A stretch of DNA of 64,000 bases from Salinibacterium sp. UTAS2018 (lineage in GTDB: Bacteria > Actinomycetota > Actinomycetes > Actinomycetales > Microbacteriaceae): positions 2,728,001-2,792,000 of the forward strand of contig NZ_CP035375.1 in NCBI RefSeq assembly GCF_004118935.1, in the 5' to 3' direction. How positions within the stretch are numbered: the stretch's first letter is position 1; each line of letters begins with the position of its first letter. The position numbers were made by a program, and so were the translations under genes. The notes under the pieces were generated by a model, which searched no databases, was not told the DNA's origin, and saw only the letters and a list, made by a program, of their open reading frames with translations. Positions 1 to 64,000 of this stretch are shown here, in pieces.

Positions 1-1062
1 GAGCAGGAAGCCGAGCGCGATCAGCAATCCGCCACCGGCCACGAACGGAATCATGTAGCTCACGCCGGTGAGCAGCGCGCGCGTGACGGTCTGGCCGAAG
101 TGTTCGTCGCTCGAGGTGCTCGCGGCGTCATTGGCTACCGAGTTGCTTGCTTCGCCGCCGGCCACGCGGGCAGCGTTGGGGTCGCTTGCGGCGGCGAGAG
201 CCTCGGCGATCATCGCGTCCGGCGCATCGATACCGCGCTTCACGGGCGACTGCACGAGAGCCTTGCCGGCGAATCGGGCCCTGTCGCGAACATCCACATC
301 GACAGCAAAGATGACAGCGGATGCCGCAGCAATGACCGCAGGATCGAGCGGCGTCGACCCCGACGAACCCTGAGTCTCGACGTGGAGTTCCACGCCAGCA
401 CGCTCAGCGGCGGCCGCGAGTGAATCGGCGGCCATGTAGGTGTGGGCGATGCCGGTCGGGCACGCGGTGACGGCAATCAGTATGGGGCGCGCGGCGGCAT
501 CGGCGTTGGCCGCAGGGTGTCCGGCAGCAGCGGCAGCAGCACCAGCAGCAGCCTCAGTGCTCGAGCCAGCTCCAGCACCACCAGCAGCACCGGCGGGCGC
601 GGCCTTCTCTTCGGGCGCAGTGGCTTGCTCCACGAGCGCGACGATGTTTTCGCGAGTCGAGGCGGCACGCAAGCTGTCGACGAACTCGGGGTTCACGAGC
701 GAGCGGGCGAGAGCCGAGAGCACCGTGAGGTGTTCTTGGTCGGCACCGGCCGGGGCCGCGATCAAAAAGATGAGGTCGGCGGGAGCATCCGCAGCACCAA
801 AGTCGACGGCGGGCTTGAGTCTTGCCATCACGAGGGTCGCCTCGGTGACCGCTTCGGAGCGGCAGTGGGGGATCGCGATGCCGCCGGGAACGCCGGTATC
901 GGTCAGTTGTTCGCGGGCCCACGCGTCATCGAAGAGCGAGTCGGCGTTGGTGGCGCGTCCCTGTTCGGCGACGAGATTCGTCAGCGCGCGAATGACACCC
1001 GCGCGATCGGTGCCGAGGTCGGCATCGAGCAACACGAGCTCGGGGGTGATGAGGTGCGACAT
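1..1062 (-). CDS. fruA: PTS fructose permease EIIABC, 3' part missing
   Basis: Fructose-specific phosphotransferase permease. It phosphorylates fructose to fructose 1-phosphate during uptake and feeds FruK next door. The reading frame starts at ATG (complement of 1060-1062) and runs off the window after about 354 codons. Residues 1-150 are a type-2 EIIA domain with the phospho-histidine in GGIAIPHCRS (about His66). An Ala/Gly-rich linker follows, then an EIIB domain whose phospho-cysteine lies in VTACPTGIAHTYMAA (about Cys201). The last visible residues, with YMIPFVAGGGLLIALGF, are the first membrane segment of EIIC. It is the last visible gene of fruR-fruK-fruA, 81 bases downstream of fruK. 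The sequence upstream of the ATG carries an AAGGAG-type ribosome site. Confidence 0.93.
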   Translation of the reverse strand, partial: MSHLITPELVLLDADLGTDRAGVIRALTNLVAEQGRATNADSLFDDAWAREQLTDTGVPGGIAIPHCRSEAVTEATLVMARLKPAVDFGAADAPADLIFLIAAPAGADQEHLTVLSALARSLVNPEFVDSLRAASTRENIVALVEQATAPEEKAAPAGAAGGAGAGSSTEAAAGAAAAAAGHPAANADAAARPILIAVTACPTGIAHTYMAADSLAAAAERAGVELHVETQGSSGSTPLDPAVIAAASAVIFAVDVDVRDRARFAGKALVQSPVKRGIDAPDAMIAEALAAASDPNAARVAGGEASNSVANDAASTSSDEHFGQTVTRALLTGVSYMIPFVAGGGLLIALGFLL

Positions 1063-1143
1063 TGCTTTCTCCTTGTATCCAGCAGTCGTGGTGCTGAGGT
1101 CGTAGTTCTGAGGTCGGTGGTGCCGAGGGGCTAACGCTGAGGT

Positions 1144-2121
1144 TTAGCGGGCGGCGGGGCGGCCGAGCGGCTGAACGTCAGCGGTCTCGGGATGAGTCTG
1201 GTCGAGGCGCGGCATGGTGCTGCCGGGGAGGGAGGCGGCCGCAGCGCCATGAGCAACGGCCTGTGCAAGACGTCGTTCGGCGGTGTCACCGCGCTGATCG
1301 GCCACAAGGTAGCCGGCCAGTGAGGCATCTCCGGCTCCGACGGTGCTCTTGGCGGCGACGGGAGGCATGGTGGCTCGCCACGTCTCGTCGGCGGTCACGA
1401 GGAGCGCTCCGCGCGATCCGAGGGTCGCGAGCACGGCGTGGCAGCCGCGAGCGATGAGGCCGAGCGCGGCAGCGGCCGCGGCATCCGGATCGCTCTCGAA
1501 GGTGTCGGGGAGGCCCGTTATTTCGGCGAGTTCCTCGGCGTTGGGTTTGATGAGGTCAACACCCACCCCCGAATCGATGAGGGCTTTCATCGGAGCACCC
1601 GAGGAGTCGACGGCGATGCGGGGCAGCGGCCCATCCGTGCCCGCACGAATGGCGAGAACAACACGAACGTAAAAGTCGGAGCTAAGGCCCGGCGGGAGCG
1701 AGCCAGCGAGCACGACCCATTCGGCGTCGAGCGCGTGTGAGACCACGAGATCGATCAACGCCGCGTCGTCGGCTGCGGTGAGCTGTGGACCAGGCTCGTT
1801 GATCTTGGTCGTCGTTCCATCGGGTTCGGCGATCGTGACGTTGGAGCGCACCCGCCCTGCAATCGGAAGGCCCGCGATTGGCAAGCCCGCGGTCGGCGTC
1901 TGCTCGGCGCGCAGGGCAACGAGCATCGGGTCAGCAGCATCGCCGGGCAGCACCGCAATCGTCTCGAGCCCCGAAGCGATAAGCGCACGCGAGACGTTGA
2001 CGCCCTTGCCGCCGGGCTGCTCGCTGCTGGCTACCGAACGCTGCACCGCGCCGCGGTCGAGAGCGGAGGCGAGTTCGATCGTGCGATCGAGGCTGGGGTT
2101 GGCGGTTACGGTGACGATCAT
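1144..2121 (-). CDS. fruK: 1-phosphofructokinase
   Basis: Cytosolic pfkB-family kinase, 325 residues, the usual length for FruK. It phosphorylates fructose 1-phosphate to fructose 1,6-bisphosphate. The N-terminus MIVTVTANPSLDRTIEL and the substrate motif PGGKGVNVSRAL (about residues 37-48) are typical. The C-terminal pfkB signature STVGAGDASLAGY carries the catalytic Asp. The ATG overlaps the fruR stop in an ATGA tetranucleotide (2118-2121), so the two genes are translationally coupled. Neighbouring FruR and the fructose EIIABC make FruK much more likely than other pfkB sugar kinases such as tagatose 6-phosphate kinase. Confidence 0.93.
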   Translation of the reverse strand: MIVTVTANPSLDRTIELASALDRGAVQRSVASSEQPGGKGVNVSRALIASGLETIAVLPGDAADPMLVALRAEQTPTAGLPIAGLPIAGRVRSNVTIAEPDGTTTKINEPGPQLTAADDAALIDLVVSHALDAEWVVLAGSLPPGLSSDFYVRVVLAIRAGTDGPLPRIAVDSSGAPMKALIDSGVGVDLIKPNAEELAEITGLPDTFESDPDAAAAAALGLIARGCHAVLATLGSRGALLVTADETWRATMPPVAAKSTVGAGDASLAGYLVADQRGDTAERRLAQAVAHGAAAASLPGSTMPRLDQTHPETADVQPLGRPAAR

Positions 2122-2906
2122 GCGATCACCGTGTCAACATCCGCGCGCTCGAGCGCACGCGTCAGATCGTCGTCGGGGGAGTCATCGGTGATGATCGTGT
2201 CGACCTCGGAGAGTGAGGCGAAACTGATGAGCGTTTCGAGGCCGAGCTTCGAGGCATCGACGAGAGCGATGGCGCGTCGCGAACCGCGAGTGAGGGCGCT
2301 CTTCACGGCGGCCTCGTCGGGGTCGGGAGTGCTGAATCCGAACTCAGCGTGAACGCCGTTGGCACCGACGAAAGCGATGTCGGGGCGGATGTTGGCGAGT
2401 TGGGAGAGGGTGGCAGAGCCGACCGCGGCGCCGGTGATGCCCCGCAAGCGGCCGCCGATCAGCTGAACCTCGATGTGCGGGTTCTCGCTCACGGTGGCAG
2501 CGATGGAGAGTGAGTTGGTAATTACCGTCATCGAACCGGTGGATGCCGCGGGCTGCCAGTCACGCAGGTGCAGCGCCAGGCGGTTCGTCGTGGTTCCCGA
2601 ATCGAGGCTGATCGCGCCCGTAAAGGTTGACGGAATCAGGGCCATCGCGGCGAGAGCAATGCGCTCTTTGGCGTCGGAGTTGCGGTCGGTGCGGGCCGCA
2701 ACGCTTTCTTCGATGCGACTAATCCGAGCCGCCGAGACCGCTCCTCCATGCACGCGACGCAAAACGCCCCGTGCTTCGAGCTGGTCGAGGTCCCGGCGGA
2801 CCGTTTCGCTTGACACGTCGAACGTGTGAGCGAGGTCGATGACGGTGACGCGACCGGCTTCAGCGAGCTTGCCCTCTATGTGCTGTTGCCGCTCTTCTGC
2901 GTACAT
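2118..2906 (-). CDS. fruR: DeoR-family regulator of the fructose operon
   Basis: DeoR-family transcription factor of 262 residues. An N-terminal winged helix (about residues 17-45, VTVIDLAHTFDVSSETVRRD) is followed by a DeoRC sugar-phosphate sensor domain with a DSGTTT loop. I chose the ATG at the complement of 2904-2906 because AGGGGAGA precedes it and MYAEERQQHI is the usual DeoR beginning. Longer in-frame starts add a tail that overlaps the promoter. As first gene of the operon it probably represses its own transcription, with fructose 1-phosphate as the likely inducer; that last point is known for the family and not visible here. Confidence 0.88.
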   Translation of the reverse strand: MYAEERQQHIEGKLAEAGRVTVIDLAHTFDVSSETVRRDLDQLEARGVLRRVHGGAVSAARISRIEESVAARTDRNSDAKERIALAAMALIPSTFTGAISLDSGTTTNRLALHLRDWQPAASTGSMTVITNSLSIAATVSENPHIEVQLIGGRLRGITGAAVGSATLSQLANIRPDIAFVGANGVHAEFGFSTPDPDEAAVKSALTRGSRRAIALVDASKLGLETLISFASLSEVDTIITDDSPDDDLTRALERADVDTVIA

Positions 2907-2951
2907 CCGCAATCTCCCCTGATTGTCAACGCACCCGACTGCGTTTCTGTG

Positions 2952-2980
2952 AGGATACGCCCGTTCCTGTGGCATTACAA
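2952..2980 (-). promoter_or_regulatory. fruR-fruK-fruA promoter with overlapping repeat
   Basis: Read on the minus strand, TTGTAA (complement of 2975-2980) and TATCCT (complement of 2952-2957) are separated by exactly 17 bases. A repeated ATTACA (plus strand 2974-2979 and 2985-2990, 11 bases apart) covers the -35 box and its upstream edge, so it is a candidate FruR operator. Confidence 0.6.
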
Positions 2981-3084
2981 CACAATTACAGATAAACCCA
3001 CAGATTCCCACATCGTGGGGCGGAGCATCCGGCTCTCACGTCGCGCGCTCGCAGCCCCGGGCGTAACCGGCGGGCACGGGCGAA

Positions 3085-3090
3085 TACAAT
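3085..3090 (+). promoter_or_regulatory. -10 box of metG, leaderless
   Basis: TACAAT lies exactly six bases before the metG ATG, so transcription would begin at the start codon. The GAAGG between them could alternatively act as a weak ribosome site. Confidence 0.5.
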
Positions 3091-3096
3091 GAAGGC

Positions 3097-4677
3097 ATGT
3101 CTGCCGGCGACTCCTTCTACATTGCGACGCCCATCTTCTATGTAAACGACGTTCCCCATATCGGGCACGCGTATACGGAGGTGGCCGCCGACGTTCTTGC
3201 GCGCTGGCACCGTCAGCGGGGTGAAGACGCCTGGCTGCTCACGGGCACCGACGAGCACGGCCAGAAGATTCTGCGCACCGCCGTTGCCAACAACACGACT
3301 CCGCAAGAGTGGGCCGACCGTCTCGTCGCCGACTCCTGGCAGCCGCTGCTCGAGACCATCGACATCGCCAACGACGACTTCATTCGCACGACCGATGAGC
3401 GTCATGAGAAGGCCGTTGCCACGTTCTTGCAGCGCCTGTACGACGACGGCCACATCTACGCGGGCGAGTACGAGGGCTACTACTGCGTTGGTTGTGAAGA
3501 GTACAAGCAGCTCGACGACCTCGTCACGGCTCCCGATGGCGACTACAAGGGCCAACTTGTCTGCGCGATTCACTCGCGCCCCGTAGAGATCCTCAAGGAG
3601 AAGAACTACTTCTTCCGGATGAGCGACTTCGGGCAGCGACTGCTCGACCTCTATGAAAGCCAGCCCGACTTCGTTCAGCCCGCGAGCGTGCGCAACGAAA
3701 TCATTCAGTTCGTCAAGCAGGGACTCGACGACCTCTCGATCTCGCGCTCCAGCTTCGACTGGGGTGTCAAGGTTCCGTGGGATGAAAGCCACGTCGTGTA
3801 CGTTTGGTTCGACGCTCTGCTCAACTACATCAGCGCGATCGGTTACGGCGTCGACGATGAACAGTTCGCCAAGCGCTGGCCTGCCGTGCAACTCGTCGGC
3901 AAAGACATCGCTCGTTTCCACGCGGTTATCTGGCCCGCCATGCTCATGGCAGCAGACCTTCCGGTGCCGCGTGCCGTCTTCGGCCACGGCTGGTTGCTCG
4001 TCGGTGGCGAGAAGATGTCCAAGTCGAAGCTCACCGGTATCGCTCCGAGTCAGATCACTGACACCTTCGGTTCGGATGCGTTCCGCTACTACTTCATGAG
4101 CGCCATTACCTTCGGTCAAGACGGCTCCTTCAGCTGGGAAGACCTGAGCGCGCGCTACCAAGCAGAGCTCGCCAACGGCTTCGGCAACCTTGCCTCGCGC
4201 GTCATCGCGATGGTGAATAAGTACTTCGATGGGGAGATTCCGAAGCTCAGTGAGCTCACGGCATCCGACGAAGCAATTATTGCGACCCAGAAGCGTGCCA
4301 CCGAGAACTCGAACGCGTTCATCGACAAGTTCGCCATCAACGACGCACTCTCGTCGGTGTGGCAACTCGTGGATGAACTCAACGGGTACATCACCGAGCA
4401 AGAGCCGTGGGCGCTGTCGAAAGACCCCGCCAACCGCGAACGCCTCGGCACCGTGCTGGCCACAACCGTCAACGGTTTGGGCACGCTCGCCATCCTGCTG
4501 TCACCGGTGCTGCCCAAGGCAACCCACAAGCTCTGGACCGCCATTGGTGGTGTCGGCGAACTGCGCGAGCAGCGCATCGACGACGCTCAGAACTGGTCGC
4601 ACTCCGGTCGCGTCACGGCTCTCGAATCGTCGCTGTTCCCGCGCATTGAAGTGGATGCCGAGAGCAGCACGGCGTGA
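3097..4677 (+). CDS. metG: Methionyl-tRNA synthetase
   Basis: Class I aminoacyl-tRNA synthetase charging tRNA-Met in the cytosol, 526 residues. The HIGH motif is at residues 21-24 (VPHIGH) and KMSKS at about 306-310 (GGEKMSKSKL), followed by the alpha-helical anticodon-binding domain. One zinc-knuckle CxxC (residues 130 and 133, YCVGCEEY) is present. The protein ends after the anticodon domain and lacks the C-terminal EMAP/Trbp111-like dimerisation domain of longer MetRS, which is normal for actinobacteria. The ATG sits six bases after a TACAAT box. Its stop overlaps the GTG of tatD (GTGA), starting a metG-tatD-ksgA operon. Confidence 0.97.
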   Translation: MSAGDSFYIATPIFYVNDVPHIGHAYTEVAADVLARWHRQRGEDAWLLTGTDEHGQKILRTAVANNTTPQEWADRLVADSWQPLLETIDIANDDFIRTTDERHEKAVATFLQRLYDDGHIYAGEYEGYYCVGCEEYKQLDDLVTAPDGDYKGQLVCAIHSRPVEILKEKNYFFRMSDFGQRLLDLYESQPDFVQPASVRNEIIQFVKQGLDDLSISRSSFDWGVKVPWDESHVVYVWFDALLNYISAIGYGVDDEQFAKRWPAVQLVGKDIARFHAVIWPAMLMAADLPVPRAVFGHGWLLVGGEKMSKSKLTGIAPSQITDTFGSDAFRYYFMSAITFGQDGSFSWEDLSARYQAELANGFGNLASRVIAMVNKYFDGEIPKLSELTASDEAIIATQKRATENSNAFIDKFAINDALSSVWQLVDELNGYITEQEPWALSKDPANRERLGTVLATTVNGLGTLAILLSPVLPKATHKLWTAIGGVGELREQRIDDAQNWSHSGRVTALESSLFPRIEVDAESSTA

Positions 4678-5642
4678 CCGAACCGTTCATAAGGCAGCGT
4701 CACCGCAGCGCCGACGAGAATGCCTCCGAGAAGACGCAGTATCCGCCGCTGCCGGAGCCTCTCGAGGGCGTTGTCTATGACAATCACACGCACCTCGAGA
4801 TCGCTGACGGTGGGCCCGACGGAGCGCTCGACTTCACCGAGCACCTCGCGCGCGCAGCCTCGGTCGGTGTGCGTGGCGTCGTGCAGGTCGGTACGGATGT
4901 CGCCACGAGTCGCTGGTCTGCTGAACTGGCAGCCACCAACCCGCGGGTTCTCGCGGCGGTCGCCATCCACCCGAACGACGCCCCCGAGCTCGAAGCAGCG
5001 GGGGAGTTGGATGCTGCGCTCGCCGCCATCGATGAACTTGCCGCGCTTCCGCGAGTGCGCGCCATCGGCGAAACGGGGCTCGATTTCTTTCGCACGGACG
5101 ACGAGGGTCGCCCCGCGCAGTTCCGCTCTTTTGAAGAGCACATTGCGATCGCCAAGCGGCACGGCCTTGCGCTGCAGATCCACGATCGCGACGCCCACGA
5201 CGCCGTCATCGAGACGTTGTTGCGGGTCGGTGCTCCCGAGCGCACGGTCTTCCACTGCTTCTCGGGCGATGCCGCAATGGCACGCATTGCCGCCGACAAC
5301 GGCTGGTTCTTGTCCTTCGCTGGAACGGTGACGTTCAAGAACGCGGCCAACCTTCGCGAAGCGCTTTCGGTGATCGATCTCGACCGCATCATGGTCGAAA
5401 CCGATGCTCCCTATCTCACGCCGCATCCGCTGCGTGGCCGGCCGAATGCGCCGTACCTGATGCCGCACACCGTGCGCGCGATGGCGGCGCATCTCGAAAT
5501 CAGCGAGCTCGAACTCTCGGCGCAACTCGCGGCCACCACCGAGGCCGTTTATGGTTCGTGGGATACCGAACTTCCCGACGGCACTGCGCCAGCACCAGCG
5601 CGCTCGGCAGCATCTACCCCACAGAACGCAGGCACACGATGA
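4674..5642 (+). CDS. tatD: TatD-family metal-dependent hydrolase (putative DNase)
   Basis: TIM-barrel hydrolase of the TatD/YcfH family, 322 residues. The first metal-binding pair is in DNHTHLEI (HxH), further ligands are around GETGLDF and FHCFSGDA, and the last Asp is in VETDAPYLTP. Family members are 3'-5' exonucleases active on DNA and implicated in damage repair; the exact substrate cannot be read from sequence. The GTG start overlaps the metG stop by four bases and the stop overlaps the ksgA ATG (ATGA). The N-terminal 35 residues and C-terminal 30 residues are Ala/Pro/charged extensions outside the conserved barrel. The metG-tatD-ksgA order is conserved widely in Gram-positive bacteria. 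Confidence 0.9.
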   Translation: MTEPFIRQRHRSADENASEKTQYPPLPEPLEGVVYDNHTHLEIADGGPDGALDFTEHLARAASVGVRGVVQVGTDVATSRWSAELAATNPRVLAAVAIHPNDAPELEAAGELDAALAAIDELAALPRVRAIGETGLDFFRTDDEGRPAQFRSFEEHIAIAKRHGLALQIHDRDAHDAVIETLLRVGAPERTVFHCFSGDAAMARIAADNGWFLSFAGTVTFKNAANLREALSVIDLDRIMVETDAPYLTPHPLRGRPNAPYLMPHTVRAMAAHLEISELELSAQLAATTEAVYGSWDTELPDGTAPAPARSAASTPQNAGTR

Positions 5643-6469
5643 GCACCCTTCTCGGCCCCGCCGAGATCCGCGATCTCGCTGATCTGCTCGGCATTCAGCC
5701 CACCAAGAAGCTGGGCCAAAACTTCGTCATCGATCCCAACACAGTGCGCCGCATCGTCAAAGCCGCGCACGTCGTCTCGGGTGAAACGGTGGTCGAGGTC
5801 GGTCCCGGGCTTGGCTCGTTGACGCTCGGAATTCTCGAGACCGGTGCATCCGTCGTCGCCGTCGAAATCGACAAGCGCCTCGCTGCCCAGTTGCCGATCA
5901 CGGTTAGCCAGTTGCAGCCGGATGCTCAGCTCACGGTCATCACTGACGACGCGATGCGCGTCACCGAGCTGCCCAACGAGCCCCGCGTTTTCGTCGCCAA
6001 CTTGCCGTACAACGTGTCGGTGCCCGTGCTGCTGCACTTCTTGGAGCACTTCGATTCGCTCGACCGCGGTCTCGTGATGGTGCAGGCTGAAGTCGGCAAT
6101 CGCGTCGCCGCCGGCCCCGGCAGCAAGGTTTATGGTTCGCCGAGCATCAAGGCCGCCTGGTACGGAGAGTTCTCCACCGCTGGGCTTGTGAGCCGCCAAG
6201 TTTTCTGGCCCGTGCCCAACGTCGACTCCGTGCTCGTGCGTTTTGAACGCCGCGAACAGCCCGGCACGATCGAGGAGCGTAAGGCAACGTTCGCTCTCGT
6301 GGATGCCGCCTTCCAGCAGCGTCGCAAAATGTTGCGTCAGTCGCTCTCGAGTGTGTTGGGCAGCTCAACGGCTGCGTCCGACCGGCTCATTGCGGCGGGC
6401 ATCGCGCCGACCGCCCGGGGCGAGGAGCTCACGGTTCTCGACTTCCTGGCCATCGCGCGCGCTGCGTAG
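5639..6469 (+). CDS. rsmA: 16S rRNA dimethyladenosine transferase
   Basis: KsgA/RsmA dimethylates the two adjacent adenines near the 3' end of 16S rRNA with S-adenosylmethionine, a late check on 30S assembly. The SAM-binding motif VVEVGPGLGSLT and the catalytic NLPYNVS motif are present. I take the ATG at 5639, which overlaps the tatD stop (ATGA) and gives 276 residues. A longer in-frame start near 5558 would add sequence unlike the family. Loss of this activity in other bacteria gives kasugamycin resistance. Confidence 0.94.
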   Translation: MSTLLGPAEIRDLADLLGIQPTKKLGQNFVIDPNTVRRIVKAAHVVSGETVVEVGPGLGSLTLGILETGASVVAVEIDKRLAAQLPITVSQLQPDAQLTVITDDAMRVTELPNEPRVFVANLPYNVSVPVLLHFLEHFDSLDRGLVMVQAEVGNRVAAGPGSKVYGSPSIKAAWYGEFSTAGLVSRQVFWPVPNVDSVLVRFERREQPGTIEERKATFALVDAAFQQRRKMLRQSLSSVLGSSTAASDRLIAAGIAPTARGEELTVLDFLAIARAA

Positions 6470-6555
6470 CCAACACCGCACTGCGTAGCGAGCAGGAACG
6501 CTGCGTTCTGAGCAGTGTGGCCGCATCCACCATTCCGTTTGGTGCCAAACGACGG

Positions 6556-6561
6556 TAGGTT
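6556..6561 (+). promoter_or_regulatory. -10 box, leaderless small gene
   Basis: TAGGTT lies exactly six bases before the ATG of the 75-residue gene at 6568. Confidence 0.5.
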
Positions 6562-6567
6562 GGCCTC

Positions 6568-6795
6568 ATGTCGGAAGCAACGAACCCCACCCCCAGTGAC
6601 CGCGACGTTCTGGAAGGAACGGGGCGGCATCCCGACGAGTGGTTCGCTTTTCTCGATATGGCCGGGGCAACGAAGTGGCAGCACGCTGAGTTTCTGACGT
6701 GGTTTGAAGCCAATGCCGCGCAGGTCAGCCCCGAGTGGGCCGAGTCAGTGACGGCGCGCTACGCGGCGGTACGAGGGCTCAGTATTTCGCAGTAG
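6568..6795 (+). CDS. Small DUF4287-like protein
   Basis: A 75-residue soluble protein without signal peptide or membrane segment. The core TGRHPDEWFAFLDMAGATKW and the ending VTARYAAVRGL resemble DUF4287 proteins (usual pattern GxxWxEWFALLDxxGA and the late motif VTVGYExARGL). Function is unknown for the family. The gene stands alone between ksgA and ispE with its own -10 box and no ribosome site, so it is probably translated from a leaderless message. Codon use matches its neighbours. The family assignment is from remembered patterns and is moderate. Confidence 0.72.
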   Translation: MSEATNPTPSDRDVLEGTGRHPDEWFAFLDMAGATKWQHAEFLTWFEANAAQVSPEWAESVTARYAAVRGLSISQ

Positions 6796-6880
6796 TTTCA
6801 GCGCGGTAACGAGACCTTCACGATTTTTCGTGGCGGCCCGTTATCCCCAGCCTGCGCACAGACCGGTCCGTTCCACAAGG

Positions 6881-6886
6881 TAAGTT
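6881..6886 (+). promoter_or_regulatory. -10 box of ispE, leaderless
   Basis: TAAGTT lies exactly six bases before the ispE ATG; no ribosome site is visible between them. Confidence 0.5.
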
Positions 6887-6892
6887 TGGTTC

Positions 6893-7831
6893 ATGACTTC
6901 CGTCCCGGCAGCCTCCACCATGGTTCACGCTCGTGCCCCCGGCAAGATCAACGTCTTCCTCAAGGTCGGCTCATTGCTCGACGACGGCTATCACGACGTC
7001 GCCATCGCGTACCAAGCGGTTTCGCTGTGTGAAGATGTGCGCGCTTTCCAGGCTGACGACTTCTCGGTATCGGTGACCGGCGCTGTCGATCTTTCTCGTG
7101 TGCCCACCGATGGCTCAAATATTGCGATCAAGGCTGCTCGGCTGCTAGCCCGCCGCACGGGGTATCGCGGCGGCGCGCGCCTTGAGATCGAGAAGCACGT
7201 TCCGGTAACCGGCGGCATGGGCGGTGGCTCTGCGGATGCCGCGGCAACTCTCTTGGCGTGCGATGCGCTTTGGGGCACCGCGATCTCTCGCGAAGAAATG
7301 TTGAGCCTTGCCGCCGAGCTCGGTGCCGACGTGCCCTTCGCGCTCACCGGCGGAACCGCTATCGGAACCGGTCGCGGCGACCAGCTCAGCCCCGCACTCG
7401 CCAAGGGCCAGTTTCAGTGGGTTTTGGCGCTCTCTAACGAGGGGCTGTCGACCCCCGCGGTGTACACCGCTCTCGACGAGCACCGCCAGCAGTATGCCCA
7501 AGATATTTTTCCCGCCGAAGTAGCGCCTTCGGTTGACTCCGATGTGTTGCAAGCTTTGCGTGCCGGCGACCCGCACATGCTCGCTGAGGCCCTTCATAAT
7601 GACCTTCAGGCTCCCGCCCTCAAAATGGCGCCCTCGCTCGCCGGCGTGATCGAACTCGGCGAGAAAAACGGGGCGCTCGCAGGTATCGTTTCGGGCTCCG
7701 GCCCGACGGTTGCGTTCCTCGCGGCTGATCTCGATTCAGCCCTTGAACTGCAAATTGCACTCAGTGCGGCGCAAATGAATGTGGTGCGAGCGACCGGTCC
7801 CGTGCACGGAGCGCGAATCATTACCGACTAA
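6893..7831 (+). CDS. ispE: 4-diphosphocytidyl-2-C-methyl-D-erythritol kinase
   Basis: GHMP-superfamily kinase of the MEP isoprenoid pathway, 312 residues. It phosphorylates CDP-methylerythritol in the cytosol. The N-terminal [11 protein letters not shown] motif, the ATP-binding glycine-rich loop [17 protein letters not shown] (about residues 104-120) and the C-terminal [10 protein letters not shown] motif are all present. It follows ksgA at a short distance, the usual actinobacterial order ksgA-ispE. The isoprenoids made here would ultimately feed the Z-prenyl synthase at 63.1 kb. Confidence 0.95.
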
Positions 7832-7850
7832 CCGCAGTAGGCTTGCCCGA

Positions 7851-9683
7851 ATGGCACACCTTCTTGGCGCTGAGTCCCTTCATCTTGAATTTCCGACCCG
7901 CGTAATCTTCGACAATGTCACGATCGGCCTCGACGAGGGCGACCGTATCGGTATCGTCGGTCGCAACGGTGACGGCAAAACCACCCTTATGCGTATGCTC
8001 TCGGGCAAGCTCGACCCCGACGAGGGGCGCGTAACCCGGCGCAACGGCGTCACCCTGGGCATGCTCGATCAGGCCGATGAACTCGATGGCACCAAGACCG
8101 TGCACGAGACCGTCATCGGCGACATCGATGAGCACGTGTGGGCGGGCGACCCCAAGGTTCGCGACGTTATTGCCGGACTTGCTGCTGACATCCCGTGGGA
8201 GGCCAAGGTTGGCGATCTCTCCGGTGGTCAGCGTCGACGGGTCGCGTTAGCCGCTCTGCTGATTGGCGACTGGGATGTCATCTTCTTGGATGAGCCCACT
8301 AACCACCTCGACGTCGAAGGCATTTCGTGGCTCGCGGGCCACCTCAAGCGTCGCTGGTCGACTAACGCCGGTGGGCTGCTGGTCGTCACTCACGACCGGT
8401 GGTTCCTCGATGAGATTTGTACCGCCACATGGGAGGTTCACGATCGCCTGATCGAGCCCTTCGAGGGGGGCTACGCGGCCTACATTCTGCAGCGCGTTGA
8501 GCGTGACCGCATGGCGGCCGCCTCTGAGTCGAAGCGTCAGAACCTCATGCGTAAAGAGTTGGCATGGTTGCGTCGCGGTGCTCCCGCGCGCACGACCAAG
8601 CCCAAGTTCCGCATCGATGCGGCCAACGATTTGATCGAAAACGAGCCGCCAGCCCGCGATAGCGTCTCGCTGTCGTCGATGGCGATGCAGCGACTCGGCA
8701 AGGATGTCGTCGACCTCGAGGGCGTCACCGTCACCTACCCGGTAATCGATCCGGCGTCGGGCGTCTCCAGTGAGAAGACGGTGCTCAACGACGTCACGTG
8801 GCGCATCGCTCCCGGCGAGCGCACGGGCATCCTGGGCGTCAACGGTGCCGGAAAGTCGACGCTGCTCTCGCTCGTCTCCGGAACGCTCCTGCCGACCAGC
8901 GGTCGTGTGAAGCGCGGTAAGACCATCAAGGTTGCCACCCTCACGCAGCAGCTTGCGGAGCTTGAAGACATCTGGAATGAACGTGTTAGCACGGTCATCG
9001 GTCGCCACAAGAGCACCTATGTCACGGGCGGCAAGGAGATGACGCCCACCCAGATGCTCGAGCGCGTTGGCTTCACGAGCACGCAGCTCTCCACCCCGGT
9101 GAAAGATCTCTCGGGTGGTCAGAAGCGTCGCCTGCAGCTGCTGCTCATTTTGCTCTCGGAGCCGAACGTTCTGATTCTCGATGAGCCCACTAACGACCTC
9201 GACACCGACATGCTTGCGGCCATTGAGGACCTTCTCGACACCTACCCCGGAACACTGCTCGTCGTGAGCCACGACCGGTACCTGCTTGAGCGCGTCACGG
9301 ACCAGCAGTACGCGGTGATGGAGGGCGGCTTCCGCCACCTGCCGCGTGGTGTCGATCAGTACCTCGAATTGCGCACGCAGCAGCTCAAGGGCTCCACTGG
9401 TGCGAGCGGTGCTGCCGCAGGTGCTCCGGATGCCACAGCCGCGAAAGCGAAGCCGAAGCTGGGCGGTGCTGAATTGCGCAACTCGCAGAAGGAGCACGCT
9501 GCTGCCGCTCGCAAGATGAAGAAGTTGCAAGATCAAATTGCAGATCTTCACCAGCGCATGGCGACCCATGACCAGTCAGACTTTGCCGGTTTGGGCGCCC
9601 TCGTGGGCGAACAGCAGGCTCTACAGGAGGCTCTCGACACTGTCGAGACCCGCTGGCTCGAACTCGACGAACTGCTCTCTTAG
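7851..9683 (+). CDS. ABC-F family ATPase (Uup-like)
   Basis: Soluble ATPase with two ABC domains and no membrane segment, 610 residues from the ATG at 7851 (a longer frame opens at 7779 inside ispE). Walker A loops are GRNGDGKTT and GVNGAGKST. The signatures LSGGQRRRVALAAL and LSGGQKRRLQLLLI are each followed by a LDEPTNHLD or LDEPTNDLD Walker B. The linker between domains and a charged C-terminal coiled coil (about residues 545-610) suggest the Uup branch. ABC-F proteins act on ribosomes and some give antibiotic resistance; I see nothing that marks this one as a resistance factor. TAGGCT lies seven bases before the ATG. Its stop shares TTAG with the convergent histidine kinase gene. Confidence 0.9.
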   Translation: MAHLLGAESLHLEFPTRVIFDNVTIGLDEGDRIGIVGRNGDGKTTLMRMLSGKLDPDEGRVTRRNGVTLGMLDQADELDGTKTVHETVIGDIDEHVWAGDPKVRDVIAGLAADIPWEAKVGDLSGGQRRRVALAALLIGDWDVIFLDEPTNHLDVEGISWLAGHLKRRWSTNAGGLLVVTHDRWFLDEICTATWEVHDRLIEPFEGGYAAYILQRVERDRMAAASESKRQNLMRKELAWLRRGAPARTTKPKFRIDAANDLIENEPPARDSVSLSSMAMQRLGKDVVDLEGVTVTYPVIDPASGVSSEKTVLNDVTWRIAPGERTGILGVNGAGKSTLLSLVSGTLLPTSGRVKRGKTIKVATLTQQLAELEDIWNERVSTVIGRHKSTYVTGGKEMTPTQMLERVGFTSTQLSTPVKDLSGGQKRRLQLLLILLSEPNVLILDEPTNDLDTDMLAAIEDLLDTYPGTLLVVSHDRYLLERVTDQQYAVMEGGFRHLPRGVDQYLELRTQQLKGSTGASGAAAGAPDATAAKAKPKLGGAELRNSQKEHAAAARKMKKLQDQIADLHQRMATHDQSDFAGLGALVGEQQALQEALDTVETRWLELDELLS

Positions 9684-10822
9684 GCTGCGACTGTCGGCAG
9701 CGCGACGTTGAGACGGAACCCTTCGGGCCCGTTCTCGGCGTTGACGCCGCCGCCGTGGGCTTCGACAATGCCACGCACGATGGCAAGGCCGAGGCCCGCG
9801 CCGCTCGAACCGCTTGACTCCTTCTCCGGGGTGCGCGCTTCGGTCGCGCGCCACCCAACCTCAAACATGTGGCTGAGGTCTTCGCTGGCGACCCCGCTGC
9901 CCTGATCGAGCACTGACAGCACCAGACTGGTGTCGTCACGTTGGTCGGCGCTGACGAGAATCTGCGAGTGCGCGGGGGCGTACCGGATGCTGTTGGTGAG
10001 CAGGTTCACGACCACGCGCGTGAGCTCGTGGGGATCGGCCCACAGCATCCGCCCCTCCACGCCAGCATGCGTGATTTGGATGCCGCGGGCCGCCGCCAAC
10101 TGGCTGACGTCGGCAACGGCATCCGACACAATATCGAGCAGTTCCATGTTCTCGGGGCGGAGTTTCAGGGTGCCGCTCTGGATGAGCGAGAGCTCGAAAA
10201 GGTCATCAACGAGGCGGTTCATCGTGCCGACCTGAGCGCGAATCTGGCGCAGGTAATCGCTGGGGTCGTCCACGACTCCCGCGTCGAGCGCTTCGGCGAG
10301 GGCGCTGATGCCGGTCAGGGGAGTGCGCAGGTCGTGCGAGATCCACGCGAAGAACTGGCGGCGCGATGCGTCGAGCCGAGCAATTTCATCGCGGGCGGCA
10401 GCGAGCTTTTCGGATGCCTCCGAGAGCTGGGTAGAGACCTCGGCGACCTCTTTCCACGTGCCCGCAGTGGGCTCGACCACGTGGCCAGCACCGACTCGCG
10501 CCACGGATTCGCGCAGAGCAGCGAACGCCCGCCGCACGGCTCGCCCACTCACGAGCGCGGCCCCGAGACTCATGAGCGCCGAGATGCCGACGACTCCGAG
10601 AACGATTTGCAGGTCGTGGCTCGTGAAGTGCATTTGCGCGGTGATCACGACGGTAGAGAGCGCGATCGAGAGGATCGCGCCTATCACGACCACCGTGAAC
10701 TGGAACGCGATCGTGCGGCGGCGATTGAGGCGCAGCACGAGCATCGCGACCAGCATGACCGCGGCGGTGCAGACCGCGGCGGTAGCGAGAATGAGGAGCC
10801 ATTCGCTTAGGCTGAGAATCAT
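9680..10822 (-). CDS. Sensor histidine kinase
   Basis: Membrane histidine kinase, 380 residues. I read three membrane helices (about 8-31, 40-60 and 72-92) with only a very short extracytoplasmic loop, so it probably senses in or near the membrane. A HAMP-like stretch follows, then the dimerisation/phospho-acceptor helix with His163 (FFAWISHDLRTPLTG), the N box (NLLTNSIRYAP), G1 (DQGSGVASED) and G2 (GLGLAIVRGIVEAHGG). The ATG overlaps the response-regulator stop (ATGA), so the pair is one operon. The divergent DM13-DoxX genes are candidate targets. Its stop shares TTAG with the convergent ABC-F gene. Confidence 0.9.
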   Translation of the reverse strand: MILSLSEWLLILATAAVCTAAVMLVAMLVLRLNRRRTIAFQFTVVVIGAILSIALSTVVITAQMHFTSHDLQIVLGVVGISALMSLGAALVSGRAVRRAFAALRESVARVGAGHVVEPTAGTWKEVAEVSTQLSEASEKLAAARDEIARLDASRRQFFAWISHDLRTPLTGISALAEALDAGVVDDPSDYLRQIRAQVGTMNRLVDDLFELSLIQSGTLKLRPENMELLDIVSDAVADVSQLAAARGIQITHAGVEGRMLWADPHELTRVVVNLLTNSIRYAPAHSQILVSADQRDDTSLVLSVLDQGSGVASEDLSHMFEVGWRATEARTPEKESSGSSGAGLGLAIVRGIVEAHGGGVNAENGPEGFRLNVALPTVAA

Positions 10823-11517
10823 GCGGCATCCTTCACAGTGAAGCGGTAGCCCTTGCCCCACTCCGTGAGGAGAAAGCGCGGGTATCGGGCGTCGGGTTCG
10901 ATTTTCTCGCGCAGCCGGCGCACATGCACGGTGACGGTGGAGGCTTCGCCAAAACTCCAACCCCACACCTCTCGCAGGATGTCGTCGCGGCTCAGCACTC
11001 GCTCGGGGTTTTGCAACAGAAAGAGAAAGAGCTCGTACTCGCGGGTCGTGAGTGTCATTTCGTTGCCCTCGAGCAAGATCGAACGACGCGCCTGGTCGAC
11101 GCGAAAAGGGCCAAGCGTAAACGGTTCGGATGACACATGCGAGCTGCGTGAGCGGCGCACCATGGCGTCCACGCGCAGTTGCAATTCCCGCAACGAGAAC
11201 GGCTTTGCGATGTAGTCATCGGCACCGTGTTCAAGACCATCGATGCGTTCTTCCACGGCATCCAGAGCGGTCAGCATGATGATGGGCAGTTGCGCGGATG
11301 CGGCGCGCGCCTGGCGACAAAGTTCGTCGCCGCCGACACCGGGCAGCATTCGGTCGAGGATAAGCACGTCGGGGAGGGGACCGCGCAGAGCATCGCGCGC
11401 GTCGATTCCGTCGCTAATGCCCGTAACGGAATATCCGCGCGCACGCAGGTATTCGGTGACAACCGAAAGCACTGTCGCATCGTCTTCCACGATGGTTACG
11501 CTCGCCTTGTTCTCCAT
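10819..11517 (-). CDS. OmpR-family response regulator
   Basis: DNA-binding response regulator, 232 residues. The receiver domain (1-120) has the acidic pocket VEDD, phospho-acceptor Asp55 (LILDRMLPG) and the conserved Lys in YIAKPFS. The winged-helix effector domain (about 135-230) has the recognition region STVTVHVRRLREKIE. It is first in the operon with the histidine kinase. TAGGCT (complement of 11524-11529) stands exactly six bases before the ATG and no ribosome site is visible, so the message is probably leaderless. The 162-base gap to the divergent DM13 lipoprotein gene would be the natural site for binding by this regulator. Confidence 0.92.
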   Translation of the reverse strand: MENKASVTIVEDDATVLSVVTEYLRARGYSVTGISDGIDARDALRGPLPDVLILDRMLPGVGGDELCRQARAASAQLPIIMLTALDAVEERIDGLEHGADDYIAKPFSLRELQLRVDAMVRRSRSSHVSSEPFTLGPFRVDQARRSILLEGNEMTLTTREYELFLFLLQNPERVLSRDDILREVWGWSFGEASTVTVHVRRLREKIEPDARYPRFLLTEWGKGYRFTVKDAA

Positions 11518-11523
11518 AGCCCC

Positions 11524-11529
11524 AGCCTA
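11524..11529 (-). promoter_or_regulatory. -10 box of the two-component operon
   Basis: On the minus strand TAGGCT stands exactly six bases before the response-regulator ATG. Confidence 0.5.
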
Positions 11530-11679
11530 GAGCGGCCGCCCGAGGGAATACCGGTTTCAATTCTTACGCTCTTGAAACATCCGTCACTTTCGCCGTATGC
11601 CCGGCTTAGGTTCGTAACCGTCACCGCGTCATTGACTCGCTGGCTTCATCCACACACTACGAACTTAGGAAACTCCCTC

Positions 11680-12147
11680 ATGAGAAAAACAGCTATTCCC
11701 GCCGCCGCCATCCTCGCCCTTTCGCTCATGCTCAGCGCCTGCAGCGGTGCAGCCACTGACACCACCAGCAGCGAATCCACTGCCCCGGAATCGTCGACGA
11801 CGGAGACAGAGGCCGGCACGGACACTGACGCGGAAATGATGCACGAAGAGCACACCGGAACCTTCGAAGGCGCCGGCGAGCACTCGGTCGCAGGAACCGT
11901 AACTGTCAGTGGCACGGAGATCGTACTCGAGGGCTACTCCTCAGACGAAGGCCCCGACCTCAACATCTACCTCACCAACGGCAATGACGAGGACGCCGTA
12001 GCGGGTGGCATGCAGATCGACGCCGTCGCCTACGACGAAGCCAGCCAGACCTTCACCTTCGACGCTATGGATGTTTCCGGTTACGACACCGTCGTCATCT
12101 ACTGCGACAAGGTCAAGGCAATCTTCGGATCAGCACTCCTCTCATGA
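11680..12147 (+). CDS. DM13-domain lipoprotein
   Basis: Secreted lipoprotein of 155 residues. A signal peptide ends in the lipobox LSAC with lipidated Cys21. A Ser/Thr/Glu-rich linker (about 25-55) comes next, then a DM13-like domain (HTGTFEGAGEHSVAGTVTV ... DLNIYLTNG ... YDTVVIYCDKVKAIFGSAL). DM13 domains are predicted redox or electron-transfer modules in animals and bacteria; the single Cys in VVIYCDK matches the conserved cysteine. The ATG is preceded by TTAGGA. It overlaps the DoxX gene by ATGA, and the pair is divergent from a two-component system. The cargo of the proposed electron transfer is unknown. Confidence 0.8.
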   Translation: MRKTAIPAAAILALSLMLSACSGAATDTTSSESTAPESSTTETEAGTDTDAEMMHEEHTGTFEGAGEHSVAGTVTVSGTEIVLEGYSSDEGPDLNIYLTNGNDEDAVAGGMQIDAVAYDEASQTFTFDAMDVSGYDTVVIYCDKVKAIFGSALLS

Positions 12148-12647
12148 TGAACCGTGCGCTTTCCCTCGTCGCTTCCGTCATCACGGGAGCGGCGAGGGTC
12201 GGCCTCGGCATCCTGTGGTTGAACGAAGGTCTCTTCAAGATCAAGGCAGGATTCGACGGCGCCGACATCGGCCTGGTCGTCGACAGCACGGCATCCAACA
12301 ATCGGGTAGCCGACGGCTTCGAAGCGTTCACCGCGACCTTCCTCGGCGGCGCCCCCGGTTTCTTCGGCTGGGCCATTCCGGCTCTCGAGGTCGGACTCGG
12401 CATCGCCCTCATCCTGGGCGTGCTGACTTTCCCAGCCGCACTCATGAGTGCCGCAACGCTCTTGTCGTATTGGTCGGCCGATCAGCTGATCGAGGAGTAT
12501 CCCATCATGCTGGCACTCTCCGTGGTCACGGTGGCTTTCGTCGTTAGTGCTTCTCGGATCTCGGTCACCACGATCGTCGAGAAACTCGTGAAGCGAAAGA
12601 AGCCCGAGACCCGGTGGTTCTCGGCTCAGGTTCGGCGCTGGCTCTAG
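12144..12647 (+). CDS. DoxX-like membrane protein
   Basis: Integral membrane protein of 167 residues with about four helices. The N-terminal ARVGLGILWLNEGLFKIKAGF is the DoxX/quinol-oxidase-small-subunit signature, and the GWAIPALEVGLGIALILGVLT helix follows after a loop. DoxX proteins are associated with thiosulfate:quinone oxidoreduction or, in mycobacteria, with a membrane oxidoreductase complex; a specific reaction cannot be inferred here. Start and stop overlap with the DM13 lipoprotein gene indicates coupled synthesis, suggesting a membrane protein plus an extracytoplasmic redox partner. Confidence 0.78.
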   Translation: MMNRALSLVASVITGAARVGLGILWLNEGLFKIKAGFDGADIGLVVDSTASNNRVADGFEAFTATFLGGAPGFFGWAIPALEVGLGIALILGVLTFPAALMSAATLLSYWSADQLIEEYPIMLALSVVTVAFVVSASRISVTTIVEKLVKRKKPETRWFSAQVRRWL

Positions 12648-12702
12648 CGAGTGCGCTGGCTCTGGCTAGTGCGCCGGCTCTGGCGTTCGCGCTGGCGTTA
12701 GC
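12637..12702 (+). repeat. Degenerate 18-base tandem repeat
   Basis: About 3.5 copies of an 18-base unit (CTGGCTCTAGCGAGTGCG, CTGGCTCTGGCTAGTGCG, CCGGCTCTGGCGTTCGCG, then CTGGCGTTAGCC). It begins in the last codons of the DoxX gene and ends at the stop of the convergent YeiH-type gene. Confidence 0.7.
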
Positions 12703-13774
12703 CCAGAGCGGCCACTCCTGCGGCGCGGGCGATTTCTACCGCGCCGTAGGAGAGCAGGGCAATAACCGCCCACGAGATGAGTGCGACCACAAGGGCCCGA
12801 CCGCCCGTACGGACGAGGTTGCCCATGCTGATCGAGGCGCCGAGCCCAAAGAGGGCCATGCCGAGAACTAGCTCTTGGCCGTAGCCAGCAGCCTCCAGAA
12901 AACCGTCGGGCAGCGGAACGAACGTGCGCACCAGCACCGCCGCCAAGAATCCGACAACAAACAGGGGCAGGATGGCGGGGCGCTTGACCTCGCCGCGATC
13001 AGCAGCAGGCTCACCCGCAGTACTCGCGGCCGCAGCCTGCACGCGGTCAGCCCGCGCGGCCACGACGCCAGCGAGCGCAACCATCGGCGCGAGCATGGCG
13101 ACTCGGGTCAGCTTGACGACAACCGCAACAGCGAGGGCGGTTGCTCCCGCTATCTGAGCCGTAGCAACAACCTGGCCGACATCGTGCACGCTCGCGCCCA
13201 CCCACATGCCGAACTCGGCAGTATCGAGGCCGAGAAGCGGGCGTAGCGCAGGGAGCAGGGCGATCGCGAGGGTGCCACACAGCGTGACAAGCGCGATCGG
13301 GGTGGCCGTGTCAGAGTCCTTCGCGCGCGTAACGCCCGCCATTGCACCGATGGCCGAGGCGCCACAGATTGAAAATCCAGCCGCAATCAGCACGGGCTGC
13401 TGGCCGGGCAGGCGCAGCATCCGTCCGAGCCCCCACGTGAAGAAGAATGTGATGACGACGATCGCGACGATCATGCCGAGCACGAGCCAGCCCAGTTCGG
13501 CGATGTTCACGAGGCTCAACTTGAAGCCAAGCAAGACAACACCGATGCGCAGCAGGCGGCGAGCGGCGATCGCGAGCCCGGGCTTTACTTCCGCTCGAAC
13601 CGAACTGCGCCACGGCAGGGCGGCGAACAGGATGCCCAACACCACGCACGCGGTCAGCGTGGGAATAGCCGGCACAAGAAAACTGATGAGTACAGCGAGA
13701 GCGAAAGCGGCAAGTGCGAGACCGAGCCCGGGGGAGTTGCGGCGAAAAGCGGTCGGGACTTGCAGGTTATTCAC
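12698..13774 (-). CDS. YeiH/UPF0324 family membrane exporter
   Basis: Polytopic membrane protein of 358 residues with about ten helices, of the UPF0324 (YeiH, PSE) family. Conserved segments seen are RIGVVLLGFKLSL, AAGFSICGASAIGAM and ASVHDVGQVVATA. Relatives are annotated as putative sulfate or sulfur-compound exporters, but the substrate is not settled. A cytoplasmic loop around residues 235-260 is Ala/Glu/Arg-rich. The start overlaps the end of the MarR gene by eight bases, so the regulator is very likely its own controller. Confidence 0.82.
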   Translation of the reverse strand: MNNLQVPTAFRRNSPGLGLALAAFALAVLISFLVPAIPTLTACVVLGILFAALPWRSSVRAEVKPGLAIAARRLLRIGVVLLGFKLSLVNIAELGWLVLGMIVAIVVITFFFTWGLGRMLRLPGQQPVLIAAGFSICGASAIGAMAGVTRAKDSDTATPIALVTLCGTLAIALLPALRPLLGLDTAEFGMWVGASVHDVGQVVATAQIAGATALAVAVVVKLTRVAMLAPMVALAGVVAARADRVQAAAASTAGEPAADRGEVKRPAILPLFVVGFLAAVLVRTFVPLPDGFLEAAGYGQELVLGMALFGLGASISMGNLVRTGGRALVVALISWAVIALLSYGAVEIARAAGVAALG

Positions 13775-14258
13775 CGTCGAGGCTCAACTTTCTGAGCAGC
13801 GAGCTCAATCGTTCTTGTTCTAGCGGAGACATGCGGGCGAGCAGCACCGTCTCGTCGTGCACGAGTGAGGTGATCGCTTCGTCGACGCGTTCGCGCCCGC
13901 TCGCCGTCATCATCACAATCACGCCGCGGCCATCATTGGGGTCAGTGCGTCGCTCGACAAGTTTGCGCGCCACCATGCGGTCGATGCGGTTCGTCATAGT
14001 GCCGCTCGACACCATCGTCTGCTGCACCAAGGCGGTAGGGCTCAACTGGTACGGCGCGCCCGCTTTGCGCAGGGCTGAGAGCACGTCGAACTCCCACGGC
14101 TCAACGCCGGCAACGGCGAACGCCGACCGGCGGGCCCGCTCGAGATGCTTCGCGAGACGACCGACGCGGCTGAGAACATGCAACGGCGCAAAGTCGAGAT
14201 CGGGGCGCTCGCGCGACCACGCTTCGACAATTCGGTCGACTTCGTCGCGTTGGGGCAT
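13767..14258 (-). CDS. MarR-family transcriptional regulator
   Basis: Winged-helix regulator of 163 residues. The DNA-binding core is LSPTALVQQTMVSSGTMTNRIDRMV with the wing RRTDPNDGRGVIVMMT, typical of MarR proteins. It is the first gene of a two-gene operon with the YeiH-type exporter. GATAAT (complement of 14265-14270) is exactly six bases before the ATG, so it is probably leaderless. The ligand is unknown. Confidence 0.87.
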   Translation of the reverse strand: MPQRDEVDRIVEAWSRERPDLDFAPLHVLSRVGRLAKHLERARRSAFAVAGVEPWEFDVLSALRKAGAPYQLSPTALVQQTMVSSGTMTNRIDRMVARKLVERRTDPNDGRGVIVMMTASGRERVDEAITSLVHDETVLLARMSPLEQERLSSLLRKLSLDGE

Positions 14259-14264
14259 CCGGTT

Positions 14265-14270
14265 ATTATC
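14265..14270 (-). promoter_or_regulatory. -10 box of the marR-yeiH operon
   Basis: On the minus strand GATAAT stands exactly six bases before the MarR ATG. Confidence 0.4.
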
Positions 14271-14407
14271 TCAGCTTCGATGCCCGGATGTGTGCCACAA
14301 ACGCACCCCCGAACACCAAAGAAACGTGTGCGAAGCCTCCGAATCGGGCTAAGTGCACGACAGAGTGCCAATGATCTGGCAGAATTGATGCGCGCCTTCG
14401 GGTGCGG

Positions 14408-14479
14408 TCCGCTTTGGTGTAACGGCAGCACGGCAGCCTTTGGAGCTGTCCAGTCTAGGTTCGAATCCTAGAGGCGGAG
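14408..14479 (+). tRNA. tRNA-Gln (anticodon TTG)
   Basis: A 72-base cloverleaf. The acceptor arm TCCGCTT pairs with AGGCGGA (14472-14478), discriminator base G. The anticodon arm GCAGC-CTTTGGA-GCTGT presents TTG, read as Gln (CAA). The T arm is CTAGG-TTCGAAT-CCTAG. The terminal CCA is not encoded. A hairpin with a T-tract follows 70 bases downstream. Confidence 0.96.
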
Positions 14480-14549
14480 CTTTATGAGGTTCTAGAAACC
14501 CAAGCGCTCCTATTGTCGAAAACCCTTCTAGAAGGATTTCAGGGCAAAG

Positions 14550-14591
14550 AAAAAGCCGGAACCCGACGTCACGTCGAGGTTCCGGCTTTTT
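14550..14591. terminator. Strong bidirectional terminator
   Basis: AAAAAGCCGGAACC (14550-14563) pairs with GGTTCCGGCTTTTT (14578-14591), and CGACGT/ACGTCG extends the stem almost to the loop. The A-tract and T-tract on either side allow it to work on both strands. It ends the tRNA-Gln transcript. Confidence 0.88.
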
Positions 14592-14792
14592 GCTTTCTCA
14601 GGCCGGTCGGGCGACCTGCGGCGTTTGCTGGGTCGAGGACCGTGCAGCCGGCTGCTTCAGGGGTTGCATTGGGGTTATTGCGCGACCTGCGTTGAACCCT
14701 GAGTTGGGGGCTGGCTGGCGGCTGAATGCCACTGTAATCTCTGGATGATTCCTGACTCGCTCACCGCTTAAATCCGAGAGGCTTGGCCGCCA
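14592..14792. other. Non-coding gap, nothing recognised
   Basis: About 200 bases between the terminator and the orphan lipoprotein gene. It contains two copies of a GCGACCTGCG motif (near 14614 and 14680) and GAGAGG before the lipoprotein ATG. I find no convincing gene or RNA. Confidence 0.5.
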
Positions 14793-15128
14793 ATGTATCG
14801 CCGCTCTGTAGTTGTCCTGTTCGTGGCTGTGCTCGCGCTCGCGGGGTGTTCGTCCTATTTCGACAGCCAAGACGACTATCAACCATCTCCGGAGCCCCTT
14901 CAGGCCGAAGGCGAAAACTCCGCAGATCAACAACCCGCCGAAAGCGAAGCGAGAGGGGGATGGCTCTGTATTTGGGAGCCGACTTATGACGACGACTGGC
15001 ACGACGACTACCTATGTTCCAACGGCACGAGCATCGATCGTCCTTATCTGATTCCGGACGATCCGTTCGTGGAATCGGAGGAGCTCGACGCCGCGGCCGC
15101 TGCTTACCAGGACAGCTTGAACCGCTAA
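14793..15128 (+). CDS. Orphan secreted lipoprotein
   Basis: A 111-residue protein with a signal peptide ending in the lipobox LAGC (lipidated Cys19). The mature part is acidic and low in complexity (Gln, Glu, Pro, Ser) up to residue 55. It is followed by a short Trp- and Asp-rich core GWLCIWEPTYDDDWHDDYLC whose two cysteines could form a disulfide. GAGAGG upstream of the ATG is a ribosome site. I do not recognise the family. It stands alone between a terminator and glmU. Codon use is slightly less GC-biased than its neighbours, which fits a fast-evolving surface protein. Confidence 0.7.
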   Translation: MYRRSVVVLFVAVLALAGCSSYFDSQDDYQPSPEPLQAEGENSADQQPAESEARGGWLCIWEPTYDDDWHDDYLCSNGTSIDRPYLIPDDPFVESEELDAAAAAYQDSLNR

Positions 15129-15220
15129 CCGCGCGATCCCGAAGAATATCTCGCTTCTCCTCGTTCCCGAGTTTCTGGGTGCGCGTTCTGAGCGCCGCTC
15201 ATTCAGGGCAGAATAGAACT

Positions 15221-16657
15221 ATGACCGAACACAAACTCGCCGTCATTGTTCTCGCCGCTGGCCAAGGCACTCGCATGAAGTCTGCCAAGCCCAAGGTGTT
15301 GCACCGCCTTGCCGGCCGCGAGCTTATCGGCCACGTTGTCGCCTCGGCGCGCGAGCTGAACCCGGATCACGTGATCGCGGTGGTTCGTCACCAGCGTGAT
15401 GAGGTGGTGGCGACGCTCACCGAGCTCATGCCCGACATCCTGATCGTTGATCAAGACGATGTCGCCGGCACTGGTCGCGCTGTTGAGGTCGCGGTCGATT
15501 CTTTGCCTGCCGACTTCGACGGGGATGTCGTTGTCGTCAGCGGTGACGTCCCGCTTCTCGACTCGGCCACCCTCGCGGCATTGCTCGAGCAGCACCGCGC
15601 GCAGTCGGCCGCAGCTACCGTGCTGTCAGCGATTCTTGATGACGCCACCGGCTATGGCCGCGTCGTGCGTGATGCTCACGGCGGCCTCGATCGCATTGTG
15701 GAGCAGAAAGATGCGAACTCTGACGAGCTTTCGATCACTGAGATCAACTCGGGCACGTATGCGTTCCAGGTTGGTCCGCTGCGCGAGCAACTCGTGCGCA
15801 TCACGACGGATAACGCTCAGTCCGAGAAATACATCACGGATGTCGTTGGCCTGCTTCGCGGAGTCGGCGCTACCGTGGCTGCGATGCCCGTTACCGCCGG
15901 TTGGATGGTCGCGGGAGTCAACGACCGCGTGCAGTTGGCCGAAGCAGCTCGCCGCATGAACGAGCTCATCGTGCAAAAGTGGCAGCGCGCGGGAGTCACC
16001 ATCGAAGACCCCGCCACCACGTGGATCGACGCCGACGTCACACTGAACGCGGACGTCGAAATCCTGCCCGGTACTCAGCTGAAGGGCGCCACGCTCGTGC
16101 AGTCGGGCGCCATCATTGGCCCAGACACCACTCTGGTCGACTGTGAAGTTGGCGAGAATGCGGTTGTGAAGCGCACGGATGCCACGCTTAGCGTGATCGG
16201 TGCCAACGCGTCTGTCGGCCCGTTCGCGTACCTTCGCCCCAATACAAAACTCGGCGTCAACGGCAAGATCGGCACCTTCGTGGAGACCAAAAACTCCACC
16301 ATCGGCGAGGGCAGCAAGGTTCCGCACCTCAGCTACATCGGCGACACCGAAGTGGGCGAACAGTCCAATGTGGGTGCCGGCACCATCACCGCGAATTACG
16401 ACGGAGTGAACAAGAACCGAACGGTGGTGGGCGCCCACGTGCGCACCGGGTCGCACAACGTCTTCGTCGCTCCGGTTAGGATTGGTGACGGAGCGTACAC
16501 CGGAGCCGGCTCGGTCATCCGAAAAGATGTACCGGCAGGCTCCTTGGGCATCACCGTCGCTCCGCAGCGCAATATCAGTGGCTGGGTTGAAACCAATCGC
16601 GCGGGCACTGCAGCGGCTCACGCAGCCGCCGCAGCAACCGACGAAAACAACGCCTGA
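15221..16657 (+). CDS. glmU: Bifunctional UDP-N-acetylglucosamine pyrophosphorylase / glucosamine-1-phosphate N-acetyltransferase
   Basis: Makes UDP-GlcNAc for peptidoglycan in two steps; 478 residues from ATG 15221. The N-terminal nucleotidyltransferase has VIVLAAGQGTRMKSAKPKVLH. The C-terminal left-handed beta-helix has GTFVETKNSTIG, SYIGDTEVGEQSNVGAGT and ANYDGVNK, with the catalytic His in KVPHLSYIGD. CAGAAT lies six bases before the ATG, suggesting a leaderless start; a longer frame from 15014 crosses the lipoprotein gene and is rejected. It is followed closely by prs, a common actinobacterial pair. Confidence 0.96.
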   Translation: MTEHKLAVIVLAAGQGTRMKSAKPKVLHRLAGRELIGHVVASARELNPDHVIAVVRHQRDEVVATLTELMPDILIVDQDDVAGTGRAVEVAVDSLPADFDGDVVVVSGDVPLLDSATLAALLEQHRAQSAAATVLSAILDDATGYGRVVRDAHGGLDRIVEQKDANSDELSITEINSGTYAFQVGPLREQLVRITTDNAQSEKYITDVVGLLRGVGATVAAMPVTAGWMVAGVNDRVQLAEAARRMNELIVQKWQRAGVTIEDPATTWIDADVTLNADVEILPGTQLKGATLVQSGAIIGPDTTLVDCEVGENAVVKRTDATLSVIGANASVGPFAYLRPNTKLGVNGKIGTFVETKNSTIGEGSKVPHLSYIGDTEVGEQSNVGAGTITANYDGVNKNRTVVGAHVRTGSHNVFVAPVRIGDGAYTGAGSVIRKDVPAGSLGITVAPQRNISGWVETNRAGTAAAHAAAAATDENNA

Positions 16658-16698
16658 CCGAAGTACGCCGTAACCGCGGCAGAGAGCGAGTCCCCCCA

Positions 16699-17676
16699 GT
16701 GGCCAGCATCAAGATCTCCGGTCAAAAACGACTCGTGCTTGTTTCCGGGCGCGCACACCCGCAGCTCGCGATCGACATCGCCGCTGAGCTGGGTAGCGAC
16801 CTCGTACCCACTGACGCACGCACCTTTGCCAATGGTGAGATTTATGCTCGCTACGACGAGAGTGTTCGCGGTTGCGACGCCTTCGTCATCCAGTCGCACA
16901 CCGAGCCCATCAATGAATGGCTCATGGAACAGCTGATCATGGTGGATGCCCTCAAGCGAGCCTCTGCCAAGCGCATCACCGTTGTCTCGCCCTTCTACCC
17001 GTACGCCCGTCAAGACAAGAAGGGCCGTGGCCGCGAGCCGATCAGCGCCCGTCTCATCGCTGATCTCTACAAGGCTGCTGGCGCCGACCGCATCATGAGC
17101 GTCGACCTGCACGCTGCCCAGATTCAAGGCTTCTTCGACGGCCCCGTTGACCACCTCTTCGCCATGCCCGTGCTCCTCGAGCATTTCCAGAAGCAGCTCG
17201 ACCCTTCCACCCTGACGGTCGTGAGCCCCGACATGGGCCGCGTTCGCGTCGCCGACATCTGGAGCGACAAGCTCGGTGCTCCGCTGGCCATCATCCACAA
17301 GCGCCGCGACCCGCTGGTCCCCAACCAGGTTACGGTTCACGACATCGTCGGTGACGTCGATGGCCGCGTCTGCCTGCTCGTTGACGACATGATCGACACC
17401 GGTGGAACAATCGTCAAGGCTGCAGAGGCGCTCAAGAAAGCTGGCGCCCTCAAGGTCGTTGTAGCGGCAACTCACGCCATCTTCTCTGACCCGGCTCCGA
17501 CAATCTTGCAGAGCGACTTCATCGACTCTGTCGTTGTCACCGACACCCTGCCCGTGCCGGAACACAAGCGGTTCCCCACCCTCACCATTTTGCCGATCGC
17601 TCCGCTGCTGGCTCGCGCCATCCACGAAGTATTCGACGACGGATCGGTGACCTCGATGTTCGACGGTGCCGCCTAA
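16699..17676 (+). CDS. prs: Ribose-phosphate pyrophosphokinase
   Basis: PRPP synthetase, 325 residues, making phosphoribosyl pyrophosphate from ribose 5-phosphate and ATP for nucleotide, His and Trp synthesis. Motifs seen: FANGEIYARYDESVRG, SVDLHAAQIQGFFDGPVDHL (ATP/Mg site) and the PRPP loop LLVDDMIDTGGTI. It starts at GTG 16699, 41 bases after glmU, with GAGAGCGAG upstream. Class I type by length and motifs. Confidence 0.96.
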   Translation: MASIKISGQKRLVLVSGRAHPQLAIDIAAELGSDLVPTDARTFANGEIYARYDESVRGCDAFVIQSHTEPINEWLMEQLIMVDALKRASAKRITVVSPFYPYARQDKKGRGREPISARLIADLYKAAGADRIMSVDLHAAQIQGFFDGPVDHLFAMPVLLEHFQKQLDPSTLTVVSPDMGRVRVADIWSDKLGAPLAIIHKRRDPLVPNQVTVHDIVGDVDGRVCLLVDDMIDTGGTIVKAAEALKKAGALKVVVAATHAIFSDPAPTILQSDFIDSVVVTDTLPVPEHKRFPTLTILPIAPLLARAIHEVFDDGSVTSMFDGAA

Positions 17677-17729
17677 ATTTCTCGACGTTTTTAGTGCCCC
17701 AGATGTAATCGGTTGCACTGTTGGCGGCA

Positions 17730-17735
17730 TACAGT
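17730..17735 (+). promoter_or_regulatory. -10 box of the acyl-CoA synthetase gene
   Basis: TACAGT lies exactly six bases before the ATG at 17742. Confidence 0.5.
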
Positions 17736-17741
17736 TAAGTC

Positions 17742-19445
17742 ATGACTGCGTTGTCCGATCGACCCTGGTTCTCTAGCTACGCCGAGGGCGTTGCCCACGA
17801 AATTACATTGCCCGAAGGGTCGCTGTACGATCTCGTGGCGGCGACCATTGCGGAGTATCCGCGTGCTGTCGCGCTCGAATTCTTCGGCAACGAAACCACG
17901 TACGCCGAACTCGGCGAGCAGATCGACCGGGCGGCTGAAGGGCTGCGTTTGCTGGGCGTTCAAAAGGGCGACACTGTCGCTCTCGTTCTGCCGAACTGCC
18001 CCCAGCACATCGTCGCTTTCTACGCCGTGTTGCGTGTCGGCGGCGTCGTCGTCGAGCACAATCCGCTGTACACGCCGCGCGAGTTGCGCCACCAATTTGA
18101 AGACCATGGCGCCCGCGTTGTTATCGCGTGGAACAACGTCGTTAACACTCTGCAGGAGATGCCGGTGGATGCCGCGGCCGAAACGATCATCTCGGTCGAT
18201 GTCACACGAGCCATGCCGCTGAAGACGCGCACTCTGCTGCGCTTGCCCATCGCGAAGGCGCGGGAATCGCGTGCGGCTCTCACCACGTCAGTGCAGGGCA
18301 CCATCGTGTGGGAAGACCTGCTCAAATCCGAACGAATCGACGAGCGCATCGTGCGCCCCGTCGCGAGCGATCTTGCGCTCATCCAATACACCAGTGGCAC
18401 AACGGGCAGCCCCAAGGGCGCGATGCTCAGCCACCTCAATCTCTCGGCCAACGCGGCTCAAGCACGGGCGTGGGTTCCGGCTGTTCCTCGGGGTAGCGCG
18501 GTCATCTACGCCGTACTGCCGATGTTCCACGCCTATGGCCTTACGCTCTGCCTCACGTTTGCGATGAGCATGGGCGCGCGTCTCGTGCTCTTCCCCAAGT
18601 TTGACCCGGAGCTAGTCTTGGCGGTCATCAAGAAGCGACCGGCCACCTTCTTGCCAGCGGTGCCTCCTATCTTCGAAAGACTTACAGCCGCGGCAGATGC
18701 GGCGGGAGTGTCGCTCAAAGGTATTGAGGTCGCGATCTCTGGAGCAATGCCGTTGTCGCCCTCCGTCGTGCAACCGTGGGAGGCACGTACTGGTGGAACC
18801 TTGGTTGAGGGCTATGGCCTCTCTGAAACGAGCCCCCTTCTCATTTGCAATCCGGTGGGCCCCACACGTCGCCCCGGCTCCATCGGGCTGCCGCTACCGA
18901 GCACCGAGATTCGGGTCGTGGACCCGGAGAATCCTACGGTCGACCGAGCACCGGGCGAGGAGGGCGAGTTGCTGGCCCGTGGCCCGCAGGTGTTCTCCGG
19001 CTATTGGGATAAGCCAGAAGAGACAGCCGTGGTCTTCGTGAAGGCGACTGACTCAGGCTCAGACTGGTTCCGCACCGGCGACATCGTCACGGTCGATCCG
19101 AGCGGGTTCGTCCGGATTGTCGACCGCATCAAAGAGCTCATCATCACGGGGGGTTTCAACGTGGCGCCGAGCGAGGTCGAGGAGGCCCTTCGGCAGCAGC
19201 ACGGCATCGCCGATGCCGCCGTTGTCGGTCTGCCGAGCGAACACAGTGGCGAAGATGTCGTCGCCGCGGTCGTGCTGGCGCCGGGAGCATCGCTCGACGA
19301 GAGTGCCGTGCGCGAGGCGTTGCGGCAGAACCTCGCGGCGTACAAAGTTCCTAAGCGAATCGAAATCGTGGATGAACTGCCGCGATCCCTCATCGGCAAG
19401 ATTCTGCGTCGTGAAGTGCGAGAGCAGCTGCTCGCGAACGACTAG
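17742..19445 (+). CDS. Long-chain acyl-CoA synthetase
   Basis: AMP-forming ligase of 567 residues activating fatty acids with CoA. The P-loop-like motif YTSGTTGSPKGAMLSH (about residues 214-229), the motif VEGYGLSETSPL and the adenylate-binding TGDIVTVDPSGFVRIVDRIKELI are in the usual order, with the C-terminal catalytic Lys in RSLIGKILRRE. Membrane association is peripheral in this family. Chain length cannot be read. The gene is its own unit with a six-base-spaced -10 box. It shares the CTAG stop tetranucleotide with the convergent gene at 19442. Confidence 0.9.
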   Translation: MTALSDRPWFSSYAEGVAHEITLPEGSLYDLVAATIAEYPRAVALEFFGNETTYAELGEQIDRAAEGLRLLGVQKGDTVALVLPNCPQHIVAFYAVLRVGGVVVEHNPLYTPRELRHQFEDHGARVVIAWNNVVNTLQEMPVDAAAETIISVDVTRAMPLKTRTLLRLPIAKARESRAALTTSVQGTIVWEDLLKSERIDERIVRPVASDLALIQYTSGTTGSPKGAMLSHLNLSANAAQARAWVPAVPRGSAVIYAVLPMFHAYGLTLCLTFAMSMGARLVLFPKFDPELVLAVIKKRPATFLPAVPPIFERLTAAADAAGVSLKGIEVAISGAMPLSPSVVQPWEARTGGTLVEGYGLSETSPLLICNPVGPTRRPGSIGLPLPSTEIRVVDPENPTVDRAPGEEGELLARGPQVFSGYWDKPEETAVVFVKATDSGSDWFRTGDIVTVDPSGFVRIVDRIKELIITGGFNVAPSEVEEALRQQHGIADAAVVGLPSEHSGEDVVAAVVLAPGASLDESAVREALRQNLAAYKVPKRIEIVDELPRSLIGKILRREVREQLLAND

Positions 19446-19819
19446 GTGTTGTCTGCCGGGCTCGTCGGAAGTACGGCGGGGCCGGGGATGAGGCCGAGTG
19501 AACGCAAGAGAGTTTCGCTACCGTTGAACGAGATCGCGTAACACTTCCAACCGGGATCGCCGTCGCCCGTGAGCGCGAAACGAACGTCGTAGGACACGGC
19601 CTGGGGCGCAAGGTATTCGGTGTAGATAGCGCACGTTCGATGCGCAGTGTTGTTTGCGGTGCCTGCTGCGGAAACGATGCCGGGAACAACGAGGCCGATG
19701 AGGCCAAGAACAACAACGACCCGCATCACGGACTTGAAGGCGCGTGATCGTAGCGGGCGTTCTCCGTGGGGTACGTAGCCGTCGAGTTCGGGGTTTTCGT
19801 CAGACAAGCTCATGGTCAT
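19442..19819 (-). CDS. Hypothetical membrane-anchored protein
   Basis: A 125-residue protein with one membrane helix near residues 32-52 (VMRVVVVLGLIGLVVPGIVSAA) and an extracytoplasmic C-terminal domain with two cysteines (HRTCAIY and WKCYAI) that may form a disulfide. Two adjacent ATG codons (complement of 19817-19819 and 19811-19813) are possible starts. I do not recognise a family. It shares its stop CTAG with the convergent acyl-CoA synthetase gene. Confidence 0.68.
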   Translation of the reverse strand: MTMSLSDENPELDGYVPHGERPLRSRAFKSVMRVVVVLGLIGLVVPGIVSAAGTANNTAHRTCAIYTEYLAPQAVSYDVRFALTGDGDPGWKCYAISFNGSETLLRSLGLIPGPAVLPTSPADNT

Positions 19820-19873
19820 GCCATTCTGTCACTGACCGCTGAGGATCGCCCCGCGCGGCCGCTCAGAAACGGC

Positions 19874-19903
19874 GATGGCGGCGAACCGAGGTCCGCCGCC
19901 ATC
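19874..19903. terminator. Hairpin between hypothetical gene and gnd
   Basis: GATGGCGGCG (19874-19883) pairs with CGCCGCCATC (19894-19903) around a 10-base loop. TTTGTT follows on the plus strand. On the minus strand it stands 30 bases beyond the gnd stop, so it may end gnd without a T-tract. Confidence 0.65.
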
Positions 19904-19933
19904 TTTGTTAGTGCAGGTAGTGAGTGAACCCGC

Positions 19934-21391
19934 TTAGTGCGAGTCCGTCGCTTCGATTTCGCTACGGTCGCCCGACCACAGTGTGTGGAAGGTGCCATCC
20001 ATGTCGACGCGCTTGTAGGTGTGAGCGCCGAAGAAGTCGCGCTGTCCCTGAACGAGGGCAGCAGGCAGGCGCGGTGCGCGCAGGCTGTCGTAGTAGGCAA
20101 GCGACGACGAGAATGCGGGGGTCGGGATGCCGGCGGCGGCAGCGCCACCCACCACACGGCGCCAGGAATCCTGCGTGCCTGCCATCGCGTCGGTGAAGTA
20201 CGGCGCCGTGACGAGAGCCACGAGACCGGGGTTCTCGGCGTAGGCCTCGGTGATGCGGTTCAAGAAGCGCGCACGGATGATGCAACCACCGCGCCAGATC
20301 TTGGCGATCTCGCCCTTCTTGATGTCCCAGTTGTACTCTTCAGCGCCGGCGACGATCGCGTCGAAGCCCTGGCTGTACGCGATGATCTTCGAGGCGTAGA
20401 GAGCCTGGCGAACATCCTCAATGAAAGCTGCTTTTTCTTCGATGGCGGGCACCGAACTCGGGCCGGGCAGCGCTGCGGCTGCCGCACGCTGAGCAGGCTT
20501 CGACGAGACGGCGCGAGCGAACACGGCTTCGGCGATGCCCGAAACGGGTACTCCGAGGTTGAGGGCGGTCTGTACTGTCCACACGCCGGTTCCCTTGGAA
20601 CCAGCCTGGTCGAGAATGATGTCCACGAGGGGCTTGTCGGTCTTGGCGTCGACCTGGCGCAGAACCTCGGCGGTGATCTCGATGAGGTAGCTCTCGAGCT
20701 CGCCCTTGTTCCACTCGGCGAAGATGTCGGCGATCTCGGCCGGGGTCGCGCCGGTGCCCTGGCGGATGAGGTCGTAGGCCTCAGCGATGAGCTGCATGTC
20801 GGCGTATTCGATGCCGTTGTGAATCATCTTGACGAAGTGACCTGCACCGTCGGTGCCCACGTGGGTAACGCAGGGCTCGCCTTCGGCAACAGCGGCGATC
20901 GACTTGAGGATCGGGCCGAGGGTCTCCCACGCTTCAGCGGAACCGCCGGGCATGATCGACGGGCCGAGCAGTGCGCCCTCTTCGCCACCGGAGATTCCCG
21001 CACCGACGAAGTTGATGCCGGTTTCGCGCACTGCCTTCTCGCGGCGGATGGTGTCGGTGAAGAGCGCGTTGCCGCCGTCGACGATGATGTCACCGGGCTC
21101 GAACGCTTCGGTGAGAGCGTCGATTACGGCATCCGTGCCCTTGCCGGCCTGCACCATGATGATGGCGGTGCGGGGCTTCGACAGCGACGCCGCAAATTCT
21201 TCGTAAGTGGATGCCGGAACGAAGTTTGCTTCGGGGTGCTCAGTGAGCAGGGTCTCGGTCTTCGAGTAGGAGCGGTTGTAGATGGCAACGGTGTTGCCCT
21301 CGCGGCTCGCGAGGTTGCGGGCGAGGTTGGAGCCCATAACTGCGAGCCCTACTACGCCAATGTTTGCGGATGCTTGCTCAGCAGCGGTCAT
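19934..21391 (-). CDS. gnd: 6-phosphogluconate dehydrogenase, decarboxylating
   Basis: Oxidative pentose-phosphate enzyme, 485 residues, converting 6-phosphogluconate to ribulose 5-phosphate with NADP. The nucleotide-binding motif is GLAVMGSNLARNLA. The substrate signature includes FVGAGISGGEEGALLGPSIMPGG and HFVKMIHNGIEYADMQ with catalytic Lys and the HNG motif. The C-terminal RGGCIIRARFL and YKRVDMDG are typical. ATG at the complement of 21389-21391 has AAGGAG upstream; a longer frame extends beyond it and is less likely. The gluconate cluster 1.1 kb away supplies its substrate. Confidence 0.96.
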   Translation of the reverse strand: MTAAEQASANIGVVGLAVMGSNLARNLASREGNTVAIYNRSYSKTETLLTEHPEANFVPASTYEEFAASLSKPRTAIIMVQAGKGTDAVIDALTEAFEPGDIIVDGGNALFTDTIRREKAVRETGINFVGAGISGGEEGALLGPSIMPGGSAEAWETLGPILKSIAAVAEGEPCVTHVGTDGAGHFVKMIHNGIEYADMQLIAEAYDLIRQGTGATPAEIADIFAEWNKGELESYLIEITAEVLRQVDAKTDKPLVDIILDQAGSKGTGVWTVQTALNLGVPVSGIAEAVFARAVSSKPAQRAAAAALPGPSSVPAIEEKAAFIEDVRQALYASKIIAYSQGFDAIVAGAEEYNWDIKKGEIAKIWRGGCIIRARFLNRITEAYAENPGLVALVTAPYFTDAMAGTQDSWRRVVGGAAAAGIPTPAFSSSLAYYDSLRAPRLPAALVQGQRDFFGAHTYKRVDMDGTFHTLWSGDRSEIEATDSH

Positions 21392-21554
21392 ATCGTTCAC
21401 TCCTTGACTCTGGGACAAAGTGGCGGGCCGATTCAGCACGGCTGGCTGGCCCAGTGATCAAGCCTAGGGCACACCGCGCAGCAGGCTCGCGGCATCCATT
21501 CAGCCTTCCTCGTCGTCGTCATACTTGCCTTGCGGAAACGCAGGGGGCGAGGAG

Positions 21555-21560
21555 TAGCGT
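21555..21560 (+). promoter_or_regulatory. -10 box of the small ABM gene
   Basis: TAGCGT lies exactly six bases before the ATG at 21567. Confidence 0.5.
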
Positions 21561-21566
21561 GGCACC

Positions 21567-21884
21567 ATGACTCAACCAGTGATCGTTACCGCTATTTTTC
21601 ACATTCGCCCCGACAGCAGGGATGCGGTTGTTGCCGCGCTCCACACCGCGCTTCCTCTTGTGCATGACGAGCCCGGTTGTGAGCTCTACGCCATTCACGA
21701 AGCGGCGGATGGCACTCTAGTCATGATCGAAAAGTGGGAGTCGGAAGCGCTTCTCGACGACCACGGCAGCAGCCCCGCTGTTGCTGCTCTTGTCGGAGAG
21801 ATTGGTCAGTACCTGACCGCTGAAGTCGCTGTCACTCGCATGACCGCGATTCCTATTGGGACGTCGGGCAAAGGCGCGCTCTAA
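21567..21884 (+). CDS. Antibiotic biosynthesis monooxygenase-like (ABM) domain protein
   Basis: A 105-residue dimeric alpha-beta barrel protein of the ABM superfamily. Typical pieces are VTAIFHIRPDSRDAVVAAL, the motif EPGCELYAIHEA and IEKWESEALLDDH. Despite the name, many are quinol monooxygenases (YgiN-like) or heme-degrading proteins; heme ligands cannot be assigned here. It is leaderless by its promoter spacing and convergent with the flavin-binding protein gene. A second ABM protein lies at 46.8-47.1 kb. Confidence 0.82.
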   Translation: MTQPVIVTAIFHIRPDSRDAVVAALHTALPLVHDEPGCELYAIHEAADGTLVMIEKWESEALLDDHGSSPAVAALVGEIGQYLTAEVAVTRMTAIPIGTSGKGAL

Positions 21885-21888
21885 GCCG

Positions 21889-22314
21889 CTAGTAGCGCTC
21901 GGGCTCCGGCCCGAGCGTGAAGCGTCGCCCAGAAACTTCCGTTGGCGTGATCTCTACCCAGACGTATTTAAGCGTCGGGATCAGCGGTGTCAGCGGTAGT
22001 TGGTCGGCGTCGTAAATCTCATCTTGAGATTCGACGATGCGCGCCGTTCCCTTGGCCACCACGCTCCACGCAGTGTGCGGGCCCACGTAGTCGGTCTCGA
22101 AAGCGACGCGATCATTGATCGTGAGCTTGAGCAGTTTGGTCCCTTGCGCTGTTCGCAACATCAGTCGATTGTCGACGGCGATGAAATTCACCGGGGTTAT
22201 CTCAGGCTCTCCCTGAAAGCTCACAGCGATCCTGCCCAGAGTGGCGGTGCGCAGCAATTCCCAGCAGGTCTCCGGTGTGAGTTGCTCCACCGGATCGTTC
22301 AGGTTCTCGCTCAT
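21889..22314 (-). CDS. Pyridoxamine 5'-phosphate oxidase-like protein
   Basis: A 141-residue split-barrel flavin or F420-binding protein of the PNPOx-like group. The N-terminal LTPETCWELLRTATLGRIAVSF followed by PEITPVNFIAVDNRLMLRTAQGTKLLKL is the usual beginning, with VGPHTAWSVVAKGTARIV as the middle strand. Reaction and substrate are unknown; many actinobacterial members bind FMN or F420. GGAAGGA precedes the ATG. Confidence 0.82.
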   Translation of the reverse strand: MSENLNDPVEQLTPETCWELLRTATLGRIAVSFQGEPEITPVNFIAVDNRLMLRTAQGTKLLKLTINDRVAFETDYVGPHTAWSVVAKGTARIVESQDEIYDADQLPLTPLIPTLKYVWVEITPTEVSGRRFTLGPEPERY

Positions 22315-22440
22315 AGCAATTCCTTCCCTTGCCTCATTCTCCCACCGCCACGCGGAGGAAGCTAGGGGATTCTGCCGGGGAACTCTGCCCGGGGCGGGCG
22401 CGAGAGGAACATCCGCCCATCCTTGTTAGGAGATATTTGC

Positions 22441-22496
22441 TCAGACAGTTTGTAATAAGTCTGTTTTAAGGCACACTGGTCAGATTGATATCAGAC
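22441..22496 (+). promoter_or_regulatory. Candidate operator region of the gluconate operon
   Basis: AT-rich upstream region of gntK with repeated half-sites. TCAGAC (22441-22446) and GTCTGT (22459-22464) form an inverted pair, and GTCAGA (22479-22484) and TCAGAC (22491-22496) form a second group. A FadR-type regulator is encoded at the end of the cluster. Confidence 0.4.
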
Positions 22497-22525
22497 GTAA
22501 CGATGCGTCGAATGTTAGGAAGACC

Positions 22526-23047
22526 GTGGCTTCACAATTTCCACCCCTCATCGTGATGGGTGTCTCTGGATCAGGTAAGTCGACCGTTGGCGCAGCCCTC
22601 GGCGCCGAATTGGGCATGCAGTTCATTGACGGCGACGACCTTCACCCTCGCGCCAACAAAGAGAAGATGGCCGCCGGTCATGCGCTCAACGACGAAGACC
22701 GCGCACCGTGGCTTGAGATCATCGCCGAACGAATCGGCGCCGAACTCGCTGACGGCAACCCCATCATCGTTGCCTGCTCTTCGCTCAAGCGCTCGTACCG
22801 CGATACGCTCGCGGCCCATGCGCCCACGACTGTTTTTGTGCACCTGCGCGGCGAACGCGAAGTCATCGCCGAACGCCAGTCGCACCGCAATCACGAGTAC
22901 ATGCCCAACAGCTTGCTCGATTCCCAGTTCGACACGCTCGAACCCCTTCAGGACGATGAGCGCGGTGTGCTCGTCGACCTCACCCAGACTCCGGACGACA
23001 TTGTCCGGTCCATCAAAAAAGACCTCACCGACGCGTTCGTCGACTGA
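22526..23047 (+). CDS. gntK: Gluconokinase
   Basis: A 173-residue P-loop kinase phosphorylating gluconate to 6-phosphogluconate. Walker A is GVSGSGKSTVG near the N-terminus, the sugar-binding region is FIDGDDLHPRANKEKMAAGHALNDEDRAPWL, and the lid contains CSSLKRSYRD. GTG start at 22526 with TTAGGAAGA upstream. First gene of the gntK-gntP-SDR-dehydrogenase run; its product is the substrate of gnd at 19.9 kb. Confidence 0.94.
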   Translation: MASQFPPLIVMGVSGSGKSTVGAALGAELGMQFIDGDDLHPRANKEKMAAGHALNDEDRAPWLEIIAERIGAELADGNPIIVACSSLKRSYRDTLAAHAPTTVFVHLRGEREVIAERQSHRNHEYMPNSLLDSQFDTLEPLQDDERGVLVDLTQTPDDIVRSIKKDLTDAFVD

Positions 23048-23070
23048 GCTGCACAAAAGAAGTTAGGACA

Positions 23071-24480
23071 ATGATGACCGACCTCCAACTGCTGTGGGAG
23101 TTGCCCACGTGGGGCCTTCTCCTGCTGGCCGCAGGCGCGATTGCGCTGTTGCTGCTGCTGATCATCGTGGGCCGCGTTCACGCGTTCCTCTCTCTGATCA
23201 TCGTCAGCCTCGTGACTGCCGTGGCTGCCGGTATTCCGACGAACCAGATAATCCCGACTCTCACGTCGGGCTTCGGTGGCACTCTCGCGAGCGTTGCGTT
23301 GCTGGTCGGTTTGGGAGCCATGCTCGGGCGGATGCTCGAAATGAGTGGGGGAGCGCAAGTGCTCGCCGATTCGCTCATCGGTCGTTTTGGTGAGAAGCGT
23401 GCACCGTTGGCCCTCGCTGTCGCGTCTCTCATGATGGGTTTCCCCATCTTCTTCGACGCCGGTCTTGTGGTCATGTTGCCGATCATCTTCACCGTGGCTC
23501 GTCGTCTCGGTGGATCGCTGCTCTTCTATGCCTTCCCCTCGGCTGTCGCATTCTCGGTCATGCACATCTTCGTTCCGCCGCACCCCGGCCCCGTCGCCGC
23601 TACCGGTCTTCTCGGTGCCGACGTCGGCCTCGTCCTCATCTTCGGTCTCATCGTTGCCCTGCCCACCTGGTACGTCGTCGGTTACAAGTTCGGTACCTGG
23701 ACCGGTAAGCGCTTTGACATCGCCATCCCCGACATCCTCTTTGGAAGTCAGGATGACGAGAAGGCTGCCCAGTTCAAGTCGAACCCCAAGCTCGGCACGA
23801 TTCTCTTCTTGCTCCTGCTGCCCCTCGTTCTGATCTTCATGAACACCGGCCTCAACGCGCTCGCTACTGCTGGTGTCGTCGACATCGAAAGCCCCGTTGT
23901 TCAGGTTCTTCGCCTGCTCGGTGAAACCCCGATCGCGCTACTTATCACCGTGGTCTTTGCCATGTGGTTGCTCGGCTGGAAGCGCAACAAGGAGCGCACG
24001 CTCATTGAGACGATCGTCGACAGCGCGCTCGGCCCGGTCAGCTCGATCATCCTCATCACAGGTGCCGGTGGAATGTTCGGTGGCGTTCTTCGCGCCAGCG
24101 GAATTGGTGCCAGCATTGCGACCTCGCTCGAGTCGATCGGCATGCCGCTCATCGTGGCGGGTTTTGTGATCGCTGCGATCATCCGTGTTGCTCAGGGTTC
24201 GGCCACGGTGGCACTCACCACGGCGGCAGCGCTCATTCAGCCGGTAGTGATGGCCGATGCCAGCCTCAACCCCGTCGAACTGGCAGCCATCGTGCTCGCG
24301 CTCGCCGCCGGTTCAGTGTTTGCTGGTCACGTCAACGACTCGGGCTTCTGGTTGGTCAGCCGCTTCTTCGGCATGGACACCCAGACCACCCTGCGCACGT
24401 GGACCGTTGGCCAAGCACTCGTCGGTGTCATGGGCTTCGCGATCGCGTTCGTCATTTTCATCGTCGCCGGAATGTTCTAG
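23071..24480 (+). CDS. gntP: Gluconate:H+ symporter
   Basis: GntP-family permease, 469 residues and about 12-14 membrane helices. Conserved segments include TLASVALLVGLGAMLGRMLEMSGG, FFDAGLVVMLPI, HPGPVAATGLLGADVG and GSVFAGHVNDSGFWLVSRFFGM. Imports gluconate or a related sugar acid. It lies 23 bases after gntK with TTAGGA as ribosome site, so the operon assignment is firm. Confidence 0.93.
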   Translation: MMTDLQLLWELPTWGLLLLAAGAIALLLLLIIVGRVHAFLSLIIVSLVTAVAAGIPTNQIIPTLTSGFGGTLASVALLVGLGAMLGRMLEMSGGAQVLADSLIGRFGEKRAPLALAVASLMMGFPIFFDAGLVVMLPIIFTVARRLGGSLLFYAFPSAVAFSVMHIFVPPHPGPVAATGLLGADVGLVLIFGLIVALPTWYVVGYKFGTWTGKRFDIAIPDILFGSQDDEKAAQFKSNPKLGTILFLLLLPLVLIFMNTGLNALATAGVVDIESPVVQVLRLLGETPIALLITVVFAMWLLGWKRNKERTLIETIVDSALGPVSSIILITGAGGMFGGVLRASGIGASIATSLESIGMPLIVAGFVIAAIIRVAQGSATVALTTAAALIQPVVMADASLNPVELAAIVLALAAGSVFAGHVNDSGFWLVSRFFGMDTQTTLRTWTVGQALVGVMGFAIAFVIFIVAGMF

Positions 24481-24489
24481 GAGATAGCT

Positions 24490-25263
24490 GTGGCATCCAC
24501 TCTGTTTGACCTCACCGGGCGTATTGCCCTCGTTACCGGATCCAGCCGAGGAATCGGGCGCGTTATTGCGCAAGCCCTCGCCGAAGCTGGTGCCACGATC
24601 GTGCTGAACGGTCGCGATGAAGAGCGGCTCGCCGCAACTCACGCCGACTTCAGCGCCGAGTTTGGGGCCGAACGCGTCTACGCTCGCGCGTTTGACGTAG
24701 CGGATGCCACGGCTGTCGCCACCGCAATCGCCGAAATCGAGGCCTCCATCGGTGCGATCGGGGTGCTCGTGAACAACGCGGGCATCCAGCACCGCGAACC
24801 AATGCTCGACCTCGCCGTGGAGGACTGGAACCGCGTCATCTCCACCAACCTCACCAGCGCGTTCCTCGTCGGGCGCGAAGTCGCCCGGCACATGCTCGAG
24901 CGTGGCGAAGGCAAGATCATCAACATTGCGTCGGTGCAGACCGACCTTGCTCGCCCCACCATCGGGCCGTACACGGTCTCGAAGGGCGGCATCCGCAACC
25001 TCACGCGCGCCATGACGGCGGAGTGGGCGAGTGGCGGGCTGCAGATCAATGCGATCGCTCCCGGCTACATCCACACCGAGATGACGCAGGCGCTCGTCGA
25101 CGACGACACCTTCAATAACTGGATTCTCGGGCGCACGCCTGCCGGTCGCTGGGGAACTCCCGCCGACCTGGGCGGCCCCGCCGTCTGGCTCGCCTCGAAT
25201 GGATCCGACTACGTCAACGGCCAGGTCATCTTTATCGATGGCGGCATGACGGTCGTCGTCTAA
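24490..25263 (+). CDS. SDR-family oxidoreductase, probable gluconate 5-dehydrogenase
   Basis: Short-chain dehydrogenase of 257 residues. Cofactor motif TGSSRGIGRVIAQAL (about residues 17-31), NNAG at about 95-98, and the catalytic Ser-Tyr-Lys set in NIASVQ ... YTVSKGG. The pattern resembles gluconate 5-dehydrogenase (Ga5DH/IdnO), which interconverts 5-ketogluconate and gluconate; 2-deoxygluconate 3-dehydrogenase is the main alternative. GTG start 10 bases after gntP, with GGAG upstream. Part of the gluconate/ketogluconate operon. Confidence 0.85.
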   Translation: MASTLFDLTGRIALVTGSSRGIGRVIAQALAEAGATIVLNGRDEERLAATHADFSAEFGAERVYARAFDVADATAVATAIAEIEASIGAIGVLVNNAGIQHREPMLDLAVEDWNRVISTNLTSAFLVGREVARHMLERGEGKIINIASVQTDLARPTIGPYTVSKGGIRNLTRAMTAEWASGGLQINAIAPGYIHTEMTQALVDDDTFNNWILGRTPAGRWGTPADLGGPAVWLASNGSDYVNGQVIFIDGGMTVVV

Positions 25264-25319
25264 GACCCTGCTTCACCGCCGCGCGTCGCTGCCGGCACCG
25301 TTCTACAGAAAAGATTGTC

Positions 25320-26363
25320 ATGACAAGTGCAGCCCCCGCCGAAACTCTCGCGGTCACGATTCACGCTCAAGATGACTTGCGCGTGGAGAGCATTCCGTTG
25401 GCCACGCCGGCCGCCGATGAAGCCGTGATCCAGATTGCGTTCGGCGGGGTCTGCGGGTCTGACCTGCACTACTGGTCGCACGGTGCGGCGGGGGAGTCGA
25501 TTCTCAAGGCGCCCATGATCCTCGGCCATGAGGTTGTCGGCACCGTCATTCAGCAGGCCGCTGATGGCACGGGCCCTGTCGCGGGAACGGCCGTGGCCGT
25601 GCATCCGGCAACCCCCGGTGGTACCGAGCCGCGCTGGCCCGAAGACCGCCCGAATCTTTCTCCCGGCTGCACCTACCTCGGCAGTGCCGCGCGCTTTCCG
25701 CACACCGAAGGTGCGTTCGCCGAGTTCGTGACGTTGCCGAGCCGGATGCTGCGAGCACTCCCCAGCTCGCTGACTTTGCGCGACGCCGCTCTCGTCGAAC
25801 CCGCCAGCGTGGCCTGGCACGCCGTCTCGCGTGCTGGTGACGTTCGCGGAAAACGGGCTCTCGTGATTGGCGCCGGCCCGATCGGTGCGCTCATCGTTGC
25901 GGTGCTCAAGCGTGCCGGAGCGAGCGAGATCGTGGCCGTCGACATGTTCGCCGGCCCCCTCGCCATTGCCCGTCAGGTCGGCGCGACTGACACTCTTCAC
26001 GCCACCGATGCGGATGCCATCGCCGCCGTCGACGCCGACATCGTCTTCGAATCCTCGGGCAGCTACCGCGGTCTCGAGTCTGCCGTGCGCGGTGCCACTC
26101 GTGGTGGCCGCGTTGTCATGGTGGGGCTTTTGCCCTCAGGCCAGCAGCCCGCGCTCATCTCGCTTGCCATCACCCGCGAGCTCGAACTCGTCGGGTCTTT
26201 CCGCTTCAACGACGAGATCGACGAAGTGATCGCGGCGCTCGCCGACGGCAGCCTCGTTGTGGGGCCGATCGTGACCCACGAGTTTGCGGCATCCGATGCT
26301 CACGAAGCGTTTACGGTTGCCAAGGACTCGGAGAACAGCGGCAAGGTGCTGCTGCGCTTCTAG
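25320..26363 (+). CDS. Zinc alcohol dehydrogenase, probable L-idonate 5-dehydrogenase
   Basis: Medium-chain dehydrogenase of 347 residues. The catalytic zinc region GGVCGSDLHYWSHGAAGESILKAP with downstream GHEVVGTV is close to L-idonate 5-dehydrogenase (IdnD). The Rossmann motif is VIGAGPIGALIVAVLKRAG. The structural-zinc four-cysteine loop is largely absent, since only one Cys is seen around LSPGCTYLG; this is seen in several IdnD-like proteins. Together with the SDR it would convert L-idonate via 5-ketogluconate to gluconate. Other polyols such as sorbitol remain possible. Confidence 0.83.
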   Translation: MTSAAPAETLAVTIHAQDDLRVESIPLATPAADEAVIQIAFGGVCGSDLHYWSHGAAGESILKAPMILGHEVVGTVIQQAADGTGPVAGTAVAVHPATPGGTEPRWPEDRPNLSPGCTYLGSAARFPHTEGAFAEFVTLPSRMLRALPSSLTLRDAALVEPASVAWHAVSRAGDVRGKRALVIGAGPIGALIVAVLKRAGASEIVAVDMFAGPLAIARQVGATDTLHATDADAIAAVDADIVFESSGSYRGLESAVRGATRGGRVVMVGLLPSGQQPALISLAITRELELVGSFRFNDEIDEVIAALADGSLVVGPIVTHEFAASDAHEAFTVAKDSENSGKVLLRF

Positions 26364-26390
26364 GGTGCTGGGTTTGCGGCGTGCAGCGTT

Positions 26391-26434
26391 TCTAGCGCGC
26401 TGAGTTTCTTGCGCGCTGAGTATCTAGCGCAGCG
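26391..26434 (+). repeat. 16-base tandem repeat, 2.7 copies
   Basis: TCTAGCGCGCTGAGTT (26391-26406), TCTTGCGCGCTGAGTA (26407-26422), then TCTAGCGCAGCG. It fills the gap between the convergent dehydrogenase and FadR-type regulator genes. Confidence 0.7.
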
Positions 26435-26435
26435 T

Positions 26436-27152
26436 CTAGTCGAGGAAGATGCGGGGCTCGCCAGCCCAGATGGGCTCGACCTCTTCGATCGTGCGGCTCA
26501 TGATGCGTTCCATCGCGGCGTAGGCGTCGGCCGGGCGCTTACCCTGAATGGCATCCGCAACATCCACGTGCAGCTGCAGCGCTTCTTCGTGGGGTGTCGC
26601 TGGCATGAGCCCACGGTGGGTGCGGCCCGTGAGCACTTCGGCGATCACGCGGTCAAGGCGGGCAAACATTTCGTTGCCACTCGCAGCAAGAACGAGCGAG
26701 TGAAAGCGGATGTCGAGCTCGAGAAACAATTCGAGGTCGCCTGAGCGGCCCACGGCCCGCATTCGCGCGGCCAGCGCCAGTAGCTCGCCGGCGGCCTCGT
26801 TGGAGGCGTGCAGGGCTGCGAGCTTCGCCGCCTGGGGCTCGATCGCGCTGCGCAGCTCGGTGAGCGAGCGCAACTGGCGTCCGTTCTCGACCTGCTCAAG
26901 CCTCCAGCGAATCACGAGCGGGTCGTAGAGACTCCACTCCGACATCGGAAGAACGCGCATTCCGACTCGCTTGACGGAGGCGACCATGCCAAGCGATTGC
27001 AGCACGCGTACGGCTTCGCGAACGACGGAACGTGAGACGCCGTACCGCTCTTCAAGCTGTTCGGCAAGGATCGTAGATTCGGGGGAGATCTCGCCCGAAA
27101 CGATGCTGAGCCCGAGATCGTTGAGCACGCGTGCGTGAAGACTTCCGGGCAT
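26436..27152 (-). CDS. FadR-subfamily GntR regulator
   Basis: A 238-residue GntR-family regulator. The N-terminal winged helix has LAEQLEERYGVSRSVVREAVRVLQSLGMV. The all-helical FCD effector domain (about 95-230) has the metal/ligand histidines expected of this group, seen as D-x3-H in ELDIRFHSLVL and a later His in THRGLM. It faces the gluconate operon and is its likely controller, with a sugar acid as ligand. TACTCT (complement of 27159-27164) stands six bases before the ATG. Confidence 0.88.
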   Translation of the reverse strand: MPGSLHARVLNDLGLSIVSGEISPESTILAEQLEERYGVSRSVVREAVRVLQSLGMVASVKRVGMRVLPMSEWSLYDPLVIRWRLEQVENGRQLRSLTELRSAIEPQAAKLAALHASNEAAGELLALAARMRAVGRSGDLELFLELDIRFHSLVLAASGNEMFARLDRVIAEVLTGRTHRGLMPATPHEEALQLHVDVADAIQGKRPADAYAAMERIMSRTIEEVEPIWAGEPRIFLD

Positions 27153-27158
27153 GCTTCA

Positions 27159-27164
27159 AGAGTA
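27159..27164 (-). promoter_or_regulatory. -10 box of the FadR-type regulator
   Basis: On the minus strand TACTCT stands exactly six bases before the ATG. Confidence 0.45.
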
Positions 27165-27212
27165 GTGCTTCTGTAGCGCTCATTGAGTGGCCCTGCGAGC
27201 CCGAATTCGTGG

Positions 27213-27240
27213 CTGACAGCTGGCGCAAACCGTGTAAACT
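27213..27240 (+). promoter_or_regulatory. Promoter of rplY
   Basis: CTGACA (27213-27218) and TAAACT (27235-27240) with 16 bases between them. Transcription would begin near 27247, giving an unusually long leader of about 220 bases before rplY. Confidence 0.6.
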
Positions 27241-27246
27241 CAGCAG

Positions 27247-27466
27247 TTGAACTTCGGCGAGGGAACCATCTGGTTCCGTTATCGACGCGGCGGGCAAGTC
27301 TCAGGGCTATTTCCTCACAGGGCTTTTCCTCACGCGGCAGATCTACGGTCTGCCGGCGTTCGAGTTGAACTACAGACAATGATCTGGGCACTGAGCCCGC
27401 CACGAGCACTTTGTTCGTCGCAGGCACTGAGCCCTCTACAGACTTCGGTCTTAACAGGAGATAACT
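27247..27466 (+). promoter_or_regulatory. Structured leader of rplY
   Basis: A 220-base untranslated leader rich in hairpins: GGAACC-ATCT-GGTTCC (27262-27277), CGGCAGA-TCTACGG-TCTGCCG (about 27335-27355), ACGAGCA-CTT-TGTTCGT (about 27403-27419), and AGAC-TTCG-GTCT (27440-27451) directly before the ribosome site AGGAG. GGCACTGAGCC occurs twice (near 27388 and 27423). I see no small ORF convincing enough to call. Candidate site of autoregulation by L25. Confidence 0.55.
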
Positions 27467-28087
27467 ATGGCTAAGCCAGGCGTAAACCACGTTGTTACAG
27501 ATGCTCGTGATTCCTTCGGCAAGGGTGCTGCACGCAAGCTCCGTGCTGCCGGCAAAATTCCTGCCGTCATCTACGGTCACGGCACCGAGCCCATCCACGT
27601 TGCCCTCCCGGGTCACGAGATCGGCCTCATCCTCCGCAAGTCGAACCAGATTCTGGACCTCGACATCAACGGCAAGAGCCAGCTCGCCCTCGTGAAGGAC
27701 GTTCAGAAGGACCCCGTTCGCCAGATCATCGAGCACATCGACCTCGTTGTCATCCGCAAGGGTGAAAAGGTCATCGTTGACGTGCCGATCCACGTTACTG
27801 GCGAGTCGGCTCCCGGCACCCTCGCGAACCTCGACGCTCCGACCATCTCGGTCGAGGCAGAAGCAACTCACATTCCTGAGTACTTCACCGTCGACATCGA
27901 GGGCCGCGAAGAAGGCGCTCACATCTACGCCGCCGACATCGAGCTCATCGAGGGCTCGAACCTGCTCTCCGACCCCGAGCTTCTCGTTGTCGCCGTCAGC
28001 ATGCCGCGTGCATCGGTTGAGGCCGAAGCTGCTGAAGAAGAAGCCGCCGCTGTTGCTGCAGAGGCCGCTGCAGGGGCTGCTGAATAA
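27467..28087 (+). CDS. rplY: 50S ribosomal protein L25 / Ctc
   Basis: Long form of L25 (206 residues) with the 5S-rRNA-binding domain (about 1-95, beginning [28 protein letters not shown], given in part) and the C-terminal TL5/Ctc beta domain, followed by an Ala/Glu tail. Binds the loop-E region of 5S rRNA in the large subunit; Ctc forms are stress-related in some Gram-positives. AGGAG precedes the ATG by seven bases. It is followed by pth at 26 bases, the usual rplY-pth pair. Confidence 0.95.
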
Positions 28088-28113
28088 TCAGATTCTTCCG
28101 CAAGCGAGAAATC

Positions 28114-28695
28114 GTGGATGACCAATGGTTAGTAGTCGGGCTCGGTAACCCCGGGCCCGGCTACGCCGGTAATCGCCACAACGTGGGCCACATGGTGTTG
28201 GCCCATTTGGCTGACGAGCTGTCGGCCACTTTCAAGAACCACAAAGCGAATGCTGCCGTGGCAGAAGGCCGCAGCTTCGGCGATGGCCCCAAGCTGATTT
28301 TGGCCAAGCCCAATTCGTTCATGAACCTGTCGGGTGGCCCCACTGCCGCACTGATGAGGTTCTACAAGATTCCTGTTGAGCGCCTCATTGTCGTGCACGA
28401 TGAACTCGACATCGACTTCGACACCGTGAAGCTCAAGACCGGTGGCGGGCACGGAGGCCACAACGGCATCCGCGATATTGCTGCCGCTGTCGGCTCTCCT
28501 GACTTCACCCGCGTTCGCGTCGGTATTGGTCGCCCTCCCGGCCGCCAGCCGGCCGCTGATTTCGTGCTCCGTGACTTTTCGGGTGAGGAGCGCAAGGTTC
28601 TGCCGAACCTGCTTGGCGATGCTGCGGATGCCGTAGTCATGGTCGCTCAAGAGGGTCTCGAAGCGGCCCAGCAACGCTTCCATAGCCCGCGCTAG
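28114..28695 (+). CDS. pth: Peptidyl-tRNA hydrolase
   Basis: Recycles peptidyl-tRNA released from stalled ribosomes; 193 residues. Motifs: [20 protein letters not shown] (catalytic His in RHNVG), [39 protein letters not shown] in part, and GIGRPPG. GTG start at 28114, 26 bases after rplY. Normal length. Confidence 0.95.
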
Positions 28696-28803
28696 TTCTG
28701 CCGGCGCGAGCCCGTCTCGTGCCGAGCGACTACGTCGCTCGGTGCCCCGCGTAATTCTGCTGCGCTGTGGGTGAACTCTCATCGCAGCGTCGGTGGCCGC
28801 GAG

Positions 28804-28809
28804 TAGAGT
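28804..28809 (+). promoter_or_regulatory. -10 box of mfd
   Basis: TAGAGT lies exactly six bases before the GTG start at 28816. Confidence 0.5.
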
Positions 28810-28815
28810 AAACCG

Positions 28816-31800
28816 GTGACTCTCGACGGAATTATCTCAGCACTTTCGCGCGCCCAAACCGTAGAGAGCGCCCTGCGGTACTCCGAGCGCAGCGCTGACT
28901 TCTCTCTCGTCGAAGGGCTACGGGCGCCCCTCATTGGTGGCCTTCTTACCGCGACCGACGCACCGCGCTCGATGCTCGCGGTTACCGCGACCGGCCGCGA
29001 GTCTGAGTCACTACGCCGCTCTCTCGCCAGCTATCTTCCCGACGCTCAGATCGTGGAGTTCCCCGCGTGGGAAACTTTGCCGCACGAACGCTTGAGCCCC
29101 AGCGCCGAAACCGTGGGTAAGCGGATGCAGGCGCTGCGCGACTTGGCGAAGTGGCAGGCGAACCCGGTGGGCCAGTTTGTGCTGGTGGCATCCGTTCGAG
29201 CAGCACTGCAACCTATTGCAGACAACCTCATCACGATCGAACCGGTCATCCTCACCAAGGGCGGTCGCAACTACGACCTCTCCGCTCTGTCAGCGCGACT
29301 CGTGGCACTGGCATATTCCCGAGTCGACATGGTTACTCGTCGCGGTGAGTTCGCCGTGCGCGGCGGCATTCTCGACGTGTTTGCTCCCAACCATGAGCAT
29401 CCGCTTCGTCTTGAATTCTTCGGTGATGAGCTTGAGCAGTTGCGCGAGTTCTCGGTGGCTGACCAGCGTTCAATCGACGGCGACATTGAGTACGCCGAGC
29501 TTGTGCCGAGTCGTGAACTGCTCCTCAGTGATTCGGTGCGGCAGCGCGCTCGCGAAATGCAGCACGAGTTTCCAAGCCTTTCGACGATGCTCGCGAAGAT
29601 TGCCGAGGGCATTCCGGTCGACGGCATGGAGTCGCTCGCGCCCGCGCTCGTCGACAAGCTCGTGCCGCTGACGCACTACCTTCCTCCGGATGCCGCGATT
29701 GCGGTTCTTTCGCCCGAGAAAGTTTCTTCGCGTGCAGTGAACCTCGCCGAGACCAACCAAGAATTCTTGAGCGCGGCGTGGAACGCCGCGACCGCTGGGG
29801 CCGAAGCGCCCATTGATTTGGACGCCGGTGACTTTGTCACTCTGAACAAGCTGCGCGCCTCCGCCGGGGATCGTCCCTGGTGGACCCTCAGCACATTTGA
29901 TTCGGGCGAAGCGGATGCCGCGAACCTGATCGATGCGGCCGAAGAAGCATCCGAATACGTGCGTATCGATGCCACCGCCACGCCCTCGTTCGCGGGAACC
30001 CTCGATGGTGCTCTCGACCATGTGGGTACGCTGCTCGCTGACGGCTGGACGGTCGCGATCGTTGCCGAAGGTACCGGGCTCGTGGAGCGCACGGCCGACC
30101 TGCTGGGGGAGCGCGAGCTCTCGGGCCGCGCGGTTGAGGCATTCCCCGAGACCACGGAACCCGGCGTCGCGTACTTGCTTCGCGCATCCGTCGACCATGG
30201 TTTTGCCATGCCCGAAGCCAAGCTGGCGGTGTTGAGCGAAGGTGAGTTCTTCGGCCGCTCGGTCGGCTACGCCTCGCGGCCAGCGCGCAAGCTCGCCACC
30301 CGCCGCAAGAATGTCGTCGACCCGCTGCAGCTCAAGAGCGGCGACCACGTCGTGCACCAGACCCACGGCATCGGCAAGTTCATCGAACTCGTCACCCGCC
30401 AGGTCAGCACGGGCGGCCGTAATGCGGTCAAGACGCAGCGCGAATTTCTCGTGCTTGAGTACGCGCCCAACAAGCGCGGGTACCCCGGTGACAAGCTCTA
30501 CGTGCCCACCGATCAGCTCGACCTGCTGTCGCGCTATGTCGGCGGTGAGGCACCCTCGCTCAACAAGATGGGCGGCACCGACTGGTCGGCGGCCAAGAGC
30601 AAAGCGCGCAAGGCCGTTCGCGACATCGCAGTTGAGCTCGTTAAGCTCTACAGTGCACGCATGGCCAGCAAGGGCCACGCGTTCGGGCCGGATACCCCGT
30701 GGCAGCGCGAGCTTGAAGAAGCCTTCGCGTATGCCGAAACTCCCGACCAGTTGACGACGATCGACGAAGTTAAAGCCGACATGCAAAGCCCGGTTCCGAT
30801 GGACCGCCTTCTCAGCGGAGACGTCGGATACGGCAAGACCGAGGTCGCCGTTCGTGCCGCCTTCAAGGCTGTTCAAGACGGCAAGCAGGTCGCGATGATC
30901 GTGCCGACGACCCTGTTGGTGCGCCAGCACATGGAAACCTTCGCCGATCGCTTCGCCGGCTTCCCCGTGCACTTGCGGGCGCTCAGCCGCTTCCAGACCG
31001 AGAAAGAGTCACGCGAAACCATTGCCGGCCTCGCCGACGGCACCGTGGATGTCGTCATCGGCACACACCGCTTGCTCTCCAAGAGCGTCGCGTTCAAAGA
31101 CCTCGGGCTCGTCATCATCGATGAGGAGCAGCGTTTCGGCGTTGAGCACAAAGATGCGCTCAAGAAGCTCAAGACCAACGTCGACATCCTGGCGATGACC
31201 GCGACCCCGATTCCCCGCACGCTCGAGATGGCCGTCACGGGCATCCGCGAAATGTCGACTCTTGCGACGCCGCCCGAAGACCGCCATCCGATTCTTAGCT
31301 TCGTTGGCCCGTATTCCGAGCGTCAGGTTGGCGCGGCCATCCGCCGTGAGCTGCTGCGCGAAGGCCAGGTCTTCTACGTGCACAACCGCGTGAGCTCGAT
31401 CAACCGGGTGGCGGCCAAAATTGCCGAACTGGTGCCGGATGCTCGCATCGCGATCGCCCACGGCCAAATGCCCGAAGCGGCGCTCGAGCAAGTGATGGTC
31501 GACTTCTGGGACCGCAAGTTCGACGTGCTCGTCTCGACGACGATTGTGGAAACTGGGCTCGACATCCCGAACGCCAACACGCTCATTATCGACCGTGCCG
31601 ACAAGTACGGCCTCAGCCAGCTTCACCAGTTGCGCGGGCGAGTGGGTCGTGGCCGCGAACGCGCCTATGCGTATTTCTTGTATGACGAAGAGAAGCCGCT
31701 GAGCGAGACCGCGCACGAACGCCTCGACACGATCGCCGCGAATAACGAGCTCGGCGCCGGAATGCAGATCGCCATGAAGGACCTCGAAATTCGTGGTGCC

Positions 31801-32502
31801 GGAAACCTGCTCGGTGGCGAACAGTCTGGCCACATTGCCGGGGTGGGTTTCGACCTGTACTTGCGGATGATCGGCGAGGCCGTCTCCACTTTCCGTGGCG
31901 ATGTCGCCGAAGGTCAGACCGAACTGCGCCTCGAACTGCCGGTGGATGCCAGCATTCCCGAAGACTACGTCGAGAGCGAGCGATTGCGACTCGAGGCCTA
32001 CCAGAAGCTCTCCACGGCCAGCTCGCCCTCGGCATCCGCCGACAGCATCGATCGTGTGCTCGACGAGCTGACCGACCGCTATGGCGAGCCACCCGAGGAA
32101 GTGAAGCACCTCATCGCGGTCTCGCGTTTGCGTCGGATGTCGCAACGCTTGAAGCTGAGCGAAGTGGTCGTCATGGGAGACAAGCTGCGCATCGCGCCGG
32201 CCGATCTTCTCGACTCCAAGCAAGTGCGATTGCAGCGCATGTACCCGGGCTCGAAGTACCACTCGGCCGCGTCGACGGCGATCATTCCGCTGCCGACCGG
32301 TGCCGACGATGGCGCGCTCATCGACTGGGCGAAGGATCTTCTGGTGTCAGTGTTTGGCGCTCAAGACACCGTCGAAGAGCTCAAAGAAGTCGCACTCGCG
32401 GCCGAAGCTGCCGAGAAGCTTGCCGTCGACAAGGCGGCAGCGAAAGCGAAAGAGGCAAAGGAAAGCAAGGATGCCGGCTCCGCATCCGCACCGAAGAAGT
32501 AG
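28816..32502 (+). CDS. mfd: Transcription-repair coupling factor
   Basis: Large DNA translocase of 1228 residues that removes stalled RNA polymerase and recruits UvrA. In order: UvrB-homology region (about 1-350), RNA-polymerase-interacting domain (about 500-580, LKSGDHVVHQTHGIGKF), the superfamily-2 motor with Walker A SGDVGYGKTEVAVRAAF, DEEQ box (IIDEEQRFGVEH), motif III TATPIPRTL and motif VI QLRGRVGRGRERAYAYF, and the C-terminal TRCF domain. The tail is Lys/Ala-rich. GTG start with a leaderless-type promoter. Confidence 0.97.
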   Translation: MTLDGIISALSRAQTVESALRYSERSADFSLVEGLRAPLIGGLLTATDAPRSMLAVTATGRESESLRRSLASYLPDAQIVEFPAWETLPHERLSPSAETVGKRMQALRDLAKWQANPVGQFVLVASVRAALQPIADNLITIEPVILTKGGRNYDLSALSARLVALAYSRVDMVTRRGEFAVRGGILDVFAPNHEHPLRLEFFGDELEQLREFSVADQRSIDGDIEYAELVPSRELLLSDSVRQRAREMQHEFPSLSTMLAKIAEGIPVDGMESLAPALVDKLVPLTHYLPPDAAIAVLSPEKVSSRAVNLAETNQEFLSAAWNAATAGAEAPIDLDAGDFVTLNKLRASAGDRPWWTLSTFDSGEADAANLIDAAEEASEYVRIDATATPSFAGTLDGALDHVGTLLADGWTVAIVAEGTGLVERTADLLGERELSGRAVEAFPETTEPGVAYLLRASVDHGFAMPEAKLAVLSEGEFFGRSVGYASRPARKLATRRKNVVDPLQLKSGDHVVHQTHGIGKFIELVTRQVSTGGRNAVKTQREFLVLEYAPNKRGYPGDKLYVPTDQLDLLSRYVGGEAPSLNKMGGTDWSAAKSKARKAVRDIAVELVKLYSARMASKGHAFGPDTPWQRELEEAFAYAETPDQLTTIDEVKADMQSPVPMDRLLSGDVGYGKTEVAVRAAFKAVQDGKQVAMIVPTTLLVRQHMETFADRFAGFPVHLRALSRFQTEKESRETIAGLADGTVDVVIGTHRLLSKSVAFKDLGLVIIDEEQRFGVEHKDALKKLKTNVDILAMTATPIPRTLEMAVTGIREMSTLATPPEDRHPILSFVGPYSERQVGAAIRRELLREGQVFYVHNRVSSINRVAAKIAELVPDARIAIAHGQMPEAALEQVMVDFWDRKFDVLVSTTIVETGLDIPNANTLIIDRADKYGLSQLHQLRGRVGRGRERAYAYFLYDEEKPLSETAHERLDTIAANNELGAGMQIAMKDLEIRGAGNLLGGEQSGHIAGVGFDLYLRMIGEAVSTFRGDVAEGQTELRLELPVDASIPEDYVESERLRLEAYQKLSTASSPSASADSIDRVLDELTDRYGEPPEEVKHLIAVSRLRRMSQRLKLSEVVVMGDKLRIAPADLLDSKQVRLQRMYPGSKYHSAASTAIIPLPTGADDGALIDWAKDLLVSVFGAQDTVEELKEVALAAEAAEKLAVDKAAAKAKEAKESKDAGSASAPKK

Positions 32503-32518
32503 CTAACCGGTAGCGGTG

Positions 32519-33451
32519 TCAGCCGGGGCGCGAATCTTCGGAGATAGGCTCCGCCGGTGCGGCCTCCACGGAGACGGGCGCCGGGGCTTCAGGAGCCGGC
32601 GTTTCTGGCGCTGCTGCGGCGGCCTCCGTTTCGAGACTCACAGGCTTTGGCTTCGGCGTAAACGCGAGCGGATTGCGGCGACCATCAATGCGATGAACGC
32701 CCCCGATGGCCATCGGGATGAGCACGAGCGAGCGCAGGTCGATCAGTGCGTGGGCGATGATCGTCACGAGAATACTGCCAGTGAGCACGTAGATGGCCAT
32801 GAAGATGGCACCGAGCACCGTGGTCACGATGATGCCTGCCAGACCTTGGTACGAGTGCATGAGGCCGAACAGCAGCAGGCTAGCGATAATCGCGACGACG
32901 GCGTTGCCAGTGGTAGCGAACAGCAGCGCGGGTAGTGCGAGGCGAAAGAGTAGTTCTTCGACGACTCCGGCGTTGATCGAGAGTAATCCGCCCAGCACGA
33001 GCTCTTGGCGGTTGCGCGGGAGGATCGCTTGAACGTCGCCGACGGCCACCACCTCTTCGCCCTCTTTGCGCACCGCGATGATTGCGAGAACGGTGACCGC
33101 AATGAACCCGATAGCGAGCCCGATCAGCACCCCAGCGGTCACGGTGGGGTGGGCGGCAAACACGTTGAGTAGCCAGGACACCCATGACCAAGCCTGTACC
33201 TGGCGCAGCAGGGGAGTGGCGAATGCTCCACTTGCCAGTAACGTAACCAGAGCGAGACCACCGAACAGCGAGAACGAGATCAGCAGCCAGCGGCGCAGCA
33301 TGAGCTGGCGACGCTTCGTGGTGCGAAAGCGCTTAAAACGACGATATTCGCGTTGGTCACGGCGAAACGTTCTTATCGCAAGGGTCGCAAGGACTCCAAG
33401 GAGCACGACCCAGAGCAGGGCGAGCATGAGCGGGTGTGCGGGGTCAAGCAT
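32519..33451 (-). CDS. CPBP-family intramembrane metalloprotease
   Basis: Polytopic membrane protein of 310 residues, about seven to eight helices. The CPBP/Abi motifs are visible: EELLFRLALPALLF (the Glu-Glu and Arg), FGLMHSYQG (His) and HALIDL (His). Relatives are CAAX-prenyl-protease-like or bacteriocin self-immunity proteins; the substrate here is unknown. The cytoplasmic tail is Ala/Pro/Glu-rich. I prefer the ATG at the complement of 33449-33451; an in-frame GTG at 33496 would add 15 residues. A second CPBP protein lies at 38.1 kb. Confidence 0.8.
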   Translation of the reverse strand: MLDPAHPLMLALLWVVLLGVLATLAIRTFRRDQREYRRFKRFRTTKRRQLMLRRWLLISFSLFGGLALVTLLASGAFATPLLRQVQAWSWVSWLLNVFAAHPTVTAGVLIGLAIGFIAVTVLAIIAVRKEGEEVVAVGDVQAILPRNRQELVLGGLLSINAGVVEELLFRLALPALLFATTGNAVVAIIASLLLFGLMHSYQGLAGIIVTTVLGAIFMAIYVLTGSILVTIIAHALIDLRSLVLIPMAIGGVHRIDGRRNPLAFTPKPKPVSLETEAAAAAPETPAPEAPAPVSVEAAPAEPISEDSRPG

Positions 33452-33529
33452 GCACCAATCGTGCCACGGGCTGGCTGGATGCTCGACCCGGTCCACGCGC
33501 TCCGTGTGAGTCGTGCGGGCACGCGGAGG

Positions 33530-34180
33530 TCAGCAGGCGCCCCACATGCCGAGCTTTGCGGCGTAGGCGTCGTCTTCCGCGTCGCGCAGTTCGGGCCAAA
33601 AGCGGTCGTTGAGCCCGACCTTGAGGGCTTCGGCAGCGCCGAGTTCGACCATGGCAAGGTTCACGAGCGTGCCGTCCTGAAGGTAGACGTACAGGAGCGA
33701 GCGGCCGTAGCGGTCCTCGGGCTCACGGTCTTCGAGCGCCCATACGTCCGTGCCCTCCGGGAGGAAGTCGCGCAGGAGGTCCCGGGCTTCGATTCCGTAG
33801 CATTCTTCGGCATCCGGCTGCTGTTGGCTGGCGAGTTCGGGGGTGTCGAGCCCGATCATGCGTACCTTCAGCTCCTCGGTGCCGTCGTCGAGGTAGAGGG
33901 TGTCGCCATCGTGCACATAGTTGACGGTCGCCGCGAAAGCGCCCGAGGGGATGTCGTTTCCGCTCGTGGCTTCAGCTTCGCTCGCGGCAGTATCGGTGGC
34001 GGATGTCGTCGGTGCTTCGGATGCCGAACCCGAGCTCTCCGCGCTTCCCACCAGCGATGCGCCATCGCTCGTTGCACCCGGCGAGGTGGCGCCAGAATAG
34101 GCGGCAGCGGCGGCGCCGCCCACGAGGGCGAGAACGATGATGACGCCCACGAGGCGAGTACGTTTTTGGGGAGCAGACAC
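33530..34180 (-). CDS. Secreted thermonuclease-family nuclease
   Basis: SNase-like nuclease of 216 residues behind an N-terminal membrane helix/signal (about 10-30) and a Ser/Ala/Thr linker. The domain (about 84-216) shows VHDGDTLYLDDG, the active-site motif VRMIGLDTPE (Arg, Asp, Glu) and DRYGRSLLYVYL (second Arg). The calcium-binding Asp of GDT is present. Probably cell-surface and degrading extracellular nucleic acid. GTG start; GAGAAT lies six bases before it. Confidence 0.85.
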   Translation of the reverse strand: MSAPQKRTRLVGVIIVLALVGGAAAAAYSGATSPGATSDGASLVGSAESSGSASEAPTTSATDTAASEAEATSGNDIPSGAFAATVNYVHDGDTLYLDDGTEELKVRMIGLDTPELASQQQPDAEECYGIEARDLLRDFLPEGTDVWALEDREPEDRYGRSLLYVYLQDGTLVNLAMVELGAAEALKVGLNDRFWPELRDAEDDAYAAKLGMWGAC

Positions 34181-34223
34181 GCCACGATTCTCGCATGCGG
34201 GCGGGCTCAGCGGCGCGAGTAGG

Positions 34224-34247
34224 GTTGCCCTGGCAACGTAACGTTAC
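34224..34247 (-). promoter_or_regulatory. Double palindrome upstream of the nuclease gene
   Basis: GTTGCC-CT-GGCAAC (34224-34237) directly joined to GTAACGTTAC (34238-34247). The second has the AACGTT core of LacI-family operators. The two may instead form a hairpin at the end of the SGNH gene. Confidence 0.35.
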
Positions 34248-34262
34248 CGACTTGTCGTTCCG

Positions 34263-35075
34263 CTAGTCCGCGTCGCCAATGCGGTGACCCTTTCCGAGGT
34301 GGGAGGCAAGGGCAAGCGCGGCGGTGGCGCCGAGCTGCTTGCCCCACCGCGAATGGACCGTTCTCCAATTGAGGCTGTCTTGAATGAACTCGGTACAGGT
34401 CTCCAGGCTCGGAAACGGTGAGTAGCTGATGCCGGGAATACTCTCGGTGACGGTGATCGAGGCTCGGTTGAGGCGAGTAATCTGCAGCGCGAGGAGCCGT
34501 TGAACGAAGCGAGGCATAGCCCGAAAGCGGAACATCGGCGGCACCGCGGCGATGACCACGGGGCAATCCGGATGTCGGCCTCGGCGCACGGTGTCAATGA
34601 TGGTGCGCAGTCCGGCACTCCACTCGGTGGCGGTAGTTCCGAGGAGTACATCGGGCGGGCCGAGCACAATCACGACAATGTCGACGTCGAGGTCAGCGTG
34701 AGCGATCTCCGTGGCGGTGCGAGCCATGGTGAGTTCGGTATCAGTGATGGCGGTCCACGTGCATCCTGAGGCTAGCTCGCGGGCAACATTCCGGGCGGTT
34801 TGCGAGACGACTCCGAGGCCGTGATTGAGTACCCCGTAGCTCGACGCTGCGGAGTCTCCGACGAAAAGCATCCGCACAGGTGCGGGCGCGTCAACTTCGC
34901 CTGCGGGGATCCCGATGGGGAAGAGCGCATTGGCGGTGTCGACACGATACGCCAGCAGGTTGACCTTCAGCAGCGGCCGAAAAAGGTGGATGAAGCCGGC
35001 GACCACACGACGTGTCAGAGGAGCGGACGAGGGGATGCCGGTGGCGCGCTCGGGAGACGTGTTCTTCGGGTCCAC
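34263..35075 (-). CDS. SGNH/GDSL-like hydrolase, degenerate motifs
   Basis: A 270-residue protein with the block I motif FVGDSAASSYGV (Ser75) of SGNH hydrolases and the expected strand order. Block III reads GPPDV where GxND is usual, and block V (DSLNWRTVHSRWG) lacks the normal Asp-x-x-His spacing, so activity is uncertain. N-terminal region around 25-45 may be a membrane-associated helix. Start is GTG at the complement of 35073-35075. Substrate unknown. Confidence 0.65.
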   Translation of the reverse strand: MDPKNTSPERATGIPSSAPLTRRVVAGFIHLFRPLLKVNLLAYRVDTANALFPIGIPAGEVDAPAPVRMLFVGDSAASSYGVLNHGLGVVSQTARNVARELASGCTWTAITDTELTMARTATEIAHADLDVDIVVIVLGPPDVLLGTTATEWSAGLRTIIDTVRRGRHPDCPVVIAAVPPMFRFRAMPRFVQRLLALQITRLNRASITVTESIPGISYSPFPSLETCTEFIQDSLNWRTVHSRWGKQLGATAALALASHLGKGHRIGDAD

Positions 35076-35174
35076 GTTTCATATAGTGACCGACGACGGG
35101 CGCGGTTGACCTCGCGACATACCCCTTTGGTGTTCGTGATTTCCTCTTACTTTCGAGAGTGGGAGGATGGATCT

Positions 35175-35831
35175 ATGACCGAGCCTGTTGCGCCCCATCC
35201 TGAACTCGACACCCTCATCGCCACGCTCGAGCAGCTGAGGGCCCCGGGCGGGTGCGCGTGGGACCGCGATCAAACGCATGAGTCACTCGTGAAGCATCTC
35301 GTGGAGGAGACGTACGAACTCGTCGAGGCGATCGAAAGCGGCGACGACGCTGACATGGTCGAAGAGTTGGGCGACGTGCTCTACCAGGTGCTCTTTCACG
35401 CCGACATTGCGGCCGAGGCCGGGCGCTTCACGCTCGAAGATGTGGCCGCGAACATGACGGCCAAAATGGTCGGTCGGCACCCGCACGTGTTTGGCGACAC
35501 CACCGCAGAAACCGCGGATGACGTGATCGCCGTGTGGGATGACCTCAAAAAAGTCGAGAAACCACACCGCACGAGTGTCACCGACGGCATCCCCGCGAAG
35601 ATGCCCGCGTTGGCGTTGGCCGACAAACTTCTAGGCCGTGCTCACAAAGTAGGGCTACTGGATGCCACGGCTCCCGGCGCGATCAATGTCACGGAAGAAG
35701 ACGAACTGGGCCCGCTGTTGCTGGCGATTGTGGCATCCGCGAAAGCTAATGGCTTGGACTCAGAACGAGCGTTACGCACGGCTCTTCGGCAGCTGACTGA
35801 GGAGATCAAGGAACACGAGACGTCGAGCTAG
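35175..35831 (+). CDS. mazG: Nucleoside triphosphate pyrophosphohydrolase MazG
   Basis: House-cleaning pyrophosphohydrolase of 218 residues. The N-terminal MazG domain has the metal-binding pattern EETYELVEAIESGDDADMVEELGDVLYQ (given in part; ExxE and ExxD), with CAWDRDQTHESLVKHL before it. ATG at 35175 with GGGAGG upstream; the longer frame from 34800 overlaps the divergent SGNH gene and is rejected. In mycobacteria MazG removes oxidised dNTPs. Confidence 0.92.
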   Translation: MTEPVAPHPELDTLIATLEQLRAPGGCAWDRDQTHESLVKHLVEETYELVEAIESGDDADMVEELGDVLYQVLFHADIAAEAGRFTLEDVAANMTAKMVGRHPHVFGDTTAETADDVIAVWDDLKKVEKPHRTSVTDGIPAKMPALALADKLLGRAHKVGLLDATAPGAINVTEEDELGPLLLAIVASAKANGLDSERALRTALRQLTEEIKEHETSS

Positions 35832-35861
35832 GTCTCGACGCTCCCCGAAACCCGGAAGGGT

Positions 35862-35894
35862 GGTGCCCCCCTTAACCCGAATAAGGAGGGCACC
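35862..35894 (+). terminator. Terminator-like hairpin after mazG
   Basis: GGTGCCCCCCTTA (35862-35874) pairs with TAAGGAGGGCACC (35882-35894), one mismatch, seven-base loop. No T-tract follows, so it may be factor-dependent or part of the folded region downstream. Confidence 0.55.
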
Positions 35895-35895
35895 G

Positions 35896-36061
35896 GCGCA
35901 ATGCCAGCAAACGAGACATGTGATCGCACGTCGATCGTTTACAGAATGGCATCGCGCGTTGATGAATCGGTAGGATTACCCGTCCTGCCGATCCAGCGCT
36001 GGAGAAGCCCTTGGTGAGAGGGTTTCACGTTGTTGTGGTGCCGATAACAGGTTTCTGGCAC
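35896..36061 (+). other. Run of hairpins, possible structured RNA
   Basis: The gap between mazG and tetR has no gene but several consecutive stems. A long imperfect hairpin spans 35896-35957 (GCGC, ATGCCA, AAACGA and ACATGTG segments paired in order). ATCGGTAGGA/TCCTGCCGAT follows (35966-35975 with 35983-35992), then the palindrome CCAGCGCTGG (35993-36002), GAAGCCCTT/GAGGGTTTC (36004-36012 with 36018-36026) and GTGCC/GGCAC (36038-36042 with 36057-36061). An AAGGAG lies directly after (36062-36067) without a convincing start codon. I do not recognise a known RNA family. Confidence 0.45.
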
Positions 36062-36119
36062 AAGGAGAAATCATAACCGGTGCTTCGTTCATTAGCAAAC
36101 AACCGTTATGTTAATAACC

Positions 36120-36719
36120 ATGGCACGCAGACCCGACCCGACGCGCAAGCCAGCCCTTGTTCAGCAAATTATTGCCCATCTTGCTGACAAACCGCTGTCT
36201 AGCCTCACATTCCGTTCGCTCGCGAAAGCGCTCGACGTCAGCACCTTTACGCTCGTCTACCATTTTGGAACGCGGGCCGAGCTCATCCGCGAGATCGTTC
36301 ACGCCAACGCGCGTGGGGCGAGCCCCGAGGAAGCTGCCGGGCTGCCCGTTCACACCCTCGACGATTACTTCAACAGCCTGTATCTGTCATGGCAATGGAC
36401 GCAGCTGCCCGAAAACTTGCACCGCCAGCGTCTCGAACTCGAAGCGGGGCTGCTCGAGGCTGTTGAGCGCGACGAGCTCAGTGTGACGCGCCCACTGTTC
36501 GCCCAGTGGATCACGATGGGCTCTGCAGCGCTCGTCGCGTTCGGCCTCACCGAAGAGCAAGCTCAGCTCGAGGCACGGCTTCTCGTGAACATGTTCCACG
36601 GCGTACAGTTCGACCTCGTTCTCAATCAGAACCGCGAAGCATCCGCCGCCGTCTTTAACGCCGCAGTCAGCCACCACCGTCAGCGAATCGAGCAACTGCT
36701 TGCTGAGGTTGCGCGGTAG
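36120..36719 (+). CDS. TetR-family regulator
   Basis: A 199-residue regulator with an N-terminal TetR helix-turn-helix (about 10-55; LTFRSLAKALDVSTFTLVYHFGTRAELI) and a variable all-helical ligand domain. I take ATG 36120, since TATGTT lies seven bases before it and family members start close to the HTH; an in-frame ATG at 36108 would overlap that box. Ligand and target unknown; hisS follows 36 bases later but is unlikely to be its target. Confidence 0.86.
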   Translation: MARRPDPTRKPALVQQIIAHLADKPLSSLTFRSLAKALDVSTFTLVYHFGTRAELIREIVHANARGASPEEAAGLPVHTLDDYFNSLYLSWQWTQLPENLHRQRLELEAGLLEAVERDELSVTRPLFAQWITMGSAALVAFGLTEEQAQLEARLLVNMFHGVQFDLVLNQNREASAAVFNAAVSHHRQRIEQLLAEVAR

Positions 36720-36755
36720 CAGCGAACCCCTGTCGCGTGCGAGAGAATAGGAACC

Positions 36756-38045
36756 ATGGCGTCAACGGTTAATCCTCCCCGCGGTATGCGGGACTTCCTT
36801 CCGGCAGAAAAGGCTCAGCGCGAGCGCGTTCTCGGCGTGATCCGGGGCAGCTATCGCGCGCACGGGTTCGACGAGATCGAAACCCCCGTGATGGAAGACA
36901 GCTCGCGGCTGCATGCTGGCTTGGGCGGCGACAACGAGAAGCTCGCCTTCGCGGTGATGAAGCGCGGGCTGACGGCAGAGAAGTTGCAGGCGGCATCCGA
37001 TGCTCTCGATCTTGCTGACCTGGGGATGCGGTTCGACCTCACCGTTCCGCTTGCTCGGTTCTATGCGACCCACCGTGCTGAACTGCCTAAGGTGTTCCGT
37101 TCCATTCAGATGGCGCCCGTCTGGCGTGCCGAACGCCCGCAGAAGGGCCGCTACCGCCAGTTCGTGCAGTGCGATATCGACATCATGGGCGAAGCGGGCC
37201 CCAGCGCTGAGATCGAACTCATCACCGCTACGGCGGCGACCCTCGACGCTCTCGGAGTGCAGGGCTGCACCATCCGGGTCAACGACCGTCGCTTACTCAC
37301 GAGCTCGCTCAGCATTCTCGGCTTCCCTGCCAAGGAGCACGAAGCAGTTCTCATCACCGTCGACAAACTCGACAAGCTCGGTGCCGACGGAGTCATTGCT
37401 GAGCTTCGCGAGCGCGCTTTTCCGGACACTCCGGTGGCGGCGCTCGCCGAATTCCTTCGGCGCCCGGCCCCCGACACCCGTCCTCAATTCAGCGCGGATG
37501 CGATCCGTGCCGCGCTGCCCGCCGGAGTCACCGAAGAGGTCATCCTTGAACTCGCGGCGATCGGTCACGCGGTTGAAGCGGGTCGCGGCGATTCCGGCTC
37601 GCTCATTGAATTCGACCCGTGGTTGGTGCGGGGGATGGGCTACTACACGGGCGCCATTTTTGAGGTCGCGCATCCGGCACTCGGATATTCGCTCGGTGGC
37701 GGCGGGCGCTACGACGGAATGATCGGCCGTTTCTTGGGCAGTGACGTTCCCGCTGTGGGGTTCTCGCTTGGTTTCGAGCGCCTGGTTGACCTCGTTGAGC
37801 TTGGCGCGGCAACCGACGACGATCAAGTCGCCCTCGTGTACGACGCCGACGTTGAGGCGGCGACACTCGTGCGTCTGCAGGCCGCGTTGATCAAGGACGG
37901 CAAGCGAGTGCGGCTCGAGGCGCGGCCCAAGAAACTGCCGCAGCTTCTCGACCAGCTCCGGGATGCCGGTTTCACCAGTTTCGCGACGGTCCGTGCAGAA
38001 AACGTGAGCATTGATAGCCTTGAGTTCAAGCCGCTGGGTGGTTAG
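36756..38045 (+). CDS. hisS: Histidyl-tRNA synthetase
   Basis: Class II aminoacyl-tRNA synthetase of 429 residues. Motif 1 is in the N-terminal GMRDFLPAEKAQRERV region; motif 2 is FRSIQMAPVWRAERPQKGRYRQF; the His-binding HisA motif is LVRGMGYYTGAIFEV; motif 3 is AVGFSLGFERLVDLV. The C-terminal anticodon domain follows. This is a true synthetase by presence of the HisA motif, not a HisZ paralogue. Confidence 0.94.
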   Translation: MASTVNPPRGMRDFLPAEKAQRERVLGVIRGSYRAHGFDEIETPVMEDSSRLHAGLGGDNEKLAFAVMKRGLTAEKLQAASDALDLADLGMRFDLTVPLARFYATHRAELPKVFRSIQMAPVWRAERPQKGRYRQFVQCDIDIMGEAGPSAEIELITATAATLDALGVQGCTIRVNDRRLLTSSLSILGFPAKEHEAVLITVDKLDKLGADGVIAELRERAFPDTPVAALAEFLRRPAPDTRPQFSADAIRAALPAGVTEEVILELAAIGHAVEAGRGDSGSLIEFDPWLVRGMGYYTGAIFEVAHPALGYSLGGGGRYDGMIGRFLGSDVPAVGFSLGFERLVDLVELGAATDDDQVALVYDADVEAATLVRLQAALIKDGKRVRLEARPKKLPQLLDQLRDAGFTSFATVRAENVSIDSLEFKPLGG

Positions 38046-38072
38046 ATAGCACCCGCTTTTCGAGGGAGAACA

Positions 38073-39029
38073 GTGAACGCTCAGGTCAAACCGATTCTCG
38101 TCTTTGTCTCCCTGAGTTTCGGGCTCGCGTGGGTGTTCGCTCTGCCGTTGTGGTTTACCGGCGGTCTCGAAAATCCGTTCTTCCCGGTGTTCGCTCTCGC
38201 GATGATGTTTACGCCCGCGATTGCCGCGCTTGTTGTCGTCTTCTTTGTGGAGAAGCATCCGGATGCCCGCTCCCGCCGTGCGGCGCTGGGGCTCGGTTCG
38301 GTGCGCCCCATCGGCAGGTTCCTGCGCTATTTGGCGCTAGCACTCGTCATTCCACCCGCTCTCATTCTGGCGGCGCTCGCCGTCGGAGCGCTTGTCGGCG
38401 TCTACCCGGCCGATTTCGTTAACTTCTCCGGTTACCAGACGATGCTCGACGGCCAGCTTGAGGCGCTTGGCCAAGCACCGCTAGCGGTTCCGATCGAGCT
38501 GCTCGTGGCGGCACAGTTCCTCAACGTGGCGATCGGTGCTGTCATCAACACCATCCCGGCACTGGGAGAAGAACTCGGCTGGCGCGGCTGGCTGCTGCCC
38601 AAACTGCTGCCCCTCGGCATCGTTCCCGCCATCGTGATTTCGGGAGTGATCTGGGGGCTCTGGCATGCGCCCCTCATCCTGCTCGGCTACAACTATCCGG
38701 GCGCTCCGGGGTGGCTCGCGCTCACGGCCATGGTCGGCATGACCATCGTCGTTGGCGGCGTTTTTGCGTGGCTGCGCATCCGATCTGTGTCTGTCTGGCC
38801 TGCCGCGCTCGCACACGGTTCGTTCAATGCCGCTGCCGGGTTTTCCTTCGTCTTCATCATGGTCGGTGAGAGTTTTGACCCGCTTCAGGCCAGCATCCTG
38901 GGCTGGACCGGATGGCTCGTACCGCTCGTTCTCGTGATCGTGCTGATTGCCACGGGACAGTTCCGCCCCGCCCCGCCGCAGCCCACCGTGCCTCGTAACG
39001 AGTCAGCGCCTGTCGCTGGCGCGGAGTAG
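38073..39029 (+). CDS. CPBP-family intramembrane metalloprotease
   Basis: Membrane protein of 318 residues, about eight helices. The CPBP motifs are clear: EELGWRGWLLPKL (Glu-Glu and Arg), WGLWHAPL (His) and the C-terminal HGSFNAAAG (His). GTG at 38073 has GAGGGAGAAC upstream and stands 27 bases after hisS. Role unknown; members range from prenyl-protein proteases to bacteriocin immunity. Confidence 0.87.
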   Translation: MNAQVKPILVFVSLSFGLAWVFALPLWFTGGLENPFFPVFALAMMFTPAIAALVVVFFVEKHPDARSRRAALGLGSVRPIGRFLRYLALALVIPPALILAALAVGALVGVYPADFVNFSGYQTMLDGQLEALGQAPLAVPIELLVAAQFLNVAIGAVINTIPALGEELGWRGWLLPKLLPLGIVPAIVISGVIWGLWHAPLILLGYNYPGAPGWLALTAMVGMTIVVGGVFAWLRIRSVSVWPAALAHGSFNAAAGFSFVFIMVGESFDPLQASILGWTGWLVPLVLVIVLIATGQFRPAPPQPTVPRNESAPVAGAE

Positions 39030-39077
39030 GCTTTCACACGGACATCCACCACTAATAGTCCAAACAATCTTTCTTAA

Positions 39078-40370
<1,293 letters not shown>

Positions 40371-40400
40371 CACTCACTAGCGTCGTCTAGCATCGAACGC

Positions 40401-40907
40401 ATGGCTAGGCGAGTACGAGCAAAAAAGGTAGCGGTGTCGTTGCCCGAGGAGAGCGCGCCAGAACACTGGCTGCGCACGATTCGCTTCTCGGGCTTCACCG
40501 TGCTCATGCTTGGTTTGCTCATACTCGCCGTCGTCGTTCTTGCGCCGAACCTGCGCATCCTGATCGAGCAACAGCAAACGATCGCGCAGCTTCAGGCGCA
40601 GGTCGATGAAGCGCAAGAATCCGTCGACGATCTCGACGTGAACGTAGCGCGGTGGGATGACCCCGCGTATATCGAATCGCAGGCTCGGGATCGGCTGTAC
40701 TACGTATACCCGGGCGAAGTGAGCTATCTCGTCACCGGCGACGCCGATCAGGTCACCACAGCAGATGGCGTGCCCGTGAGTACGAGCATCCAAACGACTC
40801 AGATCGATTGGGTGCAATCTCTCGTGTCGTCCATCTACACTGCTGGTCTCACCGACAAAGCCCCCGACGATCTCACCGACCCCGCAACTGAAGGACCTGA
40901 GCAATGA
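40401..40907 (+). CDS. ftsB: FtsB/DivIC-type septum formation protein
   Basis: Bitopic division protein of 168 residues: cytoplasmic basic N-terminus, one membrane helix (about 37-56, VLMLGLLILAVVVLAPNL), then a coiled coil (about 58-85, IEQQQTIAQLQAQVDEAQ) and the conserved ARWDDPAYIESQARDRLYYVYPGE. In actinobacteria it works with FtsL/FtsQ in the divisome. TAGCAT lies seven bases before the ATG. It overlaps DUF501 by ATGA. Confidence 0.9.
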   Translation: MARRVRAKKVAVSLPEESAPEHWLRTIRFSGFTVLMLGLLILAVVVLAPNLRILIEQQQTIAQLQAQVDEAQESVDDLDVNVARWDDPAYIESQARDRLYYVYPGEVSYLVTGDADQVTTADGVPVSTSIQTTQIDWVQSLVSSIYTAGLTDKAPDDLTDPATEGPEQ

Positions 40908-41473
40908 CCACCCCACCGTTTGACGCCGTCAGCGATGAAGATGTGCGCATTGTGTCGCTTCAACTCGGGCGCCCTGCTCGCGATGTGATCGGTATCGCCG
41001 CGCGCTGCGTGTGCGGCGCTCCCACCGTCGTGTCAACGAAGCCGCGCCTGAGCGATGGAACGCCGTTCCCCACTATCTATTACCTGTGCCACCCGGCCGC
41101 GACGGCATCCGTCTCAACGCTCGAGGCCGAAGGCCACATGCCTGAGCTGGCCGCGATGCTGGAGGGCGAAATCGGTGCTCAGTACCAGGCGGCGCATGAG
41201 GCATACATCGCTGATCGCGATGGAATCGAAGTTGTTGCCGAGCTTGCCGGCGTTTCAGCCGGCGGAATGCCGACTCGAGTGAAGTGCCTGCACGCCCTCG
41301 TCGGGCACACGCTCGCGGCAGGGCCGGGCATCAATCCCATCGGCGATATCGCTCTTGAGCGCGCCTCGTGGAACCCCGCCATTTGCCAGTGCCCCGACTA
41401 CTCAGAGGCCGCTGAGGAGAGTACCGCTGAGCAGAATGCCGCAGCGGGCAAGGCGGCGGAGAGCGGCCAGTGA
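40904..41473 (+). CDS. DUF501 protein
   Basis: A 189-residue soluble protein of the DUF501 family, nearly always beside ftsB and enolase in actinobacteria. Conserved pieces are LGRPARDVIGIAARCVCGAPTV, FPTIYYLCHPAA, MPTRVKCLHALVGHTLAAGPGINPIGD and a late CQCPDY. The several conserved Cys and His suggest metal binding, but no activity is established. It overlaps its neighbours at both ends (ATGA and GTGA), indicating tight coupling with the division gene. Confidence 0.9.
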   Translation: MTTPPFDAVSDEDVRIVSLQLGRPARDVIGIAARCVCGAPTVVSTKPRLSDGTPFPTIYYLCHPAATASVSTLEAEGHMPELAAMLEGEIGAQYQAAHEAYIADRDGIEVVAELAGVSAGGMPTRVKCLHALVGHTLAAGPGINPIGDIALERASWNPAICQCPDYSEAAEESTAEQNAAAGKAAESGQ

Positions 41474-42720
41474 AGCTCTGGGCTGCCGGCCTCGTCGTGA
41501 TGGCGAGTTTGGCATCCGTATTGGTAGCGACACCCGCGCACGCGGATGCGGTGCGCGACCAACAGTATTGGCTTCAGGAATACGGCATCGAGGCTGCCTG
41601 GAAAACCACCAAGGGTGCCGGAGTCACGATCGCCGTCATCGATACCGGTGTTGACGGCACGGTGAAAGAACTTGCCGGCGCAGTCACCGGGGGAACAGAT
41701 TTTTCGGGTGAGGGCGCCCCCGACGGGCAGAAGGCTGTCGGCGAAGACAACCCGGCCCACGGCACGCTTGTGGCGTCTCTGGCCGCGGGGCGAGGCACCG
41801 GAACGGGTGCTGGCGTGATCGGCGCAGCTCCCGAAGCCAATATTTTGGCGATCTCGATCGGTTTCACGGGCGGCCCCATTAGCTCGGATGACCAAATTGC
41901 TCAGGCAGTTCGCTACGCGGTCGATCAGGGTGCCGACGTCATCAACCTCTCACTCACTCGCGAGACTCTCGACTGGCCCACGAGCTGGGACAGCGCCTTC
42001 CTCTACGCCATGCAAAATGATGTGGTCGTCGTTGCGGCCGCCGGTAACCGGGGCAGCGGCACGACCTCGGTTGGTGCTCCCGCCACAATGCCGGGAGTGT
42101 TGACCGTCGCCGGCGTCGATGTGAATGGCGTCGCCAGTTTTAATGCCTCAACGCAGGGCATCACGATCGGTGTTGCAGCTCCGAGCGAAGATCTCGTCGG
42201 CGTTGCGCCCGGCGGATCACACGTGCTCTGGAACGGCACCAGTGGAGCAACGCCGATTGTCGCTGGCATCGTCGCGCTCGTGCGTGCTGCGCATCCAGAA
42301 CTGGATGCCAATAATGTGATCAACCGCATCGTGGCTACCGCGCACGACACGGGTACTCCCGGCACCGACGCTATCTATGGTTTCGGATTGATCGATGCTG
42401 AGGATGCCGTGAACGCCAACGTGCCCTTGGTTGACGAGAACCCGATGGGAAGCCTCGCGGAATGGATCACGATCTACCGCCGCGCACAATCAACTCCCGC
42501 CCCGGTGCCGACGTTCAGTCCCACGCCGCAGCCGGTCCCCGAGAACGACACGACGACCATTGCGGGCCCGGCAAGTCCCTTGGGAACGCTGTTGCCGACC
42601 GTCAGCATGCTTCGTAATGTGGGCGTTCCGCTCGCCGTTTACGGTATTTTCTTCCTCATTTTGGCTGGTTCCGGCGTTCTCGCCTGGCGCCGGTTTAGGA
42701 GTCTGCGCGAGAGGGAGTAA
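41470..42720 (+). CDS. Mycosin-like subtilisin (S8) protease
   Basis: Secreted and membrane-anchored serine protease, 416 residues. Signal peptide (about 1-26, ending in ATPAHA), catalytic Asp58 (AVIDTGVDG), His97 (NPAHGTLVASL) and Ser258 (NGTSGATPIVAG), oxyanion Asn in AAAGNRG, a Pro/Thr linker (about 340-365) and a C-terminal membrane helix (VPLAVYGIFFLILAGSGVLA) with a basic tail. That layout is typical of mycosins of type VII secretion, but no secretion genes are nearby. It overlaps DUF501 by GTGA, so its expression is tied to ftsB. Confidence 0.88.
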   Translation: MKLWAAGLVVMASLASVLVATPAHADAVRDQQYWLQEYGIEAAWKTTKGAGVTIAVIDTGVDGTVKELAGAVTGGTDFSGEGAPDGQKAVGEDNPAHGTLVASLAAGRGTGTGAGVIGAAPEANILAISIGFTGGPISSDDQIAQAVRYAVDQGADVINLSLTRETLDWPTSWDSAFLYAMQNDVVVVAAAGNRGSGTTSVGAPATMPGVLTVAGVDVNGVASFNASTQGITIGVAAPSEDLVGVAPGGSHVLWNGTSGATPIVAGIVALVRAAHPELDANNVINRIVATAHDTGTPGTDAIYGFGLIDAEDAVNANVPLVDENPMGSLAEWITIYRRAQSTPAPVPTFSPTPQPVPENDTTTIAGPASPLGTLLPTVSMLRNVGVPLAVYGIFFLILAGSGVLAWRRFRSLRERE

Positions 42721-42759
42721 GTTTGGTGGCGAACTTCCCCTTTTAGGAGACTCTAACTC

Positions 42760-44076
42760 GTGCCAAAAATCTTGATTGTCGGCGGCGGTTACGCCGGTTT
42801 TTACACTGCTCGTAAGCTCGAAAAGTGGCTACGCCGCGGCGAAGCTGAGGTCACCATGGTTGACCCTCTTCCCTACATGACGTACCAGCCTTTCCTGCCC
42901 GAGGTTGCTGCAGGCTCGATCGAGCCTCGTCACGCGGTTGTTCCTCACCGTCGCCACCTGAAGACCACCAAGGTCGTCACGGCGAAGGTCACGGGAATCA
43001 ACCACGCGACAAAGACCGCAACGATTCAGCCCGAGGTGGGCGACTCGTGGGAGATGGAATACGACCTCGTTGTCGTGACCGCCGGTGCCGTTTCGCGTAC
43101 CTTCCCCATCCCCGGTGTTGCTGACGAAGCCATCGGTATGAAGACGATCGAAGAGGCAGTGGAGGTGCGTGACCGCATCCTCACCAACTTCGATAAGGCA
43201 TCCAACTTGCCTGCTGGCCCCGAGCGCGACCGTCTACTGACGTTCGTTGTTGTCGGTGGCGGCTTCGCCGGTATCGAAGCCTTCGGCGAAATGCGCAGCC
43301 TCGCCTCATCGCTGCTGGCGCTCTACCCGAACCTCAAGTTCGAAGACACTCACTTCCACCTCATCGAGGCTATGGGTCGCATCATGCCTGAGGTTTCGCT
43401 TGAGACGAGCAAGTGGGTTATCAAGAACCTCGCTGACCGTGGCGCTCAGATTCACCTCGACACCCAGCTGAAGTCCGCTGTGAATGGCGTGGTTGAGCTG
43501 TCGACCGGCGAAAGCTTCGAGTCCGACACCATCGTGTGGACCGCTGGCGTTATGGCGAACCCCGTGGTTCGTGCCACCGACCTTCCCATCGAAGAGCGTG
43601 GCCGCATCCGCGTGCAGGCTGACCTCCGTGTCATCAACGACGACGGAATCGTCGAGGGTGCCTGGGGCGCTGGCGACGTGTGTGCTGTTCCTGACCTCAC
43701 CGGTGGTGGCGTTGGCGGCTTCTGCGTTCCGAACGCTCAGCACGCTGTTCGCCAAGCCAAGCTCATGGCCAAGAACATTGTGGCTTCGCTTCGCGGCGAA
43801 GAGCCCAAGGACTACTTCCACAAGAACCAGGGTGCGGTTGCCGGTCTCGGCCTGTACCACGGTGTCTTCCAGTCCGGCAAGATCGCGATCAAGGGCTTCC
43901 CAGCCTGGTTCATGCACCGTGGTTACCACGGCATGGCGATGCCGATGTTCGAGCGCAAGGCTCGCGTCTTCAGCAACTGGATCACGAACTTCTTCTGGGG
44001 TCGCGACACTGTCTCGATCGAGGCTCGCGTAGAACCGCGCCGCGCATTCGAAGAGTTTGCGTCACGCCCCAAGTAG
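42760..44076 (+). CDS. ndh: Type II NADH dehydrogenase
   Basis: Membrane-bound, non-proton-pumping NADH:quinone oxidoreductase of 438 residues. FAD-binding motif ILIVGGGYAGFYTARKL at the N-terminus, NADH motif FVVVGGGFAGIEAFGEM (about 160-176), and the second FAD contact GAWGAGDVCAVPD. The C-terminal amphipathic region after residue 370 probably binds the membrane. GTG start after TTTAGGAGAC. Typical electron entry to menaquinone in actinobacteria. Confidence 0.93.
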   Translation: MPKILIVGGGYAGFYTARKLEKWLRRGEAEVTMVDPLPYMTYQPFLPEVAAGSIEPRHAVVPHRRHLKTTKVVTAKVTGINHATKTATIQPEVGDSWEMEYDLVVVTAGAVSRTFPIPGVADEAIGMKTIEEAVEVRDRILTNFDKASNLPAGPERDRLLTFVVVGGGFAGIEAFGEMRSLASSLLALYPNLKFEDTHFHLIEAMGRIMPEVSLETSKWVIKNLADRGAQIHLDTQLKSAVNGVVELSTGESFESDTIVWTAGVMANPVVRATDLPIEERGRIRVQADLRVINDDGIVEGAWGAGDVCAVPDLTGGGVGGFCVPNAQHAVRQAKLMAKNIVASLRGEEPKDYFHKNQGAVAGLGLYHGVFQSGKIAIKGFPAWFMHRGYHGMAMPMFERKARVFSNWITNFFWGRDTVSIEARVEPRRAFEEFASRPK

Positions 44077-44115
44077 TGTGACTGCAGGCTCCGCGCGCGA
44101 GTGTGGAGCCTGCGT

Positions 44116-44189
44116 GCCCCGATAGCCCAATTGGCAGAGGCAGATGACTTAAAATCATCACAGTCAGGGTTCGAGTCCCTGTCGGGGCA
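44116..44189 (+). tRNA. tRNA-Leu (anticodon TAA) with short variable arm
   Basis: A 74-base cloverleaf. Acceptor GCCCCGA/TCGGGGC (44116-44122 with 44182-44188), discriminator A. Anticodon arm GATGA-CTTAAAA-TCATC (44143-44159) presents TAA, reading UUA. The variable region is only ACAGT (44160-44164) where leucine tRNAs normally have a long extra arm. T arm CAGGG-TTCGAGT-CCCTG. CCA is not encoded. Confidence 0.88.
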
Positions 44190-44203
44190 CAGTGTTGTTA
44201 ACG

Positions 44204-44244
44204 AACTGAAGGCGGTCGCACTGCGGCCGCCTTCAGTTGTTTAA
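44204..44244. terminator. Terminator after tRNA-Leu and arsC
   Basis: AACTGAAGGCGG (44204-44215) pairs with CCGCCTTCAGTT (44227-44238); GTTTAA follows on the plus strand. It sits between the tRNA and the convergent arsC gene and may serve both. Confidence 0.75.
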
Positions 44245-44252
44245 TCGGGTAT

Positions 44253-44675
44253 CTAGGCGGGCAGAATTTCTGCCAGTAGCTTCTGGATGCGCGCCTTGAT
44301 GTCGTCACGGATGGGGCGCACGTCTTCGATGCCCTTACCGCGAGGGTCGACGAGTTCCCAGTCCTCGTAGCGCTTGCCGGGGAAGATGGGGCAGACGTCG
44401 CCGCAGCCCATCGTGATGACGACATCCGAGGCCTGCACCTGGTCGGTGGTCATGAGCTGGGGGACCGCCTGGGAGATGTCGATGCCCTCTTCGGCCATCG
44501 CAGCGATGGCGGTGGGGTTGATCTCATTGCCAGGCTCCGAGCCACCCGAACGAACTTCGACAGCACCGTTCGAGAGCGCCGTCATATAGCCGGCGGCCAT
44601 CTGGGAACGACCCGCATTGTGGATGCAGACGAACAGGACGACGGGCTTAGTGGCGGGGGCAGTCTCGGTAGTCAT
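44253..44675 (-). CDS. arsC: Arsenate reductase, LMW-phosphatase type
   Basis: A 140-residue arsenate reductase of the low-molecular-weight tyrosine phosphatase fold. The P-loop CIHNAGRSQMA (CX5R) holds the nucleophilic Cys, and MGCGDVCPIFPGKRYEDWELVDP (given in part) has the two extra Cys of thioredoxin-linked enzymes such as pI258 ArsC. I use the ATG at the complement of 44673-44675; no ribosome site is present, and TATGCT lies six bases before it inside a perfect palindrome. It is downstream of and on the same strand as the ArsR-ArsC fusion. Confidence 0.88.
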   Translation of the reverse strand: MTTETAPATKPVVLFVCIHNAGRSQMAAGYMTALSNGAVEVRSGGSEPGNEINPTAIAAMAEEGIDISQAVPQLMTTDQVQASDVVITMGCGDVCPIFPGKRYEDWELVDPRGKGIEDVRPIRDDIKARIQKLLAEILPA

Positions 44676-44677
44676 AG

Positions 44678-44707
44678 GCAAAGCATAGATGAATATCTAT
44701 GCTTTGC
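44678..44707 (-). promoter_or_regulatory. Perfect palindrome over the arsC promoter
   Basis: GCAAAGCATAGAT (44678-44690) and ATCTATGCTTTGC (44695-44707) are a perfect 13-base inverted repeat around four bases. It starts two bases before the arsC ATG and contains the -10 box TATGCT on the minus strand. The CATAGA...TATG core fits an ArsR-type operator. Confidence 0.65.
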
Positions 44708-44738
44708 GCGAGCGCTGCGGGTGCAGGAACGCGATAGT

Positions 44739-45788
44739 TCACGCAGCGTTCACCGGCGGCAGCGAGCGAAGCAGCTCGCGCACCCGGGTGTCGATGTCGT
44801 CGCGCACGGCTCGCACGCCATCCATCGCCATGGCGGCGGGGTCGGGGAGTTCCCAATCGAGGTAGCGGCGGCCGGGGTAGATGGGGCACGCATCGCCGCA
44901 GCCCATCGTGATGACGACATCCGCGCCGCGCACGACCTCATCGGTGAGGGGCTTCGGGTATTCGCCATCGACCGAGACGCCGATCTCATCGAGGGCGGCC
45001 ACAATCTTCGGGTTGATTGACTCGGTCGGTTGTGATCCCGCGGTCAGCACGCGAACTCGATCTCCGGCGAGGGAGCGCAGGATGGCAGCGGCCAGCTGGG
45101 AGCGACCGGCATTTTGCACGCACACGAAGAGCACGCTCGTCGGGCGGGTCGCGCCGGGGGTAGTGGCCTCTGCCGCATTCTCCGCTGGCGCGTCGCTGGA
45201 GGCTGGCGCGTCGCTGGATGCTGGTGAGCCTGCGGTCGCTGTGGTGTCGCGGTGAAGCCGAGCCGCTTCCAGTGCCCCCAGGCGGTCGGCCGCGAACCGC
45301 GATGTATGGGACGACAGGTGGCGATCCCTCGGTGCTCCCTGCTGGAGAAGCTCATAACTGCTCGCGACATAACCCGCGATGGTCTCGCGGGAGAAGGTGC
45401 CAGCGAAGCGCAAGGCGAGGTCGCTGCTGATTCGTTCGAGAACGGCAGGGTCGACGCTCACGGGCACGCCATCGCTGGGGGAGCGTTGCACAAAATCAAA
45501 GACATCGGCAAGGCGCGACGGCACGAGGGAGTACCAGACCTGGCGCCCTTCCTGAGTGCTCTGCAGGATGCCGTCAGTTGCCATGATGCGCACGTGGTGG
45601 CTCACGGTGGGCTGGGTGAGGCCGAGACGAGCGGCAAGGTCGGTGACTCCGCGCCGGCCGTCGGTGGCATCCATGAGTAGGCGCAGAATCTGCACTCGGG
45701 TGGGGTCAGCGATCGCACGCATGCTCTGGGCGATGCGTTCGGCTACCGCGCGTTCGCTTTCGGGAGCGGATGACTCGGTCGCAGGCAT
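44739..45788 (-). CDS. ArsR regulator fused to arsenate reductase
   Basis: A 349-residue fusion. In order: ArsR winged helix (about 15-95, IADPTRVQILRLL ... LGLTQPTVSHHVRIM); a helical segment (about 110-175, SSDLALRFAGTFSRETIAGY) like the three-helix bundle found before some actinobacterial ArsC domains; an Ala/Ser/Pro linker with a repeated ASSDAP; and an LMW-phosphatase ArsC domain (about 215-349) with CVQNAGRS and MGCGDACP. The protein has three Cys only, all in the reductase domain. ATG at the complement of 45786-45788 is used; an ATG at 45821 would add 11 residues. Divergent from an aquaporin gene. Similar arsRC fusions are known from other arsenic-resistant actinobacteria. Confidence 0.85.
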   Translation of the reverse strand: MPATESSAPESERAVAERIAQSMRAIADPTRVQILRLLMDATDGRRGVTDLAARLGLTQPTVSHHVRIMATDGILQSTQEGRQVWYSLVPSRLADVFDFVQRSPSDGVPVSVDPAVLERISSDLALRFAGTFSRETIAGYVASSYELLQQGAPRDRHLSSHTSRFAADRLGALEAARLHRDTTATAGSPASSDAPASSDAPAENAAEATTPGATRPTSVLFVCVQNAGRSQLAAAILRSLAGDRVRVLTAGSQPTESINPKIVAALDEIGVSVDGEYPKPLTDEVVRGADVVITMGCGDACPIYPGRRYLDWELPDPAAMAMDGVRAVRDDIDTRVRELLRSLPPVNAA

Positions 45789-45815
45789 GGCACTCAGTCT
45801 AAGCGAGGACACGCG

Positions 45816-45835
45816 ATTCATAGACAGTTATCAAT
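45816..45835. promoter_or_regulatory. Candidate ArsR operator between fusion and aquaporin genes
   Basis: ATTCATA (45816-45822) and TATCAAT (45829-45835) form an imperfect inverted repeat around six bases, overlapping the -35 box of the aquaporin gene. It shares CATAGA with the palindrome at 44678-44707. Confidence 0.45.
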
Positions 45836-45848
45836 GTTTCGGTATGAT
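45821..45848 (+). promoter_or_regulatory. Promoter of the aquaporin gene, leaderless
   Basis: TAGACA (45821-45826) and TATGAT (45843-45848) with 16 bases between; the -10 box ends six bases before the ATG at 45855. Confidence 0.6.
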
Positions 45849-45854
45849 CGCCGA

Positions 45855-46541
45855 ATGACCGCGCCTCGCTCTTTCGCTCTTGCCCGCCGACTGACCGCTG
45901 AATTTATCGGCAGCGCCGGCCTCGCCGCGGTCGTCATCGGTTCCGGTATCGCCGCTCAACAGCTCTCCCCGGGCGATACGGGGCTGCAGCTTTTGGAGAA
46001 TGCCCTCGCGACCGCCTTTGGACTCGGCGTGCTCATCCTCGTCTTCATGACGGTCAGCGGCGCGCACTTCAACCCAGTCGTCTCGATCGTGGATTCGCTC
46101 AGCGGGCTGCGGTCGTGGCGCGATACCGCGTTCTACATCCCGACCCAGATCATCGGATGCATCGCCGGCGCGATCCTCGCCAACCTCATGTTCGCGCAGG
46201 CTGCTGTCACGTTCAGCACGACCGTGCGCCTGACGCCAAGCCACTTTCTCAGCGAGGTCGTCGCTACCGCCGGACTCATCGTCGTGATCTTCGCCCTCGT
46301 GCGAACCGGCCGTGCGAACCTTGCGCCGATCGCTGTGGGCACGTACATCGGCGGCGCGTACTTTTTCACGAGCTCCACGAGCTTCGCCAACCCTGCCATC
46401 ACCATCGGTCGGATGTTCAGCGACACGTTTGCGGGAATCGCCCCCGGCTCGGCCCCCGGCTTCATCGCGGCCCAGCTCATCGGCGCCGCGATCGGTTTCG
46501 GCCTCGTGCGGTGGGTGTTCCCCGAGCGTCGAATCGCGTAA
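45855..46541 (+). CDS. Aquaporin-family channel of the arsenic locus
   Basis: MIP-family channel of 228 residues and six membrane helices. The first half-helix motif is NPV (HFNPVVSIVD) in place of NPA; the second is NPA (FANPAITIGRMF). The Arg that normally follows the second NPA in the selectivity filter is replaced by Ile, which should widen the pore. Such channels occur in arsenic gene clusters of rhizobia (AqpS) and actinobacteria, where they let arsenite or methylated arsenicals pass. ATG 45855 is chosen by promoter spacing over an ATG at 45834. Divergent from the ArsR-ArsC fusion. Confidence 0.85.
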   Translation: MTAPRSFALARRLTAEFIGSAGLAAVVIGSGIAAQQLSPGDTGLQLLENALATAFGLGVLILVFMTVSGAHFNPVVSIVDSLSGLRSWRDTAFYIPTQIIGCIAGAILANLMFAQAAVTFSTTVRLTPSHFLSEVVATAGLIVVIFALVRTGRANLAPIAVGTYIGGAYFFTSSTSFANPAITIGRMFSDTFAGIAPGSAPGFIAAQLIGAAIGFGLVRWVFPERRIA

Positions 46542-46583
46542 CCTCAAGCAGATAGATTCTCAATTTATGGCGATGGGGTCACG

Positions 46584-46811
46584 ATGATCGACAACTTCAG
46601 TGTGTGGCACTTCGTCATCGTCGCGACGCTGATCCTGCCCTACGCTGCGAGCGTCTGGGCCATTATCGTCACCGCCCGTGAGACGACCCTGTCGATGTTC
46701 TTTCTGCTCGTGTGGGCGGTCGTGCTGCTCGCGATTCCCTATTTTGGGCTCATCGCATGGGTGTTCTGGTGGAACGCCGGAAAACGTAGTCGCGCGAACC
46801 GCAGTTCTTAG
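46584..46811 (+). CDS. Small PLDc_N-like membrane protein
   Basis: A 75-residue protein with two membrane helices (about 9-28 and 38-62) and a basic tail. The spacing and the IPYFGLIAWVFWW segment match the PLDc_N (phospholipase D N-terminal, nuclease-linked) membrane domain found alone in many actinobacterial small proteins. Function unknown. Its stop shares TTAG with the convergent ABM gene. Confidence 0.72.
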   Translation: MIDNFSVWHFVIVATLILPYAASVWAIIVTARETTLSMFFLLVWAVVLLAIPYFGLIAWVFWWNAGKRSRANRSS

Positions 46812-47110
46812 TCGCGCAGCGGTGATCCGACAACCTCGAAGCGGTGGCCGCCCATCTCGCCGCTCAGCAGCGGCATCGCTTCTTTGATCGCGGCCTGCAC
46901 GCTCGCCAGCTGCAACGAGAGGGCGTGGGCCTCGGCCGATTCCCACAGCTCAGAAACAAACACCGTGTCGGGCTGCTCGCCGCTTACCCCAACCTCGTAA
47001 CTGAGGCATCCGGCGCTATCGAGGTCTGTGCTGCGACGCGTGAGAATCGCGACGACCTCATCGCGGTGGCCGGGCTTCACTCCGAGGGTGCCTACGTTTA
47101 CGAAAGTCAT
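46808..47110 (-). CDS. ABM-domain protein (putative quinol monooxygenase)
   Basis: A 100-residue protein beginning MTFVNVGTLGVKPGHRDEVVA, with AGCLSYEVGVSGEQPDTVFVSELWES and the ending GGHRFEVVGSP. These match the ABM/YgiN alpha-beta barrel. A longer upstream frame to 47446 is non-coding in composition and is rejected. Substrate unknown; unrelated in sequence detail to the ABM protein at 21.6 kb. Confidence 0.8.
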   Translation of the reverse strand: MTFVNVGTLGVKPGHRDEVVAILTRRSTDLDSAGCLSYEVGVSGEQPDTVFVSELWESAEAHALSLQLASVQAAIKEAMPLLSGEMGGHRFEVVGSPLRD

Positions 47111-47320
47111 GATTACACTCAACGCCACTGACGCGCGACGGTCAAGCGGGCAGCCGCGAGGAGCGCCGAGGCCAGCGCACCGGCGCAGAATGAGAGCCGC
47201 AACCCTGCGCGGCCCGTTGTGCTGCGCGCGCAGTTCTGGGAAAGTTGAGCCACCACGGCGCCGCTGCCCACCCCGGTCGCGCTGTGCCTCGACAACCGCC
47301 GCCGTGGCCCGAAGGAATCC

Positions 47321-48547
47321 GTGAAGCTGCTCAGCACCCCCGCAACGCTTTGGCACACCCCCGAGCACTATTGGCAGACTCTCTCTGACGCCACGCACGC
47401 GCTCGATGCTCCCTATGGCGTGCTCTCGCTTGAAGCGCTCTCGCACAATGCCGCCGACATGGTTCGGCGGGCATCCGGAGTGCCGATTCGTGTCGCGAGC
47501 AAGTCAATCCGTGTTCGTGAAGTCATGGATGCCGTGCTTGAGCTTGACGATTTTCGGGGCGTTCTGGCCTACACCCTCACTGAGGCGCTGTGGCTGGCAG
47601 AGACCATCGACGATGTGGTCGTTGGCTACCCCTCGGTCGATCGCGCGGCCATCGCAGCGCTCGGCACGAGCCCGGCGCTCGCCGAACGCGTGACGCTCAT
47701 GATCGACTCGGTCGAGCACCTCGACTTCGTCGACTCGGTGCTGTCGCCGCAGCACCGCGAGACCATTCGGGTGTGCATCGATGTGGATGCCTCGTTCCAG
47801 TCCCCGCTGCTCGGTCACGTCGGAGCACATCGCTCTCCCGTGCGCTCGGCGGCGCAAGCGCGCACTCTGGCCAGTACCGTAGTGCACCGTGCCGGCTTCA
47901 CGCTTGTCGGAATCATGGCGTACGAAGCGCAGATCGCGGGCGTCGGCAACCGACCGCCCCATAAGGCCGCGTTCGGTCGCCTCCTCGATGTCATGCAGGC
48001 GGCATCCGCCAAAGAGCTTCGCGAGCGTCGCGGCGAAATCGTGGCGTCGGTAAGCGAGATTGCGGAGCTCGAATTCGTGAACGGCGGCGGCACCGGTTCA
48101 CTCGAATCCACCGCCGAAGACACGTCGGTCACTGAGATTGCGGCCGGCAGCGGCCTGTTCGGACCGCACCTGTTCGACAACTACAGCCACTTCACGCCGG
48201 CCCCGGCGGCAGCATTCGCGCTCGCCGTCGACCGCAAATACTCGCTCGATATCGCGACGGTGCACGGTGGCGGGTGGATCGCCTCGGGCGAAGCCGGCGT
48301 CGACCGGATGCCCCAGCCCGAGTGGCCCGAAGGCCTGAAGTATGTGCCGCGCGAGGGCGCCGGCGAAGTGCAGTCACCTCTGACCGGCCCCGCCGCTGAG
48401 CACCTCGAGGTGGGGGACCGCGTCTGGTTCCGTCATTCCAAAGCCGGCGAACTGTCGGAGCACCTCAACGAATTCGCGGTCGTAGCCGATGGTCGCATCG
48501 TCGACACCGTGCCGACCTATCGCGGCGAGGGTAAAGCCTTCCTATGA
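47321..48547 (+). CDS. PLP-dependent amino acid deaminase/aldolase
   Basis: A 408-residue enzyme of the alanine racemase-like fold, D-threonine aldolase / D-serine dehydratase group. The PLP lysine is in RVASKSIRV near residue 67, the barrel ends with FVNGGGTGSLEST (phosphate-binding glycines), and the C-terminal beta domain has HGGGWIAS and WFRHSKAGELSEHLNEF, a typical metal-binding end. The exact substrate (D-Thr, D-Ser or a hydroxy amino acid) is open. GTG start after GAAGGA. The FAD oxidase gene starts 46 bases later, so the two are likely cotranscribed. Confidence 0.83.
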   Translation: MKLLSTPATLWHTPEHYWQTLSDATHALDAPYGVLSLEALSHNAADMVRRASGVPIRVASKSIRVREVMDAVLELDDFRGVLAYTLTEALWLAETIDDVVVGYPSVDRAAIAALGTSPALAERVTLMIDSVEHLDFVDSVLSPQHRETIRVCIDVDASFQSPLLGHVGAHRSPVRSAAQARTLASTVVHRAGFTLVGIMAYEAQIAGVGNRPPHKAAFGRLLDVMQAASAKELRERRGEIVASVSEIAELEFVNGGGTGSLESTAEDTSVTEIAAGSGLFGPHLFDNYSHFTPAPAAAFALAVDRKYSLDIATVHGGGWIASGEAGVDRMPQPEWPEGLKYVPREGAGEVQSPLTGPAAEHLEVGDRVWFRHSKAGELSEHLNEFAVVADGRIVDTVPTYRGEGKAFL

Positions 48548-48593
48548 CGACATCGAACCGCGGCAGTGCTGCCGCCCCGCAGAACGCCGCACG

Positions 48594-49979
48594 ATGACAA
48601 CGCCCGAGTGGATGCCGCCCGCGGCTGCAAGCGCCGCGAGCACGGTTCCGGCATCCCTCCGTCCCGGCTCCGGCTGGCGCAATTGGGGTCGTTCTGAGAG
48701 CGCCCATCCTGAATTTGCGGCTCGCCCCGAGAGCGTTGACGACGTTATCGCGGCGGTGAACTTCGCGCGCGACTCAGGCGTCACGGTCAAGGCCTGGGGT
48801 GCCGGTCACAGCTTCACCTCGATTGCGGCAACCGACGGCCTGCACCTCGACGTGGGCGCGCTCGCGGGCGTGATCGCGGTCGGGGGCGCCGACGGCACGC
48901 AGCCCACTCACGTCACGCTCGGGGCCGGCGCGAACCTCCACGAACTTCCTGCGCTGCTCGAACCGCTCGGGCTCGCGCTCGCCAACATGGGCGACATCGA
49001 TCGCCAGACAATTGCCGGCGCAATCTCGACCGGTACCCATGGCACGGGGGCCCGCTTCGGCGGCATCGCCACCCAAGTGCGCGGTGTCACCCTCGTGACG
49101 GCGGCGGGCGAGGTGCTGCGCGTGAACGCGAATGAGAACCCGCAGCTGCTGCCTGCCGCTGCGCTCAGCTTGGGTGCCCTCGGCATCCTTGTCGACGTCA
49201 CGATCGAGTGCGTGCCGACTTTTCTGCTGCACGCGGTGGAGCGCCCCGAACCGTCCGCCGTCGTGCTCGATGAGTGGCTGCAGCGCAGTGACGAGACCGA
49301 CCACTTCGAGTTCTTCGTCTGGCCGCACACCACGACGGCTCTGACCAAGAGCAACACGCGTCTGCCGGGTGATGCGCCGCGGCATCCGCTCAGCCGGTTT
49401 TCGCGTTGGTTTGATGACGAGTTCATGGCCAATGGGGTCTTTCGTGCCATCAGCGCCGCCGGCCACGCAGCGCCAGCGATTATCCCGCCGATCAACCGGC
49501 TGGCAGTGAAGCTCTCGGGCAATCGCGAGTTCACCGACGTGTCGACCAACGTCTTCGTCACCGATCGCACGGTTCGGTTTCGCGAAATGGAATATGCCCT
49601 CCCCATCGAAGCGGTGCCGGATGCCGTGCGCGCCATCCAGAAGCTGATTGCAGACAAACGCTGGAGGGTTTCGTTTCCGATCGAGGTGCGCTCGGCTGCT
49701 GCGGACTCCTTGCTGCTCTCTACCGCGTCTGGGCGCGCCACCGGATACGTCGCGGTGCACCGGTATTGGCGCGAAGACCCCGCCGAGTATTTCCGCGAGG
49801 TCGAGGCGATCATGATGGCGCATGACGGCCGACCTCACTGGGGAAAGTTGCATAACCGGCCAGCCGAATCGCTCGCGACGGCGTATCCGGGATTCAATGA
49901 GTTCTTGAGCATTCGCGACCGGCTCGATCCGGGGCGCGTATTCGCGAACGATTATCTGCGCCAAGTGTTGGGGCAGTAG
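48594..49979 (+). CDS. FAD-linked sugar-lactone oxidase (ALO/GULO type)
   Basis: Vanillyl-alcohol-oxidase family flavoprotein of 461 residues. The FAD_binding_4 domain (about 40-180) has AWGAGHSFTSIAATDG and TIAGAISTGTHGTGARFGGI; the C-terminal ALO domain ends with HWGKLHNRPAESLATAYPGF and FLSIRDRLDPGRVFANDYL. The HWGK motif is characteristic of aldono-lactone and alditol oxidases. Natural substrate uncertain. ATG 48594 chosen; an upstream frame overlaps the previous gene. Confidence 0.87.
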   Translation: MTTPEWMPPAAASAASTVPASLRPGSGWRNWGRSESAHPEFAARPESVDDVIAAVNFARDSGVTVKAWGAGHSFTSIAATDGLHLDVGALAGVIAVGGADGTQPTHVTLGAGANLHELPALLEPLGLALANMGDIDRQTIAGAISTGTHGTGARFGGIATQVRGVTLVTAAGEVLRVNANENPQLLPAAALSLGALGILVDVTIECVPTFLLHAVERPEPSAVVLDEWLQRSDETDHFEFFVWPHTTTALTKSNTRLPGDAPRHPLSRFSRWFDDEFMANGVFRAISAAGHAAPAIIPPINRLAVKLSGNREFTDVSTNVFVTDRTVRFREMEYALPIEAVPDAVRAIQKLIADKRWRVSFPIEVRSAAADSLLLSTASGRATGYVAVHRYWREDPAEYFREVEAIMMAHDGRPHWGKLHNRPAESLATAYPGFNEFLSIRDRLDPGRVFANDYLRQVLGQ

Positions 49980-50026
49980 CTGCCTAGGGCCGAAGTCAGG
50001 CTCACTACAAGTAGCGAGAGGGCACG

Positions 50027-51187
50027 ATTATCAAAGCCATTGTGTGTGGAGCAGGAATTTCGGGGCTCACGGTCGCCGGTCAATTGGCCGAGCGCGGCTG
50101 GGAGGTCACGCTGCTCGAGGCTGCGCCCGAACGTCGCACGCAGGGCTACATGATCGACTTCTTCGGACCCGGCTATGACGCCGCCGAAAAGATGGGCATT
50201 CTGGAGCGTTTGCGCGAGCTGAGCTACTCGATCACCGAGGCGCGCTTTGTGCGCCCCAACGGTCGTAGCCAGTCGCTCGATTATGGAGTGGTCGCCGCCA
50301 ATGAGGGTGGCAAGCTCCTGAGTCTCATGCGTCAAGACCTCGAGTTGACACTCTTCGAAGCTCTGCCCGACTCCGTCGATGTGCGGTTCGGCAGTGCGGT
50401 CACCGCGGTGGAAGATCGCACCGACTACGTCACGGCGGTATTGGCCGATGGCACGCGCATTTCGGGCGACATCGTGGTCGCGGCCGACGGCATCCATTCG
50501 GCTGTTCGTTACAGCATCTTTGGCGATTCGGCGGCGTTCGACCGTCAACTCGGCATGCACACCTGCGCCTACACGTTCGATTCACCGACGTTGCACGCCA
50601 AGCTTGGCGACAGCCTGATTTCTACTGACGAGCTGGACCGCATGGTCGGGCTTTACGGTCTGCACGACGGCCGGGTAGCGCTCTTCGCCGCGCACCGTGT
50701 CGAGGACACCGTGCTGCCCGCTAACACCCGCGAGGCCATTCAGGCCGCCTATGCGGGCATGGGCGACGACGTGGCTGAAGCGTTAGCGAAGTGCCCGGAG
50801 CCGGCCAAGATTTACTACGACCAGGTTGCACAGATCGAGTTACCGGTGTGGAGCCGCGGTCGAGTCGTCTTCGCGGGGGATGCCTGTCAGGCGGTGTCAC
50901 TGCTCGCCGGGCAGGGTGCATCCTTGGCGATTGCCGGCGGGCTGCTGTTGGCCGAGAAAGTTTCGGGCGATCGCGAACCGAGTGCGGCTTTCGCCGAATA
51001 CGAAGAAGAGTGGATGCCGGTGGTCGCCGATAAGCAGGCCGCTGGTCGTCGTGCCGCGAACGGCTTTCTGCCGCACACCACGTTTCAGTTGTGGAAGCGT
51101 CGCGTGGGGCTCGCGCTTCTCACGACGCCGGTCATTGGCAAGTTCGTTACGTCGTCTGTCACGGGGACAAAAGCACTGAATCAGTGA
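50027..51187 (+). CDS. FAD-dependent monooxygenase with a non-canonical start
   Basis: PHBH-like flavoprotein monooxygenase, about 386 residues. The Rossmann motif CGAGISGLTVAGQLAERGW is at the very start, and DG and GD motifs occur in AADGIHSAVRY and FAGDACQAVSLLAGQGAS. The first canonical in-frame start is GTG 50042, but this would delete the first beta strand (KAIV). In-frame upstream codons are ATC 50030, ATT 50027 and ACG 50024 before a stop at 50012, and GAGAGGG (50016-50022) is well placed for ATT or ATC. I therefore place the start at ATT 50027. Confidence 0.8.
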   Translation: MIKAIVCGAGISGLTVAGQLAERGWEVTLLEAAPERRTQGYMIDFFGPGYDAAEKMGILERLRELSYSITEARFVRPNGRSQSLDYGVVAANEGGKLLSLMRQDLELTLFEALPDSVDVRFGSAVTAVEDRTDYVTAVLADGTRISGDIVVAADGIHSAVRYSIFGDSAAFDRQLGMHTCAYTFDSPTLHAKLGDSLISTDELDRMVGLYGLHDGRVALFAAHRVEDTVLPANTREAIQAAYAGMGDDVAEALAKCPEPAKIYYDQVAQIELPVWSRGRVVFAGDACQAVSLLAGQGASLAIAGGLLLAEKVSGDREPSAAFAEYEEEWMPVVADKQAAGRRAANGFLPHTTFQLWKRRVGLALLTTPVIGKFVTSSVTGTKALNQ

Positions 51188-51287
51188 GCGATTCGCTCTC
51201 TCGTGCCCGCATTTCGCGGCAGTTGTCGACCCGTGATTGGGGGCCGCGAGCGGCTCTTTTTCTCGGTGGAGGCACAGCAGCGCGTTC

Positions 51288-51293
51288 TATAGT
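51288..51293 (+). promoter_or_regulatory. -10 box of lemA
   Basis: TATAGT lies exactly six bases before the ATG at 51300. Confidence 0.5.
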
Positions 51294-51299
51294 TGAAGC

Positions 51300-51866
51300 A
51301 TGGAATTCCTGATCGTAATCGGCGTCATCGTTCTGCTCGCAGTCATTGTCGGCATCTACCTGTGGACGACGTACAACGCGCTCGTTACGCTCAACGTTCG
51401 TGTTGACGAGGCGTGGAGCGACATTACGGTGCAGCTCAAGCGTCGTGCCGATCTGCTGCCGAACCTCATCGAGGCGGTCAAGGGCTATGCAGCTCACGAA
51501 AAGGGCGTCTTCGAGTCGGTTACCAAGGCTCGCGCTGAGACGCTGAACGCTCAAGGCCCCGTCGATGCTGCCGCTGCTGAAAACCACATGCAATCGGCCC
51601 TCAAGAGCATCTTCGCGGTTGCTGAGGCGTACCCGCAGCTGCAAGCTAGCCAGAACTTCCTGCAGCTTCAGGGCGAACTTGTCGACACGGAAGACAAGAT
51701 TCAGGCCAGCCGCCGCTTCTACAACGGTGGTGTGCGCGAGCTCAACACCAAGATCAAGATCTTCCCGAACACGTTGTTCGCTCGAAACCTTGGTTTCCAC
51801 GAGCGCGAATTCTTCGAGGTTGCGGATGCCGCTTCCATCGCAGAGCCCCCTCGCGTTCAGTTCTAA
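51300..51866 (+). CDS. lemA: LemA-family protein
   Basis: A 188-residue protein with an N-terminal membrane helix (about 3-22) and a helical LemA domain: NALVTLNVRVDEAWSDITVQLKRRADLLPNLI (given in part), the conserved R-x2-NGG-VRELNTKI and FPNTLFARNLGF. Function unclear; often next to M48 proteases, as here, suggesting membrane quality control. Confidence 0.92.
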   Translation: MEFLIVIGVIVLLAVIVGIYLWTTYNALVTLNVRVDEAWSDITVQLKRRADLLPNLIEAVKGYAAHEKGVFESVTKARAETLNAQGPVDAAAAENHMQSALKSIFAVAEAYPQLQASQNFLQLQGELVDTEDKIQASRRFYNGGVRELNTKIKIFPNTLFARNLGFHEREFFEVADAASIAEPPRVQF

Positions 51867-51903
51867 TTCTTCGTCTTTCTAACGGCGTGACCAGGATGTC
51901 TAG

Positions 51904-52788
51904 ATGTATCGCGCGATAGCGAAAAATAAGCGCAACACTGTTCTGATCATCATTCTGTTCGTCATCCTTATTGGGTTCCTCGGCTTTGCGCTGAGCTTTC
52001 TGATGGGTGGCGATCCGATGACGATCACGATCGGCACGATCATTGGTGCGGGAGTCTTCACCCTCATCCAATACTTTGCAGCGGGCAGTCAAGCTGTCGC
52101 GATGAGTGGCGCGGTCGAGATTCAGAAGGCCGACAACCCGCGGCTGTATCGCATCGTCGAAAACCTGTCGATCACGACCGGTACGCCGATGCCAAAGGTG
52201 TACATCGTGCACGATCCGGCACCGAACGCGTTCGCTACTGGGCGGGATCCGGAGCACGCGATTGTGGCGGCAACAACCGGTCTGCTCGACATCATGACGG
52301 ATGCCGAACTTGAGGGCGTCATGGCGCATGAGCTCGGTCACGTGCGCAACTACGACATCCGCGTGTCGATGATCGTGTTCGGTCTCGTCGTTGCGGTTGG
52401 TTTCATCTCGGATATCGCGCTGCGCTTCACCCTGTTCGGTGGCCGCGGCAATAACCAGAACAGCAACCCGATCATGATCGTGATCGGTTTGGCCGCTCTA
52501 CTCATTTCGCCGCTGGTCGCCGCGGTCGTGCAGGCGTCTATCTCTCGTCAGCGTGAATATCTGGCCGATGCAACGGGGGCGCTCACGACGCGTCATCCGG
52601 ATGCGTTGGCGAGCGCCTTGCAGAAGCTGGGCGACTACGGTCGCCCGATGGTGAAGCAGAACTCCACCATGGCTCACATGTGGATTTCTGATCCGACGAA
52701 GCCCGGCATCATGGATCGTCTGTTCAGCACTCACCCGCCGATCGCGTCGCGCGTGGAGCGGTTGAGCAAAATCGGCGGCGGTTTCTAG
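51904..52788 (+). CDS. htpX: M48-family metalloprotease (HtpX-like)
   Basis: Membrane zinc protease of 294 residues. Two N-terminal helices (about 14-36 and 42-62), the zinc motif HELGH in EGVMAHELGHVRNYD, the Glu ligand in REYLADATGA and two more helices around 160-205. Degrades damaged membrane proteins in the family. 37 bases after lemA, so the pair is an operon. Confidence 0.92.
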   Translation: MYRAIAKNKRNTVLIIILFVILIGFLGFALSFLMGGDPMTITIGTIIGAGVFTLIQYFAAGSQAVAMSGAVEIQKADNPRLYRIVENLSITTGTPMPKVYIVHDPAPNAFATGRDPEHAIVAATTGLLDIMTDAELEGVMAHELGHVRNYDIRVSMIVFGLVVAVGFISDIALRFTLFGGRGNNQNSNPIMIVIGLAALLISPLVAAVVQASISRQREYLADATGALTTRHPDALASALQKLGDYGRPMVKQNSTMAHMWISDPTKPGIMDRLFSTHPPIASRVERLSKIGGGF

Positions 52789-52849
52789 CTAACGCTGCAG
52801 CTCTGCCGTGCAGTGACTGTGCGGTTCGCTAACGCGCGCTGGCTGCGAG

Positions 52850-54082
52850 TCAGCGCTGCAGCTCGGCCTCGATGGCGGGGGAGAGGGTGCCACGGCCGGT
52901 CACGCTGATCTCGCCCATACCTTGCCAGCGTGCGATCTCGCGCAGGGTCGGCACGATTCGTTCGGCGAGGGCTCCGGTGCCTCCGGGCAGGGCGTCGAGC
53001 CCGGCTTCGTGCCAGGCGGATTGCACACGGAGCACACCCGCGTGCCGATCGGTCTTGAGGTCGATGCGGCCGACGAGCGCGTCATCCACAAGTACGGGCA
53101 GCGAGTAGTAGCCGAACTGACGTTTCGGTTCGGGCGTGTAAATCTCGATGCGGTAGTGGAACCCGAACATGCGCTCGGCACGCTTGCGGTCCCAGACCAC
53201 GGGGTCGAAGGGCGAGAGCAGTGCGACGTGGTCGATGCGGCGGGGGATTCGCGCCTCCCGGTGTAGCCACGCGGGCTGGTCCCAGCCGCGTACGATCACG
53301 GGAACGAGCTCGCCAGCATCCACGAGTTCGTCGATGGCGGGGCGCACGTCGACACCTTTGAGGCGAAAGTAGTCGGCGAGGTCGGATGCCGTGCCCACGC
53401 CCAGCGCCCGTGCCGATTCAGCAACCAGGGCCCGATGCGCGTCGGCGCGGCTCACTTCGCGTTCGCGCAGCTCGGCCGGAACAACGTGTTCCGTGAGCGC
53501 GTAGGTGCGTTCGAAGCGGGTGCGGCCGGCGGTGACGACATCGCCCCAGCGGAACAGCATCTCCAGCCCTTGCTTCACATCAGACCAGCCCCACCAGGGG
53601 CCGGTGCGACGGTTGGCGTCGTGCTCAATCTCGCGGGCGGTGACGGGGCCGGTGTTGGCAAGTTCTTCACGTAGCCACTGCAGCATGGGCTGGTTGTTGC
53701 GCACCCATTCGTAGCGCTGGGCGTCGCGTTGGCGCAGCGAGTCCATCTTCCAGCGCCACAGTGGCCACGACTCGAGCGGAATGAGCGCGGCTTCGTGAGC
53801 CCAATACTCGACATACCGGCCGGGGCTGCGCGGCGTTGGCTTGCGGAACGTCAGGGCATCGAGCGCTGCTTTGTCGTAGTGCCCGAGGCGGGCGAACACT
53901 GGCTGGTAGTGACTGCGCTCGAACACGTTCACCGAGTCGAGTTGCAGCAGCCGGAGGCGGTCGAACAGCAGGTTGAGCTGGCGCGTGCCCGCGGGGCTGG
54001 CCGCGGTCGCGGTGCCGCGCCCGAAGCCCTGGGCAGCGAGCAGCACTCGGCGCGCTTGCTCTGCAGAGAGGGAATCGGCCAC
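52850..54082 (-). CDS. YcaQ-type winged-helix DNA glycosylase
   Basis: A 410-residue protein of the HTH_42/YcaQ (AlkX) family, which in E. coli unhooks interstrand crosslinks. Family features: N-terminal AEQARRVLLAAQGF, LLQLDSVNVFERSHYQPVFARLG (catalytic QxD region), YVEYWAHEAALIP, and the late FDPVVWDRKRAERMFGFHYRIEIYTP. The GTG at the complement of 54080-54082 matches the family start; a longer GTG at 54166 adds 28 residues. No clear ribosome site. Actinobacterial members may act on crosslinks or on secondary-metabolite alkylation. Confidence 0.85.
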   Translation of the reverse strand: MADSLSAEQARRVLLAAQGFGRGTATAASPAGTRQLNLLFDRLRLLQLDSVNVFERSHYQPVFARLGHYDKAALDALTFRKPTPRSPGRYVEYWAHEAALIPLESWPLWRWKMDSLRQRDAQRYEWVRNNQPMLQWLREELANTGPVTAREIEHDANRRTGPWWGWSDVKQGLEMLFRWGDVVTAGRTRFERTYALTEHVVPAELREREVSRADAHRALVAESARALGVGTASDLADYFRLKGVDVRPAIDELVDAGELVPVIVRGWDQPAWLHREARIPRRIDHVALLSPFDPVVWDRKRAERMFGFHYRIEIYTPEPKRQFGYYSLPVLVDDALVGRIDLKTDRHAGVLRVQSAWHEAGLDALPGGTGALAERIVPTLREIARWQGMGEISVTGRGTLSPAIEAELQR

Positions 54083-54287
54083 GCAACTGACTCTACCGAG
54101 CGGCGGCGACATCCACAGCGGCCGTGCTGAGGGAAACTCGAGACCCACTGTGTTTGTGTCGTTCACGGTTCGTTTACCCGGATGACAGGGAGCGACGCCT
54201 CCTGCTGCGTACCGTCAACTCCAGATCGTTTCGGTACCCTCTGCCCGCACACAGCGCGGGCGGCCGAGGTGGTCTTTGGAGGAAGTC

Positions 54288-55400
54288 TTGTTCACTAAGC
54301 GCACCCTCGCCGTCGTTGCACTCGTTGCAGCATCGGCGATCTCACTCAGTGGTTGCAGCACCACCGAGGCAGCAGCAGGCGATGTTGACGCATCGACCGC
54401 CACCACCGCCGAAGACTTTGGCGGAATGGACGCTCTTATTGCAGCCGCTCAGGCTGAGGGCGAACTCAACGTCATCGCGTTGCCCGACAACTGGGCAAAC
54501 TACGGCGAGATCAAGGCTCTCTTCGAAGAGAAGTACGACATCATCGTCAACTCCGCTGACCCCGACGTTTCCAGCGCCGAAGAAATCGCTGCTGCGGACA
54601 ACCTCAAGGGCCAAGACACCGCGCCTGACGTCTTCGACCTCGGAACTGCTGTTGCGCTCGACAGCCTCGACTACTTTGCTCCCTACATGGTCGCCAACTG
54701 GGATGAGATTCCCGCTGACAATAAGGAAGCAACCGGCCTCTGGTACAACGATTACACCGGCAGCATGTCGATTGGCTATGACTCCAACTCGGTTCCCGAG
54801 CCTACGAGCCTCGACGACCTGCTCAAGCCGGAGTACCGCGGCGCTGTAGCGCTGAACGGCGACCCCACGCAGGCCGGAGCCGCGTTCGCTGCTCTCGGAC
54901 TCGCCACGGTTCACCGCGGCGGAACGCTCGACGACTTCACTCCCGGTATCGAGTTCTTCAACGAGCTCAACGCCGCTGGCAACTTCATCCCGGTCAACGT
55001 CACGGGAGCGACCATTGCTGCCGGCGAGACCAAGGTTGCCTTCGACTGGAGCTACAACAACCTCGCTGCGGCAGCAACGGTTGATGGCTGGAAGGTAACG
55101 ACTCTTCCCGGCGCCGTCTACACGAGCTTCTACAACCAGGCCATCAGCGTGGATGCTCCGCACCCGGCTGCTGCTCGTCTCTGGCAAGAATTCCTCTACA
55201 GCCCTGAAGCGCAGAACCTCTTCATCGTCGGCGGCGCGTACCCGGTCACGATTCAGGCACTGCAGGATGCCGGAACGGTCGACACCGCAGCACTCGACGC
55301 CCTCGGCGCTCTCGAGGGTGAACTCGTCACGCCCACCCCGGAGCAGGCCGAGAAGAACGCAGAGATCCTGGCTGAAAAGTGGACTGTGGCAATCGGCTAA
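54288..55400 (+). CDS. ABC transporter substrate-binding lipoprotein
   Basis: Solute-binding lipoprotein of 370 residues, cluster D/F type (polyamine, ferric iron or aminoethylphosphonate group). Signal peptide ends in LSGC (lipobox) about residue 24. The TTG start at 54288 is chosen because GGAGGA lies four bases before it; the longer frame from 54276 would use the ribosome site as coding sequence. The substrate is not certain: PDVFDLGTAVALDSLDYFAPY and LWYNDYTGSMSIGYDSN resemble polyamine or Fe3+ binders. Confidence 0.87.
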   Translation: MFTKRTLAVVALVAASAISLSGCSTTEAAAGDVDASTATTAEDFGGMDALIAAAQAEGELNVIALPDNWANYGEIKALFEEKYDIIVNSADPDVSSAEEIAAADNLKGQDTAPDVFDLGTAVALDSLDYFAPYMVANWDEIPADNKEATGLWYNDYTGSMSIGYDSNSVPEPTSLDDLLKPEYRGAVALNGDPTQAGAAFAALGLATVHRGGTLDDFTPGIEFFNELNAAGNFIPVNVTGATIAAGETKVAFDWSYNNLAAAATVDGWKVTTLPGAVYTSFYNQAISVDAPHPAAARLWQEFLYSPEAQNLFIVGGAYPVTIQALQDAGTVDTAALDALGALEGELVTPTPEQAEKNAEILAEKWTVAIG

Positions 55401-55435
55401 CGCTGATTCCCTCGAGCACTCTTAGCTAATACATC

Positions 55436-56380
55436 GTGTCGCTAGCCACCGCGCCAGCGCCCGCTCAGGATGGTGTCGAGCTCACCGCTCGGCACCATCC
55501 TCGCGTGGCCCCGGCCAAGAAGCCGTCGAACCGACGTCGTCGCCTCGCTTATGCGGGGCTGACGCCGTTCGCGGCCTACGTTCTAATCTTTCTCGCCCTG
55601 CCGACCATCCTTGCGGTGGTCACGGGCTTCTTCTCCGACGACGGTTCGCTGACGTTCGACAACGTGACGGGGCTGTTCACCCCGACCATCCTCGCCACCT
55701 TTGGCAGTTCTTTCTGGCTCTCCGGGGTCACCGCTGTCATCGGTGCCGTCGTCGGCGCTCTCATTTGCTACGCGATGCTCGGCACCAAGGTTGGCGGCCT
55801 GCTGCGCACGATCATCGAGTCTGCAGCCAGCGTGCTCGCCCAGTTCGGCGGTGTGATGCTGGCGTTCGCCTTCATCGCGACGATCGGCGTGCAGGGTCTC
55901 GTCACGGTCATCCTGCGCGACACCTTCGGCATTGACATTTTTGCGGATGGCGTGTGGCTCTATCAGGTGCCCGGCCTCATCCTTCCCTACGTCTACTTTC
56001 AGGTTCCCCTCATGGTGATCACGTTCTTGCCCGCCCTCACGGCGCTGCGCCCGCAATGGGCTGAGGCCAGCGCCACGCTCGGCGGTAGTCGCTTCGCGTA
56101 CTGGCGCCACATTGCGGCTCCCGTGCTCGCCCCGGCGTTCCTCGGCTCGCTACTGTTGCTCTTCGCCAACGCCTTCTCGTCGTTCGCCACGGCTGCCGCC
56201 CTCATCAGCCAGGGTTCGCAAATCGTGCCCCTGCAGATCCGGGCTGCCCTCGTGAGCGAAACCGTGCTCGGCCGCGAGAACATGGCGGGTGCCTTAGCGC
56301 TCGGGATGATCGTGGTCATGGTCGTCGTCATGTGGGCGTACTCGGTGCTGCAGTCCCGCACCTCGCGGTGGCAGAAGTGA
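55436..56380 (+). CDS. ABC transporter permease 1
   Basis: A 314-residue inner membrane permease with a basic N-terminus and six helices. The EAA loop is EASATLGGSRFAYWRHIAAPVLAP. First permease of the importer; its stop overlaps the GTG of the second permease (GTGA). Confidence 0.9.
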   Translation: MSLATAPAPAQDGVELTARHHPRVAPAKKPSNRRRRLAYAGLTPFAAYVLIFLALPTILAVVTGFFSDDGSLTFDNVTGLFTPTILATFGSSFWLSGVTAVIGAVVGALICYAMLGTKVGGLLRTIIESAASVLAQFGGVMLAFAFIATIGVQGLVTVILRDTFGIDIFADGVWLYQVPGLILPYVYFQVPLMVITFLPALTALRPQWAEASATLGGSRFAYWRHIAAPVLAPAFLGSLLLLFANAFSSFATAAALISQGSQIVPLQIRAALVSETVLGRENMAGALALGMIVVMVVVMWAYSVLQSRTSRWQK

Positions 56381-57237
56381 CCGCCGACGTGGCCGCGCCG
56401 CTGAGCTCGCGCGCGAAGACCGCGAACCAGGCCGTGCGCATCGGGGCCGAACCGAGCCCCCTCGTCCGCCGCCTCATCCTCGGCATCATCGGCGCGATCT
56501 TCCTGATCCCGATCATTGCGATGATCGAGTTCACCTTCCGCAACGGGCTGGCCGGCGACTACACGACGAGTCACTGGACGGGACTCTTCAGCGAAGACAG
56601 TGCCCGCACCTACCGCGGTCTATACCAAGCGATCGAGAACTCGCTTGTGCTCGCCGCCGTTACCGTGGGCATCGTGCTCGTGCTTCTGCTGCCGACGATG
56701 GTGCTCGTGCATCTGCAGTTTCCGCGGCTCAAGCGCACGCTCGAGTTCATCTGCATCATCCCGATCACGGTGCCCGCCATCGTGCTGGTTGTGGGGCTCG
56801 CGCCGGTCTACTCGGTGGTCGTACAAGTGCTTGGCGGCTCCACCTGGACTCTCGCCTTCGCCTACGGCATCACCGTGCTGCCGTATGCCTATCGCGCCAT
56901 ACAGGGCAACCTCGACGCGATCCCGGTGAAGACCCTCAGCGAAGCGGCGAACACCCTCGGCGCTGGCTGGCTGACCGTGCTGTGGACAATCTTGCTGCCC
57001 AACCTGCGTCGCGGAGTGCTCGCGGCATCCTTCATCTCGATCGCCGTTGTGTTGGGGGAGTTCACCATCGCGAGCCTGCTCAACCGCCGCAACCTGCAAA
57101 CCGCGCTGCTGCAGGTGTCACAGTCCGACCCGTGGGTAGCCGTGATTTTCGCGCTCGCCGCCCTTGTTCTCGCTTTCGTCTTGCTGCTGATCATTGGCCG
57201 CCTTGGCACAGCTTCGCCCTCTAGGAGAAAATCATGA
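56377..57237 (+). CDS. ABC transporter permease 2
   Basis: A 286-residue permease with six helices; EAA loop EAANTLGAGWLTVLWTILLPNLRRG. The GTG at 56377 overlaps the preceding stop and is preferred to an upstream GTG. Its stop overlaps the ATPase ATG (ATGA). Confidence 0.9.
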   Translation: MTADVAAPLSSRAKTANQAVRIGAEPSPLVRRLILGIIGAIFLIPIIAMIEFTFRNGLAGDYTTSHWTGLFSEDSARTYRGLYQAIENSLVLAAVTVGIVLVLLLPTMVLVHLQFPRLKRTLEFICIIPITVPAIVLVVGLAPVYSVVVQVLGGSTWTLAFAYGITVLPYAYRAIQGNLDAIPVKTLSEAANTLGAGWLTVLWTILLPNLRRGVLAASFISIAVVLGEFTIASLLNRRNLQTALLQVSQSDPWVAVIFALAALVLAFVLLLIIGRLGTASPSRRKS

Positions 57238-58337
57238 CCGCCACGTTTACCCTGACGGGCCCCACGCCAACGTCCGATCCTGCCAACACCGCACCGCCCA
57301 CGGGAGCGACGGTTCAACTCAGCGCGGTCGTCAAGGCCTTCGCCGGGCACACCGCCCTCAACAGCATCGATCTCGAAGTCGCCCCCGGCGAACTCGTGGC
57401 CCTGCTCGGCCCCTCGGGCTGCGGCAAGACAACAGCGCTCCGCACGATCTCGGGGCTCGAGAGCATCGACAGTGGTGGCATCCTGATTGACGGTGTGGAT
57501 GTCGCGGACACTCCCACCAACAAGCGCGACATCGGAATGGTCTTTCAGGCCTACTCGCTCTTCCCGCACATGACGGTGCTCGAGAACGTGGAATTCGGTC
57601 TCAAAATGCGCAAGGTCGCCGCCGCTCGCCGCCGCGAACGTGCCCTCGAAACCTTGGAGATGGTCGGCCTCACGAAGCACAGCGAACGCTTCGCTCACCA
57701 GCTCTCGGGCGGTCAGCAGCAACGCGTAGCTCTCGCCCGCGCCCTGGTCACACGCCCCCGCGTACTTCTGCTCGATGAGCCGCTCAGCGCCCTCGATGCC
57801 AAGGTGCGAGTGCAACTGCGCGAAGAGATCCGTCGTCTGCAAACAGAACTCGGGATCACGACCGTCTTCGTCACGCACGACCAAGAAGAGGCGCTTGCGG
57901 TGGCCGATCGTGTCGCCGTCATGCGCGACGGTCGCATCGAGCAAATCGGCACGCCAGAAGAGCTCTACGCGACCCCCGCCAACGCTTTCGTCGCCGACTT
58001 CGTTGGCCTCAGTAACCGGATGCCCGCCGAGCTGATCGACGGCAAGGTGCACCTCCACGGCTGCACCCTTGACCTTCTCGGCGATCCCATGCCCGACGGC
58101 CCCGTCCTGGCGCTCGTTCGCCCGGAGGACATCGCCCTCTCCACCGAGGGCATCGCCGGCACGGTTATCTCGTCGAGCTTCTTGGGCTCCCTGCGCCGCA
58201 CGCGCGTGCGACTCGACGACGGCACCGTCGTCGCGATCCAGCACGAAGTGGAACGGCATCCGCTGCCCGGTGAAGCTGTCACAGTGCGCCTGAAGGGTGC
58301 CCCGGTGAGCGCGCTACCGCCCAAGGCGAAGAAATAG
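57234..58337 (+). CDS. ABC transporter ATPase with TOBE domain
   Basis: Import ATPase of 367 residues. Walker A GPSGCGKTTALRT, signature LSGGQQQRVALARAL, Walker B VLLLDEPLSALDAKV, H-loop VTHDQEEAL and a C-terminal TOBE domain (about 285-360). This PotA/FbpC layout agrees with a polyamine, iron or phosphonate importer. Last gene of the four-gene operon. Confidence 0.92.
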   Translation: MTATFTLTGPTPTSDPANTAPPTGATVQLSAVVKAFAGHTALNSIDLEVAPGELVALLGPSGCGKTTALRTISGLESIDSGGILIDGVDVADTPTNKRDIGMVFQAYSLFPHMTVLENVEFGLKMRKVAAARRRERALETLEMVGLTKHSERFAHQLSGGQQQRVALARALVTRPRVLLLDEPLSALDAKVRVQLREEIRRLQTELGITTVFVTHDQEEALAVADRVAVMRDGRIEQIGTPEELYATPANAFVADFVGLSNRMPAELIDGKVHLHGCTLDLLGDPMPDGPVLALVRPEDIALSTEGIAGTVISSSFLGSLRRTRVRLDDGTVVAIQHEVERHPLPGEAVTVRLKGAPVSALPPKAKK

Positions 58338-58389
58338 CGGCCAGCGCTCGTGGCATTTCCAGCGCATCAAGTGCACACTCCAGCACAAC

Positions 58390-58395
58390 TAAGAT
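58390..58395 (+). promoter_or_regulatory. -10 box of the AI-2E transporter gene
   Basis: TAAGAT lies exactly six bases before the GTG start at 58402. Confidence 0.5.
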
Positions 58396-58401
58396 AGGCA
58401 C

Positions 58402-59568
58402 GTGGTATTCGGTCGACGGGATAAATCAAACAGTCGGGTCCAGTCACGCGCCAGCACAACAGACGCCGCTGAGGTTCCCGCCGGGCTTTCGATAGCTGCT
58501 GCCTACTCGTGGCGCATGCTCGTGGTTCTCGGTGTGGTTGCCGTGCTGATCTACCTGGTGATCACCCTCAAGTACATCGTGATCCCGTTCCTGATCGCGA
58601 TCCTGATCGGGGCGCTGCTCGTTCCCGTGGTCGGCTTCTTAGTGCGGATGAAATGGCCACGCTGGCTTGCCGTCACCGTTGTACTCGTCGCCTTTTTCGC
58701 TGTCGTCAGTGGCCTCGTCGTGGTCGTCGTTGGCCAAGTGCGCGCGGGATTGCCCTCACTGCAGATTCAGTCGGCGGCCGCCTACGAGAACCTGCGGGAG
58801 TTCTTGCGCAGTTCTCCGCTGCAGCTCAGCGATGCCGACCTTGACGGCTACCTCTCTGAGATCGTGGATGTCGTGCAGCGGGATTCCGAAGCCCTTGTCT
58901 CGGGCATCCTCTCGGTGGGTTCCACCGCTGGTCATGTTCTGACCGGCGCGCTGTTGAGTCTGTTCGCCACGATCTTCGTGCTGATCGACGGCAAGGGCAT
59001 TTGGGCCTGGACCGTTCGACTGTTCCCACGCCGCGCGCGCACCGCGGTCGATGGCGCGGGTGTTGCCGGCTGGCTCACCCTGACGACCTTCGTCAAGGTG
59101 CAAATCTTCGTTGCCGCCGTTGACGCCGTCGGAATCGGTGTTGGTGCCTGGATCCTCGGGTTGTTCTACGGCGGCTTCCCGCTGGTCATCCCCATCGCCG
59201 TCGCAGTGTTTTTGGGATCGTTTATCCCCGTCGTCGGTGCTCTGGTTACCGGCGCGCTCGCGATCTTCATCGCGCTCGTCTTCTTGGGCCCGCTCCCCGC
59301 CGTCATCATGTTGGGAATCGTCTTGCTGGTGCAGCAGCTTGAGGGCCACATTTTGCAGCCCCTCGTGATGGGGCAGGCCGTGAAGGTTCATCCGCTCGCT
59401 GTCGTCTTTGCGGTGGCCGCCGGGTCCTTCGTGGCGGGCATCCCCGGTGCACTCTTTGCGGTGCCTCTCGTCGCTGTCGTCAATGTCATGACCAAATACA
59501 TCGCCAGTGGCAACTGGCGAGTTCAGGGTCGCCCTACGATCTCGGATGTGCTCGGAAATGGTAAATAA
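58402..59568 (+). CDS. AI-2E family (PF01594) transporter
   Basis: Membrane protein of 388 residues with about seven to eight helices and a variable loop around 150-185. Conserved segments are VIPFLIAILIGALLVPVVGFLVR and VFLGSFIPVVGALVTG, with QQLEGHILQPLVMGQ near the C-terminus. Family members include the AI-2 exporter TqsA and Na+/H+ antiporters, so no substrate can be named. GTG start with leaderless promoter. Confidence 0.85.
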   Translation: MVFGRRDKSNSRVQSRASTTDAAEVPAGLSIAAAYSWRMLVVLGVVAVLIYLVITLKYIVIPFLIAILIGALLVPVVGFLVRMKWPRWLAVTVVLVAFFAVVSGLVVVVVGQVRAGLPSLQIQSAAAYENLREFLRSSPLQLSDADLDGYLSEIVDVVQRDSEALVSGILSVGSTAGHVLTGALLSLFATIFVLIDGKGIWAWTVRLFPRRARTAVDGAGVAGWLTLTTFVKVQIFVAAVDAVGIGVGAWILGLFYGGFPLVIPIAVAVFLGSFIPVVGALVTGALAIFIALVFLGPLPAVIMLGIVLLVQQLEGHILQPLVMGQAVKVHPLAVVFAVAAGSFVAGIPGALFAVPLVAVVNVMTKYIASGNWRVQGRPTISDVLGNGK

Positions 59569-60796
59569 CCGGATGCCCGGCCCCACGCTCGCTGACTACG
59601 AAGCAGCACGCGTTCGGGTGGCCGAAGTGGCCGATGTCACCCCCATGCAGACCTCGCGTTTTCTCGCGGAAATCTTAGGTTCCTCGGTCTTCCTGAAGTG
59701 CGAAAACCTTCAGCGCACGGGCTCGTTTAAGCTGCGCGGTGCGTACAACCGTCTTGCCGGTCTCACCGCCGAAGAGAAAGCGCGGGGAGTGGTGGCCGCC
59801 TCGGCGGGAAACCATGCTCAGGGCGTCGCTTTTGCGGCTCGTGAGCTGGGCATCAAGTCGACCATCTTCATGCCCGTAGGCGTGCCCCTGCCCAAGCTGC
59901 AGGCCACGCGGGACTACGGGGCTGAGGTCATTTTGCGCGGCCACACGGTCGAGGAGCCGCTGCGCGCGGCCGCTCGCTTCGCTGAAGAAACTGGCGCTGT
60001 GCTGATTCATCCCTTCGATCACGAAGACGTGGTGGCTGGCCAAGGCACTCTGGCGCTCGAAGTGTTTGATCAGGTACCGCAGGTCGACACCATCATTGTG
60101 CCGATCGGTGGCGGCGGACTCGTTTCCGGGGTAGCCGGCGCGATCAAGCAGCGTGCCCGTCTCGAAGGGCGCAACGTGCGCGTCATTGGTGTCCAGGCCG
60201 CCAACGCCTCCGCCTACCGTCCTTCGCTCGACAAGGGTGAAATTGTCGAAGTTCGAACCACCCCCACGATCGCTGACGGTATCGCCGTCAGCCGCCCCGG
60301 CGTGCTCAACTTCAGCATGGTCCGTGATCTTGTGGATGAAGTCATCACGGTCTCCGACGACCAGATCGCCTACGCGGTGCTCGTTCTTCTCGAGCGTGCC
60401 AAGCAGGTCGTAGAGCCTGCCGGTGCCGTCGGAGTCGCCGCTATCCTCGCGGGTGCTATCGCTCCGAGCGGCAACACTGTCGTGGTGCTCAGCGGCGGCA
60501 ATATCGACCCCATGATGATGGAACGCATCATCAGTCACGGCCTTTCGGCATCCGAACGCTACCTGCGTCTGCGCATTCCGCTGCCTGACCGCCCCGGTCA
60601 GCTCGCGCGTATCTCAGCCCTCGTGGCGGAGGCGAGCGCCAACGTTGTCGAGGTGCTGCACTCGCGGCACAACAGCAAAGTGCAGTTCAGCCAAGTTCAG
60701 CTCGAACTGCACATTGAGACCCGAGGCCCCGAGCACGCGGAGTCAGTACTCGCGCGGCTCAGGGACGAAGGGTTTGACCCTCAGGTCGACTTCTAG
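59558..60796 (+). CDS. ilvA: Threonine ammonia-lyase with ACT domain
   Basis: PLP enzyme of 412 residues making 2-oxobutanoate from threonine. The lysine is in NLQRTGSFKLRGAYN, the phosphate-binding loop SAGNHAQGVAFAA and GGGGLVSGVAGAIK. The C-terminal ACT domain (about 330-412, LPDRPGQLARISALVAEA) suggests allosteric control. The start overlaps the end of the AI-2E gene by 11 bases; ATG 59573 is an alternative. Convergent with greA. Confidence 0.92.
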   Translation: MVNNRMPGPTLADYEAARVRVAEVADVTPMQTSRFLAEILGSSVFLKCENLQRTGSFKLRGAYNRLAGLTAEEKARGVVAASAGNHAQGVAFAARELGIKSTIFMPVGVPLPKLQATRDYGAEVILRGHTVEEPLRAAARFAEETGAVLIHPFDHEDVVAGQGTLALEVFDQVPQVDTIIVPIGGGGLVSGVAGAIKQRARLEGRNVRVIGVQAANASAYRPSLDKGEIVEVRTTPTIADGIAVSRPGVLNFSMVRDLVDEVITVSDDQIAYAVLVLLERAKQVVEPAGAVGVAAILAGAIAPSGNTVVVLSGGNIDPMMMERIISHGLSASERYLRLRIPLPDRPGQLARISALVAEASANVVEVLHSRHNSKVQFSQVQLELHIETRGPEHAESVLARLRDEGFDPQVDF

Positions 60797-60809
60797 CCAG
60801 GCTAGATAG

Positions 60810-61301
60810 TTAGCCGGAGTAGGTCGCGATCTTAATGATCTTGACGGTGATTTCTTTGCCGTTGGGCGCGGTGTACTTCTTGGTTTGCCCGACCTTGAGA
60901 CCGTTGATGGCTAGGCCAAGGGGGCTCTTCTCGCTGTACACGTCGAGATCGCTGTCTTCGGCAACGATCTCACGGCTGCCGAGCAAGAAGGTGCTCTCTT
61001 CGCCCATAATCTCGGCCGTAACCAAGATTCCGGGCTCCACGAGGCCATCGTCGTCGGTGACATCGCCTACGACGGCGTGACGAAGAAGCTGCGTGAGAAC
61101 GCGGATGCGGGCCTCAATCTTGCCCTGCTCTTCCTTGGCAGCGTGGTAGCCACCGTTCTCCTTGAGGTCGCCCTCTTCGCGCGCGGCCTCAATCTTCTTC
61201 GCGATTTCATACCGTGCTTCGCCGGTGAGTTGTTCCAGTTCGGCGGTGCGACGATCGAACGCCTCCTGGGTCAACCATGTGACGTCGTTATCTGCAGCCA
61301 C
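60810..61301 (-). CDS. greA: Transcription elongation factor GreA
   Basis: A 163-residue factor stimulating transcript cleavage by stalled RNA polymerase. N-terminal coiled coil (about 12-75, with DLKENGGYHAAKEEQGKIEARI) carries the acidic tip; the FKBP-like C-terminal domain ends with SPLGLAINGLKVGQTKKYTAPNG. GTG start with AGGGAGAAA upstream. A terminator lies between it and the DUF4307 gene upstream. Confidence 0.95.
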   Translation of the reverse strand: MAADNDVTWLTQEAFDRRTAELEQLTGEARYEIAKKIEAAREEGDLKENGGYHAAKEEQGKIEARIRVLTQLLRHAVVGDVTDDDGLVEPGILVTAEIMGEESTFLLGSREIVAEDSDLDVYSEKSPLGLAINGLKVGQTKKYTAPNGKEITVKIIKIATYSG

Positions 61302-61320
61302 TGTGTTTCTCCCTATACAA

Positions 61321-61350
61321 AAGAGAAACCGGCCGAAGACGACCGGTTTC
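61321..61350 (-). terminator. Terminator of the DUF4307 gene
   Basis: GAAACCGG and CCGGTTTC (61325-61332 with 61343-61350) around a ten-base loop; TCTTTT follows on the minus strand, just before the greA ribosome site. Confidence 0.75.
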
Positions 61351-61368
61351 GAGATGATTTGCTACAGC

Positions 61369-61839
61369 CTAGGTGAGCCAGCACCGGTAGATCAAGCCTG
61401 ACACTGCTTGTTCTGTCGTAAGCACGGTGGTGCTCAAGTCGCGGTTGCGCTGATCGCTGCCTGGAACATCCACCACCTTCCAGCCGATAATGGCGAAAGT
61501 GGAGTTGAGAGCCTGAACTGCGCAGCGAGCATCCGTGTTCTCCGGCACGTTAAATTGCCAGCGGACATCGATCGCGGTGTCATCGATGATCTCGTAGCCG
61601 GTGTCTTTTGCCTCGAACTGGGCAGGTGCTTCGAGCAGCCCGCCCCACACCAGCCACGCGGCGAAGACCACGACGAAGCCCACTGCGGCGCCAATCACGA
61701 TGATGCGATTGTTGCGTTTGGCTTTCGGGCTGCGACCGTAGCGGGCATCCAAGTCGGTGGATGCGGTGCCGGCAGTTGCGGCGCTGTCAGCGGTGCCAGC
61801 GGGCTTACTGGATGCTTCGGGCACGCGGGGCTCCTTCAT
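61369..61839 (-). CDS. DUF4307 membrane protein
   Basis: A 156-residue protein with a low-complexity cytoplasmic N-terminus, one helix (about 44-64, IIVIGAAVGFVVVFAAWLVW) and an extracytoplasmic domain ending CAVQALNSTFAIIGWKVVDVPG and LIYRCWL. This is the DUF4307 family, which is found next to greA in actinobacteria (Rv1081c in M. tuberculosis). Function unknown. Confidence 0.88.
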   Translation of the reverse strand: MKEPRVPEASSKPAGTADSAATAGTASTDLDARYGRSPKAKRNNRIIVIGAAVGFVVVFAAWLVWGGLLEAPAQFEAKDTGYEIIDDTAIDVRWQFNVPENTDARCAVQALNSTFAIIGWKVVDVPGSDQRNRDLSTTVLTTEQAVSGLIYRCWLT

Positions 61840-61920
61840 ACGACGGTATTCTTGTTACTACAAGGCTATTCGCAAACTCGCGTGATGAAATCATCGAGTG
61901 AACACCCCAGAGGACAACAG

Positions 61921-62289
61921 TTGATTTCTTTCACTTCGCTCGCAACCAGCGCGATTCTCTGGACGGCAACTCCGAGCCCCGAACCGACGCTGTACCCGGC
62001 GTTCGAGGGCGACCCCAACTCGGTCACGCCGGGAGTCGTCGGCTTCTTGGCAACCGCATTCATCGCCATCGTTACCGTGCTGATCATCGTTGATATGAAC
62101 CGCCGCGTTCGCCGAGTTCGCTACCGCGAGCTTGCGCAAGACACGATTCGTGCCGAGCAGGATGCTGCGGCCTCCGATAGCGCTGCCACGCTGGGTACCG
62201 CGGTCGACGCCGACCCCGACCTCAACGCTGATGCCGATCTGAGCGCCGACGCCCGCGACGGCGACACCCCTACACAACGGGCGGATTAG
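61921..62289 (+). CDS. Small membrane protein of the greA-mca neighbourhood
   Basis: About 122 residues: one membrane helix (about 33-55, GVVGFLATAFIAIVTVLIIVDM) followed by a basic stretch and an acidic, Asp/Ala-rich tail. TTG 61921 is chosen because AGAGGA precedes it; an ATG at 61885 would add 12 residues with no ribosome site. The position matches Rv1083 of M. tuberculosis. Its end overlaps the convergent hemolysin III gene by 20 bases. Function unknown. Confidence 0.72.
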   Translation: MISFTSLATSAILWTATPSPEPTLYPAFEGDPNSVTPGVVGFLATAFIAIVTVLIIVDMNRRVRRVRYRELAQDTIRAEQDAAASDSAATLGTAVDADPDLNADADLSADARDGDTPTQRAD

Positions 62290-63019
62290 TCGCGACGAGA
62301 AAGATGCCGACCCAGTGGCAAAGGAACGCCAGTAGCGTCAGCGTGTGAAAAATCTCGTGGAAGCCGAAGACCCCGGGAATGGGGTTGGGTCGCTTCATGC
62401 CGTAGACCACGGCCCCCACGGTGTAGAAGAGTCCACCAGCCAAAATCAGCGTCATCATGATCCAGTTGGCTTGAAAGAAGTCGACGACGAACATCATCGC
62501 GGCCCAGCCCAGCAGAACGTAGAGCGGAACGTAGAGCCAGCGCGGGGCGCCCACCCAAAAAATGCGAAAGCCGATGCCGAGAGCGGCACCGCTCCACACG
62601 AGCCAGAGCAGCAGAGTTGCCTTCTCAGGAGGCAGGGCCAAAACCGTGATCGGCGTATAGGAACCGGCAATAAGCAAGAAAATATTGGAGTGATCGAAGC
62701 GCTTCAGCAGCATCCGCGTCTTGTCGCTCCAATTGAAGCGGTGGTACAACGCAGAGATTCCGAACAGCATGAGCGACGACGCCACAAACACGGCTGAACT
62801 CACCTTGGCCGCCGTACCGTCGGCCATGACTATCAGGATGACGCCCAAGGCAATGGCGATGGGGAACGTGCCAGCGTGAATCCAGCCCCGCCACGTGGGC
62901 TTCTGGTCGGCAGGGTCGTTGAGCATCACATCGTCGACGAGCGGAATCTCGGGCAGACGCGACGCATCTTCTTGTTCGACGGCCGCTGCGGCAGCTGAAT
63001 CGGCAGCATTCTGGTTCAT
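62270..63019 (-). CDS. Hemolysin III family membrane protein
   Basis: PAQR-like protein (YqfA/TrhA) of 249 residues, seven helices. Conserved His/Asp residues are in LYHRFNWSDKTRMLLKRFDHSNIF and the C-terminal HEIFHTLTLLAFLCHW, as expected for a metal-dependent fold. Hemolysis is a historic name; the true role is unknown. ATG at the complement of 63017-63019: TAAACT stands exactly six bases before it. Confidence 0.88.
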   Translation of the reverse strand: MNQNAADSAAAAAVEQEDASRLPEIPLVDDVMLNDPADQKPTWRGWIHAGTFPIAIALGVILIVMADGTAAKVSSAVFVASSLMLFGISALYHRFNWSDKTRMLLKRFDHSNIFLLIAGSYTPITVLALPPEKATLLLWLVWSGAALGIGFRIFWVGAPRWLYVPLYVLLGWAAMMFVVDFFQANWIMMTLILAGGLFYTVGAVVYGMKRPNPIPGVFGFHEIFHTLTLLAFLCHWVGIFLVATNPPVV

Positions 63020-63025
63020 CCTCAC

Positions 63026-63031
63026 AGTTTA
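63026..63031 (-). promoter_or_regulatory. -10 box of the hemolysin III gene
   Basis: On the minus strand TAAACT stands exactly six bases before the ATG. Confidence 0.5.
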
Positions 63032-63070
63032 CGCCCGGGCAGGTTTGACTTGCTGGGCGCCGCAGTGGTC

Positions 63071-63076
63071 TAACGT
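63071..63076 (+). promoter_or_regulatory. -10 box of the Z-prenyl synthase gene
   Basis: TAACGT lies exactly six bases before the GTG start at 63083; a TTGACT occurs 20 bases upstream (63045-63050). Confidence 0.5.
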
Positions 63077-63082
63077 AGTCCC

Positions 63083-63868
63083 GTGAGTAAGCGACAGTCA
63101 CCATTCGGTCGCGGTTTTCTCTATGGTCTGTACCAAAAGAAACTGCGTCGCCAACTAGAGGGCCAGCAATTGCCGCGCCACGTAGCCATGATCATCGATG
63201 GCAACAGGCGTTGGGCCAAGCTGAAAGACCTCGAGACCGCAGCTCACGGCCACCGCGCCGGAGCCGCGAAATACCGCGAGTTTCTCGTGTGGTGCGACGA
63301 TCTCGACATCTCGGTAGCAACGCTCTACCTGCTTTCGACCGACAACCTCACGGGGCGTTCGCCGGAAGAACTCACCGAGTTGTTCACGATCATCGGTGAC
63401 CTTGCCGAAGACCTTTCGCACTTCAGAGACTGGCGCGTTCAGCATGTGGGGTCGGATGCCGGACTCCCCGATCAACTCAAAGCTCAGCTCACCGCAGCTC
63501 ACGATCGCACCGCCACGAACACCGGCCTGCACGTGAACCTCGCCATCGGTTATGGCGGTCGCCACGAAATTGCCGAAGCTATGCGCCGTATCGTGCGCAA
63601 ACACAGCGCGGAGGGGCACAGCCTTGAAGCGCTCGCCGAACTTCTTACGCCCGAACTCATCGGCGAGCACCTTTACACGAAGGGTCAGCCCGACCCCGAT
63701 CTGGTCATCCGTACCTCGGGCGAGCAGCGGATTAGCGACTTCATGCTGTGGCAGTCTGCGCACAGCGAGTTGTATTTCATGGAGGCCCTTGGCCCCGATT
63801 TGCGCGAGGTCGACTTTTTGCGCGCACTGCGAGACTTCTCACGCCGCAATCGCCGCTTCGGCGCTTAG
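63083..63868 (+). CDS. uppS: Z-isoprenyl diphosphate synthase
   Basis: Cis-prenyltransferase of 261 residues making Z,E-farnesyl or polyprenyl diphosphate, precursor of the lipid carrier for cell-wall synthesis. The catalytic Asp is in HVAMIIDGNRRWAK; the C-terminal DLVIRTSGEQRISDFMLWQSAHSELYF (given in part) holds RxSGE and the dimer contact. By position next to hemolysin III it corresponds to Rv1086 (Z-FPP synthase), so the product could be short chain; chain length cannot be read. Confidence 0.93.
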   Translation: MSKRQSPFGRGFLYGLYQKKLRRQLEGQQLPRHVAMIIDGNRRWAKLKDLETAAHGHRAGAAKYREFLVWCDDLDISVATLYLLSTDNLTGRSPEELTELFTIIGDLAEDLSHFRDWRVQHVGSDAGLPDQLKAQLTAAHDRTATNTGLHVNLAIGYGGRHEIAEAMRRIVRKHSAEGHSLEALAELLTPELIGEHLYTKGQPDPDLVIRTSGEQRISDFMLWQSAHSELYFMEALGPDLREVDFLRALRDFSRRNRRFGA

Positions 63869-64000
63869 CTTCTGCACGTTTCTCGTGGTTGGCCTGTCAC
63901 CGGCGTGCCACGAAAGTGACGCAATGGTGTCTAGTGGCGTGTCGTGGCGCCCACGAGGTGCTGCAGGTTTAGCGTTCAAGACATCAGGTATGGCGCCTGA
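63869..64000. other. Window end, nothing recognised
   Basis: 132 bases after the Z-prenyl synthase gene. They contain two GCGTG(C/T)C copies (near 63903 and 63936) but no gene start that I can support. Confidence 0.5.

Follow-up and report, generated by a model that had tools for sequence, protein, structure and literature searches.

ArsRC2 of Microbacterium sp. A33 reportedly represses its operon, a result attributed to Achour-Rokbani and to the year 2010. Fusions of ArsR to ArsC are named in L. ferriphilum, Microbacterium and Sinorhizobium (PMC6205960, in excerpt), and two actinobacterial clusters of them, C4 and C7, have already been drawn in excerpts of PMC6514093, which also name C88, C162 and C166 of C. 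glutamicum ArsC1' as catalytic cysteines. ArsR proteins that respond to As(III) carry three cysteines at varying places, described as site types 1, 2 and 3 in the relevant passages of PMC11868830. A regulator fused to another arsenic enzyme, ArsRM of Brevundimonas, was placed on its own promoter by docking (PMC10190100, in excerpt).

The gene described here, arsRC, lies in a 64,000-nucleotide stretch of the Salinibacterium sp. UTAS2018 genome (the window, whose positions are used throughout unless a locus is named). As in the described fusions, ArsR and ArsC share a single reading frame, which contains the following parts:

44739..45788, minus strand: arsRC, ArsR, three-helix domain and ArsC in 349 amino acids (reading frame and Pfam)
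45477..45749, minus strand: ArsR winged-helix domain, residues 14-104, without cysteine (Pfam HTH_5, alignments, model pLDDT)
45270..45440, minus strand: three-helix domain PF21234, residues 117-173, which is the N-terminal domain of CgArsC1'-type reductases (Pfam, 3t38 alignment)
45135..45278, minus strand: linker of 48 residues (171-218), rich in Ala, Ser and Thr, with an internal 18-base repeat
44769..45134, minus strand: ArsC domain, residues 219-340, with the P-loop CVQNAGRS and GCGDACP (Pfam LMWPc)
45120..45122, minus strand: codon of Cys223, the P-loop nucleophile, aligned with C88 of CgArsC1'
44898..44900, minus strand: codon of Cys297, aligned with C162 of CgArsC1'
44886..44888, minus strand: codon of Cys301, aligned with C166 of CgArsC1'

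Pfam matched HTH_5 at residues 28-76, PF21234 at 117-173 and LMWPc at 219-340, and the N-terminal part scored as an ArsR/SmtB protein with both PF01022 (44.8 bits, cut-off 22) and NF033788 (76.9, cut-off 55). The remainder is, by sequence, a reductase of the CgArsC1' kind: PF21234 is followed by LMWPc, the cysteine triad is spaced by 74 and 4, and Cys223, Cys297 and Cys301 align with residues 88, 162 and 166 of 3t38, the C. glutamicum ArsC1' structure (E 1e-50). In a monomer structure prediction with a mean pLDDT of 87.2, which does not bear on the dimer, confidence was 94-97 across ArsR residues 31-90 and fell to 53-60 in the linker (191-210); a fold search of the model against the PDB returned 3t38 as the top match (E 6.1e-14). 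All three domains are under purifying selection, with dN/dS of 0.02-0.11 between the window and three same-genus copies, despite the adjoining second arsC. Among 1017 matching plasmid records, 5 cover at least 80% of the fusion protein, at about 40% identity.

The linker is longer in the window, at 48 residues, than in 36 relatives (14-22) or in three further same-genus copies (22, 22 and 26). Within its codons (45135-45278) is an 18-base repeat whose copies differ at one base and which encodes SPASSDAPASSDAP. An initial reading of the locus, made from sequence alone, had suggested that the helical bundle between the two halves could relay a signal to the regulator. This idea was not supported, as the bundle is the reductase's own domain, also present in unfused CgArsC1', and is followed by 48 residues of low-confidence linker. 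Because the linker is long and of low confidence, tight coupling is disfavoured, transfer through a rigid bundle is doubtful and a change in the state of the dimer is the likelier route.

The same reading had held that the ArsR half lacks cysteine and that the only three cysteines of the protein are the redox set of ArsC, and both statements were borne out: residues 1-222 of the 349-residue frame contain none, and residues 223, 297 and 301 align with the catalytic cysteines of CgArsC1'. Consequently the ArsR domain does not have the three As(III)-binding cysteines of As(III)-responsive ArsRs, nor does the ArsR half have any of the cysteine sites described for them in the excerpts of PMC11868830; in alignments, G47 and T49 occupy the positions of both cysteines of the CVC motif. 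In a single protein this absence is weak evidence, since the nine neighbouring genes encode only 18 cysteines in 3157 residues and a stretch of 104 residues free of cysteine has a probability of about 0.55. Conservation among relatives is the evidence, and the window protein was compared with ArsR-ArsC reading frames from 80 wider stretches, taken only from the best-scoring places found when 199 genomes from the family and 297 from the order were scanned.

The 80 stretches and the window together yielded 80 such frames, of which 37 are of the window's kind, with an ArsR lacking CVC (class A), 39 keep the CVC motif in ArsR (class B) and four fit neither class. Two of these four, L146 and L147, are fusions inside the class B clade without CVC, and the other two, in L091 and L106, belong as partner genes to the split systems described below. 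Counted as loci, class A comprises 39, among them L091, which is split, and L108, where a broken fusion was described piecewise; class B comprises 42, and four of these (L106, L123, L141 and L144) also contain split forms. Several loci found in different scans are apparently from the same genomes (L245/L084, L268/L103, L253/L210, L298/L140 and L300/L110). The ArsR domain was free of cysteine in 36 of the 37 class A fusions, the exception being L095 with a single cysteine at the first CVC position; cysteines of L088 and L094 that lie upstream of the predicted start were left out of this count. The P-loop cysteine and GCGDxCP were kept in all 37. Since class B retains CVC, fusion by itself does not remove the As(III) site. 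On these data the window protein is a genuine variant of a known fusion, and a conserved one.

The two CVC-lacking fusions inside the CVC clade (L146:5367-7568 and L147:5522-6601) are natural tests of sensing models. In the broken class A fusion (L108:7142-7793), ArsR and PF21234-ArsC lie in different frames, and that genome has a second match at G028:C1:830875. A P-loop signature specific to the fusions was considered and rejected, as the Gln at Cys+2 shared by 33 of 37 class A fusions is likewise present in 11 of 14 PF21234-ArsC proteins that are not fused.

Upstream of arsRC and of the separate arsC that follows it, copies of a candidate operator, CATAGA-N6-TCTATG, were found. These copies and the adjoining genes are:

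45819..45836, no strand: candidate operator copy CATAGACAGTTATCAATG, one mismatch, between arsRC and the aquaporin gene
44684..44701, no strand: perfect candidate operator copy CATAGATGAATATCTATG, before the separate arsC
45786..45803, minus strand: CTTAGACTGAGTGCCATG, degenerate copy with three mismatches (read from sequence)
44253..44675, minus strand: separate arsC, 140 amino acids, LMWPc, with CIHNAGRS and GCGDVCP
45834..46541, plus strand: divergent MIP (aquaporin-type) channel gene (Pfam PF00230)

The last three bases of the copy at 45819..45836 are the ATG at 45834, and its other strand ends in the ATG at 45821; CTTAGACTGAGTGCCATG has within it TAGACT, a -10-like element whose end lies 7 bases ahead of the ATG at 45788. 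The start of arsRC may be 45821 rather than 45788, because 36 of 37 fusions have an in-frame ATG as the last three bases of their best-matching operator copy. This start, 33 bases upstream, would give a protein of 360 amino acids whose 11 added residues contain no cysteine.

The window alone proves little about the operator, as 9 of 100 shuffled versions of it gave at least two matches when up to two mismatches were allowed. Across the window's genome, at one mismatch, the pattern and its reversed control each occurred 3 times per strand, with no excess, and the third genome site, at 2913052, looks like a chance match. The class A loci (39, 497 kb), however, held 38 perfect copies vs 0 for the reversed control, and 67 vs 0 when one mismatch was allowed. 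A copy with at most one mismatch was present at 33 of the 37 class A fusion starts, a TAGA(C/T)(T/A) -10-like element lay inside the site at 31 of the 37, and a second copy usually preceded the next arsC. The class B loci (42, 531 kb) contained one perfect copy (in L123, a split form) and 5 at one mismatch; at two mismatches there were 26 copies vs 4 for the control. The idea that the operator is unique to the cysteine-free class was rejected because some CVC ArsR loci carry a copy too: at up to one mismatch it was found in 5 of 10 CVC ArsR loci of the family (L213-L222), and also in 4 of 42 unlinked CxC loci (L282, L296, L299 and L305). The copies in CVC loci suggest that the site predates the loss of the cysteines.

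Taken together, the domains, the cysteine pattern, the conservation of the operator, the linkage and the neighbouring genes, all of them read from sequence, lead us to propose that the arsRC product is a repressor that has shifted its arsenic sensing to the reductase domain, a reading to which we give a probability of roughly 55%. The cysteine-free ArsR domain would bind CATAGA-N6-TCTATG at the starts of arsRC and the aquaporin gene as well as before the next arsC. The ArsR domain itself appears to offer no arsenic site. The signal would come in through the thioredoxin-type ArsC domain fused to it, with the three cysteines of ArsC changing state upon the arrival of arsenic. Our first choice for this change would be a Cys297-Cys301 disulfide formed at the end of arsenate reduction; alternatively, the triad may hold As(III), or bound arsenate may serve as the signalling state. 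The changed ArsC state would alter the dimer so that DNA is released, and thioredoxin would reset the protein. We infer repression, release by the ArsC state and reset. ArsC as the sensor is the most economical explanation because the protein has no other thiol, the triad is kept, selection is purifying, and regulator and reductase stay together even where they are encoded in separate frames.

The kept triad could also be read as a plain As(III) trap, in which the thiolates bind arsenite without turnover and the protein is an ordinary arsenite-responsive repressor with its site in another domain. The three cysteines in the ArsC of every class A member would provide such a site, the ArsRs in the excerpts of PMC11868830 use three cysteines at differing places, and bound As(III) is possible because PDB entry 1lju, a related ArsC structure, is titled as a complex with arsenite. 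In the enzyme scheme excerpted from PMC6514093, however, As(III) is released, and L146, whose ArsR is cysteine-free as well, lacks the third ArsC cysteine (GCGDAVP). A disulfide sensor would be expected to retain that residue, and within its clade L146 therefore also argues against any strict requirement for a disulfide. We consider the trap unlikely, though a serious contender; its share lies inside that of the reading in which sensing has moved to ArsC, and about a quarter of the whole is left for readings not listed here.

The association between regulator and reductase can also be followed where the two are not fused. In a split form, a separate cysteine-free ArsR gene is followed by an adjoining or overlapping gene that encodes an N-terminal domain, PF21234 and ArsC. 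This arrangement was found in ten genomes (L091, L106, L123, L141, L144 and L208-L212) and in five further loci (L252, which is Agromyces lapidis, L253, L275, L285 and L290), L253 and L210 being apparently one genome. Pfam detected a helix-turn-helix in the N-terminal domain of 5 of 12 scanned partners at E 0.01 (L091, L106, L208, L209 and L211), in 2 of the 12 above the curated cut-off. A profile built from 13 partner N-terminal domains aligned with that of the class A ArsRs over 90 columns (probability 98, E 1.6e-13); the QPTVSHH recognition stretch is not preserved in them, while L290 retains most of it. These comparisons support an ArsR origin for the N-terminal domain, which would be a degenerate ArsR domain, and it looks as if regulator and reductase are held together in the split form through an ArsR-type dimer.

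The strictness of the link was examined in three scans. An ArsR profile run on 398 genomes of the family gave 27 short-frame rows, and all 7 that are cysteine-free precede a PF21234-ArsC gene vs none of the 20 with CxC. Among the best places in 396 genomes of the phylum, 26 loci were not fusions (L152-L178 without L175); 25 of these have CxC and one, L165, a single cysteine. A further scan, from which 80 loci were kept, gave 42 unlinked CxC, 11 fused cysteine-free, 5 split cysteine-free, 4 with one or two cysteines and 18 unlinked cysteine-free ArsRs. Of the 18, L229 was set aside since its contig ends after ArsR-PF21234, inside a fusion. The other 17 (17 of 80 loci), all from Micromonosporaceae, have a cysteine-free ArsR without a fused ArsC partner and read SVS for CVC (SVT in L273), with an unfused ArsC frame within the fetched stretch in 4 of the 17. 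These paralogues stand alone at L249, L254, L255, L258 and 13 more loci. The rule that a cysteine-free ArsR occurs only with ArsC was therefore rejected: the cysteines can be lost without a fused ArsC. Every cysteine-free case in the window's lineage that could be read to its end has kept the ArsC link.

The Micromonosporaceae proteins are the main support for a reading in which the ArsR half senses without cysteine, the cue being arsenate, phosphate, a different ligand or a protein partner, and ArsC is a tethered enzyme only. These ArsRs stand elsewhere in the tree, however, and have no operator copy at up to one mismatch, and the intact link in the window's own lineage also speaks against cysteine-independent sensing, which we regard as improbable. 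The proposal that sensing runs via the reductase half, also made in the sequence-only reading, survives in part. The cysteine-free ArsR, the triad in 37 of 37, the ArsC linkage and the conserved operator favour it, whereas a strict link did not hold. The 17 partnerless ArsRs and the occurrence of the operator at some CVC loci count against a shift of sensing to ArsC.

In the ArsR tree, class A falls outside the group that holds the CVC ArsRs. A tree built without the cysteine columns, after removal of near-duplicates (255 to 193 rows), requires five changes between CxC and cysteine-free; these were placed at class A together with the split forms, at L146, at L147, at L290 and at the Micromonosporaceae group. 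We place four of the five in ArsC-linked ArsRs. The ArsR trees, short and with weak support, give no direction for these changes; the wide spread of CxC suggests that cysteines were lost rather than gained. In the ArsC-domain tree, class A (with the split partners, support 86) and class B (support 99) form separate clades.

A different difficulty arises from the neighbours, as an unfused CVC ArsR is present in 19 of the 39 class A loci and could sense As(III) there; many unfused CVC ArsRs in the studied loci also carry an N-terminal CC pair. With such a protein at hand, the fusion might carry no arsenic signal at all and act as a constitutive autorepressor, induction being left to another regulator or to a heterodimer with the CVC ArsR. 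Within class A, however, none of the 19 CVC ArsRs has a CATAGA copy upstream at up to one mismatch, and 14 of the 19 have instead an ATCGA or ATTGA palindrome (a count made without a shuffled control). In the window's genome, moreover, the best match to a CVC ArsR query was the fusion itself, and the other ArsR-like proteins found are without CVC. We consider a signal-free fusion very improbable. One of these other ArsR-like proteins (G000:C1:190290-190538; L003, L312) has CC pairs near its C-terminal end.

The two classes also differ in the genes that surround them. MIP genes were found by profile in 27 of 39 class A loci (replacing an earlier clustering count of 20 of 39) vs 7 of 42 class B loci (Fisher p 1.7e-6), and Acr3 in 1 of 39 vs 31 of 42 (p 4.7e-12). 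As the genomes are related, their independence is overstated and both p-values are too small, yet the contrast remains large. By eye, the window's channel (45834-46541) has NPV as its first pore motif and NPA as its second. In S. meliloti, AqpS confers sensitivity to external arsenite and resistance to arsenite made internally by ArsC (PMC6205960, in excerpt). A regulator that answers to arsenate reduction, and not to arsenite, would suit an aquaporin-type channel, because keeping the channel open would pay only as long as arsenite is produced in the cell. This leads to a broader and distinctly more tentative picture, possible but on balance doubtful: a regulator class in which reductase turnover (arsenate flux and thioredoxin supply), not arsenite concentration, would switch the operon, exit through the aquaporin would replace the Acr3 pump, and the ArsR of the split form would be signalled by pairing with the degenerate ArsR domain of the reductase.

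In the As(III)-responsive ArsRs of the PMC11868830 excerpts, the regulator's own cysteines detect the toxic product. Regulators that follow the state of the detoxifying enzyme would, if true, form a class of one-component enzyme-sensors for arsenate itself and could yield parts for an arsenate-specific biosensor. The exact candidate operator and the natural variants (fused with CVC, fused without it, and split) separate the parts of such a system. If the ArsC domain binds As(III) plainly, the protein would be another case of a moved metal site, still unusual in that the site is the active site of an enzyme. A shift of sensing to the enzyme is plausible but unproven. In open-licence PMC literature, no report was found of a cysteine-free ArsR or of its fusion to a reductase, which lends weak support to the novelty of the class.

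Compared with described systems, the window protein is closest to the actinobacterial ArsR-ArsC fusions, which likewise join ArsR to a thioredoxin-type ArsC in ars clusters; the excerpted fusion accounts of PMC6514093 and PMC6205960 do not mention missing ArsR cysteines, the CATAGA operator or a split form. C. glutamicum ArsC1' (3t38) shares the three-helix N-terminal domain, the ArsC domain and the cysteine spacing, but has no ArsR domain and about 7 residues between the matched parts, compared with the window's 48. C. glutamicum ArsR1/2, with a type 3 As(III) site, are winged-helix ArsRs as in the window, whereas the window ArsR lacks both the N-terminal cysteine and the CVC cysteines (PMC11868830, in excerpt). 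Brevundimonas ArsRM is also a fusion of a regulator to an arsenic enzyme, although the enzyme differs, being a methyltransferase (passages of PMC10190100). Lastly, Paracoccus ArsR1/2, which unlike the window ArsR carry their own As(III)-binding cysteines, are released from DNA by diamide or by arsenite in the excerpts of PMC9137774 and thus provide a precedent for redox release.
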